DNA from: a virus
DNA length: 42,427 nt
Virus record (IMG/VR): IMGVR_UViG_3300025423_000039
Span: 1-42,427 of that record
Strand: one strand, 5' to 3'
How positions within the stretch are numbered: position 1 is the stretch's first letter; the number at the start of each line of letters is the position of its first letter. The position numbers and the translations under genes are program-made. The notes below the pieces were generated by a model. That model saw only the letters and a program-made list of their open reading frames with translations, did no database searches and was not told where the DNA came from. Below are positions 1 to 42,427 of this stretch, in pieces.

Positions 1-1
1 A

Positions 2-376
2 GAAATAGCTCTTTATGCTGGTAATCCAGTTAAGATTGCTAACAGGATTTACTCCAATAGGATGGGTAATCGGGATGAGGAGAGCGGAGATGGCTGGCTT
101 TATCACGGGCGCGGTTGCATACAGTTGACTGGTCACGATAACTATTGGCACTTTGGACAAGCGGTAAACAAAGACTTTACAAAAGAACCGCAACAAGTTG
201 CACTTCCAATGTATGCGGCGTTGTCTGCTGGGTGGTTTTGGAAGACTCATGGATGTAACGAATTGGCTGAAGCTAAGAACTGGGAAGGTCTTACAAAACG
301 GATTAACGGCGGTACTTTTGGACTAAATGAACGCATTGAATTAACTCAGCACGCCCTTGCTGTTTTGGGTGGATAA
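2..376 (+). CDS. Endolysin, GH19 chitinase/lysozyme-like (C-terminal part)
   Basis: The frame is open from the left edge, so the N-terminus lies outside the window. It reads NRIYSNRMGN, then GDGWLYHGRGCIQLTG and NYWHFG, the signature of glycoside hydrolase family 19 endolysins, which cut the peptidoglycan glycan strand at the end of infection. In this family GRGxIQLTG lines the substrate groove; the catalytic glutamates are usually further N-terminal, though E2 of the visible part could be the second acid. The stop codon overlaps the next start (TAATG). A degenerate copy of the dispersed palindrome encodes EPQQVALP. The family call is confident; whether the full protein has a signal or anchor is unknown. 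Confidence 0.85.
   Translation, partial: EIALYAGNPVKIANRIYSNRMGNRDEESGDGWLYHGRGCIQLTGHDNYWHFGQAVNKDFTKEPQQVALPMYAALSAGWFWKTHGCNELAEAKNWEGLTKRINGGTFGLNERIELTQHALAVLGG
188..203 (+). repeat. Palindrome copy, degenerate (14/16)
   Basis: CCGCAACAAGTTGCAC in the endolysin gene; right arm perfect, left arm altered at the first two bases. Read as QQVA in frame. Confidence 0.6.
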
Positions 377-1077
377 TGAGAAAATCAAAACGTAAACCTA
401 AAAATGAACCAATGTGTAACGCCAAACCAGAAACTCCAGCACTTACCCACTCTTTAACGGTTGGGCATTACTTTACGACTGCCGTTTATACAGCAGAAAA
501 GCCTGATTTTTTGGAAGCCGCCAGAGCAGTTACAGACGAACATATTAACAATGTTAAAGCTAATCAACAGCTTGATGAGATTTATCCAGTTAGGATGACA
601 AATAACATTTATACCGATCCCAGATTAGCTGATTTTGTTAAGTTTGTTGGCGAACAATCTTGGTACATTTTATTCAATCAAGGTTATCGTATGCAGGATT
701 TAAGTACGGTAATAGAGTCTATGTGGTGTCAAGAGCACTACAAGCATTCCCTTATGGAGCAACACGCACATACAAACCCAGTACAAATTGTTGGGTTTTA
801 TTTTATTGAATGTCCTGAAAAATGTTCAAGTGTTGTATTTCATGATCCAAGGGCGGGTAAAGTACAGGCCAGTTTGCCAGAAAACAATCCAGGATATATA
901 ACACCAGCGAGTAACAATGCTGGATTTAATCCCAAAGCTGGGCAGTTTTTCTTTACAAATTCTTGGTTAGCACATTCTTTTTCCAGGCACGCATCTGATT
1001 TACCAATTCGGTTTATACACTTCAACATGGAAGTTAAACCAACAATATATCAAAACCCAAAAGTTGAGATAGTGTGA
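376..1077 (+). CDS. Putative 2OG-Fe(II) oxygenase
   Basis: This 233-residue protein matches the phage 2-oxoglutarate/Fe(II) oxygenase type (the TIGR02466 pattern). His130/His132 come before a GFYF strand, Asp157 sits in HDPRAG, His200 in SWLAHSF, and Arg212 in PIRFIHFN, consistent with two His plus Asp as iron ligands and Arg binding 2-oxoglutarate. Such enzymes hydroxylate protein or nucleotide substrates; the substrate here is unknown. The ATG at 376 overlaps the endolysin stop, and the gene lies in the lysis/tail module, suggesting late expression. Some of the basic first 13 residues may not be translated, because a second ATG follows at codon 13. Confidence 0.75.
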   Translation: MRKSKRKPKNEPMCNAKPETPALTHSLTVGHYFTTAVYTAEKPDFLEAARAVTDEHINNVKANQQLDEIYPVRMTNNIYTDPRLADFVKFVGEQSWYILFNQGYRMQDLSTVIESMWCQEHYKHSLMEQHAHTNPVQIVGFYFIECPEKCSSVVFHDPRAGKVQASLPENNPGYITPASNNAGFNPKAGQFFFTNSWLAHSFSRHASDLPIRFIHFNMEVKPTIYQNPKVEIV

Positions 1078-1292
1078 AGTATAGGATAAGATTCAACAAG
1101 TCCAGAGGACAGCCTGGAAGAGGCACGTTAGATCATGCTTGGCGGGTTTTTGAGGGCGATAAAGAGTATTTGGTTAAGAACGTTAAGATTAATGTTTTTT
1201 GCTATAGCGAGCGAGAGGGTGAGGATTGGAATATGTGTTGTGATGGTACGTTAAAGTTAGACAGAGAAACATCGACAGCGATTATTGAATAA
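1074..1292 (+). CDS. Hypothetical protein, 72 aa
   Basis: This small basic protein of unknown function starts at a GTG that overlaps the preceding stop (GTGA), and its own stop overlaps the next ATG (TAATG). The tight coupling on both sides is the main evidence that it is real. It has no membrane segment; the centre carries alternating charged and aromatic residues that would suit a small beta-rich fold. Its place between the oxygenase and a virion protein suggests late co-expression. No family is recognised. Confidence 0.6.
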   Translation: MKYRIRFNKSRGQPGRGTLDHAWRVFEGDKEYLVKNVKINVFCYSEREGEDWNMCCDGTLKLDRETSTAIIE

Positions 1293-3493
1293 TGTCATTT
1301 TTAAAACTTACTTTTAAACCTGGGATTAACAGGGAAAAGACTCAATATGCATCAGAGGGCGGGTGGTATTCGAGCCAGCTTGTGCGTTTTCGCCAGGGTT
1401 TTCCTGAAAAGATTGGCGGTTGGACGCAGTATTCAGCTAATACATTTCTAGGTGTTTGCCGTTCTCTTTGGAATTGGTTTACTTTATCTAACATTAGTTA
1501 TATTGGAGTAGGAACAAACCTAAAGTTTTACATTACCAGCGGTAATTTTTATTACGATATTACACCAATTCGTACAGTTAATTCACTTACCAATCCATTT
1601 ACAACCACTAGCGGGAGCAAGTCTGTCAAGGTTACAGATGCTAATAGTGGATTTATGGTTAATGATTTTGTTACGTTTTCTGGTGCAACGGCTGTAGGCG
1701 GTCTTACGCTTAATGGCACATATCAGGTTACAACAGTAACGTCTGGTACAACTTATACGATCACAGCGGCAACAGCGGCAACAAGCAGTGCTGGCCCTGG
1801 AGGCGGCACAGTATCAGCATCTTACCAGCTTAATACAGGACCAGCTTACGAAGTTGCATTTAATGGATGGGGCGCTGGAGCTTGGGGTGGAGGAACATGG
1901 GGTAATGGTAATACAGTTCTTCAGGCTTTACAGATTTGGAATCAATACAACTATGGCCAAGACTTAATTTACGGTCCAAGAGGCAGTGGACTTTATTATT
2001 GGACGGCGGCAAATGGAACGGGTACGCCAGGGGTTAACCTTAACACGCTAGGTGGTACGGTTACTATCTCTATAGGTTCTCCAGCGATTATTGTTTCTAC
2101 AAGAGGTAGTGGACTTTATTATTGGACGGCGGCAAATGGAACGGGTACGCCAGGGGTTAACCTTAACACGCTAGGTGGTACGGTTACTATCTCTATAGGT
2201 TCTCCAGCGATTATTGTTTCTAACTTAACTTTGCCAAATGGAAGCTCTATTACGTTTGCAACAACGGGCGCTTTACCAACTGGGTTATTTACGGGTACTC
2301 AATATTATGTAGTTAACGCGTCTGGTACGCAGTTTAATGTGGCTTTGGCTCAGTATGGAACACCAATCAATACGTCAGGAACGCAGTCAGGAACGCAGTC
2401 TATTGCGATACTTGGGGATGTGCCAATATTCCAGAATAACATTATTGTGTCCGATGCGTCTCGGTTTGTTTTGGTCTTTGGGTGCAACAATGTTAATTCA
2501 GCGACTATAAACCCAATGTTGATACGTTGGTCAGACCAGGCTAATCCTTATGTTTGGTATCCATCTATTACCAACCAAGCGGGCGGTCAAACGCTTTCGC
2601 ACGGCTCACAGATTGTAACGGTCATTCAGACTCGCCAAGAGATTTTGGCTATTACGGATGCGGCGGTTTATTCTGTCCAGTATGTTGGTCCTCCATTTGT
2701 TTGGGGAACTCAGCTTCTTATGGGTGAGAATATCTCTATTATGGGACCGAATGCGGCAACGCTTGCGGCGGGTATTGTGTACTGGATGGGGCGCGATAAG
2801 TTCTATATGTACACGGGTCAGGTTATGACTTTACCATCTGATCTTCGTAGATTTGTATTTCAAAACTTAAACCAAAACCAAGCTCAACAGGTTTATGCCA
2901 GTACGTCTGAAGCTTTTAACGAAGTTTGGTGGTTCTATGTGTCAGGAACAGGCACGCAGATCAATGCATATGTTGTTTATAACTATGTTGAGCAACTGTG
3001 GTACTACGGGTCATTGGCAAGAACGGCGTGGTTGGATACGGGATTACAGTCATCTCCTGTTGCGGCAACGTACAACGGTTATCTTGTTAACCAAGAAAGC
3101 GGTGTTGATGATAATGAAACGGGTACACCAGCGGCTATGGATTGCTACATTACATCTTCTGAGATTGATATTGCTCAAGAAAAGGGTGAGCGGTTTGCTT
3201 TTGTAGATAAGTTACTACCAGACGTAACATTTACTGGGTCTACAGCGGGCACAACACCGCAAGCTACGATGACTATTTATCCTTTGAATGCTATGGGTTC
3301 AGGTGTAGGCACGCCAAACTCGCCGCAAGTTAACTATATAGCGTCTGTAAACCTTACTGAAGAATTTACAAATTATGTGTATGTACGCATTAGAGGCCGC
3401 CAATTGATAATCAAGATGGAATCCAACAAGATTGGAACAAATTGGCAATTAGGATCACCTTTGATGAGCATTAGAGCGGACGGTAGAAGATGA
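1292..3493 (+). CDS. P22 gp10-like packaged-DNA stabilisation/tail hub protein
   Basis: The 733-residue protein opens with KPGINREKTQYASEGGWY and VRFRQGFPEKIGGW, the conserved start of a podophage family I associate with the P22 gp10 type tail-accessory (DNA stabilisation) proteins that plug the portal after packaging. The rest is beta-rich, Gly/Thr/Ser-rich and typical of a virion surface or hub protein. Residues about 229-310 contain a near-perfect duplication of 41 residues caused by a 123-bp tandem repeat. The ATG overlaps the previous stop, and the stop overlaps the next ATG (ATGA). The structural role is well supported by sequence and context; equivalence to gp10 is inference. Confidence 0.6.
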   Translation: MSFLKLTFKPGINREKTQYASEGGWYSSQLVRFRQGFPEKIGGWTQYSANTFLGVCRSLWNWFTLSNISYIGVGTNLKFYITSGNFYYDITPIRTVNSLTNPFTTTSGSKSVKVTDANSGFMVNDFVTFSGATAVGGLTLNGTYQVTTVTSGTTYTITAATAATSSAGPGGGTVSASYQLNTGPAYEVAFNGWGAGAWGGGTWGNGNTVLQALQIWNQYNYGQDLIYGPRGSGLYYWTAANGTGTPGVNLNTLGGTVTISIGSPAIIVSTRGSGLYYWTAANGTGTPGVNLNTLGGTVTISIGSPAIIVSNLTLPNGSSITFATTGALPTGLFTGTQYYVVNASGTQFNVALAQYGTPINTSGTQSGTQSIAILGDVPIFQNNIIVSDASRFVLVFGCNNVNSATINPMLIRWSDQANPYVWYPSITNQAGGQTLSHGSQIVTVIQTRQEILAITDAAVYSVQYVGPPFVWGTQLLMGENISIMGPNAATLAAGIVYWMGRDKFYMYTGQVMTLPSDLRRFVFQNLNQNQAQQVYASTSEAFNEVWWFYVSGTGTQINAYVVYNYVEQLWYYGSLARTAWLDTGLQSSPVAATYNGYLVNQESGVDDNETGTPAAMDCYITSSEIDIAQEKGERFAFVDKLLPDVTFTGSTAGTTPQATMTIYPLNAMGSGVGTPNSPQVNYIASVNLTEEFTNYVYVRIRGRQLIIKMESNKIGTNWQLGSPLMSIRADGRR
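1977..2222 (+). repeat. 123-bp tandem duplication, two copies
   Basis: Copies 1977-2099 and 2100-2222 are identical except at one base (C at 1984, T at 2107). The unit is exactly 41 codons, so the reading frame is kept and the encoded segment (GSGLYYWTAANGTGTPGVNL and what follows) is repeated. Near-identity implies a recent duplication, or possibly an assembly artefact. Confidence 0.97.
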
Positions 3494-3669
3494 TACCTGT
3501 TAACCCAATCCCTCCTAACCTGCCCTTTGCTCCTGATCCATATTCAAAACAATGGATGGACCAGTTTGAGAAAGTATTGCAGTTGTATTTTTCTCAACTT
3601 AATGCTATGAATGCAACAACAATTGGACAAATATCAACAAATCAGACATTGATTTGGCTGGGGGTTTAA
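3490..3669 (+). CDS. Small virion-module protein, 59 aa
   Basis: A 59-residue frame starts with an ATG overlapping the stop of the gp10-like gene (ATGA) and ends in a TAA overlapping the next ATG (TAATG). It begins MIPVNPIPPNLPFAPDP, a proline-rich arm, followed by an amphipathic stretch (QWMDQFEKVLQLYFSQLNAM) and a short C-terminal tail. This looks like a small structural or linker protein between two tail proteins. Coupling on both sides makes it credible despite its size. Function is unknown. Confidence 0.65.
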   Translation: MIPVNPIPPNLPFAPDPYSKQWMDQFEKVLQLYFSQLNAMNATTIGQISTNQTLIWLGV

Positions 3670-4007
3670 TGGCTAATTATCAAAACGTAACACCTAATCA
3701 ACTTGGTCAGCAAGCCGTAACAACCAGTTATACGACACTTTACACTGTACCAAGTAACGTTAGAACTTATGTAAAACAAATTGATATTTGTAACACTACA
3801 AATGGTGCTTTAGGTATTTACATATCTTTAGTTCCATCTAATGGTACAGCGGGCGCTTCTAATGCTTTGTACTATAACCAATCTGTATCTGCAAATACAA
3901 CACTTTCATATCAAGGCATACAAATACTTTTACCTGGTGCAACTGTGCAAATTAAGGGAAGTTCTACTGGTTTAACGGTAACTGCTAGTGGCGGTGAGGC
4001 GGTGTAA
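3669..4007 (+). CDS. Small beta-rich virion protein, 112 aa
   Basis: I place the start at the ATG overlapping the preceding TAA, giving MANYQNVTPNQL; five upstream codons could be read but overlap the previous gene more deeply. The sequence has regularly spaced beta strands (TTLYTVPSNVRTYVKQIDIC, then LGIYISLVP, ANTTLSYQGIQIL and a TVTASGG end), a pattern I know from small phage tail/head decoration proteins. It has no signal peptide or membrane segment. It lies within the structural module and is likely part of the virion; its exact position there is unknown. Confidence 0.65.
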   Translation: MANYQNVTPNQLGQQAVTTSYTTLYTVPSNVRTYVKQIDICNTTNGALGIYISLVPSNGTAGASNALYYNQSVSANTTLSYQGIQILLPGATVQIKGSSTGLTVTASGGEAV

Positions 4008-4041
4008 ATGCTAAAATTTCATCTAAATTAAGGGGATAAGC

Positions 4042-6468
4042 ATGGGCTGTTTTTTTAGCGGTTTAACAAGCGGGAGTTCGGCGATAGGCCAGCTTGGAAA
4101 AAGCGTGGGCATTTGTGGCCGTCAAGCTATTTCCAACCCTGTTGTAGATGCTATAGGAGGAGCCGCATTAGCTTATTTTGCACCAGAATTATTAGGAGCT
4201 GGTGGTTTAGGTGGATTAACTGGCATGGGTGTAGCGGCCAATGCTGGTCTTGTTACGGGTGGAATTGTAGGATTATCCACGGGTAACTTAAGTAAGGGAT
4301 TAAGTGCTGGATTGGCAGGATGGGGTGGAGCTGGTATAGAACAATCACTGGAACAGTATTCAATTCCAAGCGCAAAAAATGCAGTTAATCCTTCAGTAGG
4401 TTATACCAGTACAGGTCAGCCTTGGGCAAGTAATACTGCCATGTCTTCCGAAGTTACTCCAGGTTCTGCGGTGATGAATCCTTCGGCATCTGGAGCCACT
4501 CCTTATGCATCTACGGCCACACCTGCCCCTGTTGCTAATGCTTCTGCCGTTACAAATGCAACTAATAACCCAAGTATGTGGCAAAAAGCCAAATGTTTTA
4601 TTGCAACATCTTATGCTGAACATCCTGGTTATACAGTAGCCGCAGGTTTAGGTGCTGTTGCATTGGGAGCTCAAGCGCTGAAGAAAGCGGCTCAGCCTAA
4701 CACAATTGCGGCGGCTACAAGCCCTCCGTCTAATGTAATTCGCCAGTATTCATATAATCCTTATACTGAAAAATTTACGCCTACAACGGTTACAAATGCA
4801 TCCAACTTTGGTAGTTCTAGTTTTAATCCTGGTCAAGGTAACGCCAATGGCGGTATTGTTGCTCTTGCTAATGGTGGTGCTGTTGCTTTTGCCAATGGTG
4901 GTAGCTATAACAAACCAGTAGAGTGTGGATTTTCTGATTTAACAAGTAATTTACAAAGTGAATTAATTGATGCTCAACGTAATCAATGTAGAGCAGAGGA
5001 GTCTGGATGCTGGGGCAATCAACAAATGTGGATAACTAGGCAACAAGGCATACAACAACAACTTGATAATCTCTCAAATCCTAAAGGTGTTTTAGAGGAT
5101 AGATCAAGTTATAACGGTTGTTATAACGCTTGTAGGAATGTTGCTCCACCTCCAGATACAACACCTCCACCTCCAGATACAACACCTACGCCTCCAGTGC
5201 AACAAGTTGCACCCCCGCCAGAGCAACAAGTTGCACCTCCAGCACCTGGAATAACTGCATTACAAGATGTAAATAATCCACCTGTACAAGCGCCTCCTGC
5301 GTTTGTGCCACCTACGCCTGTTGCTCCTCCAGAACCGCCTCCAGCGCCGCCTCCAGAATTGCCTCCAGAATTGCCTCCAGCGCCGCCTCCAGAACAGCTT
5401 GTACAGTCTCCATTTACAGGCGGTATAACAACGTTACCTGCAACGACAATTCCTAATCCAACGACACCTACAGAAATGCAGGTTCCAATTGGTCCTACAG
5501 CGCCTGCACCTGTGGTAACGCCTGCACCTGTGCTTCCTCCATCACAAATGCCACAAGCTCCAGATCAAGGGGTTGGCGGCATTACAGGTCCTGGGGTTGT
5601 GGGTGGTGGTACAGTTATTAATCCAAATGGTTCTGTTACTCAGTCTCCTAAAATTCCTGGCATACCCGTAGGTGGTTTTACAGGTATTTCTTCTTTGTTA
5701 AATGCTTATCAAATGGGCGGCGGTAGTTTGGGTAATCCTATTAACGTTCCGACCACAATGGATCAGTTTAATACAGAATACAACACGGTTTCTGGAGATA
5801 GTAAGGCGGCTTATGATTTCCTTATGGGCAAGACAACTCAGCCTAGAGTTACAACAGCTTCTATACTTCAAAAGCCATACGCGGTTTCTGTAGGTGCTTC
5901 TAAGCTTGGCCCAGAAGGAGCATCAAACTCTTATCAAAGCCCAACACCTAACCAAATTACAGTTCCTTCTGATGCTAAACAAGTGCAGGGTTCTGTATAT
6001 GTTTCAAACGGAACAAACTATTTATCAGATGGAACCATAGTTACGCCGTACCAAAATGGTCAATATACGGACCAGTACGGATATATTTATGATGCATATG
6101 GTAGACCTATTGGCTCTGTGCCAGGTCATGCCAACGGCGGTTTGCTTGGATATGCACAAGGCGGTATGCCTGTAGGTCATTTAGGAGGATATTCTGATGG
6201 AGGTCGTTTACTGCGTGGTCCAGGCGATGGTGTCTCTGATTCAATTCCTGCAACTATTGGTGCTCATAATCCTGAGCCTGCCCGTCTTGCTGATGGTGAG
6301 TTCGTGGTTCCTGCTCGAATCGTGTCTGAGCTTGGCAATGGATCGACTGAAGCAGGAGCTCGCAAACTTTATCAAATGATGGATCGTATTCAAAAGAATA
6401 GAGCACATTCAGTAGGCGATAACAAAGTTGCTGTTAACTCTCATTCTGAAAAATTTTTACCTGCATAA
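4042..6468 (+). CDS. Predicted internal virion/ejection-type protein, 808 aa
   Basis: The start has a good Shine-Dalgarno (AAGGGGAT). Residues about 35-110 are a Gly/Ala-rich hydrophobic stretch and about 197-217 form a second one, both able to enter membranes. Residues about 370-500 are a long proline-rich spacer holding two copies of the dispersed palindrome (VQQVAP, EQQVAP). The C-terminus contains ANGGLLGYAQGGMP, then SIPATIG and ADGEFVVPARIVSELGNGS, a conserved end I have seen on virion-associated proteins of environmental phages. Hydrophobic segments, low-complexity spacers and position before two similar genes suggest a DNA-ejection or tail-core protein. Function is inferred only. Confidence 0.55.
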   Translation: MGCFFSGLTSGSSAIGQLGKSVGICGRQAISNPVVDAIGGAALAYFAPELLGAGGLGGLTGMGVAANAGLVTGGIVGLSTGNLSKGLSAGLAGWGGAGIEQSLEQYSIPSAKNAVNPSVGYTSTGQPWASNTAMSSEVTPGSAVMNPSASGATPYASTATPAPVANASAVTNATNNPSMWQKAKCFIATSYAEHPGYTVAAGLGAVALGAQALKKAAQPNTIAAATSPPSNVIRQYSYNPYTEKFTPTTVTNASNFGSSSFNPGQGNANGGIVALANGGAVAFANGGSYNKPVECGFSDLTSNLQSELIDAQRNQCRAEESGCWGNQQMWITRQQGIQQQLDNLSNPKGVLEDRSSYNGCYNACRNVAPPPDTTPPPPDTTPTPPVQQVAPPPEQQVAPPAPGITALQDVNNPPVQAPPAFVPPTPVAPPEPPPAPPPELPPELPPAPPPEQLVQSPFTGGITTLPATTIPNPTTPTEMQVPIGPTAPAPVVTPAPVLPPSQMPQAPDQGVGGITGPGVVGGGTVINPNGSVTQSPKIPGIPVGGFTGISSLLNAYQMGGGSLGNPINVPTTMDQFNTEYNTVSGDSKAAYDFLMGKTTQPRVTTASILQKPYAVSVGASKLGPEGASNSYQSPTPNQITVPSDAKQVQGSVYVSNGTNYLSDGTIVTPYQNGQYTDQYGYIYDAYGRPIGSVPGHANGGLLGYAQGGMPVGHLGGYSDGGRLLRGPGDGVSDSIPATIGAHNPEPARLADGEFVVPARIVSELGNGSTEAGARKLYQMMDRIQKNRAHSVGDNKVAVNSHSEKFLPA
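5197..5236 (+). repeat. Two palindrome copies (perfect and 15/16)
   Basis: GTGCAACAAGTTGCAC at 5197-5212 and GAGCAACAAGTTGCAC at 5221-5236, 24 bases apart, inside the proline-rich spacer of the 808-residue protein. Encodes VQQVAP and EQQVAP. Confidence 0.95.
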
Positions 6469-6477
6469 GGAATAAAC

Positions 6478-7809
6478 ATGGTTTGCCCTACCCAAGTCAA
6501 TTACACAACAACGTCAGTACCTGACTATATTGCACCGTGTTTAACTTCCCTTATGGGCAAGGTTAGATCGCTAACTTGTACATCTGCAAACCCATATATG
6601 CAGTACCAAGGGTGTACTGTAGCTCAGTTCAGTCCATTGCAACAAGAGGCGTTTCAGAATGCGGCAACGATGCAGACTTCTGGGCAATTGAAGTGTGCTA
6701 CGGCAATGGCAGGTCAGGCTGGTCTTGCTGGACTAAATGCAGGGTATACATACAATCCTTATTCAGCATCTCAAATTAACGCTCCATCTGTTACTGGTGC
6801 TCAATTACAGGGTGCTCCGCTTGCTAATGCGGCGCAAATGCAAGGACCTGGTAACGTATCTACAGGTAACTTTACAAATCCTGGTACTGCAATGCAGTAT
6901 ATGAATCCGTACTTACAGGCATCTCTTGCACCTCAAATTGCAATGATGCAACAGCAACAGGCTCAGCAACAGCAACAAAACCAAGCATCGGCAGTAGGTC
7001 AGGGTGCGTTTGGTGGTACACGCTGTGCTGTGTTAACGGGTGCTCAAAACCAAGCAAATCAGATAGCTCAACAAAATCTAGTTGGTAATGCTTATAACCA
7101 GGCTTATAAGTGTGCCGAAGCTCAATTCTCCACTTGCCAAGCTAGAAACCTACAGGCTCAGCAAGCCAACCAGGGAATGAATTACAACACTGCATTACAA
7201 AATGCACAGATGCTACAGCAGTCTGGTTTAGCAAATCAGTCGTTGATGGGTCAATATGGACTTCAGCAAGGCCAGTTTAACCAAGCGGCCAATTTGGCTG
7301 ATTTACAAGCTAACTTAACTGCTCAACAATCTAACCAATCTGCAAATCAAGCGGCGGCTAATCTCAATGCTCAGCAGGGTCAGTTTGGTGCTAACTTAGG
7401 TATGCAGGGTATCAATGCGGCAAACACTGCGGCAAATACGCTTAATACTTTAGGCAATTCTCAATACAACCAAAACTTAGGTATCACTGGTGTTCAGTCT
7501 CAGATGGGCGCGGCTCAGCAACAGCAAGCTCAAAACGTATTGAATCAGCAGTATCAGTGTTATCTTAATTACAAGAACTATCCTTATCAGCAACTTAGTT
7601 TCCAGTCCAATATTTTGCATGGATTACCCATGACGAATACAACATCGCAAACCTATACAGCGCCGCCTTCTACGTTATCGCAAGTGGCTGGTGCGGGTAT
7701 TACGGCCGCTGGATTGGGTGCGTTTAAGTCTGCAAAGGGCGGTGCTATTAAAGAAAAGAAACGAAAATCAAACGGCCTTGTTGATTTAGCTATAGCTAAG
7801 ATGGGATAA
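6478..7809 (+). CDS. Predicted Gln/Asn-rich virion protein, 443 aa
   Basis: The gene follows the previous one by 9 bases with an AAGGAAT ribosome-binding site. The protein is very rich in Gln, Asn and Ala, with long heptad-like helical stretches (residues about 150-330), several cysteines in the first quarter, and a short hydrophobic C-terminal segment (AGAGITAAGLGAF) followed by SAKGGAIKEKKRKS, a variant of the Gly-Gly motif shared by its neighbours. Composition and position fit an internal virion or ejection protein that forms extended helices. No homologous family of known function is recognised. Confidence 0.55.
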   Translation: MVCPTQVNYTTTSVPDYIAPCLTSLMGKVRSLTCTSANPYMQYQGCTVAQFSPLQQEAFQNAATMQTSGQLKCATAMAGQAGLAGLNAGYTYNPYSASQINAPSVTGAQLQGAPLANAAQMQGPGNVSTGNFTNPGTAMQYMNPYLQASLAPQIAMMQQQQAQQQQQNQASAVGQGAFGGTRCAVLTGAQNQANQIAQQNLVGNAYNQAYKCAEAQFSTCQARNLQAQQANQGMNYNTALQNAQMLQQSGLANQSLMGQYGLQQGQFNQAANLADLQANLTAQQSNQSANQAAANLNAQQGQFGANLGMQGINAANTAANTLNTLGNSQYNQNLGITGVQSQMGAAQQQQAQNVLNQQYQCYLNYKNYPYQQLSFQSNILHGLPMTNTTSQTYTAPPSTLSQVAGAGITAAGLGAFKSAKGGAIKEKKRKSNGLVDLAIAKMG

Positions 7810-7811
7810 AT

Positions 7812-9371
7812 ATGTTTAATCCAAGCACTACACCTTTCCAGCCTGGTCAAATAGATCAGACTATGGCTATGTTATCTAGCCTAAAAGACCAGGGCAAGCT
7901 ACAACAATATGTGATGCAACACCAATGCAATCCTAACCTTGTTGCACTTGCGTCCCAAGTTAACTCTATGAGTCAACAAGCGCCCCAGCCTACTCCTCAA
8001 GGCACGGTCAAAGATCAGGCTATTCAGCAAATGGGCAATCCTGCGCAACCTGGACAACCCACACAACCTGTTGATCCAGAAGAGCAATTAAGACAAGCTA
8101 TTGATGAAAGTATTGCAAATAAAGATTTTGAAACAGCAAAAAAGTTAATCAATCGTTTGAAAGATATTGACAAGATGGAGCCTGCGGAGCCTATGGTTCC
8201 TGGTGGCGGCGCTTTATCTGGGGATAATCCTAATATGCCAACGGGTGCGTCACCTACGCCGCTTCCAGAGGATCAAGGAATTGGTACGTTACCAGCTCAA
8301 AATTTACAAGGAATAGGCCATGCTAAAGGTGGAATTATTGGTTATGCTGGTGGTGGTAGCACTTATAAACCATTAACAGACGAAGACATTTCTGCTGTAC
8401 TTAATCCAACAGATAAAGAAGGAAAGAGCACGCTTATAAATCCTCAGCAATTGCAAACGCAACAAGAGGCAATGGCTAAAGAAAAGAATCAACAAGTAGA
8501 GTCTGATTACAATCCGTTTGTACAAAGGATGGCTCAAAAACAAGCCAAACTCAATGCTAATTCTGAAAACAATTTAAGCACAGCATTGTTAACTGCTGGT
8601 CTTGGAATGATGGGCGGCACTTCACCTCATGCAATGGTTAACATTAGTCAAGGTGGATTAAAAGGGCTTGAGACTTATACGGCCGCACAGAAAGCTGACC
8701 AACAAGCACAAGATGCTTTAGATAATGCTAATTTGTCGCTTATGCAAGCTAAACGCGCCGAAAAAGCTGGTAACTATCGTGATGCCGCTTTACTTATGGA
8801 TACGGCTCAAAAACAAAATGATGCTAGGGTTTCTCACGGTCTTGCTTCGTTACAACTTAAAGATACATCTCAATACCATAAAGAAGAATCTATTGCCAAG
8901 AGAATACAACTTGGTAATGAAGCGGCTAAAATTCAAGCTGATAAAGAATGGCATCAATTGTATTATGGTAGTAAAGGCGGCCCAGAAAGCGCTGAACAAA
9001 AAGAAGTTGACAATTTATTTATAAGACAAACTGCAAAAGCGGCGGCAGATAGAGACGCATTAATTAAACAAGGCCTTCCATCTAGTGTTTCAAAGATTAA
9101 TGCTTTAAGTGCTGAAATAAATCAAATTGCTGACAATCTTTACGGTTCTAGGCCGCATTTACAACACCCTGGTTATCAAACAACATACGATCCAAAAGCG
9201 GCTCAAACACAGTCTAATTTCTTTAGTCCAGATGTTCCTGGTACATTACAAGCTATGCCAACACAAAAACCACCACCAGTAGTTCCAAGACAAGTTATAC
9301 CTGGAGCAACTGGATTACCAACAGCCCAAGAAGCTGGTGCGCCAGGATGGTCTATTAAACCAATTCAGTAG
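7812..9371 (+). CDS. Predicted virion protein, 519 aa
   Basis: It starts two bases after the previous stop. The N-terminal 100 residues are Pro/Gln-rich, residues about 95-120 form a charged helix pair (EEQLRQAIDESI), and GHAKGGIIGYAGGGS at about residues 170-184 repeats the motif of the 808-residue protein. Residues about 255-275 are hydrophobic (ALLTAGLGMMGG), and about 285-345 form a long Ala/Gln/Lys helix. This architecture resembles internal proteins carried with phage DNA. It directly precedes the giant polyvalent protein, which is probably also packaged. Function is inferred from context. Confidence 0.5.
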   Translation: MFNPSTTPFQPGQIDQTMAMLSSLKDQGKLQQYVMQHQCNPNLVALASQVNSMSQQAPQPTPQGTVKDQAIQQMGNPAQPGQPTQPVDPEEQLRQAIDESIANKDFETAKKLINRLKDIDKMEPAEPMVPGGGALSGDNPNMPTGASPTPLPEDQGIGTLPAQNLQGIGHAKGGIIGYAGGGSTYKPLTDEDISAVLNPTDKEGKSTLINPQQLQTQQEAMAKEKNQQVESDYNPFVQRMAQKQAKLNANSENNLSTALLTAGLGMMGGTSPHAMVNISQGGLKGLETYTAAQKADQQAQDALDNANLSLMQAKRAEKAGNYRDAALLMDTAQKQNDARVSHGLASLQLKDTSQYHKEESIAKRIQLGNEAAKIQADKEWHQLYYGSKGGPESAEQKEVDNLFIRQTAKAAADRDALIKQGLPSSVSKINALSAEINQIADNLYGSRPHLQHPGYQTTYDPKAAQTQSNFFSPDVPGTLQAMPTQKPPPVVPRQVIPGATGLPTAQEAGAPGWSIKPIQ

Positions 9372-9379
9372 GAGCTAAG

Positions 9380-12300
9380 ATGCCTCGTTATGAAATAACT
9401 TCGCCTGATGGTCGTAGGTTTGAGGTAACAGCGCCAGAAGGTGCAACGCAAAACCAAGTCTTGGCTTATGCGCAAGCTAACTTTGGAGCTCCTGCTAGTA
9501 AAGGCACTCCTGGTCAAATGGCTGTTGAGGACAATGCCTTATATGAAGATGCTACAAATCCATTGCAAGGCATTCAACAAGTTGCACCTACACAGGCGGG
9601 GCAACAAATAAAAGCGCCTGTAATTCCAAACCCAGTGCAACAAGTTGCACCCCAAGAACCTAAAGAAGAACAGCCTTGGTATTCTGGTATTGCCAAGTTT
9701 GGTCAAGATCAACAAAAGAAACGTGAACAACTTACCAAAGCCGCAGTTCCATTTGCACAAGATGTTGGAGCCGCTATTGCCGCAACTCCTTTGGCATTTG
9801 AGGCAGGAGCTCAAGCATTGTCTAAAGGTTCAGATCCTAAAGCCTTAACGGGAAATGATTGGAAGCACGACTTTATTGCCGAACAACGTGCTTTGGTTAA
9901 AAAGAATGCTGAGAATCCAGAACTTAAAGATGAATATCTATTAGGTGTTGACAGAGCTAAGATTAGAAATTTACCACAAAATGTGGCATTTTCTGTATTA
10001 TCTATGGGATCGAGCTTAGCAGGTGCGGCAGTTGGATTAGTTATTCCAGTTCCACTTGCAACTGAAGCAGGTGCGGCGGCGGCAGGTGCGGCGGCGGCTT
10101 ATCGTATGGATACCAATGGATTCTTACGCGATATAAGAGAAAAATCAGATGATCTTTCTATAAAGGCAACAGGCAAACCATTGACTGATGAGCAATGGCT
10201 TAAAGTAGCAAAAGATTACGAATCATTAGTTAGAGAACACGGCGCATGGGAGGCACTCCCAGAAGCCATAGGAAATGTAATTGGTATTAAATTAACTGGG
10301 GCTATATTCAAAGAAGCAGGCCAAGGACTTATGGGCGTGCTCAAGTCTTTTGGTGCTGGCGCGTTAGAGCTCGTAAATGAGCTTGGCACAGAAACCATCA
10401 CACAGATTGGTCAGCACAATACTGAGCTTGCCGCTGGAGTTAATGACGATCCTAACGCTAAACCAAGATCATTTACCAATCCTGATGATATTTGGAAGTC
10501 TGCTAAAGAAGTAGCGCCAGATGTTCTTTTATTGACTGGTGCAATGAGCGGTGGAGCTCACGTTGCTGGTTCTATTTATAACTCAACAGATTATGCTAAG
10601 ACTAGAGAACTTGCAAAAGAATTAAACGCAAAAGATTTCTTAGATACAAAAACGCCTGAAGGTTTATTGGCATTACAAAATGCGGCACAAAAACAATTTC
10701 AAAGCCCGCGCACAAAAGGCGATGAAATTTCTCCTTTCCAAACTGTAGCAACGCCTGGTATTAATCCTAATCAACCGCCAGAGCCTCCAGAAGAAGAGCA
10801 AGCACCTGGAGCCCCTCCTGCAACGCCTACGCCCCGCGCTGGAGCTCTTCCTGTTGATAAAGATACGCAAGCTATGCTGGATGAGTTACAAGGAAAGCCA
10901 GCAAAAGAAAATGTTGATGCAGAAGAACTACAAAACAAAATAGAAGAAAACGGCATACCCATTAAAGATAAAACTGATGCCGATAAGTTATTTTCTAATG
11001 GGCATCCTATTTATGCTTTTCATGAGTTAGACGAGCAACCAACATTGGTTACAAGTCAAGATATGTTGGACAGTTATACGCCTGATCAATTGGTTGCATT
11101 GCCAATAGAACAAGCCAAACCAACAAAAGAAAATACTCCTATTGCTGATATTAATGAAAAGAATCTTAAAGGCCGTTTTGATGGAATTTTTAGCGGTAAA
11201 GATTTTGCTTCTGGAAATGAAGATGAGGCTTGGTACTCTCCAAAAACGAATAAACTAACTACTGAAGGGGTTGATGGAACACCAGTTCAACACTATGCAG
11301 GAGATAAAACTGCTACTGGACTGACAAATGTAACTCCAATTAATACACCAGAAGAGGCAAAAGCGGCGCTTGATGCTGGCAAATCTTTTGCTACTGTACA
11401 AGAAGGAACTGATCCTTTTAAACCTGTAGAGACAAAACCTGTAAAAACAAAGCCTTCAGGTAAAAAACCAGTTCAGAATAAAGACAATCCAATACAAACC
11501 TTTGATGCGGGAAATAATACAGAAGTTAGAGTATTTCCTAATGATAAAGGATATATAGCAAACTTTTACGATAAAGATTCTGGTAAGTACATAGGCGGCA
11601 AAATATTTCCAACTAATAATTTTGGCGATCAAGCATTGCCAAAAGCATTGGAATTTGCGCAAACCGAGGCTGACAAATCTAAGAAGATGACTGGTGAAAC
11701 TCCAGAAACACAACAAGTTGCACCCCAAACCCCGCAAGTGCAACAAGTTGCACCTACTGAAGTTCAAGCTAACCCAACTTCTACAGTTCAACCGTCTGCT
11801 GATGTGCCCCTAGACGAAAAAGCCAAGGCTAAACAAGACTTGGAAGATGCGTTAGGAGATTTGTCTTTACTCATGGGTAAAGGCGGTCGATTAAACATTG
11901 TTCCTGAAGACGAACAAAAATTAATGCCTATTCTTACAAAGCTGATGGATGCGGCTTTCAGAATGGGTTATATCAAGTTTAAAGAAGCGGCCAAGTTTGT
12001 AATGGATATGATCCGTTCCAAGATTGGTAAAGATGTTGCAGACCAAGTGTCATTGGATCACTTGCAGGGCGCTTATATTGGCATGGCTGGTAAATATCAG
12101 GACAAAGGTGCAGATAACAAGAAAGATGTTATCTCTGTTGAGTCTTTGAATGAAATCCATAACGAAGCTCCAGCAACTGCAAATATAGATATTAATACTC
12201 CTCAAGGGCAGTTTCATGTTGCTACACAGATTGGCGCATTCTTTCTTGAAGGCGGCAAGTTTGAGAATATCAATCAAGCTAGAGCAAAGATTGAGGAAAT

Positions 12301-15300
12301 CACAGGACAAAAGATACCGCCAGGAACTAATGAGGCAAAGTCAGCAGATGAAGCTATCGAAGTCGGAGTTGTTCTTGCGGCCAGACAAATTGTAGGACAA
12401 GGCGGTAAACCAGAGCAGATATACGATCAATTGGTAAACCTATATGGTAGACAGCCTAATTTATCTGTAAGAAGTTCTGAAAGCGTATTGCATCAAGCTT
12501 ACTCAACACCAGCGCCCCTAGCGTACATTGCATCTCAATTAGCGGGAATCAATTCAAATACAAAAGTTTACGAGCCTACTGCTGGTAACGGTATGCTTTT
12601 GATTGGGGCTAAACAAGAAAACATTTATGCAAACGAGTTGCAACCTGGGCGTGCGGCTATTCTTGAAATGGTGTTACCCAATGCAAGCGTTACTGATTTT
12701 AATGCGGCTAAATCAATTCCAGGTGGCGCTGTTGATGCAAGAACAATGGATGTTGTTATTGCCAATCCACCATTTGGGGTGATCAAAGATAAAGAAGGCA
12801 AACCAGTTACTCATGATGCTCATTGGTATAACACCAAAGAAATAGATCATGCTATAGCATTTAGAGCGCTACGCACAATAAAAGATAATGGTAGAGCTGT
12901 GCTTATTGTTGGCGGCGTTATGGGCAAGACCGATGATGCCCGCAGAGAGGATTACCGAGGTAAAGCCAAACGTGATTTTTATTCAGAGCTTTATAGAAGA
13001 TACAACGTAGTAGATCACTTTACCGCCAGTGGAAATTTATATACAAAACAAGGTGCATCATATCCAGTAGACATTATCGTAATTGATGGCGTTAGAAATG
13101 GAGCGCCGTTGGTTAATGATAAAGGTGAAATGCAAACTGCAAGAGCCTTACCTGCCTTTGATTTGCCAAAGGTATACACAACATACGGTCAGTTAAAGGA
13201 GAAATTAGATGAAAACACCTTGGTATCCAGAGGGAATGAACGCCCCAGTGGAGTTGATAGCGGTGTACTCGCCGAAGGAAACGTTAACGAACAAGGAGTG
13301 GCTGGAGGCGTTAGCGGACAGGGTGTCGAACCTGGCACAACAGGAGGAGAAACCACTGGAGGCGGCGAACAGGGCGTGTCAGAAAATGGACCTACCACAG
13401 GTGGACAACCCGAATCAACTAGGGGAGGCGCTGGTAACGTACAACCTAAACCTGGTAACGCACCTAAACCTAGCGCAGGAGGAGAAGCAGTTCCCAGCAA
13501 AGGTGAAGTCAAACCTACTAGCGGCAAAGGTACTGAAGGAAACAAGCCTGGAGGAGTGGGTGGAGTTAGCCTTGTCTCTGGTGAACGTGTCGGGTCTGGA
13601 TTAGTAGATAGAGCTGGACAAGAAACTGAAACAGCAACCCAAGTTAGTTACCCTCCGCATTCTGGAGCTAAATCTGTAGGCACATTGGTTCCCAACGCAA
13701 TGGCTCAAGCTATAGATAAGGCACTTTCTAATCTTGAAAAAAAATATGGCAACATAGATAGATTTGTTGCTGAAAATCTTGATATTGATGTTGATACATT
13801 ACAAGAAAATTTTTCAGCAGAACAAGTGGATGCTATTGCATTAGCAATTATGAATGCTGAAATGGGCAAAGGTTTTATCATTGGAGATCAGACTGGTATT
13901 GGTAAGGGCCGAGTTGTTGCGGCTATGATTAAGTACGCTTTATTGCAAGACAAAATACCAATTTTTGTAACTGAAAAACCTAATCTTTATTCTGACATGA
14001 TAAGAGATTTAGATGATATTGGTATGACTGATAGCATTGGTTTAGATAAACTTCATTCAAAAATTTTAATTACAAATGGAGATCAAAATATTCCTTACAC
14101 GTTATTGCGTGAAGTTAATAATGAAATAATTGAAAATAATCTAAATCTTAAAGCACCCAAAAAAGGCGCTGAATATGATGCAATATTAAAATCATTAAGA
14201 GAAAAAGATGATCTTGGTAATTACAAGGTTATTTTTACAACTTATAACCAGTTACAAACACAAAAAGGAAAAGAAACAGAACGTCAAAAATTTATTCGGC
14301 ATTTTGGCGCTGGTAATTATTTAATATTTGACGAAAGCCACAATGCAGGTGGAGCAGGTGAAACTCAAGCTAGAACAAAAGAACAAAGAGAAAATGCTAA
14401 AGAAGGCAAGAGTTTGGTTCAAGGCAGAGCCGCTTTTGTTCGTGAATTAGTGCAAAATGCTTTTGGAACATTTTTTTCATCTGCAACATATGCAAAACGT
14501 CCAGATGTTATGGATTTGTATGCCAGCACTGATATGAGTCTTGCTGTAGATAAGTTGGCAGACCTAGCGCAAGCAATCAAAAATGGCGGCATTCCTATGC
14601 AGCAAACAGTTGCAAGAATGCTTACCGAAGTTGGCCAATACATTCGCAGAGAACGTACATTTGCAGGAGTTTCTTACGATACAAAAGAAGCTAAAGTAGA
14701 TAAACAAACTGCTGAAAACATGGCTTCATCCATGAGGAAAGTTCTTGATTTTTCAAGAGCAAAAGAACTTGTTGTAAAAGATTTGCAAAAGTCTTTTGAT
14801 AGACAAGGTGGGAAAGTTAGCACTGAAGGAGAAAAAACACAGGTGCAAAGCGCAAACTTTGGGTCTACCATGCACGTTTTAATTGATCAAATGCTTTTAG
14901 CACTTAAAGCAAAAAGCACTGTTGATCATGCAATTGAAAGATTAGAAGCAGGAGAAAAAGTAGTTATTACTGTAGCTAATACGATGGGTTCATTTTTGCA
15001 AACTTATGCAGATGAAATGAATTTAAATGTAGGTGATTTAGTTGATTTGTCATTTAAAAACCTTTATTTAAATTATCTTGAAAAACAAAGATTTGTTACC
15101 ATAAAAACTGGTAATAAAAAAACCAAATATAGATTAACAGATGCAGATTTAGGGCCAGAATTAACAAGGCAATTTGAAGATATTAAAAAGTTTATTGAAG
15201 GAGCTGGATTTAGTGAAGCGCCAATTTCACCAATTGATTATATTCATAACGCTTTGCGAAAGGCTGAATATAAGACAGAAGAAATTACAGGTCGTACTAT

Positions 15301-18300
15301 TATTTTAAATTATTCTGGTAATAAACCTACATTAGCAAAAAGAGTAGCAAATATAAAACAGCGCGTCAATGCTGTTAAAGCATTTAATAACGGAGAGGCT
15401 GACGTTATTATTCTTAACCAAGCTGGATCAACAGGCATATCGTTGCACGCTTCTAGCAAAGTTGATGATAAACGTAAACGCCATATGATACTTGCCCAGG
15501 CCGAAAAGAACATTGATACGCATATGCAAATGTTGGGGCGCGTACATAGAACAGGACAAGTCATAACGCCTGCATACTCCCAAATGATGGCTGACATTCC
15601 TGCTGAAATGCGTCCAGCGGCTGTGTTGCTTAAAAAGATGGCATCACTTAATGCAAACACAACGGGTTCTCGTAAATCTGCCGTTTCAACTGAAGGTGCT
15701 GTGGACTTTATGAATGATTACGGAGGACAAGTTTCGCAAGAGTATTTAAGGGATAACCCTGATATACACGAAGCAATTGGCGGTAAGAAGATTGTTGAGT
15801 TGCAAGATGATCCAACAGAAGGGACAGAAGCAGATATTCGTAGGCTCACAGGGTATGTACCAATATTACCAATCAAGCAACAAGAGGAAGTCTACAAAGA
15901 CATTATCGAGCGATACAACGAATTGTTGCAAAGAGAAGAAAGTATGGGTACTAATAAGCTCGAATCGAAAGCGCACGACTTAGATGCCAGGACGCTTTCA
16001 TCTAAGCCTATTACCGAAGATAAAAATGAACAAGGATCAAATTCCCCATTTGCTCAACCAGCAAACATGGAAAAGGTTGATGTTAAACGCACAATAAAGC
16101 CTTACTCTAAAGCAGAAGTGCAAGAACAGATTGATGAAAATTTGGAAGGTAAAAACCCAAAAGAAAAAGCCAAGGAAATGCTTGCCAGTTTAACTCCTAG
16201 AGCTAGTGAGTTTGGTAAACAAAGATTGGCAGAACTTGCAGAAAGCGGCGCTGACCCTACAAGGATTGCAGAAACAAGTCTTCAACACGAATCTCAAATT
16301 GGAAAAATCAAAAGTATTTTAGATACTTATCCTATTGGAACTCCAATTGTTCTCAAGAGTAAGAACGGCACGCTTATTTCTGGCGTTGTAACTAACGTAG
16401 AAAACAAGGGCAAGACAAAGAACCCATTGGCTGGTTCTGACTGGAAGATGCAAGTTGCGCTTGCTAACGGCGATGCAAAAAGCATTTCAATCAATTTCTC
16501 TCAAGTCAACAGCGTGTACGAGCTCAGAGAAGAGTCTGAAGTACCGTGGAACAATCCTGAGACAGATAAGTTTGAATACATTCCAATGATGGATTTGTTT
16601 GATAAAAGTGCAACTGTTAGGCGTGAGAAGCGATGGATGGTGACGGGCAACTTGTTGGCGGGCTTTGCGGCTGTCAACAATATGGGCCAGATTATGTCCT
16701 ACACCAAGGACGATGGCACAACAGGCCAGGGTATATTAATGCCCCGCACGTTTGACTTTGAAAAAGAAGAAAAGAGAGCCCCAGTTAAGCTTAACACTTT
16801 GCAGAAGGTGCAAGTATTTTTTGATGAATTTCAAAATGGAATTGTCCAAACAGAAGATGGATCATTAAAAATATCTAAACGTGGTGAAAGATACCAATTT
16901 ATTACGTCCAAGTCTAAGAGAGAAGGCGGCCAATACTATTTAGATTTAGGACTGACAAATTTTACTGGTACTTTCCATTCGTCTGGGCAACAAATGAATG
17001 CAGTCATTTATGACCATGAAAGAGGAAAAGAGGCAATTAAATATATTTTGCATGATATGCAAAAAGGATTGGTTGCGGGTAATTATAAAGATGAAGCTAG
17101 AGCACTTTTTGCACCCAAGGAAGAGTTCAAGCCGCCTTTGAGTAACTTTAGTCCTATCAATAACTTTACAAATGATAGAGAACAAAACATTAAAGACTTG
17201 CAGGCCGCTAAGATTAAAAAAGCCGCACTCTTTAAAAAGTTTGCTGAAGGAAAGGCTGGAATACCAGAACAACAATCAGCTAATTTAATTAATGCCTGGG
17301 TGCGTGTATTAGAAGAAACAATTGCGGCCACAAAGCCAGAGAAGAAGAGCGCTAAAGATTTCTTTGTAAAAGCAACCAAAGATTGGGGCGAAGGAAAGAT
17401 CAGCGATTCTGTTTACTCAACAATCAAAACTTTGTATGAGAAGTATCCTTTTGTTCTTGAAGGGCTGTCTTTATCTGTCAAAAAAGGCAAGGAAGATAAA
17501 TCAGCGGCAGGGGAATTTGATGCCCTACAACGAGTTATAAACCTATTCAAAGGTACAACTGGTGTTACAGATGCAACAACCATCCGTCACGAGCTTACAC
17601 ACTCATTAGAACAAATGATGGACAAGGACGCATCCAAGTCTTTGGTCAAAGAATGGGGTATCCAAGTTAAAGCCAAGATGAAGTCTGACCAGACCAAAGA
17701 AGGAAAAGCATTCTTCAAAGCCTTAACAGATTTCTATGCTAATCCATCTTTGGAACAATACAACGCATTAATTGCGGCATTGCCTGACCAGTCTTATTAC
17801 CAATACGTTAACCCATCCGAATACTGGGCTGTTAACGCTGAGAAACTATTGAACCAAAAACTAGGTGGTGGCTGGGATAGATTTAAGTTAGCCATTAGAA
17901 AGTTGTATGAAGGGCTTAAATCACTTGTTGGTGCAACTAATCAATACGCTTTGCATAAAGTGTTTGACGACATCATGACTGCAAAAGGCACTCGTATGTC
18001 TGATGGTGCTTTGCGTGACTATGTTGATGCAAGCACAATGGCACTTCAAAATAAGAACTTCAGAAACTTTAAAGGAGCTCCAGCGCCCAAAGCAACGTGG
18101 GATGTATCTGAGCCATTTAAACAAGGAGATTGGGAGCACAGACTTGTAGATAAACATCTTGATACCAAACAAATAGTTAAAGATATTAATGAACAAGTTG
18201 GTCAAATACAAGATGATTGGGACCCATACCTTAAGTTAACTTTAATGCCTGGTCGTAAAGCTGACCAAGTGCTCAAGTTTTTAGAAGAAGAAGGTAATCC

Positions 18301-20764
18301 TTTTATTAAAAAGATGAATGATTTGGGCGTAACTGTTGACGAGTTTGAAAAATACTTACACAACCGTCATGCAGAAGAATACAACGATTTGATTGCATCT
18401 CGTAATGCCGCATTGCCTGATGGCGGTTCTGGTATTTACACCAAAGATGCGCATGATTATTTAAATAACTTGCCTGTTGATAAGAAGAAAAAGTATCAAG
18501 ACTTAGCTAAAGATATAGACAACATTGTTAAAGAAACGCAAGACCTATTGGTGGCAAGCGGTACTGAAAAGGCTGAGACTATTCAGGGTTGGCGCAATAA
18601 GATGCCTTACTATGTTCCTCTCAACAGGGATCAGGAAGAACTAGACTTTGCTGGAAATTCTGTAACAGGATTTGGTAAGGGAATCAGCACTGGTGGTGCA
18701 TTTACCAGGGCTGGTACAGGATCAACCAAGACTGTTGTTGATATTTTGAACAATGTCTTCCTCCAGCGTGAGCGTGCAATTAACAGGGCTGAAAATGCTC
18801 GTGTTGGTAAGGCGCTTATTGGTTTAGCACTTCAAGCACCCAATACAGATTTTTGGTTGCCTATTAATCCCAAAGCTATTCGCAATAAGAAAAAGTTGTA
18901 TCAGAACCTGATAGACATGGGTTTAACGCAACAAGATGCGGATAACTTTATTAAAGAGCCTACTGTAGCCAGTATAGACAAGTTAACAGGCCAAGTTCAA
19001 TACAGAGTTAATCCAGTGCTCAGAGGTTCTAAGAACGTCATTACAGTACGCGTAAACGGAGAAGATTGGTTTGTGTTCTTTAACCCTGGTAATGAGCGTG
19101 CTATGCGTATGGCAGAGGCGCTTAAGAACATGGATAGCAGTTCCGTGGCTGAAATATTGAGCGGTGTTGCAGAGGTAACTCGCACAATGGCGGCCATGAA
19201 TACACAGTACAACCCGTTGTTTGGTCCTTGGAATTTGGCGCGTGACTACGCAGAAGCCAGTATTACGCTTGAGGCAACTCCAATTGCAGGCAAAAACGAA
19301 GAACTTAGAAAAGGCGTTACTCCTGCAATGCGTGCCATTTATAGAATTGGCAGAGGAAAAGTAGCCACAAATCCTGAAATGAAAGCATGGATGGATTTAT
19401 TTGATAGATATAAAAAAGCTGGCGGCCTGACAGGATTCCGTCAACAATTTAGTGGATCAAATAAAAAAGTAGCTATTGTTGATCGAGAGCTTAAAAAATT
19501 AAATAAAAGCAATGTAGGAAAAGTAACCAGCAGTGTCATGGACTGGCTATCAGACTATAACGAATCTCTTGAGAATGCTGTACGTTTAACCGCATTTAAA
19601 ATTGCTTTAGATCAAGGCATTAGCGAAGAAAGAGCCGCAGAGATTGGTAAAGAAATAACTATTAACTTTGATCGTAAGGGCCAGTGGTCTTCAAATGCGG
19701 CGGCGTTGTTTGCATTTTTTGGCAGTAGTATTCAAGGCACTGCAAAAATGGCCAGAATAATGCTTGCAAAGAAAAATGGTAAAACGGAACTTACTAATTT
19801 AGGGAAAAAGATTGTTGCTGGCGGTATATTCTTTGGCGTTATGCAAGCTATTGCTTTGAAGATGGCAGGTTTTGACGAAGATGAGCCGCCAGAGTATTTA
19901 AAGAATAAAGATATTATTATTCCAACTTTCAATGGTAAATATTTGAATTATCCAATGCCACTAGGTTATAGCGTATTCCCAAGTATTGGACGCATCATTA
20001 CTGAATATATGTTATCAAACGATAAAGACCTTAAAAAATCTACTATTAGTATTTTGAGTGCTGTTACAGATGCGTTTAATCCGTTAGGTGGTGGTGGATT
20101 TATTCAAAACTTTACCCCAACAGTAATAGACCCATTGTTTGGTTTAATTGAAAATAAAGATGCGTTTGGAAGACCAATTGCTAAGCCTGTAAATGAAATG
20201 AAACCTACGCCTGGATACGAACGTAACCGCGAATCGGCCAGCGCATTCAGTAAAGGTCTTTCATATGCGTTGAACTATATCAGTGGCGGCGGCAAATACG
20301 GCATCGGTTTGGTTAGCCCAACAGCGGATCAGCTTGATTATTTGATGGGTCAATATGCTGGTGGTGTTGGACGTGAGGTTATGAAGACCGTAGACTTAGC
20401 ATCTGCACCATTTAAGAATGAGCCAATTCCATCTTATAGAATTCCTATTGTTGGAAAGTTTTATGGTGAATCAAAATCAGATGCGGCCGTTCAGGATAAG
20501 TTTTATAAGAATATTATCAAAATGTCTGAGTACGAAGGTATTATCAAACGTATGGAAACAAACAATGCTGATCCTGAAATGTTCTTTATTAAACATCCTA
20601 AAGCTAGATTTTATGATGATGCCAATAAGTATGAGAATGAAGTCAGGAAACTTTCTATTGAAAGAAGGCAATTGATTATGAACAAGGCAAGTAAAGAAGA
20701 GCTAAAGGATAATCAAATGCAAAAGATTGAATTGATGAAAGAATTTAATCAGCAAGTTAGATAA
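9380..20764 (+). CDS. Giant polyvalent protein: N6-methylase, strawberry-notch-type helicase, HELTH peptidase motif, LPD38-like
   Basis: This 3,794-residue protein is a chain of domains. Residues 1-35 form a small MPRYEITSPDGRRFEV-type module. About 195-400 is Gly/Ala-rich and hydrophobic. About 1040-1250 is an N6-adenine methylase-like domain (EPTAGNGML for AdoMet binding, NPPF at 1129-1132). About 1270-1415 is a Gly-rich linker. About 1430-2080 is an SF2 strawberry-notch-like ATPase (GDQTGIGKG at 1502-1510, DESH near 1651, LGRVHRTGQ near 2050). HELTH at 2737-2741 is a zinc metallopeptidase motif. About 3270-3500 looks like LPD38 and contains a hydrophobic helix. Such polyvalent proteins, of which P1 DarB is the known model, are injected with DNA and counter host restriction. 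Four palindrome copies fall only in linkers. Confidence 0.85.
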   Translation: MPRYEITSPDGRRFEVTAPEGATQNQVLAYAQANFGAPASKGTPGQMAVEDNALYEDATNPLQGIQQVAPTQAGQQIKAPVIPNPVQQVAPQEPKEEQPWYSGIAKFGQDQQKKREQLTKAAVPFAQDVGAAIAATPLAFEAGAQALSKGSDPKALTGNDWKHDFIAEQRALVKKNAENPELKDEYLLGVDRAKIRNLPQNVAFSVLSMGSSLAGAAVGLVIPVPLATEAGAAAAGAAAAYRMDTNGFLRDIREKSDDLSIKATGKPLTDEQWLKVAKDYESLVREHGAWEALPEAIGNVIGIKLTGAIFKEAGQGLMGVLKSFGAGALELVNELGTETITQIGQHNTELAAGVNDDPNAKPRSFTNPDDIWKSAKEVAPDVLLLTGAMSGGAHVAGSIYNSTDYAKTRELAKELNAKDFLDTKTPEGLLALQNAAQKQFQSPRTKGDEISPFQTVATPGINPNQPPEPPEEEQAPGAPPATPTPRAGALPVDKDTQAMLDELQGKPAKENVDAEELQNKIEENGIPIKDKTDADKLFSNGHPIYAFHELDEQPTLVTSQDMLDSYTPDQLVALPIEQAKPTKENTPIADINEKNLKGRFDGIFSGKDFASGNEDEAWYSPKTNKLTTEGVDGTPVQHYAGDKTATGLTNVTPINTPEEAKAALDAGKSFATVQEGTDPFKPVETKPVKTKPSGKKPVQNKDNPIQTFDAGNNTEVRVFPNDKGYIANFYDKDSGKYIGGKIFPTNNFGDQALPKALEFAQTEADKSKKMTGETPETQQVAPQTPQVQQVAPTEVQANPTSTVQPSADVPLDEKAKAKQDLEDALGDLSLLMGKGGRLNIVPEDEQKLMPILTKLMDAAFRMGYIKFKEAAKFVMDMIRSKIGKDVADQVSLDHLQGAYIGMAGKYQDKGADNKKDVISVESLNEIHNEAPATANIDINTPQGQFHVATQIGAFFLEGGKFENINQARAKIEEITGQKIPPGTNEAKSADEAIEVGVVLAARQIVGQGGKPEQIYDQLVNLYGRQPNLSVRSSESVLHQAYSTPAPLAYIASQLAGINSNTKVYEPTAGNGMLLIGAKQENIYANELQPGRAAILEMVLPNASVTDFNAAKSIPGGAVDARTMDVVIANPPFGVIKDKEGKPVTHDAHWYNTKEIDHAIAFRALRTIKDNGRAVLIVGGVMGKTDDARREDYRGKAKRDFYSELYRRYNVVDHFTASGNLYTKQGASYPVDIIVIDGVRNGAPLVNDKGEMQTARALPAFDLPKVYTTYGQLKEKLDENTLVSRGNERPSGVDSGVLAEGNVNEQGVAGGVSGQGVEPGTTGGETTGGGEQGVSENGPTTGGQPESTRGGAGNVQPKPGNAPKPSAGGEAVPSKGEVKPTSGKGTEGNKPGGVGGVSLVSGERVGSGLVDRAGQETETATQVSYPPHSGAKSVGTLVPNAMAQAIDKALSNLEKKYGNIDRFVAENLDIDVDTLQENFSAEQVDAIALAIMNAEMGKGFIIGDQTGIGKGRVVAAMIKYALLQDKIPIFVTEKPNLYSDMIRDLDDIGMTDSIGLDKLHSKILITNGDQNIPYTLLREVNNEIIENNLNLKAPKKGAEYDAILKSLREKDDLGNYKVIFTTYNQLQTQKGKETERQKFIRHFGAGNYLIFDESHNAGGAGETQARTKEQRENAKEGKSLVQGRAAFVRELVQNAFGTFFSSATYAKRPDVMDLYASTDMSLAVDKLADLAQAIKNGGIPMQQTVARMLTEVGQYIRRERTFAGVSYDTKEAKVDKQTAENMASSMRKVLDFSRAKELVVKDLQKSFDRQGGKVSTEGEKTQVQSANFGSTMHVLIDQMLLALKAKSTVDHAIERLEAGEKVVITVANTMGSFLQTYADEMNLNVGDLVDLSFKNLYLNYLEKQRFVTIKTGNKKTKYRLTDADLGPELTRQFEDIKKFIEGAGFSEAPISPIDYIHNALRKAEYKTEEITGRTIILNYSGNKPTLAKRVANIKQRVNAVKAFNNGEADVIILNQAGSTGISLHASSKVDDKRKRHMILAQAEKNIDTHMQMLGRVHRTGQVITPAYSQMMADIPAEMRPAAVLLKKMASLNANTTGSRKSAVSTEGAVDFMNDYGGQVSQEYLRDNPDIHEAIGGKKIVELQDDPTEGTEADIRRLTGYVPILPIKQQEEVYKDIIERYNELLQREESMGTNKLESKAHDLDARTLSSKPITEDKNEQGSNSPFAQPANMEKVDVKRTIKPYSKAEVQEQIDENLEGKNPKEKAKEMLASLTPRASEFGKQRLAELAESGADPTRIAETSLQHESQIGKIKSILDTYPIGTPIVLKSKNGTLISGVVTNVENKGKTKNPLAGSDWKMQVALANGDAKSISINFSQVNSVYELREESEVPWNNPETDKFEYIPMMDLFDKSATVRREKRWMVTGNLLAGFAAVNNMGQIMSYTKDDGTTGQGILMPRTFDFEKEEKRAPVKLNTLQKVQVFFDEFQNGIVQTEDGSLKISKRGERYQFITSKSKREGGQYYLDLGLTNFTGTFHSSGQQMNAVIYDHERGKEAIKYILHDMQKGLVAGNYKDEARALFAPKEEFKPPLSNFSPINNFTNDREQNIKDLQAAKIKKAALFKKFAEGKAGIPEQQSANLINAWVRVLEETIAATKPEKKSAKDFFVKATKDWGEGKISDSVYSTIKTLYEKYPFVLEGLSLSVKKGKEDKSAAGEFDALQRVINLFKGTTGVTDATTIRHELTHSLEQMMDKDASKSLVKEWGIQVKAKMKSDQTKEGKAFFKALTDFYANPSLEQYNALIAALPDQSYYQYVNPSEYWAVNAEKLLNQKLGGGWDRFKLAIRKLYEGLKSLVGATNQYALHKVFDDIMTAKGTRMSDGALRDYVDASTMALQNKNFRNFKGAPAPKATWDVSEPFKQGDWEHRLVDKHLDTKQIVKDINEQVGQIQDDWDPYLKLTLMPGRKADQVLKFLEEEGNPFIKKMNDLGVTVDEFEKYLHNRHAEEYNDLIASRNAALPDGGSGIYTKDAHDYLNNLPVDKKKKYQDLAKDIDNIVKETQDLLVASGTEKAETIQGWRNKMPYYVPLNRDQEELDFAGNSVTGFGKGISTGGAFTRAGTGSTKTVVDILNNVFLQRERAINRAENARVGKALIGLALQAPNTDFWLPINPKAIRNKKKLYQNLIDMGLTQQDADNFIKEPTVASIDKLTGQVQYRVNPVLRGSKNVITVRVNGEDWFVFFNPGNERAMRMAEALKNMDSSSVAEILSGVAEVTRTMAAMNTQYNPLFGPWNLARDYAEASITLEATPIAGKNEELRKGVTPAMRAIYRIGRGKVATNPEMKAWMDLFDRYKKAGGLTGFRQQFSGSNKKVAIVDRELKKLNKSNVGKVTSSVMDWLSDYNESLENAVRLTAFKIALDQGISEERAAEIGKEITINFDRKGQWSSNAAALFAFFGSSIQGTAKMARIMLAKKNGKTELTNLGKKIVAGGIFFGVMQAIALKMAGFDEDEPPEYLKNKDIIIPTFNGKYLNYPMPLGYSVFPSIGRIITEYMLSNDKDLKKSTISILSAVTDAFNPLGGGGFIQNFTPTVIDPLFGLIENKDAFGRPIAKPVNEMKPTPGYERNRESASAFSKGLSYALNYISGGGKYGIGLVSPTADQLDYLMGQYAGGVGREVMKTVDLASAPFKNEPIPSYRIPIVGKFYGESKSDAAVQDKFYKNIIKMSEYEGIIKRMETNNADPEMFFIKHPKARFYDDANKYENEVRKLSIERRQLIMNKASKEELKDNQMQKIELMKEFNQQVR
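9572..9650 (+). repeat. Two palindrome copies in the N-terminal linker of the giant gene
   Basis: ATTCAACAAGTTGCAC (9572-9587, 14/16) and a perfect copy (9635-9650), encoding IQQVAP and VQQVAP between the N-terminal module and the hydrophobic region. Confidence 0.9.
11708..11753 (+). repeat. Two palindrome copies in a linker of the giant gene
   Basis: ACACAACAAGTTGCAC (11708-11723, 13/16) and a perfect copy (11738-11753), 30 bases apart, encoding TQQVAP and VQQVAP in a Pro/Gln linker before the next domain. Confidence 0.9.
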
Positions 20765-21044
20765 CAACAATAAGTTCTTTTTGGAAGAGTTCACCAATAG
20801 TTTTGCGATGAGCGTTTTCCCAAAGTTCTTTTCTCATCTCCTTGGTAAGATTAGCGCCCTGGTCTATGGCGCTGTGGCAAGTAAAGCATAAGGCCGCGAC
20901 ACGGAAATCGTGAGCCTTTATGCCGCGTCCTTTGCCATCTCTAAGCTGATTGGAATGTGCGGCCACTACAGTGCCGTCCTCACGCCCACATTGCTGGCAA
21001 GGGAGCTCACGGCAAGCCTCCAGTAGTTTCTTATTCCTGTACAT
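20757..21044 (-). CDS. HNH-like zinc-binding nuclease candidate, 95 aa
   Basis: The ATG at 21044 (MYRNKKLLEA) has an AAGGA site and is preferred to an ATG eight codons earlier. The protein has CQQC, then VAAHSNQ and GIKAHDFR, and CFTCHSAID, the Cys-pair/His arrangement of DUF1364-type and HNH-like phage nucleases, in which the cysteines bind zinc and the histidines act at the cut site. It is the last gene of the leftward recombination cassette, and its 3' end overlaps the giant gene's stop by 8 bases tail to tail. A role in recombination or DNA processing is likely; the exact family is uncertain. Confidence 0.6.
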   Translation of the reverse strand: MYRNKKLLEACRELPCQQCGREDGTVVAAHSNQLRDGKGRGIKAHDFRVAALCFTCHSAIDQGANLTKEMRKELWENAHRKTIGELFQKELIVVI

Positions 21045-21249
21045 TCTTTTTCCTTTTCTTGAGGGCAACTATGCCTTCTTCTGGCGGGTCTAGTTCATCG
21101 AGCAGGGCATCGGCAAGCCTAATGCATCTGCGTGCAACAAGTTGCACTTCCTTGTTAGAGAACTCTTCATTGTCGCTGGGTGAATAGTAGGCCAGTCTGC
21201 TGAGGGCAAACATGGCCGCTAGTGCTCTAAAGTTTTCGCGGTCTTCCAT
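21031..21249 (-). CDS. Hypothetical protein, 72 aa
   Basis: A mostly helical acidic protein with a basic tail (ALKKRKKN). Its start overlaps the stop of the gene upstream and its end overlaps the nuclease gene, as expected for a translationally coupled operon. A perfect copy of the dispersed palindrome, read in the opposite orientation to that of most genes, encodes VQLVA inside the helix NKEVQLVARRCIRL. The site therefore lies in a folded-looking region rather than a linker. No family is recognised. Confidence 0.6.
   Translation of the reverse strand: MEDRENFRALAAMFALSRLAYYSPSDNEEFSNKEVQLVARRCIRLADALLDELDPPEEGIVALKKRKKNVQE
21132..21147 (+). repeat. Palindrome copy, perfect
   Basis: GTGCAACAAGTTGCAC in the 72-residue minus-strand gene; read from that strand it gives VQLVA. 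Confidence 0.95.
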
Positions 21250-21452
21250 TAGTGCCCCTTATCTTTAACCATCGCCAAAGTATCTTTGTAGACGTTTTGG
21301 ATAAGGCTCATAGCATCTTCTTCGGGCACGCCCATATGGATGCCAGTCGTAGCAAATAACCCAGCAAAGGCCAGGAAAGCCTCTACTGGATCGTTTTCTA
21401 GGACTTCCTCCAAAGACCGCGCGACAAGGTGTCCAATTTGTTGTGCTTTCAT
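21249..21452 (-). CDS. Hypothetical protein, 67 aa
   Basis: I choose the ATG at 21452 (MKAQQIGHLV), which overlaps the preceding gene's stop as ATGA; a longer frame to 21500 would run deep into that gene. The product is a small acidic helical protein with a hydrophobic core (AFLAFAGLFATTGI) too interrupted by charge to be a clear membrane segment. It belongs to the leftward recombination operon. Function is unknown. Confidence 0.6.
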   Translation of the reverse strand: MKAQQIGHLVARSLEEVLENDPVEAFLAFAGLFATTGIHMGVPEEDAMSLIQNVYKDTLAMVKDKGH

Positions 21453-21724
21453 AAGTCTAGCTCCGCTATTTGTCGCATGATGAGCTCGTTGAGCTTGCAA
21501 CCTTTGATGGATATATCTTGAAGGTCTTTGGACTTTTTAACAACTTTGATTGCATCTCTGATACCTTTGGAGTAGCCAGATTTGTATTCGTCTTTGCCGT
21601 CAATAATCATACAGATAGCATCTCGCACCATGCTGGAGGCTAGTCTTTGCTTGGCTAGTTCCTTTATTTTGTCGTAGTATTCTTCGGGAAGATACACGCT
21701 GTACGGTATCATTTTGTCGCTCAT
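21449..21724 (-). CDS. Ribbon-helix-helix (Arc/CopG-like) protein, 91 aa
   Basis: The start at 21724 (MSDKMIPYSVYL) overlaps the previous stop as ATGA. The N-terminal segment has a short beta strand (IPYSVYLP) followed by two helices (EEYYDKIKELAKQ and SSMVRDAICMIID), the layout of Arc/CopG ribbon-helix-helix repressors, which dimerise and bind short inverted repeats. The remainder is a lysine-rich helical tail. It is one of three DNA-binding proteins here that could recognise the dispersed 16-bp palindrome. RHH assignment is from pattern only. Confidence 0.55.
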   Translation of the reverse strand: MSDKMIPYSVYLPEEYYDKIKELAKQRLASSMVRDAICMIIDGKDEYKSGYSKGIRDAIKVVKKSKDLQDISIKGCKLNELIMRQIAELDL

Positions 21725-22143
21725 TCTTTCCTCCAATGCTCAAAGCTTTCGCGTAAGCGGTTAAACAAGTTGCGGGCGCTCTCATTGGTCTTAAGTTCTT
21801 TCCTAGACTCAATATCAAGATAAGAACAAAGCCAGTCTGTACAGGCGGCCTCATTCTGCTCAAATAGCCATTCCTTGCGGTGTAGCCATGCCCAGAACTC
21901 TTTATCTCGGCATAGCATTCCTGCTATCTTTACTGCCATGTCTCCTGGGAATTGGTCTTCTCTTTCCATCGGCATTTCGTTGTCCCCCAGTCGGACCATG
22001 ACAACCACATAACGAGAGCCGATAAAGTCTCGCATAAGGTCATCACTGATCTCGTCTGGGTGGATGGCTAGAGTAAGAACATATCCTTCTTTTGATTGCT
22101 TCAAGGCGGTTTTAATTGCCTCGAACTGGATTGGTTCGCTCAA
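21721..22143 (-). CDS. Conserved phage protein of unknown function, 140 aa
   Basis: This is a member of a family I recognise from environmental phages: the start (SEPIQFEAIKTALKQSK), GYVLTLAIHPDEI, and RYVVVMVRLGDNEMP are characteristic, as is the end with ELKTNESARNLF. It starts at TTG (22143), supported by a GGAG site 8 bases upstream. Family members usually sit beside recombination genes such as ERF or RecT, as here. No catalytic motif is visible; an accessory role in recombination or replication is plausible but unproven. Confidence 0.65.
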   Translation of the reverse strand: MSEPIQFEAIKTALKQSKEGYVLTLAIHPDEISDDLMRDFIGSRYVVVMVRLGDNEMPMEREDQFPGDMAVKIAGMLCRDKEFWAWLHRKEWLFEQNEAACTDWLCSYLDIESRKELKTNESARNLFNRLRESFEHWRKE

Positions 22144-22228
22144 GTTTTTTCTCCAAATAATTAATAACGGCTTGCTGATCTAACACAATCTTCTCTAAAT
22201 TGTGTATATCGTCAGCCATAGAAAGCAT
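22112..22228 (-). CDS. Small coiled-coil protein, 38 aa
   Basis: The ATG at 22228 lies 17 bases after the upstream stop with an AGGGA site in between, so I prefer it to the ATG at 22294, which lacks a site and overlaps the previous gene by 50 bases. The product (MLSMADDIHNLEKIV and following) is one predicted helix with leucine/isoleucine heptads, a likely small coiled coil. It overlaps the next gene by 32 bases. Function is unknown. Confidence 0.45.
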   Translation of the reverse strand: MLSMADDIHNLEKIVLDQQAVINYLEKKLERTNPVRGN

Positions 22229-22244
22229 TGCTTCCCTGAGATTC

Positions 22245-22511
22245 TCAATCGTCCCAGGGGTCGTTGGCTTTGAAGTTGTTTTCTTTTTTCTCATAAGTAT
22301 TTACTTTTAATGAAACCATGTGATTGCCTTCCTTGTCCTTTTTCTTCCAACCGTCAAGTTTGATTTTGACTTCTACATTCTCGCAGTTGTTAAGCATATG
22401 GAGCAAAAGTTCCTTGTCGATTTCAATGTAGCCGTTGAAGTGCGGTGACTTCTCGTTGTACATTTTTTTGGCGCTGAACAATACGCCAGTATTTGGATAA
22501 TCTACGCTCAT
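22245..22511 (-). CDS. Single-stranded DNA-binding-like protein (OB-type candidate), 88 aa
   Basis: The protein begins YPNTGVLFSAKKMYNEKSP and NGYIEI, carries KIKLDGWKKKDKEG and HMVSLKVN, and ends with an acidic NDPWDD tail. The strands and the short acidic aromatic tail recall phage OB-fold ssDNA-binding proteins of the DUF736-like kind, whose tails recruit partners. It is coupled to ERF by ATGA overlap, and an ssDNA-binding protein beside an annealase is a common pairing. It is shorter than classical SSB, so the call is tentative. Confidence 0.5.
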   Translation of the reverse strand: MSVDYPNTGVLFSAKKMYNEKSPHFNGYIEIDKELLLHMLNNCENVEVKIKLDGWKKKDKEGNHMVSLKVNTYEKKENNFKANDPWDD

Positions 22512-23239
22512 TTGAACGATTCCTTTCTAATCTTAAATACATCTAACAATTTTGCATACTCAGTGGGATATTCGGTCTTTAAACGCTCATACTGGGCTTT
22601 GTTGACCTGGTAGATATGTTGCACGTCCTCTACGCTCTGGGTGAGCCCTATCACAAGCCTGGTGGCTTCTATGACTGATTTATCCCAAGACACGCCTTCT
22701 TTTTCTACAACTCTGATCTGCCAATCCATCATTGGGTCTTCGGATAGGGTCATCTTTACACCAGGAATGTCGGTGTTTACGCGTACAGTTGGCTTTGGAT
22801 TCTCAACTTTGTAGGGTTTCTTTTCGGCTTTGGGTGCAACTTGTTGCACTTCGCGGGGGGTTTCGGCGGGCGGTAGGGCATCAACCTGGTCGTTTTCGGT
22901 AAGCTCTAAGGCCATCAACCAGAGGTAGCGCCGAAGATAAGTATGGGTACTGCCCAGGTCTTGAATTGGCTGTCCTTTAGGGTTGTGAGCCATGACTGTG
23001 GGTGTAAAGAATGTGATCTGATCACCAGAATCTACATCATGAATGCGTAGCGTAGCAGACGAATCGTCTAGGCTAAAGATTCCGCATAAGCCTGCAATCC
23101 TAAATACATCGTGGGCGGTGGGTAAAAAGTCTCCCAATTCGAAATATTCGTAACCAGCAAATTTATTCTTGCCTGATTTTTTGAGGGGCATAGTGGCCAT
23201 TACAGCTCTAGCTTCCTGTAGTTTCTTAAATACTGTCAT
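22508..23239 (-). CDS. erf: ERF-family single-strand annealing recombinase
   Basis: The 243-residue protein matches ERF: KLQEARAVMATMPLKKSGKN, FAGYEYFELGDFLP, then FFTPTVMAHN and STHTYLRRYLWLMAL. ERF proteins form rings that anneal complementary strands and promote recombination-dependent replication and circularisation of phage DNA. The conserved part ends near residue 125; a perfect dispersed palindrome encodes VQQVAP at about 131-136 in the linker to a C-terminal region of unknown function. Its ATG overlaps the stop of the small gene upstream, and the ssDNA-binding candidate follows. This is one of the surest functional calls in the window. Confidence 0.85.
   Translation of the reverse strand: MTVFKKLQEARAVMATMPLKKSGKNKFAGYEYFELGDFLPTAHDVFRIAGLCGIFSLDDSSATLRIHDVDSGDQITFFTPTVMAHNPKGQPIQDLGSTHTYLRRYLWLMALELTENDQVDALPPAETPREVQQVAPKAEKKPYKVENPKPTVRVNTDIPGVKMTLSEDPMMDWQIRVVEKEGVSWDKSVIEATRLVIGLTQSVEDVQHIYQVNKAQYERLKTEYPTEYAKLLDVFKIRKESFK
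22834..22849 (-). repeat. Palindrome copy, perfect
   Basis: In the erf gene, read on the minus strand as GTGCAACAAGTTGCAC and encoding VQQVAP in the linker after the ERF domain. Confidence 0.95.
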
Positions 23240-23406
23240 TTTCTTTCTCCATTTTTAGGCTTGACATAAGTTCCTTGTTTTGCTGAATCCCAAAATAAAA
23301 CCCCCTTCATCATCCGCTTGGCAACTGCTTTGCTAAGCTTTCGGCGGTTTCTGTACTGCTCTTGGTTCTCGAACGAATAACGTTCTGGTGTGTGTACCAT
23401 CTCCAT
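23236..23406 (-). CDS. Small basic protein, 56 aa
   Basis: The frame begins at an ATG that overlaps the previous gene's stop (TAATG at 23406) and ends by overlapping the ERF start (ATGA). A second ATG two codons in could also serve. The product (MEMVHTPERYSFENQEQY, then RNRRKLSKAVAKRM) is strongly basic with a helical centre, suggesting nucleic-acid contact, but no family is recognised. Coupling on both sides supports translation. Confidence 0.6.
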   Translation of the reverse strand: MEMVHTPERYSFENQEQYRNRRKLSKAVAKRMMKGVLFWDSAKQGTYVKPKNGERK

Positions 23407-23642
23407 TATTTCTTCTCCAATAACTCTGTTAGTTTTACAATTTTTGTTTCTAAAAACCCAATAATTCCTCGTTGCTCATATAGAAGTTCTACGTTTGCTT
23501 TCCCTTTTTCAACTGCCTTGTTGTATTCAATTTTTAAATTGCTGTAATCAACTAAAAGATTGTTATACCCAGTAGCTAATTCTTCTTTTTCAGCACGCAT
23601 TTCACGATACGCCTTTGGATAATCAATTTTTACTCTTCCCAT
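23406..23642 (-). CDS. Coiled-coil protein, 78 aa
   Basis: After a short N-terminal part (MGRVKIDYPKAY), the rest is a nearly continuous charged helix with leucine/isoleucine heptads (LLVDYSNLKIEYNKAVEKGK, FLETKIVKLTELLEKK), predicted to form a coiled coil. It lies two bases downstream of the Cas4/RecB-like nuclease gene and overlaps the following gene. It may be an adaptor or assembly factor in the recombination operon; nothing in the sequence fixes its role. Confidence 0.6.
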   Translation of the reverse strand: MGRVKIDYPKAYREMRAEKEELATGYNNLLVDYSNLKIEYNKAVEKGKANVELLYEQRGIIGFLETKIVKLTELLEKK

Positions 23643-23644
23643 AA

Positions 23645-24523
23645 TTACTCCTTATTTTCTAAGTATTTCTGATATTGGTCGCAAAATTTATTGACTGAGC
23701 AATAATTCTCGCAACGGCTTCTCTCTCCTGGTCGAATAACAATGTTAACGACTCCCTTTACAGTTTTCAGGGCTTCTTGAGCCTCTGCTTCTGTATCATG
23801 CACGCTTGTGGCGCGCTTGTTTCCTTCTTTCATAACGGCATATGTGGTTGGTTTTTCCCACATTTGTTCAGGCGTACATTCAGGTAATGTGCCGTAAAGT
23901 TCGTAATCTAGTTTCGAGTTTGAATGTTCTTTAATGTGATTTAGAATAAAAGTCTCTCTATCCTCAAATGGCCATAGATTGATCGGTATGATCTTTATCG
24001 GGGCTTGCGGGTATCCTTCTTTGGTTTGGGAATCTCTTCTGCTCCAGTCTCGTATCAGTGCAACAATTTGCAGGTTTCTTACTGGAACGCCTTTTACTTT
24101 CTCAACAAGCCACGCATAGATGTTGAGCTGGTATTCCCAGTCTATCTTTTCGTTCATGACACCCCAAACGCCCGTAGTTTTATAGTCTTGGATCGTTACA
24201 GAACCATCTGCGTGGACGATTTGCATATCAATCGCACCAGATATAACCCAACCTTGCAGGTTTACAAACAGTCTTTCCTCGCTAATGTCGTTTTCACCGC
24301 GCCCCTTCTCAAGAACGTGGTGGATTGCTGTTCCTACAATAGAATAATAGTTGTCAGCAACATCTATTTCTATTTCGTCAAAGTGTTTCTTTCTCAACTG
24401 TACAATGCGCGGGCTGTTGAGCATCTCTGTTGCAGATATATCGGCTTTGCCCTTGGAGTAACCGTCCAGCTTCACCATGTTGACGAATACTTCGGGCAAC
24501 TCATGTTTATTTGTTATGATCAA
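23645..24523 (-). CDS. PD-(D/E)XK nuclease, Cas4/RecB-like
   Basis: The 292-residue protein has GTAIHH near 65, an aspartate in ISGAIDMQ near 100, and VTIQDYKTT near 110, the order expected of PD-(D/E)XK exonucleases. Three C-terminal cysteines at 271, 275 and 281 could bind an iron-sulfur cluster, as in Cas4/AddB-type enzymes, with a fourth ligand not obvious. It probably makes single-stranded ends for ERF. Translation starts at TTG 24523, chosen because an AGGAG lies 8 bases upstream and no nearby ATG fits. It is first in the leftward operon, behind the promoter at 24553-24582. Confidence 0.75.
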   Translation of the reverse strand: MIITNKHELPEVFVNMVKLDGYSKGKADISATEMLNSPRIVQLRKKHFDEIEIDVADNYYSIVGTAIHHVLEKGRGENDISEERLFVNLQGWVISGAIDMQIVHADGSVTIQDYKTTGVWGVMNEKIDWEYQLNIYAWLVEKVKGVPVRNLQIVALIRDWSRRDSQTKEGYPQAPIKIIPINLWPFEDRETFILNHIKEHSNSKLDYELYGTLPECTPEQMWEKPTTYAVMKEGNKRATSVHDTEAEAQEALKTVKGVVNIVIRPGERSRCENYCSVNKFCDQYQKYLENKE

Positions 24524-24552
24524 TTGCTTTCTCCTTTTGTGTTTGGCAACAC

Positions 24553-24582
24553 ATTATAACCACATTAATTCATGTCTTGCAA
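24553..24582 (-). promoter_or_regulatory. Promoter for leftward recombination operon
   Basis: On the minus strand TTGCAA (24577-24582) and TATAAT (24553-24558) are separated by 18 bases, and the first gene of the operon starts 30 bases beyond the -10. The intergenic gap to the divergent gene at 24591 is only 67 bases. Confidence 0.6.
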
Positions 24583-24590
24583 GGATATTT

Positions 24591-24899
24591 ATGGCAACAT
24601 CACCAACTCAGTTAAGCCTTAAGCATATGAGGGATAGGGGATACTATGCGGAGGTGGTTGAGAGATACAACTTTTTTACTAAGAGAAAGAATGATTTTGC
24701 TGGATTTATAGACATATTGTGTTTAAAAGACGGTGTTATGGGTGTGCAAACGACTTCGTATAACAATGTTAGCGCCCGCATAAAAAAGATTTTAGAGCAC
24801 GAAAATTATCAAATTGTTCTTGAATCTGGGATAAAAATAGAGGTACATGGCTGGCACAAGGTAAAAAACCGTTGGCAAGTTCGTATAGTTGAGTTATGA
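24591..24899 (+). CDS. Small PD-(D/E)XK-type nuclease / resolvase candidate, 102 aa
   Basis: I start at ATG 24591 (MATSPTQLSLKHMRDRGYYA), since a longer upstream frame overlaps the divergent gene. The protein shows Glu near 21-24, FAGFIDIL with Asp41, and GVQTTS with Gln53, then VSARIKKI, and IEVHGWHKVK. This E/D/QxT layout fits small phage nucleases related to VRR-NUC and archaeal Holliday-junction resolvases. It is a monocistronic gene followed 32 bases later by a strong terminator. A role in resolving recombination or replication intermediates is likely. Confidence 0.65.
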   Translation: MATSPTQLSLKHMRDRGYYAEVVERYNFFTKRKNDFAGFIDILCLKDGVMGVQTTSYNNVSARIKKILEHENYQIVLESGIKIEVHGWHKVKNRWQVRIVEL

Positions 24900-24931
24900 T
24901 TACGCCTGTATTTCTGTAGTTGCTCCTTTTA

Positions 24932-24958
24932 TCCCGATCTGGTGTCGGGATTTTTTTT
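24932..24958 (+). terminator. Intrinsic terminator
   Basis: TCCCGA (24932-24937) pairs with TCGGGA (24945-24950) around a 7-base loop, followed by eight T residues. It ends the transcript of the small nuclease gene and isolates the RNA block to its right. Confidence 0.9.
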
Positions 24959-24973
24959 GTGTATACTTTATCC

Positions 24974-25062
24974 GTGGGGTTGTAATACGGGTTAGCGCCG
25001 TATACTGTCAACGTAAAAGTTGGAGAATGGTACAAATCACTGCTTTATGTGAGCATCCCCAC
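24974..25062 (+). ncRNA. Structured RNA motif, copy 1
   Basis: A closing stem GTGGGG (24974-24979)/CCCCAC (25057-25062) encloses three hairpins: ATACGG/CCGTAT (24985-25003, loop GTTAGCG), CAAC/GTTG (25009-25022) and TCAC/GTGA (25037-25052, loop TGCTTTAT). The shape is tRNA-sized and cloverleaf-like, but there is no T-loop consensus. Loop sequences are identical to those of copy 2 while the closing and middle stems differ with pairing kept, which supports a real RNA fold. No known family is recognised. A possible -10 (TATACT, 24962-24967) lies just upstream, without a clear -35. Confidence 0.7.
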
Positions 25063-25064
25063 AC

Positions 25065-25137
25065 CAAGAAGGATGAGGATTGAAGCGATGCGTAGCTGTC
25101 GGACGCGTTCCGTCTTTAAGTGCAGTCCTCATTCTTG
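25065..25137 (+). ncRNA. Long bulged hairpin between the two RNA motifs
   Basis: CAAGAA (25065-25070) plus ATGAGGA (25073-25079) pairs with TCCTCAT (25126-25132) plus TCTTG (25133-25137), a 12-bp stem interrupted only by a GG bulge at 25071-25072. The interior holds a smaller CGGA/TCCG hairpin. It abuts both cloverleaf-like units and shares base 25137 with copy 2, so the three probably form one RNA. Confidence 0.6.
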
Positions 25138-25219
25138 TTGGTGGTAATACGGGTTAGCGCCGTATGTAAACTTCTATAGGTTTATGGAACATATCCACTG
25201 CTTTATGTGAACCACCAAC
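25137..25219 (+). ncRNA. Structured RNA motif, copy 2
   Basis: The closing stem is GTTGGTGG (25137-25144)/CCACCAAC (25212-25219). Inside are the identical ATACGG/CCGTAT hairpin with loop GTTAGCG (25147-25165), a middle stem TAAAC/GTTTA (25167-25184), and the hairpin with loop TGCTTTAT (25196-25209). Relative to copy 1 the closing stem and middle stem have changed on both strands. No open reading frame follows directly, so a riboswitch role is not indicated. Confidence 0.7.
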
Positions 25220-25246
25220 AACTACTACAAATATTTTTACTTAGGG

Positions 25247-25276
25247 TTGACGCACCCTGAAATTGTTTGCTATACT
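25247..25276 (+). promoter_or_regulatory. Promoter of small RNA
   Basis: TTGACG (25247-25252), an 18-base spacer, and TATACT (25271-25276) with an extended TGC just before it. Transcription should start near 25283, at the 5' edge of the small RNA. Confidence 0.7.
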
Positions 25277-25282
25277 AAAACC

Positions 25283-25380
25283 GTTGCAGTCGTGTGCAAT
25301 GATTGAAGCCACTTCAGAAAGTATCTTGCCTCCATTTTGGGGGACACGACCAAGGTACTTTGCTTAAGTGGCTTTTTTTA
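25283..25380 (+). ncRNA. Pseudoknotted small RNA ending in an intrinsic terminator
   Basis: From the promoter at 25247-25276 the transcript has a 5' hairpin TTGCA/TGCAA (25284-25299), then a long hairpin of AAGCCACTT/AAGTGGCTT (25306-25314, 25366-25374), AAAGTATCTTG/CAAGGTACTTT (25318-25328, 25351-25361, one G-U pair) and CCTCC/GGGGG (25329-25343), ending in T7. The 5' loop GTCGTGT (25289-25295) is exactly complementary to ACACGAC (25344-25350) in the long hairpin, so a pseudoknot is likely. The CCUCC strand could resemble an anti-Shine-Dalgarno but is paired. It has its own promoter and terminator and no reading frame. Function is unknown. Confidence 0.75.
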
Positions 25381-25384
25381 TTTG

Positions 25385-25650
25385 TTATACACATTTGTCC
25401 GCATCCGTACTCCGCACGTTAGCAAGAACCTAAATGGGTTGCGCGGAATAGAACATACGGCCATCACACACCCGATGGATAACCGTCCTAGCCTGTTAGC
25501 GAGGGACTAGAAAAGATACAGTGAAAGCGGTGGGACAAGCGCTGTATCGAGTGAATCGCTACCACAATGGTATCCTGGGCTATCTCTATATGAGCTATGC
25601 TGGGGAGGGGAGGAACAGCCAGGCTATCCACCCTTGGGGGAACTTTTTAG
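25385..25650 (+). ncRNA. Large structured RNA, possibly a permuted RNase P-like RNA
   Basis: There is no plausible coding frame, but dense helices: CCGC/GCGG (25412-25446) with AACC/GGTT inside, ACGG/CCGT plus CCATC/GATGG (25457-25486), GATACAG/CTGTATC (25515-25548), and a terminator at 25627-25648. GTGAAAGCGGTG (25521-25532) resembles the RNase P GUGAAAnGGUG region. GGAGGGGAGGAA (25604-25615) equals the E. coli P RNA sequence before P4, and AGCCAGG (25617-25623) pairs with CCTGGGCT (25574-25581) like P4 with one bulge. The order is permuted: the P4 3' strand comes first. Existence of a structured RNA is well supported; the RNase P identity is a hypothesis. Confidence 0.5.
25627..25648 (+). 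terminator. Intrinsic terminator of the large RNA
   Basis: TCCACC (25627-25632) pairs with GGGGGA (25636-25641), with one mismatch and a 3-base loop, followed by ACTTTTT. It separates the RNA block from the early promoter 24 bases further on. Confidence 0.6.
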
Positions 25651-25671
25651 ATTATTAATATCACACATGAC

Positions 25672-25699
25672 TTGACAGTGAACATAAGTCATGTATACT
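25672..25699 (+). promoter_or_regulatory. Early promoter for the rightward operon
   Basis: A consensus TTGACA (25672-25677), a 16-base spacer and TATACT (25694-25699). The predicted start, near 25706, falls inside the perfect palindrome 25704-25719, so this promoter is probably repressed by whatever binds it. Confidence 0.85.
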
Positions 25700-25703
25700 G
25701 GGG

Positions 25704-25719
25704 GTGCAACAAGTTGCAC
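25704..25719 (+). promoter_or_regulatory. Perfect palindrome at early promoter (operator candidate)
   Basis: GTGCAACAAGTTGCAC (7-base arms, AA centre) begins 4 bases after the -10 and ends 4 bases before the AAGGAGG site of the first gene. It is the only perfect copy clearly superimposed on a strong promoter and it is noncoding. Confidence 0.8.
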
Positions 25720-25736
25720 TTATAAGGAGGATGATA

Positions 25737-25883
25737 ATGAAAGAAATGCAGGATTTACTAAAAGCAAGAATAGCAAAGTTAAAGCGGGATTACGAAAGCA
25801 AAGGCAAGCTGGAGTATTTAATCCGAATAAAGGAAGACAGGGCGATACTCCAATACATAAGGAAAAACTATGGAAATAATTAG
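25737..25883 (+). CDS. Small basic coiled-coil protein, 48 aa
   Basis: First gene of the early rightward operon. ATG 25737 is chosen because AAGGAGG (25724-25730) lies 6 bases upstream; another in-frame ATG at 25731 is too close. The product (MKEMQDLLKARIAKLKRDYE and on) is highly charged, helical and basic, which could suit RNA or DNA binding or a small inhibitor. It overlaps the next gene by 14 bases in another frame. First genes after a phage early promoter often act on the host, but nothing specific can be seen. Confidence 0.7.
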   Translation: MKEMQDLLKARIAKLKRDYESKGKLEYLIRIKEDRAILQYIRKNYGNN

Positions 25884-26040
25884 CGTTGAGGATAAGCATT
25901 ACCTGAAAGGGTTTGAGGACGGATGTGAGTTTATTTGTGCTGAGATAGAGAGATGGGGCAAGGAGCACAACTTATATGTACTGGACGTATTGCATCATTT
26001 AAGAGGAAATAACAATGTTAACGACAAAGACGGGAATTAA
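25870..26040 (+). CDS. Small protein, 56 aa
   Basis: The ATG at 25870 lies within the end of the previous gene, and the sequence GGAAAAACT before it provides a weak ribosome site. The product begins MEIISVEDKHYLKGFEDG and has YxxGFxDG, a pattern seen in short phage and plasmid proteins, then a tryptophan-containing helix and an Asn/Asp-rich tail. The end overlaps the next gene by 26 bases. Function is unknown. Confidence 0.6.
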   Translation: MEIISVEDKHYLKGFEDGCEFICAEIERWGKEHNLYVLDVLHHLRGNNNVNDKDGN

Positions 26041-26131
26041 GATAGGGTGTAGGTACGACCCTTGGTATAACTATCATAGTGAAGACCAGGACTGGATTAA
26101 ATACTTAATAAATTGGGGGTGGTATGACTAA
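26015..26131 (+). CDS. Small Trp/Tyr-rich protein, 38 aa
   Basis: The ATG follows AAGAGGAAAT. The product (MLTTKTGIKIGCRYDPWYNY and so on) contains 4 tryptophans and 5 tyrosines in 38 residues, an unusual composition. It overlaps the previous stop region and the following ATG, so it fits the chain of coupled genes. No family is recognised; it is too short for a firm call. Confidence 0.5.
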   Translation: MLTTKTGIKIGCRYDPWYNYHSEDQDWIKYLINWGWYD

Positions 26132-26345
26132 AGAAGAAATAATTGAGATGGCTAGACAAGCAGGACTTCATATTGCAACCGATGTAAATTGGATGCCGAT
26201 TATTGGGTTTGAATATGCTGAAAAGTTTGCCAAACTGGTAGCAGAAAAAGAACGTGAGAAGTTTTGCGCTGTACTTCGGCAATTACATGATTCATATTCA
26301 TTGACAAGCGATTCAAACGCCATCAGAGCAAGGGGACAAGAATGA
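26124..26345 (+). CDS. Conserved small phage protein, 73 aa
   Basis: This family is widespread in environmental phages: MTKEEIIEMARQAGLH, a central YAEKFAKLVAEKEREKF and an end AIRARGQE. It is helical, with no catalytic motif. Its last codons (GCA AGG GGA CAA GAA TGA) double as the ribosome-binding site of the next gene, whose ATG overlaps the TGA. Function is unknown. Confidence 0.7.
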   Translation: MTKEEIIEMARQAGLHIATDVNWMPIIGFEYAEKFAKLVAEKEREKFCAVLRQLHDSYSLTSDSNAIRARGQE

Positions 26346-26548
26346 ATGAACCAGCATTTCCAAACGAAGGTTTTAATGGGTGGGGCGAACCATTTAAAGG
26401 TATGACTTTGCGTGATTACTTTGCGGCAAAGGCTATGCAAGCAATTATTGGTAGAGAAGACAACAGATTTACAACAACTCTTGAGTTTGTGGGTGGTAAG
26501 GCTTACCAGTATGCAGATGCAATGATGAAAGCAAGGGGACAAGAATGA
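26342..26548 (+). CDS. Conserved small phage protein with GMTLRDYFA motif, 68 aa
   Basis: The protein carries FKGMTLRDYFAAKAMQAI and ends YADAMMKARGQE. It is paralogous to the gene at 28004-28246, which has GMDLRDWFAGLAIQGL and EIADEMMKAR. The two frame the small-gene cluster. The family is common in phages and has no known function. Start and stop both overlap neighbours as ATGA. Confidence 0.7.
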   Translation: MNEPAFPNEGFNGWGEPFKGMTLRDYFAAKAMQAIIGREDNRFTTTLEFVGGKAYQYADAMMKARGQE

Positions 26549-26877
26549 CTAAAAAAGAGCATGTGGCATATTTCAATCCGCAAGAAGGCGGTTTTTATTG
26601 GGCAAAGCCAACAAAGGTTGAAGCACCAGTATCAGTCAATGTTGAGCCATTGCCTCTTTACACAACACCACAACAAGGATGCGCTGAATGTGGAGTTGGC
26701 GGTGGTTATGCGTTGTATTGCTTACCATGTGTTGAAAAGTTTGTCGGTAATAAAGAATGGGTAGGGTTGACTACTAACCAAATGATGGCAATAGCAGAGT
26801 GGCAGATAAGTGCCCATAGACCTTTGATTGACGTTATAAAAGCGGTGGAGCAGGCATTAAAGGAGAAGAACACATGA
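26545..26877 (+). CDS. Small phage protein with Cys pairs and EWVGLT motif, 110 aa
   Basis: Residues about 37-44 read PLYTTPQQ; CAEC (46-49) and CLPC (59-62) give two Cys pairs 9 residues apart that could bind one zinc ion; EWVGLTTNQMMAIAEW near 72 is shared in part with the next genes. The end (EQALKEKNT) encodes the downstream ribosome site AAGGAG. The cysteine knuckle plus repeated EWVGLT module suggests assembly from shared pieces. Function is unknown. Confidence 0.65.
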   Translation: MTKKEHVAYFNPQEGGFYWAKPTKVEAPVSVNVEPLPLYTTPQQGCAECGVGGGYALYCLPCVEKFVGNKEWVGLTTNQMMAIAEWQISAHRPLIDVIKAVEQALKEKNT

Positions 26878-27173
26878 ATGAAAAACTAATGGTCGATAGA
26901 GCTTGTTTCGAGCGTGGGTGCATGGGACTTCCTAATCCGCACGAGAGACTGATTAAAGAAGATGAGGTTGTGTGGTTGGTGGAGGGGAGAGAGTGGGTAG
27001 GGTTAACTGAGGAAGAGTTAATAGTTATAAAAGGAAAAAATTGTCCTGAAATTGATTGGAGCGCAAGGCATGGAGTTCCGTTAAATAACGGGGAACAAAA
27101 CGCTTGGTTGTTTACTTGGTTTATGGCTTTTGCTAAAGAAATAGAAGCTAAATTAAAGGAGAAAAACACATGA
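26874..27173 (+). CDS. Small phage protein with EWVGLT motif, 99 aa
   Basis: It shares EWVGLTEEEL with its neighbours and the C-terminal tail EAKLKEKNT. The rest is acidic with several tryptophans. The tail codons AAG GAG AAA AAC ACA TGA contain the next gene's ribosome-binding site. It appears to be a divergent member of the modular group at 26545-27660. No function can be assigned. Confidence 0.65.
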   Translation: MNEKLMVDRACFERGCMGLPNPHERLIKEDEVVWLVEGREWVGLTEEELIVIKGKNCPEIDWSARHGVPLNNGEQNAWLFTWFMAFAKEIEAKLKEKNT

Positions 27174-27454
27174 ATCTGCCAAGCCACAAAGCGGGGTTGT
27201 ACTTAACACACAACCGGCATAAAGACTACTACGAATTAATTCAAGACCACATTAATGAATATCCCAGCATAGATGCGGATGACTTTGTTTCCCCCGAAGA
27301 CATGCAAAAGTGCATAGACACTGACGAACTTTGGGAGTTGCAGTGGTATCCCGAAACGCCTATTGGCTTTCATAAAGTAAACGGTTCATCACTTGAGATT
27401 GTCTTGAAGCGGGCAATGGAGATTGATGCTCAACTAAAGGAAAAGAATACATGA
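27170..27454 (+). CDS. Small acidic phage protein, 94 aa
   Basis: It is acidic and aromatic-rich, with AQLKEKNT at the end in common with the neighbouring genes. It lacks EWVGLT, so only the tail is shared. A HYDRO-like core is not visible, and no motif of known function is present. Coupled by ATGA overlaps on both sides. Confidence 0.6.
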   Translation: MNLPSHKAGLYLTHNRHKDYYELIQDHINEYPSIDADDFVSPEDMQKCIDTDELWELQWYPETPIGFHKVNGSSLEIVLKRAMEIDAQLKEKNT

Positions 27455-27660
27455 TTGAATACGACTTTGAGGGATATGCCAAGTCTAAAATTGATAAAGG
27501 ATTAGGCTATTTGGAAGGTTTTAGTAAAGGCTATCACCAAGCTAAATCAGAATGGGTAGGTTTAACAAGGTCTGAAGTTTTGGACATAGTAGATAGCACT
27601 ACCCATCCATTAGAGTTTTATCGGTCAATAGAGGCTAAATTAAAGGAGCGCAACACATGA
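27451..27660 (+). CDS. Small phage protein with EWVGLT motif, 69 aa
   Basis: The N-terminal part (YDFEGYAKSKIDKGLGYLEG) is helical; SEWVGLTRSEVLDI and EAKLKERNT match the gene group. The tail has CGC in place of AAA (KERNT), but the AGGAG core needed by the next gene is kept. That pattern suggests selection on the ribosome site. Function is unknown. Confidence 0.65.
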   Translation: MIEYDFEGYAKSKIDKGLGYLEGFSKGYHQAKSEWVGLTRSEVLDIVDSTTHPLEFYRSIEAKLKERNT

Positions 27661-27905
27661 ATGTAGAAATTGAATTTTTAGAATGGGTACACCCAAGAGC
27701 AGGGGTTACTAAAGTAGAGGTTGAGGGTGGTAAACCTTTAATATTGAAAGCCAAAATCAATATGCCAGAAGAAAAACCAAAGCGTTGGAATACATGGTAT
27801 GACCTGACAGATGAGGAGATAAACGATATTCCTTTTATCAGTGTTACTTTAGCCCAATACGCCCGCCTGGTTGAGCGCAAACTGAAGGAGAAAAATAGTG
27901 AATGA
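27657..27905 (+). CDS. Small phage protein, 82 aa
   Basis: The N-terminal half is beta-like (VEIEFLEWVHPRAG, KVEVEGGKPLILKA), the C-terminal half contains TWYDLTDEEINDI, then ARLVERKLKEKNSE. DLTDEEI resembles the EWVGLT segments of neighbouring proteins in position. The tail again encodes AAGGAG for the following GTG-started gene. Function is unknown. Confidence 0.6.
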   Translation: MNVEIEFLEWVHPRAGVTKVEVEGGKPLILKAKINMPEEKPKRWNTWYDLTDEEINDIPFISVTLAQYARLVERKLKEKNSE

Positions 27906-28011
27906 GATAATGGATTGGTTATTGCTAATTGGTACATTGGGTGTCGGGGCGATCTGGATTCTGGCCATTTTTTGTTACATCATAATGATATTAGGGGGTT
28001 ACGATGATTAA
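27898..28011 (+). CDS. Single-span membrane peptide, 37 aa
   Basis: A GTG start (27898) lies 7-8 bases behind AAGGAG. The protein is MNEIMDW followed by about 25 hydrophobic residues (LLLIGTLGVGAIWILAIFCY, then IIMIL) and a short GGYDD end, a clear single transmembrane helix. It is embedded in the early operon and overlaps the next ATG. Such peptides in phages may affect the host membrane or exclude other phages, but none is recognised here. A holin seems unlikely, since it lies far from the endolysin. Confidence 0.65.
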   Translation: MNEIMDWLLLIGTLGVGAIWILAIFCYIIMILGGYDD

Positions 28012-28246
28012 GGCATTTCCAAGCGTTATTTCAATCCATAATGGACGGCAAGAGCATTCAGGTATGGATTTAAGGGATTGGTTTGCAGGGTTAGCTATAC
28101 AAGGTTTGGCTATGGAATCAATTGCTTTTCAAGGTTTGGGAGTAAAACAAGGAGTTCAGTTTGCATATGAAATAGCAGATGAAATGATGAAAGCAAGGGA
28201 ACAACATGACAGGATGGAGGAAGAAGCAAGTGTTCCAAAAGATTAA
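28004..28246 (+). CDS. Conserved small phage protein with GMDLRDWFA motif, 80 aa
   Basis: Paralogue of the gene at 26342-26548: GMDLRDWFAGLAIQGL followed by FAYEIADEMMKAR. It has an extra C-terminal extension (EQHDRMEEEASVPKD) where the paralogue ends in GQE. The AAGGGAACAAC before the next ATG sits in the same place as the AAGGGGACAAGA junction of the paralogue, so duplication included the junction. Function is unknown. Confidence 0.7.
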   Translation: MIKAFPSVISIHNGRQEHSGMDLRDWFAGLAIQGLAMESIAFQGLGVKQGVQFAYEIADEMMKAREQHDRMEEEASVPKD

Positions 28247-28394
28247 CACTTATGAGGCAAGGGAACTAGGTGTACATACGGGCAAACTAGATGAGCGGTT
28301 CAAGCCCGCGTGGATGTGTACGGAGTGCAAACGGATATTCTTTACAAGAGAAGAAACAGAATTACATAAACATACAACAAGGGAAGAAGAATGA
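28206..28394 (+). CDS. Small zinc-finger-like protein, 62 aa
   Basis: Cys38 and Cys41 (WMCTECKRIF) with His54 and His56 (ELHKH) form a C2H2-like zinc site with 12 residues between the pairs. The N-terminal part is basic. It overlaps the previous gene by 41 bases in another frame and ends by overlapping the ParB-like start. A small nucleic-acid- or protein-binding finger is likely; its target is unknown. Confidence 0.6.
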   Translation: MTGWRKKQVFQKINTYEARELGVHTGKLDERFKPAWMCTECKRIFFTREETELHKHTTREEE

Positions 28395-29191
28395 AAATTA
28401 ATATTGAGAAAATCAGGATTGATGGAGATACACAATCACGGGTAAAAATTCACGATAACATTGTTCAGGAGTACACAGAGAACCTTTTAAACAAAGTGGT
28501 AATGCCGCCAGTCAAAATATTCTTTGACGGCTTGGATAATTGGTTGGGTGATGGTTTTCACCGTTACCATGCTCACCGCAGAGCCAAGCTAACAGAAGTT
28601 GATTGTGACATTTCCAAGGGTACAAAGCGTGATGCCAAGATTTACTCTTGGAGTGCAAATTCGAATCATGGACTACGCAGAAGTAACGAAGACTTACGCA
28701 AAATCGTTATTGAAATATTAGAAGATGTTGAATTTAGCGACAAAAGTAATCGTGAGATTGCCAGGATGTGTAAGTGCTCAGACATGACGGTTGGTCGTGT
28801 TCGCAAAGAACTTGCTCTTGCAAAAGAAATGGGCAAAAAGTCAAAGAAAGTGCAACAAGTTGCACCCGACCCAGTTTACGAAGAACCGTTGGAAGACGAG
28901 ACATTTAACGAGAAGCTAGAGGAGCTGGTTGTTGAAAATTCCGCATTGATGCAAGAGAATGTTAGGTTGCGTGATGCCATTGCAGTAGGTAGTTTGGATT
29001 TACCAGAAGAAGAAATAGCTGACGTACAAGAAACAATTAAGAGCTTGAGGCTGGATTTGGCAAAGTGTGAGAGTGATTTGCAAGCCATGACTTTATCTCG
29101 CAATGATTATCAGAAAAAATCGGCCGATGCTATTCAGCAAGTGCAATATTGGAAACGCAGGGCTGAAAAAGCAGAAAAATCCAAAAAATGA
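28391..29191 (+). CDS. ParB-like DNA-binding protein
   Basis: The 266-residue protein has a ParB/sulfiredoxin-like N-terminal domain (residues 1-100, with GDGFHRYHAHR near 53-63 at the place of the ParB nucleotide-binding GEHR motif), a helix-turn-helix (SNREIARMCKCSDMTVGRV, about 119-140), and a C-terminal coiled coil (about 170-262). A perfect palindrome lies in its own gene, encoding VQQVAP at 154-159 between HTH and coiled coil. ParB proteins bind 16-bp palindromes (parS), and B. subtilis parS lies within parB. No ParA is seen. It is therefore a leading candidate for the factor that recognises the dispersed palindrome; that is inference. Confidence 0.75.
   Translation: MKINIEKIRIDGDTQSRVKIHDNIVQEYTENLLNKVVMPPVKIFFDGLDNWLGDGFHRYHAHRRAKLTEVDCDISKGTKRDAKIYSWSANSNHGLRRSNEDLRKIVIEILEDVEFSDKSNREIARMCKCSDMTVGRVRKELALAKEMGKKSKKVQQVAPDPVYEEPLEDETFNEKLEELVVENSALMQENVRLRDAIAVGSLDLPEEEIADVQETIKSLRLDLAKCESDLQAMTLSRNDYQKKSADAIQQVQYWKRRAEKAEKSKK
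28850..28865 (+). repeat. Palindrome copy, perfect, inside the ParB-like gene
   Basis: Encodes VQQVAP between the HTH and the coiled coil of the ParB-like protein; recalls parS sites located within parB genes. Confidence 0.95.
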
Positions 29192-30663
29192 ATCTATCGC
29201 TCAGACCCCACCAAATTGAGGTGGTTGACAAGATCAATCTCAATTTTGATCTGGGCATAGGCAGTCAATTGCTATATGCTCCTACAGGATTTGGCAAAAC
29301 AGAGGTTGCCATCTCCTTGATGCAACAATATGCAAAGCAAAACAAGCGCGTTGCAATGATGATGGATAGGATTGTTTTGGTCAATCAGTCCAGCACAAGA
29401 CTATCTCGCTACTCTATTCCGCATGGAGTGATGCAAGCAGACCACTGGCGGTACAACCCGACAGAAAATATTCAGATTTGCTCTGTTCAAACGTTAGAAA
29501 AGCGTTCTGATTTTCCTCACATTGATTATTTAATCATTGACGAATGCCACATCATGCGTATGAGTTTGGTTGTTTTTATCAAAGACAACCCAGCAATAAA
29601 GGTAATTGGGCTGACTGCTACACCATTTACCAAGGGATTGGGCGATATTTATGATGTGGTGGTTGGTGCAAAGCCTACGAAAGAACTCATCAAAGAAGGT
29701 TGGCTGACACCGTTAAAAATCTATATTGCCAAAGAAATTGACATGACTGGGGCAAAAAAAGTTGCGGGTGAATGGTCGCAAGATGAAGTTACTGCGCGTG
29801 GCATGAAGATTACTGGCGATATTGTTACCGAATGGAAGAATAAAACCAATGAAATATTCGGTAGACCAGTAAAGACGGTAGTATTTTGCTCAGGTGTGGC
29901 GCATGGGCGTGACTTGGAAAGGCAGTTTAACGAGCAAGGGTACAACTTTAAGTCCATTTCCTATATGGAAGATGGCGAATATAAGCGTGAAGTCATAGAT
30001 GATTTCAGTAAGCCTGACACAAATATACATGGGTTGATTGCTACCGATATATTAACTCGTGGGTTTGATGTGCCAGACGTGTTGATGGGAGTAAGTGCAA
30101 GACCGTTTTCGAAGTCTTTTAGTTCGCACGTCCAACAAATGGGGCGCGTTATGCGTCCATCTCCAGGCAAAGAGTTTGGTGTTTGGTTGGATCACGGTGG
30201 AAATTATCTGCGTTTTAGGAAAGATTGGGATCAACTTTACGAAGAAGGAGTGACCGAGCTTGAAAGTGGCATAGAAGATAAAGCCAAAAAAGAGCCGACT
30301 GAGGACGAAAAGAAAGAAGCAAAGTGTGCCAGTTGTGGAGCTTTGTGGATCATGGGAAGCAACATTTGCTACTCCTGCGGGTATGAAAAACCGTTGCGTG
30401 GCATAGCCATAGTGCCAGGTGAGCTACAAGAATTGTTTACCGATGGCGCTGATAAAACCCAAAACAATCAACAGTTTTACTCCGAACTTTTATACTATGC
30501 AAGGATGCGAAACTTCAAAGATGGTTGGGCGGCACACAAATACAAAGAGAAATTTGGTGTATTTCCAAGGGGGCTGAGTGCTAATCCAAGTCCAGTTACG
30601 CAGAAAACGGTTAGCTGGATTCGTTCAAGAAACATTGCATGGGCAAAGAGTAGAAACAAATGA
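29188..30663 (+). CDS. SF2 DNA helicase with C-terminal zinc ribbon
   Basis: The 491-residue protein has motif I APTGFGKTE (31-39), motif II DECH (about 117), motif III GLTATPF (about 146), TDILTRGFDVPDV (about 289) and motif VI QMGRVMRP (about 317), a complete DEAD/DEAH SF2 helicase of the phage replication type. CASCG and CYSCG near 380-400 make a zinc ribbon. It is coupled by ATGA to both the ParB-like and primase genes, so it probably acts in replication initiation or fork movement, with the primase as partner. Confidence 0.9.
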   Translation: MNLSLRPHQIEVVDKINLNFDLGIGSQLLYAPTGFGKTEVAISLMQQYAKQNKRVAMMMDRIVLVNQSSTRLSRYSIPHGVMQADHWRYNPTENIQICSVQTLEKRSDFPHIDYLIIDECHIMRMSLVVFIKDNPAIKVIGLTATPFTKGLGDIYDVVVGAKPTKELIKEGWLTPLKIYIAKEIDMTGAKKVAGEWSQDEVTARGMKITGDIVTEWKNKTNEIFGRPVKTVVFCSGVAHGRDLERQFNEQGYNFKSISYMEDGEYKREVIDDFSKPDTNIHGLIATDILTRGFDVPDVLMGVSARPFSKSFSSHVQQMGRVMRPSPGKEFGVWLDHGGNYLRFRKDWDQLYEEGVTELESGIEDKAKKEPTEDEKKEAKCASCGALWIMGSNICYSCGYEKPLRGIAIVPGELQELFTDGADKTQNNQQFYSELLYYARMRNFKDGWAAHKYKEKFGVFPRGLSANPSPVTQKTVSWIRSRNIAWAKSRNK

Positions 30664-31439
30664 GCTTTACAGATTTTGCATACCAATATGGATTGGTGAT
30701 TGATAATTTAGTAATTGGCAGATGGGCAAGAGTTAAGACGTTAGACAAGCCAAATAAGACCAATGGCGCATACATTTTTGATGGTTGTAGTGGTGCAGTC
30801 ATTAACTTTGCAACAATGGAGCTTCATGCCCCTTACAAGTCCGATAAGCCACTTTTGGTTGATCGTGAACGTATAAAGAAGGCTAATGAAGATAAATTGG
30901 AAAAGCGTGCGAAAGCGTGCGAAAAGGCTGAATACATCCTTAAAAGCGCCAAGAAAGCCAAGCATCCATATTTAATCAGGAAAGGATTTGATGAAAATGG
31001 TTGGGTGTGGAAGGAAATGTTGATTGTTCCAATGCGGGTTGATGGCAAATTGGTTGGTTGTCAAATGATAAATGCGGATGGAACTAAGAAGTTTTTGTCG
31101 GGGCAATTGACAAAGGGTGCGAGCTTGGTGATGGATGAAAAGGGCAAAGATGTGTTGGTGGAAGGGTATGCAACTGGGTTGTCTGTGAGAAGGGCACTTC
31201 GGTTGCTTGGCGTGCCATTTAAGATACACGTTTGTTTTAGTGCGTCCAATATGCTTGAGATAGCAAAGAATGCCGTAAATCCGTTGGTTGTGGCCGATAA
31301 TGACCCAGTTGGGGTGCGCACCGCCAAAAAAATAGCCTCTCGTTACTGGGTAGGAGAGGCTAATGAGGATTTCAACGATTACGAGTTAAGACTTGGAACT
31401 CCTCTTGCTAGTCTTGGTCTTAAAATGTACTGGGAATAA
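30660..31439 (+). CDS. Toprim-domain primase
   Basis: The 259-residue protein contains a Toprim fold: VLVEGYATGLS near 165 holds the catalytic Glu and VVADNDP near 210 the DxD pair that binds magnesium. The N-terminal part lacks the classic zinc-binding cysteines. It is shorter than full primase-helicases, and the separate SF2 helicase upstream may supply that function. Its last 54 bases overlap a small gene on the opposite strand. No polymerase is found in the window, so a host polymerase is probably used. Confidence 0.85.
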   Translation: MSFTDFAYQYGLVIDNLVIGRWARVKTLDKPNKTNGAYIFDGCSGAVINFATMELHAPYKSDKPLLVDRERIKKANEDKLEKRAKACEKAEYILKSAKKAKHPYLIRKGFDENGWVWKEMLIVPMRVDGKLVGCQMINADGTKKFLSGQLTKGASLVMDEKGKDVLVEGYATGLSVRRALRLLGVPFKIHVCFSASNMLEIAKNAVNPLVVADNDPVGVRTAKKIASRYWVGEANEDFNDYELRLGTPLASLGLKMYWE

Positions 31440-31535
31440 CCATTTTGTCTTTATGGGTGCAACTTGTTGCACTTTGCATTGGTTGCAGTCTAGTTTTTGG
31501 CATACTCCCAGTTCCTCACACCGGGTGTACTTCAT
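31386..31535 (-). CDS. Small Cys-rich protein, 49 aa
   Basis: Starts at an ATG overlapping the upstream stop (ATGA). Cys6, Cys12, Cys17 and Cys20 (EELGVC and DCNQC) could bind zinc. A perfect palindrome encodes VQQVAP directly after the last Cys, in the usual phase. The basic tail overlaps the 3' end of the primase gene by 54 bases in antisense. It is the last gene of the leftward operon. Function is unknown. Confidence 0.6.
   Translation of the reverse strand: MKYTRCEELGVCQKLDCNQCKVQQVAPIKTKWLFPVHFKTKTSKRSSKS
31457..31472 (-). repeat. Palindrome copy, perfect
   Basis: In the 49-residue Cys-rich gene on the minus strand, encoding VQQVAP just after its last cysteine. Confidence 0.95.
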
Positions 31536-31717
31536 GCCATTTCCTTTAAGTTAATAGTTGGGATTTCTTCAGTTGAGAAATAAAATTGATCCATGTCTTT
31601 GTACAGACAAATAAAATCATCATCTATCCCAATGATTCGTCCATCTTTTAGGTGGATTAGGTGAATTCCTGGATATTCGTAATTGATTTCTTGAATCATT
31701 CCTTGATCTATTTTCAT
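31532..31717 (-). CDS. Small acidic protein, 61 aa
   Basis: AAAGGATG precedes ATG 31717. The sequence alternates strands and turns (GIHLIHLKDGRIIGIDDDFI), which suggests a small beta-barrel or SH3-like fold; it is acidic. It overlaps the next gene's start as ATGA. No family recognised. Confidence 0.6.
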   Translation of the reverse strand: MKIDQGMIQEINYEYPGIHLIHLKDGRIIGIDDDFICLYKDMDQFYFSTEEIPTINLKEMA

Positions 31718-31741
31718 TTTGCATCCTTTATTTGATTTCTA

Positions 31742-31897
31742 TCATGCCGTTTCCCTTGCGTTGATGTCAACCCTGTCGGATAGTTCGTCAACTATATCTA
31801 CTTCAGCGAGTTTACTTTCCTCGCATTTGTAAATGTAAACTGGTTTGGTTATATCGTCCACTTGTAAAAGTTTACGGATTAAATCTGCTACTGTCAT
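31742..31897 (-). CDS. Small phage protein, 51 aa
   Basis: MTVADLIRKLLQVDDITKPV followed by a strand (YIYKC) matches a common short phage family in which an MTVxxLIxxL helix comes before a small beta sheet. It overlaps the preceding stop as ATGA and lies 24 bases before the next start. Function is unknown. Confidence 0.65.
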   Translation of the reverse strand: MTVADLIRKLLQVDDITKPVYIYKCEESKLAEVDIVDELSDRVDINARETA

Positions 31898-32223
31898 GCT
31901 AAATCCCTTTCAATCATTTCTTTTTTAAGCTTTTCATCACTCCAAGAGTTGTAACCCTCAAATCCATTATTTAAGGTTTCATATAAATAAGCTTTTAGAT
32001 CGTTTTTGTTGTTCCAGTCATCAATATCATCTTCAATCAGCAAATCTATCATTTTTTTGCGCGTAACAGTCTCTAGCTTTTCTATTTCTTCAATTTCCAT
32101 TATTGAATAATCGCTAATTAATCTCTGCATATCGGCAAACGCGATAGCATCTTCGTTACTATCAAATATGCCCAAAGCCCTAAAGCCATCAACTGGGTTG
32201 CCTGTAATTATTGTGTATTTCAT
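31894..32223 (-). CDS. Hypothetical acidic protein, 109 aa
   Basis: The first 40 residues (KYTIITGNPVDGFRALGIFD, then ANED-like helix) resemble short phage proteins of unknown function; the rest is strongly acidic and helical. An overlapping ATG and TGA couple it to both neighbours. No catalytic motif is visible; it could be an acidic DNA mimic, but that is speculative. Confidence 0.6.
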   Translation of the reverse strand: MKYTIITGNPVDGFRALGIFDSNEDAIAFADMQRLISDYSIMEIEEIEKLETVTRKKMIDLLIEDDIDDWNNKNDLKAYLYETLNNGFEGYNSWSDEKLKKEMIERDLA

Positions 32224-32447
32224 TTTGGAATCCTTTCGTCAATTACATATTCAATTGCATACTCAACCGAATACCATGTTGTGCCGATTTCAGCGTCATG
32301 CGCGTCAGCCATTACATTTAAAACGCGGATTTTCTCATCATCGGTCAGAACAATATCCATGTTTTCGCAAACCATTGAAACATCATCTGTGCCCCACTGA
32401 ATTTGCATCACCCAATTTCCGTCCTCATTTTGTATAACTTTAGCCAT
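32220..32447 (-). CDS. Conserved small phage protein, 75 aa
   Basis: I start at 32447 (MAKVIQNEDGNWVMQIQWG), which overlaps the preceding gene's end by 8 bases and matches the usual start of this phage family; three upstream codons are less likely. VCENMDIVLTDDEKIRVLNV and the end DAEIGTTW are also typical. Acidic, soluble, function unknown. Confidence 0.7.
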   Translation of the reverse strand: MAKVIQNEDGNWVMQIQWGTDDVSMVCENMDIVLTDDEKIRVLNVMADAHDAEIGTTWYSVEYAIEYVIDERIPK

Positions 32448-32601
32448 TTTCTTCACCTTTATTTAATTCTTCCTCTATCCATGCCATTTGGGTACATATC
32501 TCATTCCATTCTTCGTCATATTCTGCTTGCCCTTCAGGGATACAGGTTTCCCTGTACCCCTCTAAGGCATTCCAGATTGACGTTAAATCAATCTCGGCCA
32601 T
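32440..32601 (-). CDS. Small acidic protein, 53 aa
   Basis: A 53-residue frame begins MAEIDLTSIWNALEGYRE and is rich in Glu and Trp. It starts shortly after the previous gene (32605) and overlaps the next start by 8 bases. Several acidic residues would make it a possible DNA mimic or protein inhibitor, but no family is recognised. Confidence 0.6.
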   Translation of the reverse strand: MAEIDLTSIWNALEGYRETCIPEGQAEYDEEWNEICTQMAWIEEELNKGEENG

Positions 32602-32604
32602 AGG

Positions 32605-32895
32605 TTATCCTTTGTAAGATGCCCAATCAAGCGGGCGGTAGTTTGCGTAGTTTCGAATCGGTGTGTTCTCTTGGTAAATTGATTCGTATTTAAATTGCTT
32701 GCCCGCCATAGCCATTGCTCTAGCAAAAATTGCATAGTCGCAATCCTCTTCCAAGTAAACAAACGGGGTATCCAGTCGAGTTTTGATATACGAATAATGA
32801 CTGATGGCACTTGCGACTCCTAAGTCGATCAATTCTCTTAGTGGAACTTCTAACCAAGCGTGGCCTGGGTCTTCAAAAAATTTGTAAGTTTGCAT
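32605..32895 (-). CDS. Conserved phage protein, 96 aa
   Basis: The sequence includes HAWLEVPLRELIDLG, the segment ISHYSY, and FVYLEEDCDYAIFARAM, which are typical of a short family found near replication genes of many phages. An AAGGAAAT site precedes ATG 32895. It is the first gene after hammerhead ribozyme 1, whose cleavage would leave a 25-nt leader. Function is unknown. Confidence 0.7.
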   Translation of the reverse strand: MQTYKFFEDPGHAWLEVPLRELIDLGVASAISHYSYIKTRLDTPFVYLEEDCDYAIFARAMAMAGKQFKYESIYQENTPIRNYANYRPLDWASYKG

Positions 32896-32914
32896 TTGTA
32901 TTTCCTTTGTAGTT

Positions 32915-32966
32915 GATTAAGACCCTATCGCTAGGGTTTCGCCCAATCAGGGCTCGTCAGTTAATC
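32915..32966 (-). ncRNA. Hammerhead ribozyme 1 (type I)
   Basis: On the minus strand: stem I GATTAA/TTAATC, core CUGACGA, stem II GCCC/GGGC, GAAA, stem III CCCUA/UAGGG with a GCGA loop, then GUC. Cleavage is predicted between 32921 and 32920. The TGA stop of the upstream gene (32957-32959) is part of the core CUGA. Every conserved core base is present. Confidence 0.95.
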
Positions 32967-33154
32967 TCTTTGCCTAGGTCTTTGGCCAGTTGCACCAAGA
33001 TTTCTTTTCTTGTGCCCTTGTAGCCCATTTTCTTAAGAATCTTCAAAATAGACGTGTGACGGTTTACTTTCATGCCCGCAATCTCAAGTTTTAGTCCTTG
33101 ATAAAGCGTCAACATCCTGAAGTGCTCAATCTGGTCGGGTGTTGTTAATATCAT
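32957..33154 (-). CDS. Small phage protein, 65 aa
   Basis: I take ATG 33154 (MILTTPDQIEHFRMLTLYQG), one base after the upstream TGA; a GTG four codons earlier is also possible. LEIAGMKVNRHTSILKILKK and GYKGTRKEIL give a small helical basic protein of a family seen in phages. Its stop lies within the core of hammerhead 1. Function is unknown. Confidence 0.65.
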   Translation of the reverse strand: MILTTPDQIEHFRMLTLYQGLKLEIAGMKVNRHTSILKILKKMGYKGTRKEILVQLAKDLGKEIN

Positions 33155-33155
33155 T

Positions 33156-33515
33156 TCAATACTCACTTGGCAACATCATGACCACAAAATCACCTTTTTG
33201 CATAAAAAATTTGTACTCTCCGTCAGGGCAATCGGTGTAGCTAATTTTCTTAAGAAATATTTGTTCTTCGTCACCGTCCTCTGCAATGATCGTAGCCTTA
33301 CTATCGAGTGCAACAAGTTGCACCGTCATAAAATCATCAATCAAAGGCACAATCTCGCTTGCTACTATGTCAGTAAACCAGTAAGCGCCCGCTTGGTCAA
33401 TAAAGTATTTCACCCCATCCGTGATTCTCATGCTTGAGAAGATAGACGGCTTGTAATACCGTGTTGTGCCGATAAATTGGCCTAGTTCGCTTGCTAAATC
33501 TCTTGTAGTTTCCAT
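33156..33515 (-). CDS. DUF6876-like phage protein, 119 aa
   Basis: FIGTTRYY, ITDGVKYFIDQAGAYWFTDI and the end VVMMLPSEY are characteristic of the DUF6876-like family. A perfect palindrome encodes VQLVAL at about residues 65-70, a position where I would expect a conserved hydrophobic strand, so the site is fitted into a folded domain. It is the first gene after hammerhead 2. Function is unknown. Confidence 0.7.
   Translation of the reverse strand: METTRDLASELGQFIGTTRYYKPSIFSSMRITDGVKYFIDQAGAYWFTDIVASEIVPLIDDFMTVQLVALDSKATIIAEDGDEEQIFLKKISYTDCPDGEYKFFMQKGDFVVMMLPSEY
33308..33323 (+). repeat. Palindrome copy, perfect
   Basis: In the DUF6876-like gene; minus-strand reading gives VQLVAL. Confidence 0.95.
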
Positions 33516-33534
33516 TGTTATTTCCTTGTAGTTA

Positions 33535-33585
33535 ATCTAAGACGGCCTCTCGACCGTTTCGGCCTTACGGCCTCGTCAGTTAGAT
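33535..33585 (-). ncRNA. Hammerhead ribozyme 2 (type I)
   Basis: Stem I ATCTAA/TTAGAT, core CUGACGA, stem II GGCC-GUAA-GGCC, GAAA, stem III CGGUC-GAGA-GGCCG, then GUC; cleavage between 33541 and 33540. The upstream gene's TGA (33576-33578) is within the core. Both stem II and III loops are GNRA or near. Confidence 0.95.
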
Positions 33586-33725
33586 AGTTTGATGGATATG
33601 TCGCAGTCTTTGAGTTTGTTAGTCCTCAAGTATTGCTTTGCCCAATACTGCGCTCCCTCGAAAGTGTTGAAACGCTCCTCGCTTAACACTGTTTCGACTT
33701 GAATGATTTTGACTAGCCACATCAT
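33576..33725 (-). CDS. Small protein, 49 aa
   Basis: The protein begins MMWLVKIIQVETVLSEERFN, then TFEGAQYWAKQYLR, a common phage pattern in which WxVKI precedes a helix. It overlaps the previous stop and has a GGAG site. An alternative ATG in another frame (33731) gives a 37-residue product with poor composition and is disfavoured. Its stop falls in the core of hammerhead 2. Confidence 0.65.
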   Translation of the reverse strand: MMWLVKIIQVETVLSEERFNTFEGAQYWAKQYLRTNKLKDCDISIKLSN

Positions 33726-33901
33726 TGCTCATTCTCCTTTGGTGCAAACTTTTCAAATAAATCTGAAAAGGCCACAACAATTTTTATAGCGTTTTTGGCA
33801 TCAGCTTTGTAAAAGGCTTGTGCAATTGCGTATGCAAAACCGCCACCGCTCTTTTCCATGTTTTGTGCGCAAAGCAAGTAGTAGTCTCTGTCGTGTAGCA
33901 T
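33722..33901 (-). CDS. Small protein, 59 aa
   Basis: MLHDRDYYLLCAQNMEKSGG and FAYAIAQAFYKADAKNAIKI form a helical, slightly hydrophobic protein. The start has GGAGATC, and the stop overlaps the next ATG. The end carries KENEQ encoding the next gene's GGAG site, the same arrangement as in the rightward operon. Function unknown. Confidence 0.6.
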   Translation of the reverse strand: MLHDRDYYLLCAQNMEKSGGGFAYAIAQAFYKADAKNAIKIVVAFSDLFEKFAPKENEQ

Positions 33902-33910
33902 GGTGATCTC

Positions 33911-34054
33911 CTATATTGATAAGACAAGTAAATAGACCGTGCGTCCAATTGAGCAGTTACACATCTCATTGAGATACCAAAATGTATATCTCAGTCCAAA
34001 TGCTTTTATGTAGGCCTTGATCTGTAATGGGTCTTGTAAAACTGTTGTTAACAT
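33911..34054 (-). CDS. Small protein, 47 aa
   Basis: ATG 34054 follows AAAGGAAAT. MLTTVLQDPLQIKAYIKAFG leads into a short aromatic segment (YTFWYLNEMC) and CSIGRTVYLLVLSI. The mildly hydrophobic end is too short to be a clear membrane span. It lies 9 bases ahead of the next gene. No family recognised. Confidence 0.55.
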   Translation of the reverse strand: MLTTVLQDPLQIKAYIKAFGLRYTFWYLNEMCNCSIGRTVYLLVLSI

Positions 34055-34068
34055 TTGTATTTCCTTTA

Positions 34069-34275
34069 TTAAAGAACTTCAGTGACTGCTTCCAAAATAC
34101 TCATTTGATCTACTGCCAAATGACCGATCAAGTGCATGATGTCCAACTGCTCACCAATCACAATGCACTTTTTATCTTCGATTGTTTTACTAACAATAAA
34201 CTCTTTGAACCTGAATCCACTAATTTTTAATCTCATGTCATCAACACTCAATTTAAATTTTGCTTTTAATATCAT
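34069..34275 (-). CDS. Hypothetical protein, 68 aa
   Basis: I use ATG 34275 (MILKAKFKLSVDDMRLKISG), which has AAGGAAT upstream and follows hammerhead 3 by a 23-nt leader; an upstream frame would run into the ribozyme. The protein is a mixture of strands and one helix (DIMHLIGHLAVDQM). Function unknown. Confidence 0.6.
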   Translation of the reverse strand: MILKAKFKLSVDDMRLKISGFRFKEFIVSKTIEDKKCIVIGEQLDIMHLIGHLAVDQMSILEAVTEVL

Positions 34276-34292
34276 TTGTATTCCTTGTAGTT

Positions 34293-34342
34293 GCATAAGA
34301 CCCCTTTCGGGGTTTCGACTATTGAAGTCTCATCAGTTATGC
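34293..34342 (-). ncRNA. Hammerhead ribozyme 3 (type I)
   Basis: Stem I GCATAA/TTATGC, core CUGAUGA, stem II GACU/AGUC with loop UCAAU, GAAA, stem III CCCC-GAAA-GGGG, then GUC; cleavage between 34299 and 34298. The upstream gene's TGA ends at 34343, immediately before stem I. Confidence 0.95.
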
Positions 34343-34573
34343 TCAGAATGCGGTGCTACGAATCTCCTGTGCGTATTCGAACCGCAATTTGACCGTCTTG
34401 GATAGTTCTTTGAATGCCTTTGTGGGGTTGCCCTCAATGTAGTATTCAAGAATGTCGCCATCGTCCCATGCTTCACAAACTTCGTCCCAACCGCCTTTGT
34501 CGTAATGTTCCATTGCATAAGCCCGCATAAACCGAATGAAATCAGGCTCAGTCATATTTATTGCTAACATCAT
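34343..34573 (-). CDS. Small acidic protein, 76 aa
   Basis: The protein has MTEPDFIRFMRAYAMEHYDK and WDEVCEAWDDGDILEYYIEG, then a helical end. The family is found in phages and is acidic. GGAG precedes the start; the second codon is also ATG. It lies between hammerheads 4 and 3. Function is unknown. Confidence 0.65.
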   Translation of the reverse strand: MMLAINMTEPDFIRFMRAYAMEHYDKGGWDEVCEAWDDGDILEYYIEGNPTKAFKELSKTVKLRFEYAQEIRSTAF

Positions 34574-34589
34574 TTAATTCTCCTTATTT

Positions 34590-34641
34590 GTTTAAGACGG
34601 CCTTTCGACCGTTTCGCCTACTAAAGGCTCATCAGTTAAAC
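34590..34641 (-). ncRNA. Hammerhead ribozyme 4 (type I)
   Basis: Stem I GTTTAA/TTAAAC, core CUGAUGA, stem II GCC/GGC with a 7-base loop, GAAA, stem III CGGUC-GAAA-GGCCG, then GUC; cleavage between 34596 and 34595. The upstream stop TAA (34636-34638) lies in the 5' strand of stem I. Confidence 0.95.
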
Positions 34642-34851
34642 TTGATTGAAGCCCATCATCTGCACCCAAGCGTTTAGGTTGGAACGTGTCTTGAAGCAAA
34701 CAAACCCAATATCATTCTTGGAACAATCCGAAGATCCATCTATCTCCCAAACTTTGCAACCTGCAGGATATTGGTATACGGTCGTGCGGGTATAGTTTGT
34801 CGGCACTAAGTATTTTTTCCCTGTGTACTTATCAGCAAATAATTTGAACAT
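34636..34851 (-). CDS. Small phage protein, 71 aa
   Basis: First gene of the leftward small-gene operon. It begins MFKLFADKYTGKKYLVPTNY and has beta-strand character with two Cys (CKVWEI, DCSKND) and FVCFKTRSNL. Its start follows GGGAGTAAACAG. The stop codon contributes to stem I of hammerhead 4. No function known. Confidence 0.6.
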   Translation of the reverse strand: MFKLFADKYTGKKYLVPTNYTRTTVYQYPAGCKVWEIDGSSDCSKNDIGFVCFKTRSNLNAWVQMMGFNQV

Positions 34852-35104
34852 CTGTTTACTCCCTGTGTGTATGTTTATTAAATTTAACGGCTTCTCTATC
34901 TATACGTGGAAGAATCGTGCCAAGTCAGAGTTGTCCACATTTTCGGGTATGGTTATCCACATATGAAAACCCTATGTAAACTAATCGGTTACAGTTTTTG
35001 TACATCTAAAGTATCAATGTGTATAACTATTTGAGTTATCCCGCCCTGTTGATAAGGTGTGTACATCCTGTTTATAATGGTTATTGATATATACTCACGA
35101 ACTG
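34852..35104. other. Bidirectional intergenic region, candidate replication origin
   Basis: Between divergent operons lie TTGTCCACA (34931-34939, one mismatch), TTATCCACA (34953-34961, perfect DnaA box) and TGTGTATAA (35018-35026, a perfect TTATACACA on the minus strand), within AT-rich sequence. Clusters of DnaA boxes mark bacterial and many plasmid/phage origins. The region must also hold the promoter for the leftward operon, which I cannot place firmly. Confidence 0.45.
35049..35078 (+). promoter_or_regulatory. Promoter for small terminase
   Basis: TTGATA (35049-35054) and TATAAT (35073-35078) are separated by 18 bases. Transcription would start near 35085, placing the palindrome at 35105-35120 about 20 bases downstream in the leader. 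Confidence 0.6.
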
Positions 35105-35120
35105 GTGCAACAAGTTGCAG
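35105..35120 (+). promoter_or_regulatory. Palindrome copy (15/16) in the terS leader
   Basis: GTGCAACAAGTTGCAG ends directly before the AGGAG site of the terS gene and about 20 bases after the predicted start of transcription, so a bound protein could block transcription or translation. Noncoding. Confidence 0.8.
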
Positions 35121-35130
35121 AGGAGACGAC

Positions 35131-35829
35131 ATGACCGCAGAGAACAAGAAGACCGTCAAGAGAATGACAAGGGCGCAGATAAAAGAGACGCTAGACAAGA
35201 CACCAATAGAGACAATCCTAGGGACAAAACAACCGCTTACCAACAAACAAAGAGAATTCGCCCGCAAAGTAGCACTAGGCACTATGAGTAAAAGACAATC
35301 CTACAAAGAGACATACAACGTCACCAGTGAGCATTCACTCAATAGTAATCCATATGTAATGATGAGAGATGCAAGAATCCAACGAGAGGTCGAAGCCTAC
35401 AAGCTAGCAATGGAAGCAGAAAAACAGCGAGAACCTGCTCAACTAAAGGCATTGCTCGTACAACAGTTGGTGCAACACTCACTCGATACTGAGTTTCCAC
35501 CTGCACAAAGGATGAAAGCATTGGAACTCATAGGTAAGCTATATGAAGTGGGCGCATTCGTTGAGCTAAAGGAAACGACCGTCATCAACAAGAAGTCTGA
35601 GGACATCAAGGCTCAACTGATAGAACGTATCAAAGAAGTAATAGACGTAGAGGCCAAGCCGTCTCGAACTGGCGCACGAAGTCTCCAAGACGAGATAGAT
35701 AACACAGACGCAACAGACACGCACGCACTCGCAGACACGCACGCACAAAGCGCAGACGCAAATCCCGCACTCGCAGACCCCACCGCACCCGCACCCCGCG
35801 CGCTCGCAGGCCCGCGTGGGACTTCCTAA
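35131..35829 (+). CDS. terS: Terminase small subunit
   Basis: ATG 35131 with AGGAG four bases ahead is preferred to an upstream frame that would cover the palindrome. The 232-residue product has LTNKQREFARKVALGTMSKR and SYKETYN near 30-65 (helix-turn-helix of the terminase small-subunit type), a helical centre (AQRMKALELIGKLYE) and a coiled helix at 150-170. It recognises phage DNA and directs packaging with the large subunit. The last 35 residues are a low-complexity Ala/Asp/His/Pro tail encoded by AC-rich DNA. The gene is A-rich and T-poor, unlike the terL gene. A near-perfect palindrome lies just upstream. Confidence 0.75.
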   Translation: MTAENKKTVKRMTRAQIKETLDKTPIETILGTKQPLTNKQREFARKVALGTMSKRQSYKETYNVTSEHSLNSNPYVMMRDARIQREVEAYKLAMEAEKQREPAQLKALLVQQLVQHSLDTEFPPAQRMKALELIGKLYEVGAFVELKETTVINKKSEDIKAQLIERIKEVIDVEAKPSRTGARSLQDEIDNTDATDTHALADTHAQSADANPALADPTAPAPRALAGPRGTS

Positions 35830-35980
35830 CGCATACTATTCCATACAAACGATTCCGCAAAAAAAGTAATTGATATGAGAAATTGTTTTTCCCAAGCTCA
35901 AAATAAAAAGGTGGGGGGGGTATATTTTTTAAAAAAACAAGTGCAACTTGTTGCACCCCTATCGTAAGTGGTTGATTTAT
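35830..35980. other. Intergenic region between terS and the HTH gene
   Basis: About 150 bases without a gene. It contains an 8-G tract (35913-35920), directly followed by TATATTTTTT and A7, then the perfect palindrome (35941-35956). TATATT is a possible -10, but no -35 fits. No terminator was found after the terS gene. Confidence 0.5.
35941..35956 (-). promoter_or_regulatory. Perfect palindrome upstream of the LexA-like gene
   Basis: Noncoding perfect copy 24 bases before ATG 35981, in the position of an operator for the HTH gene and the downstream packaging genes. Confidence 0.85.
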
Positions 35981-36292
35981 ATGAAGAAAAAATACGAATA
36001 CAGCAAAAGTATGTTGGATAGGATGAGGATAGTGGGTAAGAGTTATGAGCAGTGTATGGAGATGGAGATGACGCCGAAGGAGAGGAATATATTTATAGTG
36101 GTTGATGAGTGGTGGAAGGAGTTTGGGTATGGGCCGACTATAGATGACATTATGAGGAATAGTGGGGATAAGGGGCGGGGGAATGTATCTAGGGTTATTA
36201 AGAATCTTTGTGAGTTGGGGGCGTTAAAGAAATTGCCTGGGAAGGATAGGAGTGTTCGGCCTGCTTATATTAACTTTAGGAGTATTGAATGA
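35981..36292 (+). CDS. LexA-like winged-helix DNA-binding protein, 103 aa
   Basis: I choose ATG 35981 (MKKKYEYSKSMLDRMRIVGK); a TTG at 35948 would place the start inside the palindrome. Residues about 40-95 (IFIVVDEWWKEFGYGPTIDD, then IMRNSG and GNVSRVIKNLCELGALKKLP) follow the LexA N-terminal winged-helix pattern, in which GYGPTIDDI corresponds to the G..PS..EI segment. No autoprotease domain is present. It lies 25 bases after a perfect palindrome and ends overlapping the terL start, so it may autoregulate and control packaging genes. It is the second candidate for the palindrome-binding factor. Confidence 0.65.
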   Translation: MKKKYEYSKSMLDRMRIVGKSYEQCMEMEMTPKERNIFIVVDEWWKEFGYGPTIDDIMRNSGDKGRGNVSRVIKNLCELGALKKLPGKDRSVRPAYINFRSIE

Positions 36293-37788
36293 GGGATCAA
36301 GATATTATTGATGCTATCTCTAAGATGCCAGATGATATGGCTGATGAGATGTTTCAGATGTTTGAGGTTTATAAAAAGAGTCTGACGGTTGAGCGGGCGG
36401 CAGATGACTTTATGATGTTTGTTAATGAGATGTGGCCTGGGTTTATACACGGTCGGCATCATGAGTTAATGGCTGAGAAGTTTGAACAGATAGCCAGGGG
36501 GGAGATAAAGCGGTTGATTATTAATATGCCGCCTCGGCATACCAAGAGTGAGTTTGCGAGTTATCTTTTGCCTGCGTGGTATTTGGGGAAGTTTCCTGGA
36601 AAAAAGATTATCCAAACATCTAACACGGCTGAGTTGGCGGTGGGGTTTGGTAGGAAGGTAAGGAACTTAGTTGCGAGTGAGCAGTACCATAGGATATTTC
36701 CTTTTGTTAATTTGCGGTCTGACTCTAAGGCGGCGGGGCGGTGGAGTACGAATAAGAATGGCGAATACTTTGCGATAGGTGTTGGAGGTACGGTGACGGG
36801 TAAGGGTGCGGACTTACTTATTATTGATGATCCGCATAGTGAGCAAGAAGCGGCGTTGGCGCAGGGTGACCCAACAGTGTTTGATAAGGTGTATGAGTGG
36901 TATACATCTGGACCGAGACAACGTCTTCAGCCTGGTGGGTCTATTGTTGTGGTGATGACGAGGTGGGCGAAGAAAGATTTGACGGGCAAGATTGTGCAGT
37001 CGATGATTGATCGGGACGGAGAGAAGTGGGACGTTATACAGTTGCCTGCGATTATGCCGAGTGGAAAACCGCTTTGGCCAGAGTTTTGGAGTTTGCCAGA
37101 GCTGGAGGCGTTGAAGTCTGAATTGCCTGCGAGTAAGTGGAATGCGCAGTATATGCAAAGCCCGACCAGTGAGGAGGGGGCGATTGTTAAGAGGGATTGG
37201 TGGAGGATATGGGAAGGGGAAGATATACCACCGTGCGAGTATATTATTCAGAGTTGGGATACGGCGTTTACGAAGAGTGAGAGGAGTGACTATTCTGCGT
37301 GTACGACATGGGGGATATTTTATTTAAATGAGAATGCGCGCGATCCCAATATTATTTTGCTTGATGCGTTTAAGAGGAGGATGGAATTTCCTGAGTTAAA
37401 GGAGATTGCTATGCGAGAATATAGGAACTGGGAACCAGACTCTTTTATTGTTGAGGCGAAGGCAAGTGGTGCGCCGTTGATATTTGAGTTGAGGGCTATG
37501 GGAATACCTGTACAAGAGTTTACGCCGAGCAGGGGAAATGATAAGATGGTGAGGATTAACTCTGTGTCTGATTTGTTTGCGAGCGGTAAGGTATGGGCTC
37601 CTGCAACAAGATGGGCTGATGAGTTAATTGAAGAGATGGCGGCGTTCCCTAATTCTGATCACGATGACTTGGTAGACTCGACTACGCAGGCATTGATTCG
37701 ATTCAGAAAGGGAGGGTTTATATCTTTGGGTAGTGATGAACCAGATGAACCAATATATAGACGGCGCAGGTCTGCCGCTTATTACTAA
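36289..37788 (+). CDS. terL: Terminase large subunit
   Basis: The 499-residue protein has a Walker A-like PPRHTKSE (81-88), Walker B LLIIDDPHSE (D180, D181) and the nuclease acids in SWDTAF (about 322), FIVEAKASG (about 388) and NSDHDDLVDS (about 457). This is the ATPase motor plus headful or sequence-specific nuclease that packages DNA into the prohead. The length is normal. The gene is GT-rich, with many GAG/GGG codons, unlike the A-rich terS gene before it. It starts with ATGA overlap to the HTH gene. Confidence 0.92.
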   Translation: MRDQDIIDAISKMPDDMADEMFQMFEVYKKSLTVERAADDFMMFVNEMWPGFIHGRHHELMAEKFEQIARGEIKRLIINMPPRHTKSEFASYLLPAWYLGKFPGKKIIQTSNTAELAVGFGRKVRNLVASEQYHRIFPFVNLRSDSKAAGRWSTNKNGEYFAIGVGGTVTGKGADLLIIDDPHSEQEAALAQGDPTVFDKVYEWYTSGPRQRLQPGGSIVVVMTRWAKKDLTGKIVQSMIDRDGEKWDVIQLPAIMPSGKPLWPEFWSLPELEALKSELPASKWNAQYMQSPTSEEGAIVKRDWWRIWEGEDIPPCEYIIQSWDTAFTKSERSDYSACTTWGIFYLNENARDPNIILLDAFKRRMEFPELKEIAMREYRNWEPDSFIVEAKASGAPLIFELRAMGIPVQEFTPSRGNDKMVRINSVSDLFASGKVWAPATRWADELIEEMAAFPNSDHDDLVDSTTQALIRFRKGGFISLGSDEPDEPIYRRRRSAAYY

Positions 37789-37796
37789 GGATAAAT

Positions 37797-38468
37797 ATGA
37801 AACGTAGAATTTTTTTACAATCAATTGGTGCGGGCGCAATTACGCTGGCTGTGCCAGTTGTGCATTCTGGAACTGGATGGAGTGGCCCTACTTGCGCAAA
37901 AAGTTTGACCGAATGGATGGAGTCAAAATTTTATTGTGTTATGGGTGAACCATCAGCATTCATGGACTTGCCAAGGCATGATGCCAATAAGTTTTTCACA
38001 GACGCTTCTATGAAAGTTTTGGATCCCGCTGGAGATGCGCAAATAATTAGAATTTCATATGACACTTTGGCTTATGCGGTCGAAGGATATACAGCTAAAG
38101 AAGCCGAATCAATGTTGGCAAAACATTTCTACGAAGGGCTTAAAGAGTTGGACGAGGGGGATAGAAAGCAAATTGTGTGGAGAGTTAAACCACAATTTAA
38201 GTCTGACTATATTCGTGAATGGGGAGATACATATTTAACCGCCGAGGAATTGGAAGATAAAGCTTATAACAATGTAAGTAAAGATGATTTGAAAATACCA
38301 GAAAATGCCCAGTTTGATTTTGATACTAACAGTTATAGGTATGTAAAAAAATCTTATTATCTCCACAGAATTCGAATGAGATTGGCTATGCCAGAAGTAA
38401 ATTTTGAGCAAATAGACAGTTATAAATTAGAAGGCAAAACAGCTAAAAGGATAAATAATGAGTATTGA
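37797..38468 (+). CDS. Protein with Tat-like signal peptide, 223 aa
   Basis: The N-terminus MKRRIFLQSIGAGAITLAVP combines a twin-arginine motif (RRIFLQ) and a hydrophobic core ending near VVHSG, as in Tat-exported bacterial proteins. The mature part is charged and helical with no family recognised (for example WRVKPQFKSDYIREWGDTYL). It sits between terL and portal, where virion genes are expected, so it may be a cargo gene (moron) acting in the periplasm or an unusual head protein. It overlaps the portal start by 11 bases. Start AGGATAAAT ATG is credible. Confidence 0.6.
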   Translation: MKRRIFLQSIGAGAITLAVPVVHSGTGWSGPTCAKSLTEWMESKFYCVMGEPSAFMDLPRHDANKFFTDASMKVLDPAGDAQIIRISYDTLAYAVEGYTAKEAESMLAKHFYEGLKELDEGDRKQIVWRVKPQFKSDYIREWGDTYLTAEELEDKAYNNVSKDDLKIPENAQFDFDTNSYRYVKKSYYLHRIRMRLAMPEVNFEQIDSYKLEGKTAKRINNEY

Positions 38469-41136
38469 TAAAAGTTTATATCAAGCGCCCCAGGGTATTG
38501 AGAGTTTAGCTCAAGATGAGGAGCCATTAGAGATAGAGATTGTTGATCCAGAATCTGTTGGTATTAAGATGGATGGAATGGAGATAACGCTGGAGGAGGG
38601 GGAGGAAAGCGGCGAAGACTTTAATGCGAACCTTGCTGAAGAAATGCATCCAGGTGCGGTATCGTCTTTAGCATCAGAGTTAGATTTTGATATTACACAA
38701 GATATTGGTTCTAGGAAGGATTGGGAGAAAGCGTACTCTGAGGGGTTGAAGTTATTGGGTCTTCATATAGAAGATAGGACTGAACCTTGGGACGGCGCGT
38801 GCGGGGTGTTTCATCCATTGATTACTGAGGCGATTGTTAGGTTCCAAGCGGAGATGGTAACGGAGACATTCCCGACCGCTGGGCCTGTGCTGAGTAAGAT
38901 TATTGGTAAAGAGACTCCTGAGATAAGAGAAAAGGCGATCAATGTTCAAGATGATATGAACTTTGAATTGACTGAGGAGATGAAGGAGTTTAGACCAGAG
39001 CATGAGAGGATGTTGTTCTCTTTGCCCGCGGTGGGTTCTACATTTAAGAAGACTTATTACGATCCAGGATTGGGTAGACCTGTGTCTATGTTTGTTCCAG
39101 CAGAAGATATTATTTTGCCGTATGGGACAACGGATATGGATACGGCGTACCGCGTTACCCATGTGATGCGTAAGACAAAAAATGATATTGTTAAATTACA
39201 ACGCGCTGGATTTTATTTAGATATAGATTTGCCTGATCCACAGAATGATAAGAGTGAGATACAAAAGGGGAAAGATAAAGAGACTGGGTTTAATGATTTA
39301 AGCGATGAAAGATATACTCTGTATGAGTGTCACGTTGACTTAGACCTAGAGGGGTTTGAGGATGAGGACGATGATGGACCGACAGGGATTATGCTTCCCT
39401 ATGTTGTTACTTTCATAAAGGGTACAAATGAAGTATTGTCGATTCGGAGGAACTGGAAGGAGGGCGATGATCTTAAACTTAAGCGCCAGCATTTCGTACA
39501 CTACCAATACATCCCAGGATTTGGAGCTTACGGATTTGGACTCTTCCACCTCATTGGGGGATATGCAAAGTCGGCGACAAGCATTATGCGTCAACTGGTG
39601 GACGCGGGAACTTTATCTAACTTGCCTGGAGGTCTTAAGTCCAGAGGACTTCGGATTAAAGGTGATGATACACCCATTAGGCCAGGAGAGTTCAGAGATG
39701 TAGATTTAGCATCTGGAAACATTAGGGATAGTATTCTTCCGTTGCCTTATAAGGAGCCGAGTGCGGTATTGGCTGGATTGTTAGGTACGATTGTTGAGGA
39801 GGGCAGGAGGTTTGCCGCTACTGCTGATATGCAGATTAGCGATATGTCTGCCCAAGCTCCTGTTGGAACTACGCTGGCATTATTAGAGCGCCAGTTAAAA
39901 GTGTTAACGGCGGTGCAGGCTAGAACACATTTTAGTTTAAAGCAAGAGCTTAAGTTAATAAAGAATTTAATTCGAGACTATACAGACGAAGACTATACAT
40001 ATGATCCTGAATATGGGGGACGCAAGTCTAAGAAGGCTGATTATGATTTAGTTGATATTATTCCTGTTAGTGATCCTAATGCCGCTACCATGTCTCAACG
40101 CGTGGTGCAGTACCAAGCCGTTATACAAATGGCACAAATGGCTCCACAGATTTATGATCTGCCACAGCTACATCGTTCAATGCTTGATGTTTTGGGGATT
40201 AAAAATGCAGAAAAACTCGTTCCTTTGCCAGACGATCAGAAACCTACGGACCCTGTATCTGAAAACCAAGCGGCGCTTAAAGGCAAACCGCTAAAGGCAT
40301 TTCAGTATCAGAACCACCAAGCGCACATCCAGATGCACCAAGGGTTATTGCAAGACCCGATGGTTGCGGCATCTATAGGGCAGAATCCGCAGGCTCAGCA
40401 GATACAAGCGGCACTACAGGCGCATATTGCCGAACACGTTGGATATATGTATAGACAACAAGTAGAGCAACAGTTGGGTATGGCAATGCCTAAAGAAGAG
40501 GAGAAGCTTGATCCTAAGATTGAGTACGCTATGTCAGACATGATGGCAAAAGCGGCGCAACAAGTATTACAGCAACACCAGGCGGCGGCGGCTCAGCAAC
40601 AAGCGCAACAGCAAGCACAAGACCCGCTTATACAGTTACAGCAACAAGAGTTGCAGATTAGACAGCAAGAAGTTGCAATCAAACAGCAAAAGATGCAACA
40701 AGATATGCAGTTGGCACAGTCTAAGTTGCAGACAGATTCCACACTTGAGGCGGCACGTTTGGCGCTTGAGAAGGAAAAAGTTTCTGGTACTTTACAGTTG
40801 GGCGCTATGAAAATTGGTGCAGATATACAGCATCAAAAAGAAAATATCAAATCTCAAGAGATGCGTACTGGAACGCAAGTTGGGGTTGATATTGCGAAGA
40901 CAAAATCTCAACAAGAACTTACGGCTCGCCAGGCCGCTTTAGAGCATGGCAGAGAGATGGAAGACAAGCGCATGGACGCTAGGAAGACAGCTCTTGAACA
41001 CGGAGAAAACTCCGCAGACAGATTGCATACCATTCAAAAAGATCATCTTGACAGACAGCAAGAGAATCTTAGGATGGAGCAACAAGCACGGCAAGCCAAG
41101 CAAGCCGCCGAAAAACCAAAGGAGAAATCTAAATAA
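38458..41136 (+). CDS. P22-type portal protein
   Basis: The 892-residue protein shows DGACGVFHPLITEAIVRFQA (about 105-125), LPAVGSTFKKTYYDPGLGRP (about 187-206), PAEDIILPYG, then RRNWK, HYQYIPGFGAYGFGL and IGGYAKSATSIMRQLVDAG, all typical of P22-like podophage portals. The dodecameric portal is the DNA channel and packaging motor dock. The last 230 residues are a long Gln/Ala/Lys coiled coil corresponding to the barrel region, which is unusually Q-rich. Context after terL is standard. Confidence 0.85.
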   Translation: MSIDKSLYQAPQGIESLAQDEEPLEIEIVDPESVGIKMDGMEITLEEGEESGEDFNANLAEEMHPGAVSSLASELDFDITQDIGSRKDWEKAYSEGLKLLGLHIEDRTEPWDGACGVFHPLITEAIVRFQAEMVTETFPTAGPVLSKIIGKETPEIREKAINVQDDMNFELTEEMKEFRPEHERMLFSLPAVGSTFKKTYYDPGLGRPVSMFVPAEDIILPYGTTDMDTAYRVTHVMRKTKNDIVKLQRAGFYLDIDLPDPQNDKSEIQKGKDKETGFNDLSDERYTLYECHVDLDLEGFEDEDDDGPTGIMLPYVVTFIKGTNEVLSIRRNWKEGDDLKLKRQHFVHYQYIPGFGAYGFGLFHLIGGYAKSATSIMRQLVDAGTLSNLPGGLKSRGLRIKGDDTPIRPGEFRDVDLASGNIRDSILPLPYKEPSAVLAGLLGTIVEEGRRFAATADMQISDMSAQAPVGTTLALLERQLKVLTAVQARTHFSLKQELKLIKNLIRDYTDEDYTYDPEYGGRKSKKADYDLVDIIPVSDPNAATMSQRVVQYQAVIQMAQMAPQIYDLPQLHRSMLDVLGIKNAEKLVPLPDDQKPTDPVSENQAALKGKPLKAFQYQNHQAHIQMHQGLLQDPMVAASIGQNPQAQQIQAALQAHIAEHVGYMYRQQVEQQLGMAMPKEEEKLDPKIEYAMSDMMAKAAQQVLQQHQAAAAQQQAQQQAQDPLIQLQQQELQIRQQEVAIKQQKMQQDMQLAQSKLQTDSTLEAARLALEKEKVSGTLQLGAMKIGADIQHQKENIKSQEMRTGTQVGVDIAKTKSQQELTARQAALEHGREMEDKRMDARKTALEHGENSADRLHTIQKDHLDRQQENLRMEQQARQAKQAAEKPKEKSK

Positions 41137-41327
41137 TGATACAAGACTTCGCACGCGTATTGCGCGAATACATACGCAAAGACATGAACAACTACGCTGA
41201 TGATCTCGCGGCGGGAGTATGCAAAAATTTTGACGAGTACCAAAAACTCTGTGGGGTGATCCAAGGTCTAGCCATTGCAGAGCGTTATGTTATTGATCTT
41301 GCGGAAAAGGTAGACAAAGATGAGTGA
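41136..41327 (+). CDS. Conserved small head-module protein, 63 aa
   Basis: MIQDFARVLREYIRKDMNNY and CKNFDEYQKLCGVIQGLAIA form a helical protein that follows portal genes in related phages. The ATG overlaps the portal stop (TAATG), and the end overlaps the co-chaperonin start by 8 bases. It may help in head assembly; no function is known. Confidence 0.65.
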   Translation: MIQDFARVLREYIRKDMNNYADDLAAGVCKNFDEYQKLCGVIQGLAIAERYVIDLAEKVDKDE

Positions 41328-41757
41328 TTTAATTCTTCCACCAGGCGTGCAAATGCCTGAACCCATCCAACCTATTGAGAGCCCAATAGAGGATGCAACA
41401 AACGAGCAAAAGGCTACAGCGCTTCCAGATCCAGCGGGTTACAAAATACTTTGCGGAGTACCCCAGGTATCCGATAAGTTAGATGGAACTGAGCTTGATT
41501 TGGTTAGACCTTCCCATTTCGCACAGCAAGAACAGAGCGCCACAACCGTTTTGTTTGTGTTGAAAGTAGGACCTGACGCATACCAAGATAAAGAAAGATA
41601 CCCAAATGGACCCTGGTGCAAGCCTGGTGATTTTATTTTGACTCGGACTTATTCTGGTACGCGTTTCATGATCTTTGGCAAAGAGTTCAGGCTCATTAAT
41701 GAAGATCAAGTAGATGCAGTTGTGCAAGACCCACGAGGTATTACCCGTGCTATGTAA
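41320..41757 (+). CDS. GroES-like co-chaperonin
   Basis: Residues about 36-50 (LPDPAGYKILCGVPQV) match the first strand of GroES, the middle (about 50-75) stands for the mobile loop, and 101-136 (KPGDFILTRTYSGTRFMIFG and on, ending EDQVDAVV) match the VGDxVLFxxYxGTxxxxxGEEYxIxxEDDIxAVV end of GroES. Phage co-chaperonins such as T4 gp31 act with host GroEL to fold the capsid protein. It lies before the scaffold-like gene, where a capsid gene should follow. An N-terminal proline-rich arm of about 35 residues is extra. Confidence 0.75.
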   Translation: MSDLILPPGVQMPEPIQPIESPIEDATNEQKATALPDPAGYKILCGVPQVSDKLDGTELDLVRPSHFAQQEQSATTVLFVLKVGPDAYQDKERYPNGPWCKPGDFILTRTYSGTRFMIFGKEFRLINEDQVDAVVQDPRGITRAM

Positions 41758-41766
41758 AGGAAATAT

Positions 41767-42427
41767 ATGAACGACACATACAAATTTCCCGATGAGATTG
41801 AAAACAAAACGGACGTTGAGATTGAAGCGGACGGTGATGAGTTTGAAATTGAAATCGTGGATGACACACCCGAAAAAGACAGGGGCAGACAACCTTTAAA
41901 CAAGGAAGTTGCAGACCCTACAGAAGATGAAATAGCAAGTTACTCTCAAAATGTTCAGTCCCGCATCAAGGAATTGACGCACGCTAGACACGATGAGCGT
42001 AGGAAAGCAGAGTCTATTGAGCGCGAAAGACAAGAGTTGGAAAGGCTTACTCAGCGCTTGATTGAAGAAAACAAGACTCTAAAAAACAACGTTAATGCTG
42101 GCCAGGAGATGATTGTTTCATCTGCCAAACAAAAGGCCGAAGCTGACCTGGTTTTGGCTCGTAAACAGTATAAGGAAGCACAAGAAGCCTATGATACTGA
42201 TGCCATTATTGCGGCTCAAGAAGCATTGACAGAAGCCAAAATGCGCTTTGAACAGGTTAAGAATTACCGTCATACCCCTTTACAAAATGAAGACAATGAG
42301 GTACAAACTCAACCTAGACAGACTCAACAAGTTAGACCTGACGAAAAATCCCTGCGCTGGCAGGCAAAAAACCAGTGGTTTGGTTCTAATGGGTTTGAAG
42401 AAGTTACCAGTTATGCACTAGGACTGC
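41767..42427 (+). CDS. Scaffolding-like protein, truncated by the window edge
   Basis: ATG 41767 follows AAAGGAAAT; 220 codons are visible. The protein is very acidic at first (DEFEIEIVDDTPEKD), then a long charged coiled coil (HARHDERRKAESIERERQEL, continuing to about residue 160), then a Gln-rich linker and a globular-looking end (SLRWQAKNQWFGSNGF). Acidic and helical composition after portal and co-chaperonin genes is typical of head scaffold proteins, which guide capsid assembly and are later removed. The C-terminus lies outside. Confidence 0.65.
   Translation, partial: MNDTYKFPDEIENKTDVEIEADGDEFEIEIVDDTPEKDRGRQPLNKEVADPTEDEIASYSQNVQSRIKELTHARHDERRKAESIERERQELERLTQRLIEENKTLKNNVNAGQEMIVSSAKQKAEADLVLARKQYKEAQEAYDTDAIIAAQEALTEAKMRFEQVKNYRHTPLQNEDNEVQTQPRQTQQVRPDEKSLRWQAKNQWFGSNGFEEVTSYALGL

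Follow-up and report, generated by a model that had tools for sequence, protein, structure and literature searches.

Type I hammerhead ribozymes at four gene junctions of a small-gene operon in a tailed phage, with predicted cuts between stop and start codons

Introduction

Intercistronic RNA structures that divide polycistronic phage mRNA include the T7-type RNase III intergenic sites, which need a host enzyme and leave 5'-phosphate ends. Hammerhead ribozymes differ from these in being RNAs that catalyze their own cleavage. Perreault et al. (2011; PMC3088659) described prophage hammerheads clustered around single genes or short gene blocks, as in the Agrobacterium triple array around ardA, and proposed that they split long phage transcripts into single-gene mRNAs. 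Three tandem arrays cleave in vitro, and one triple array cleaves in E. coli (PMC3088659). A 2017 review (PMC6155905) restates the arrangement and leaves open what hammerheads do in prokaryotes and phages.

Here we analyze a 42,427-base virus record (IMG/VR IMGVR_UViG_3300025423_000039, positions 1 to 42,427), referred to below as the window. It carries several same-strand hammerheads in series around single genes or short gene blocks of a phage, and the array belongs to the known kind, clustered phage hammerheads. The initial annotation regarded four in series as unusual, which does not hold in view of the prophage clusters in PMC3088659 and of fetched phage records that carry up to 15. The array differs from the clusters of Perreault et al. 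in that the phage falls in a group defined by its large terminase (TerL) and distantly related to HTVC027P, and in that the operon of small genes concerned adjoins the terminase small subunit gene. In addition, stop/cut/start spacing was measured here, and phage arrays of 12-15 copies were found. Clustering of phage hammerheads is already known; the stop/cut/start geometry is the new content, and no earlier report of it was found in the open-licence literature.

Results

The phage and its small-gene operon

The window encodes terminase, portal, helicase, primase and Erf-like annealing proteins, and is therefore assigned to a tailed phage. The closest TerL proteins are those of Pelagibacter phage HTVC027P (55% identity), 023Pt_psg01, DSL-LC04 and HTVC023P, and a DNA-level search for nearby annotated phages returned none. 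On the plus strand, a single 3794-aa open reading frame occupies 9380-20764. The small-gene operon lies on the minus strand, running from 34851 down to ~31.7 kb, and is divergent from the terminase small subunit gene. Its genes, hammerheads (HH1 to HH4) and the leaders between cut and start codon are as follows, in the direction of transcription.

34636..34851, minus strand: first operon gene, 71 aa, ends in HH4; no family found
34590..34641, minus strand: HH4, type I hammerhead; predicted cut 34596/34595; upstream stop TAA (34638-34636) within stem I
34574..34595, minus strand: HH4 leader, 22 nt, TTAAACAAATAAGGAGAATTAA; to the ATG with first base 34573
34343..34573, minus strand: small gene, 76 aa, family F4, between HH4 and HH3
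34293..34342, minus strand: HH3, type I hammerhead; predicted cut 34299/34298; stop TGA (34345-34343) directly abuts stem I
34276..34298, minus strand: HH3 leader, 23 nt, has AAGGA; to the ATG with first base 34275
33576..34275, minus strand: four small genes (68, 47, 59 and 49 aa) between HH3 and HH2
33535..33585, minus strand: HH2, type I hammerhead; predicted cut 33541/33540; stop TGA (33578-33576) within the CUGACGA core
33516..33540, minus strand: HH2 leader, 25 nt, has AAGGA; to the DUF6876 gene ATG with first base 33515
33156..33515, minus strand: DUF6876 gene, 119 aa, directly downstream of HH2; Pfam PF21781, E 5.9e-27
32957..33154, minus strand: 65-aa gene, ends inside HH1
32915..32966, minus strand: HH1, type I hammerhead; predicted cut 32921/32920; stop TGA (32959-32957) within the CUGACGA core
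32896..32920, minus strand: HH1 leader, 25 nt, has AAAGGA; to the ATG with first base 32895
31742..32895, minus strand: downstream small genes after HH1, without further hammerheads

The four genes between HH3 and HH2 are separated by gaps of at most 14 nt or overlap, with no ribozymes among them. Only DUF6876 (a family of unknown function) is a clear protein match in the operon; beyond it there were weak matches to families of unknown function. No sigma-70-like promoter upstream and no terminator at the operon end stands out, consensus scans yielding no more sites than shuffles, and a single operon transcript is therefore presumed.

Identity of the hammerheads

All four copies are complete type I hammerheads on the minus strand, as the initial annotation had proposed. 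The window has exactly four occurrences of the pattern CTGANGA-N-GAAAC-N-GTC, with 0.02 expected from shuffles, and a strict type I scan with stem pairing returned nothing from 3 Mb of random (Markov) sequence; on these grounds a chance origin of the motifs was rejected. Applied to 1.48 Mb of fetched loci, a large part of them retrieved for containing a motif of this kind, the same structure-aware scan gave 215 matches. By the definition taken from Perreault et al. (2011; PMC3088659), every copy has the core C3 U4 G5 A6 N7 G8 A9, G12 A13 A14, A15 and U16 H17, and the core-adjacent pairs N10.1-N11.1, N1.1-N2.1 and A15.1-U16.1 can form in each. Stems II and III have closing loops and stem I is open. 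Cleavage is predicted after C17 at 32921, 33541, 34299 and 34596, the same sites as first annotated.

A covariance model built from 14 sequences of other phages' hammerheads, with the window copies held out, recovers all four at 69.0, 68.0, 65.3 and 58.3 bits (E from 4.5e-16 to 3.3e-13); failed matches in such a search had been named as grounds for rejecting the motifs. This model found nothing beyond the four copies anywhere in the window, and no extra or degenerate hammerheads were found there with the two models tried. The expectation that Rfam models would hit all four copies was not borne out, as there are 0 matches in the window at the gathering threshold. In a restricted search, two copies score 31.9 and 23.4 bits with RF00163 (Hammerhead_1; threshold 34), and the remaining two have just weak RAGATH-1 or Hammerhead_3 scores. 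The gathering score is a search threshold rather than a structural criterion, and most relatives fail it too: RF00163 gives three type I hits at this score in 11 loci that hold dozens (L019, L021, L059 and eight others). The misses are attributed to a poor fit of the Rfam model to this group and not to false motifs.

The window copies share with RF00163 the core CUGANGA / GAAA / UH, three stems, an open stem I and the cut after C17. They differ in their sub-threshold scores, in an AU-rich 6-bp stem I, commonly adjoined in the group by an A.A mismatch, in short stem II loops (UAAU or UCAAU type) and in a stem III of 5-6 bp with a tetraloop. With RAGATH-1 (RF03152) they share the hammerhead core and a UUA-CUGAUGA-like stem I, and matches are weak. 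Membership in RAGATH-1 was rejected, with the upstream hairpin absent and scores of 19.2-22.1 bits against a threshold of 56.3. Judged by sequence, fold, covariation and position, the four window motifs are genuine type I hammerhead ribozymes.

Covariation and predicted fold

Covariation had been claimed from the window alone, and there stems I, II and III indeed vary between copies with pairing kept. In a set of 36 diverse phage copies, pairing holds in 97% of pair cells, compared with 66% in shuffles and 28-36% with partners slid, and changes occur on both sides in 14 of 16 pairs, so that the stems are maintained by compensatory change. Positions that the scan does not demand (I.5, I.6, II.4 and III.5) are paired in 95-100% of 151 distinct copies (44-75% in the shuffled control).

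In all four window copies stem I is 6 bp and AU-rich, stem II is 4 bp with a 4-5 nt loop, and stem III is 5-6 bp with a tetraloop. Among the 151 distinct copies from all loci, 133 have a stem I of exactly 6 bp. The position beside it is an A.A mismatch in 101 of these 151, and pairing there is depleted (17 observed, 57 expected). This limit on stem I and the mismatch suggest, at the level of sequence, a length constraint or a tertiary contact, such as one of the stem I periphery with loop II, beyond the helices; a short stem I would also let the 3' product leave. For copies 1 and 3, the predicted minimum-energy structure matches the ribozyme fold. For copies 2 and 4 in isolation, a competing fold is more stable by 2.0 and 0.7 kcal/mol; during transcription, local hairpins would form before these competing folds.

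Placement between stop and start codons

In the window, each of the four ribozymes either contains the stop codon of the preceding gene or is directly abutted by it. The predicted cuts fall 35-44 nt past this stop and 22-25 nt ahead of the next ATG, leaving a leader that has a Shine-Dalgarno sequence. The same placement was seen in loci picked by TerL or DUF6876 homology and not by hammerheads. In these, the upstream stop is at -16..+25 nt from CUGANGA in 31 of 34 hammerheads (14% of random positions), and a Shine-Dalgarno start follows 22-30 nt past the cut in 34/34 (7% of random positions at 15-40 nt); the loci are mutually related, so the 34 copies are not independent, and the random positions were drawn from hammerhead loci. 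Among the full set of 234 copies, 207 have the stop in this range and 148 have the start at 15-40 nt, the set having been fetched largely with a pattern containing TAACTGA, which biases the stop positions. Gaps at hammerhead junctions are 60-79 nt in 38/43 (median 62), against a median of 2 nt at other same-strand junctions. Every model hit in 80 TerL loci (36/36) is on the strand opposite TerL, which is the operon strand.

Distribution among relatives

On the TerL tree, hammerheads are present in all eight members of the window's own clade whose operon is covered. Over the whole tree they occur in 18 of 46 operon-covered loci and are absent from the operon in 28, a patchy distribution that needs at least seven gains or losses. 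The nearest isolates by TerL (HTVC027P, 023Pt_psg01, DSL-LC04 and HTVC023P) have no hammerheads genome-wide. Given the 28 relatives and four isolates without it, the device is dispensable. Hammerheads recur upstream of gene families DUF6876, F21 and F13, with a varying preceding gene, and one precedes DUF6876 in most relatives examined.

Whole-record counts with model R1 gave at least four hammerheads in 18 of 55 records with hits, two of which have 12; these records were mostly chosen for containing hammerheads, and the proportion is not an array frequency among all phages. The 39.8-kb phage contig IMGVR_UViG_3300042884_000166 (L019 / L249 / L250) has 15 hammerhead hits on one strand. The stop-ribozyme-leader pattern is visible at most of them, and some of the junctions are between larger genes. 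Other arrangements were also observed. A MAG contig titled Aliivibrio sp. (L173), which is probably a phage contig in a bacterial bin, has eight hammerheads in 5.8 kb. In phage contig L033, type I and type II hammerheads occur together, three of each, along with a glutamine riboswitch hit. At the junction F5->F7 of L083, L084 and L085, the place of HH1, there is instead a 66-nt gap with a perfect 10-bp hairpin.

An alternative hairpin element at equivalent junctions

At some of the corresponding junctions, namely those before F21 (L076, L093) and before DUF6876 (L076), the gap is as long as at hammerhead junctions but no hammerhead is present. Such gaps hold a hairpin element with a stem of ~13-15 bp around AnGCCC/GGGnnU, the 3' base of which is able to form new pairs downstream, giving a second hairpin that has an AUU loop. 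It was located in the following loci.

L076: 6546-6595, 4412-4466 and 3373-3431
L093: 1083-1136 and 3120-3170, minus strand
L119: 760-812, minus strand
L154: 799-849, minus strand
L157: 3039-3094, minus strand
L251-L267

The V1 form is represented by 15 distinct sequences. Thirteen versions of the element align, with five covarying pairs, and a model of it found further copies in L157 and elsewhere. A search of Rfam returned no match to it. The upstream stop is at the 5' base in most copies, and a Shine-Dalgarno start lies 16-27 nt downstream in 14/14 model hits (16-29 nt over the loci listed). Candidate identities for the element are an RNase III site, a new ribozyme and a translational switch.

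Discussion

The initial annotation held that the operon mRNA is cut into pieces. This stands as the best reading of the cut positions, because 4/4 predicted cuts lie beyond the upstream stop and leave 22-25 nt to the next start. We consider it probable that the four hammerheads are built-in processing sites of a small-gene phage operon, as their sequence and placement indicate. The cleavage of similar clustered hammerheads in vitro and in E. coli (PMC3088659) favors the processing reading. Weighing against it are the competing folds of copies 2 and 4, the lack of a standout promoter or terminator, and the 28 of 46 covered relatives whose operon has no hammerhead. Each ribozyme would fold as the operon is transcribed and cut the RNA after C17. 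The upstream message would retain its stop codon plus a folded tail that extends 35-44 nt past it and carries a 2',3'-cyclic phosphate, and the downstream message would start with a 5'-hydroxyl and a 22-25 nt leader carrying the Shine-Dalgarno sequence. Five translation-ready pieces would result: gene 1; gene 2; genes 3-6; DUF6876 with one gene; and the remaining genes. We infer both cleavage in vivo and one transcript spanning the operon. The benefit would be separate control of stability and translation for each piece, and the polycistronic transcript is probably able to divide itself into shorter mRNAs without the help of any enzyme.

Two further ideas build on cutting. The 5'-hydroxyl might resist 5'-monophosphate-dependent decay while the upstream 3' end is protected by its fold and cyclic phosphate. 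The product ends follow from hammerhead chemistry (PMC6155905), and the leader left by the cut is short and nearly constant. Such protection is a consequence of cutting and not an exclusive alternative to it, and we entertain it only tentatively as the function of the ribozymes. A refinement of the processing reading, which we find somewhat more doubtful, is that a ribosome terminating at the stop codon would sit on the 5' half of the ribozyme and prevent it from folding. Cuts would then occur only when ribosomes are sparse, and the ribozyme would report translation of the upstream gene. The stop lies in stem I, the core, the stem II loop or a few bases upstream in 31/34 homology-selected copies, it has the corresponding position at 4/4 window junctions, and in most copies of the alternative hairpin element, too, the 5' base holds the stop. 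However, the same geometry would arise from simple packing in a compact genome, because CUGANGA supplies a TGA in one frame and the usual preceding TAA supplies a stop in another. Literature searches on translation-coupled phage hammerheads and on end stability gave nothing on point. If ribosome gating is extended to the hairpin element, hammerhead and hairpin switch would be exchangeable intergenic RNA modules, each with a stop in its first helix, a leader of ~20-25 nt and ribosome-gated cutting; this scheme we hold to be unlikely. As a replacement module, the hairpin-switch RNA could be either a ribozyme of a new kind or a processing site for RNase III.

Two other explanations were weighed. 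That they are dispersed selfish or decaying repeats with no role in expression would accord with their patchy presence and the gains or losses that the TerL tree demands, but the cores are intact, stem changes are compensatory, both the strand and the position between stop and start are fixed, and every covered member of the window's clade has hammerheads; we regard this as very improbable. Nor do we give much credence to successive cleavage and ligation that would join the inter-ribozyme segments into circular or spliced RNAs, a scheme with an equally slight chance of being right. Cyclic phosphate and 5'-OH ends are ligatable and the idea was considered by Perreault et al., who nevertheless searched for such products and saw none (PMC3088659), and what lies between the ribozymes is normal coding sequence, each unit having start signals of its own.

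For the processing reading, the fixed order of stop, ribozyme, cut, leader of ~25 nt and start, which recurs in many phages, is an indication that polycistronic mRNA is divided. The misses at the Rfam threshold imply that phage hammerheads are under-annotated. The regular placement of the hammerheads yields exact, testable 5' ends and makes their role testable, and relatives in which a different RNA structure occupies these junctions provide a natural comparison between routes to the same end.
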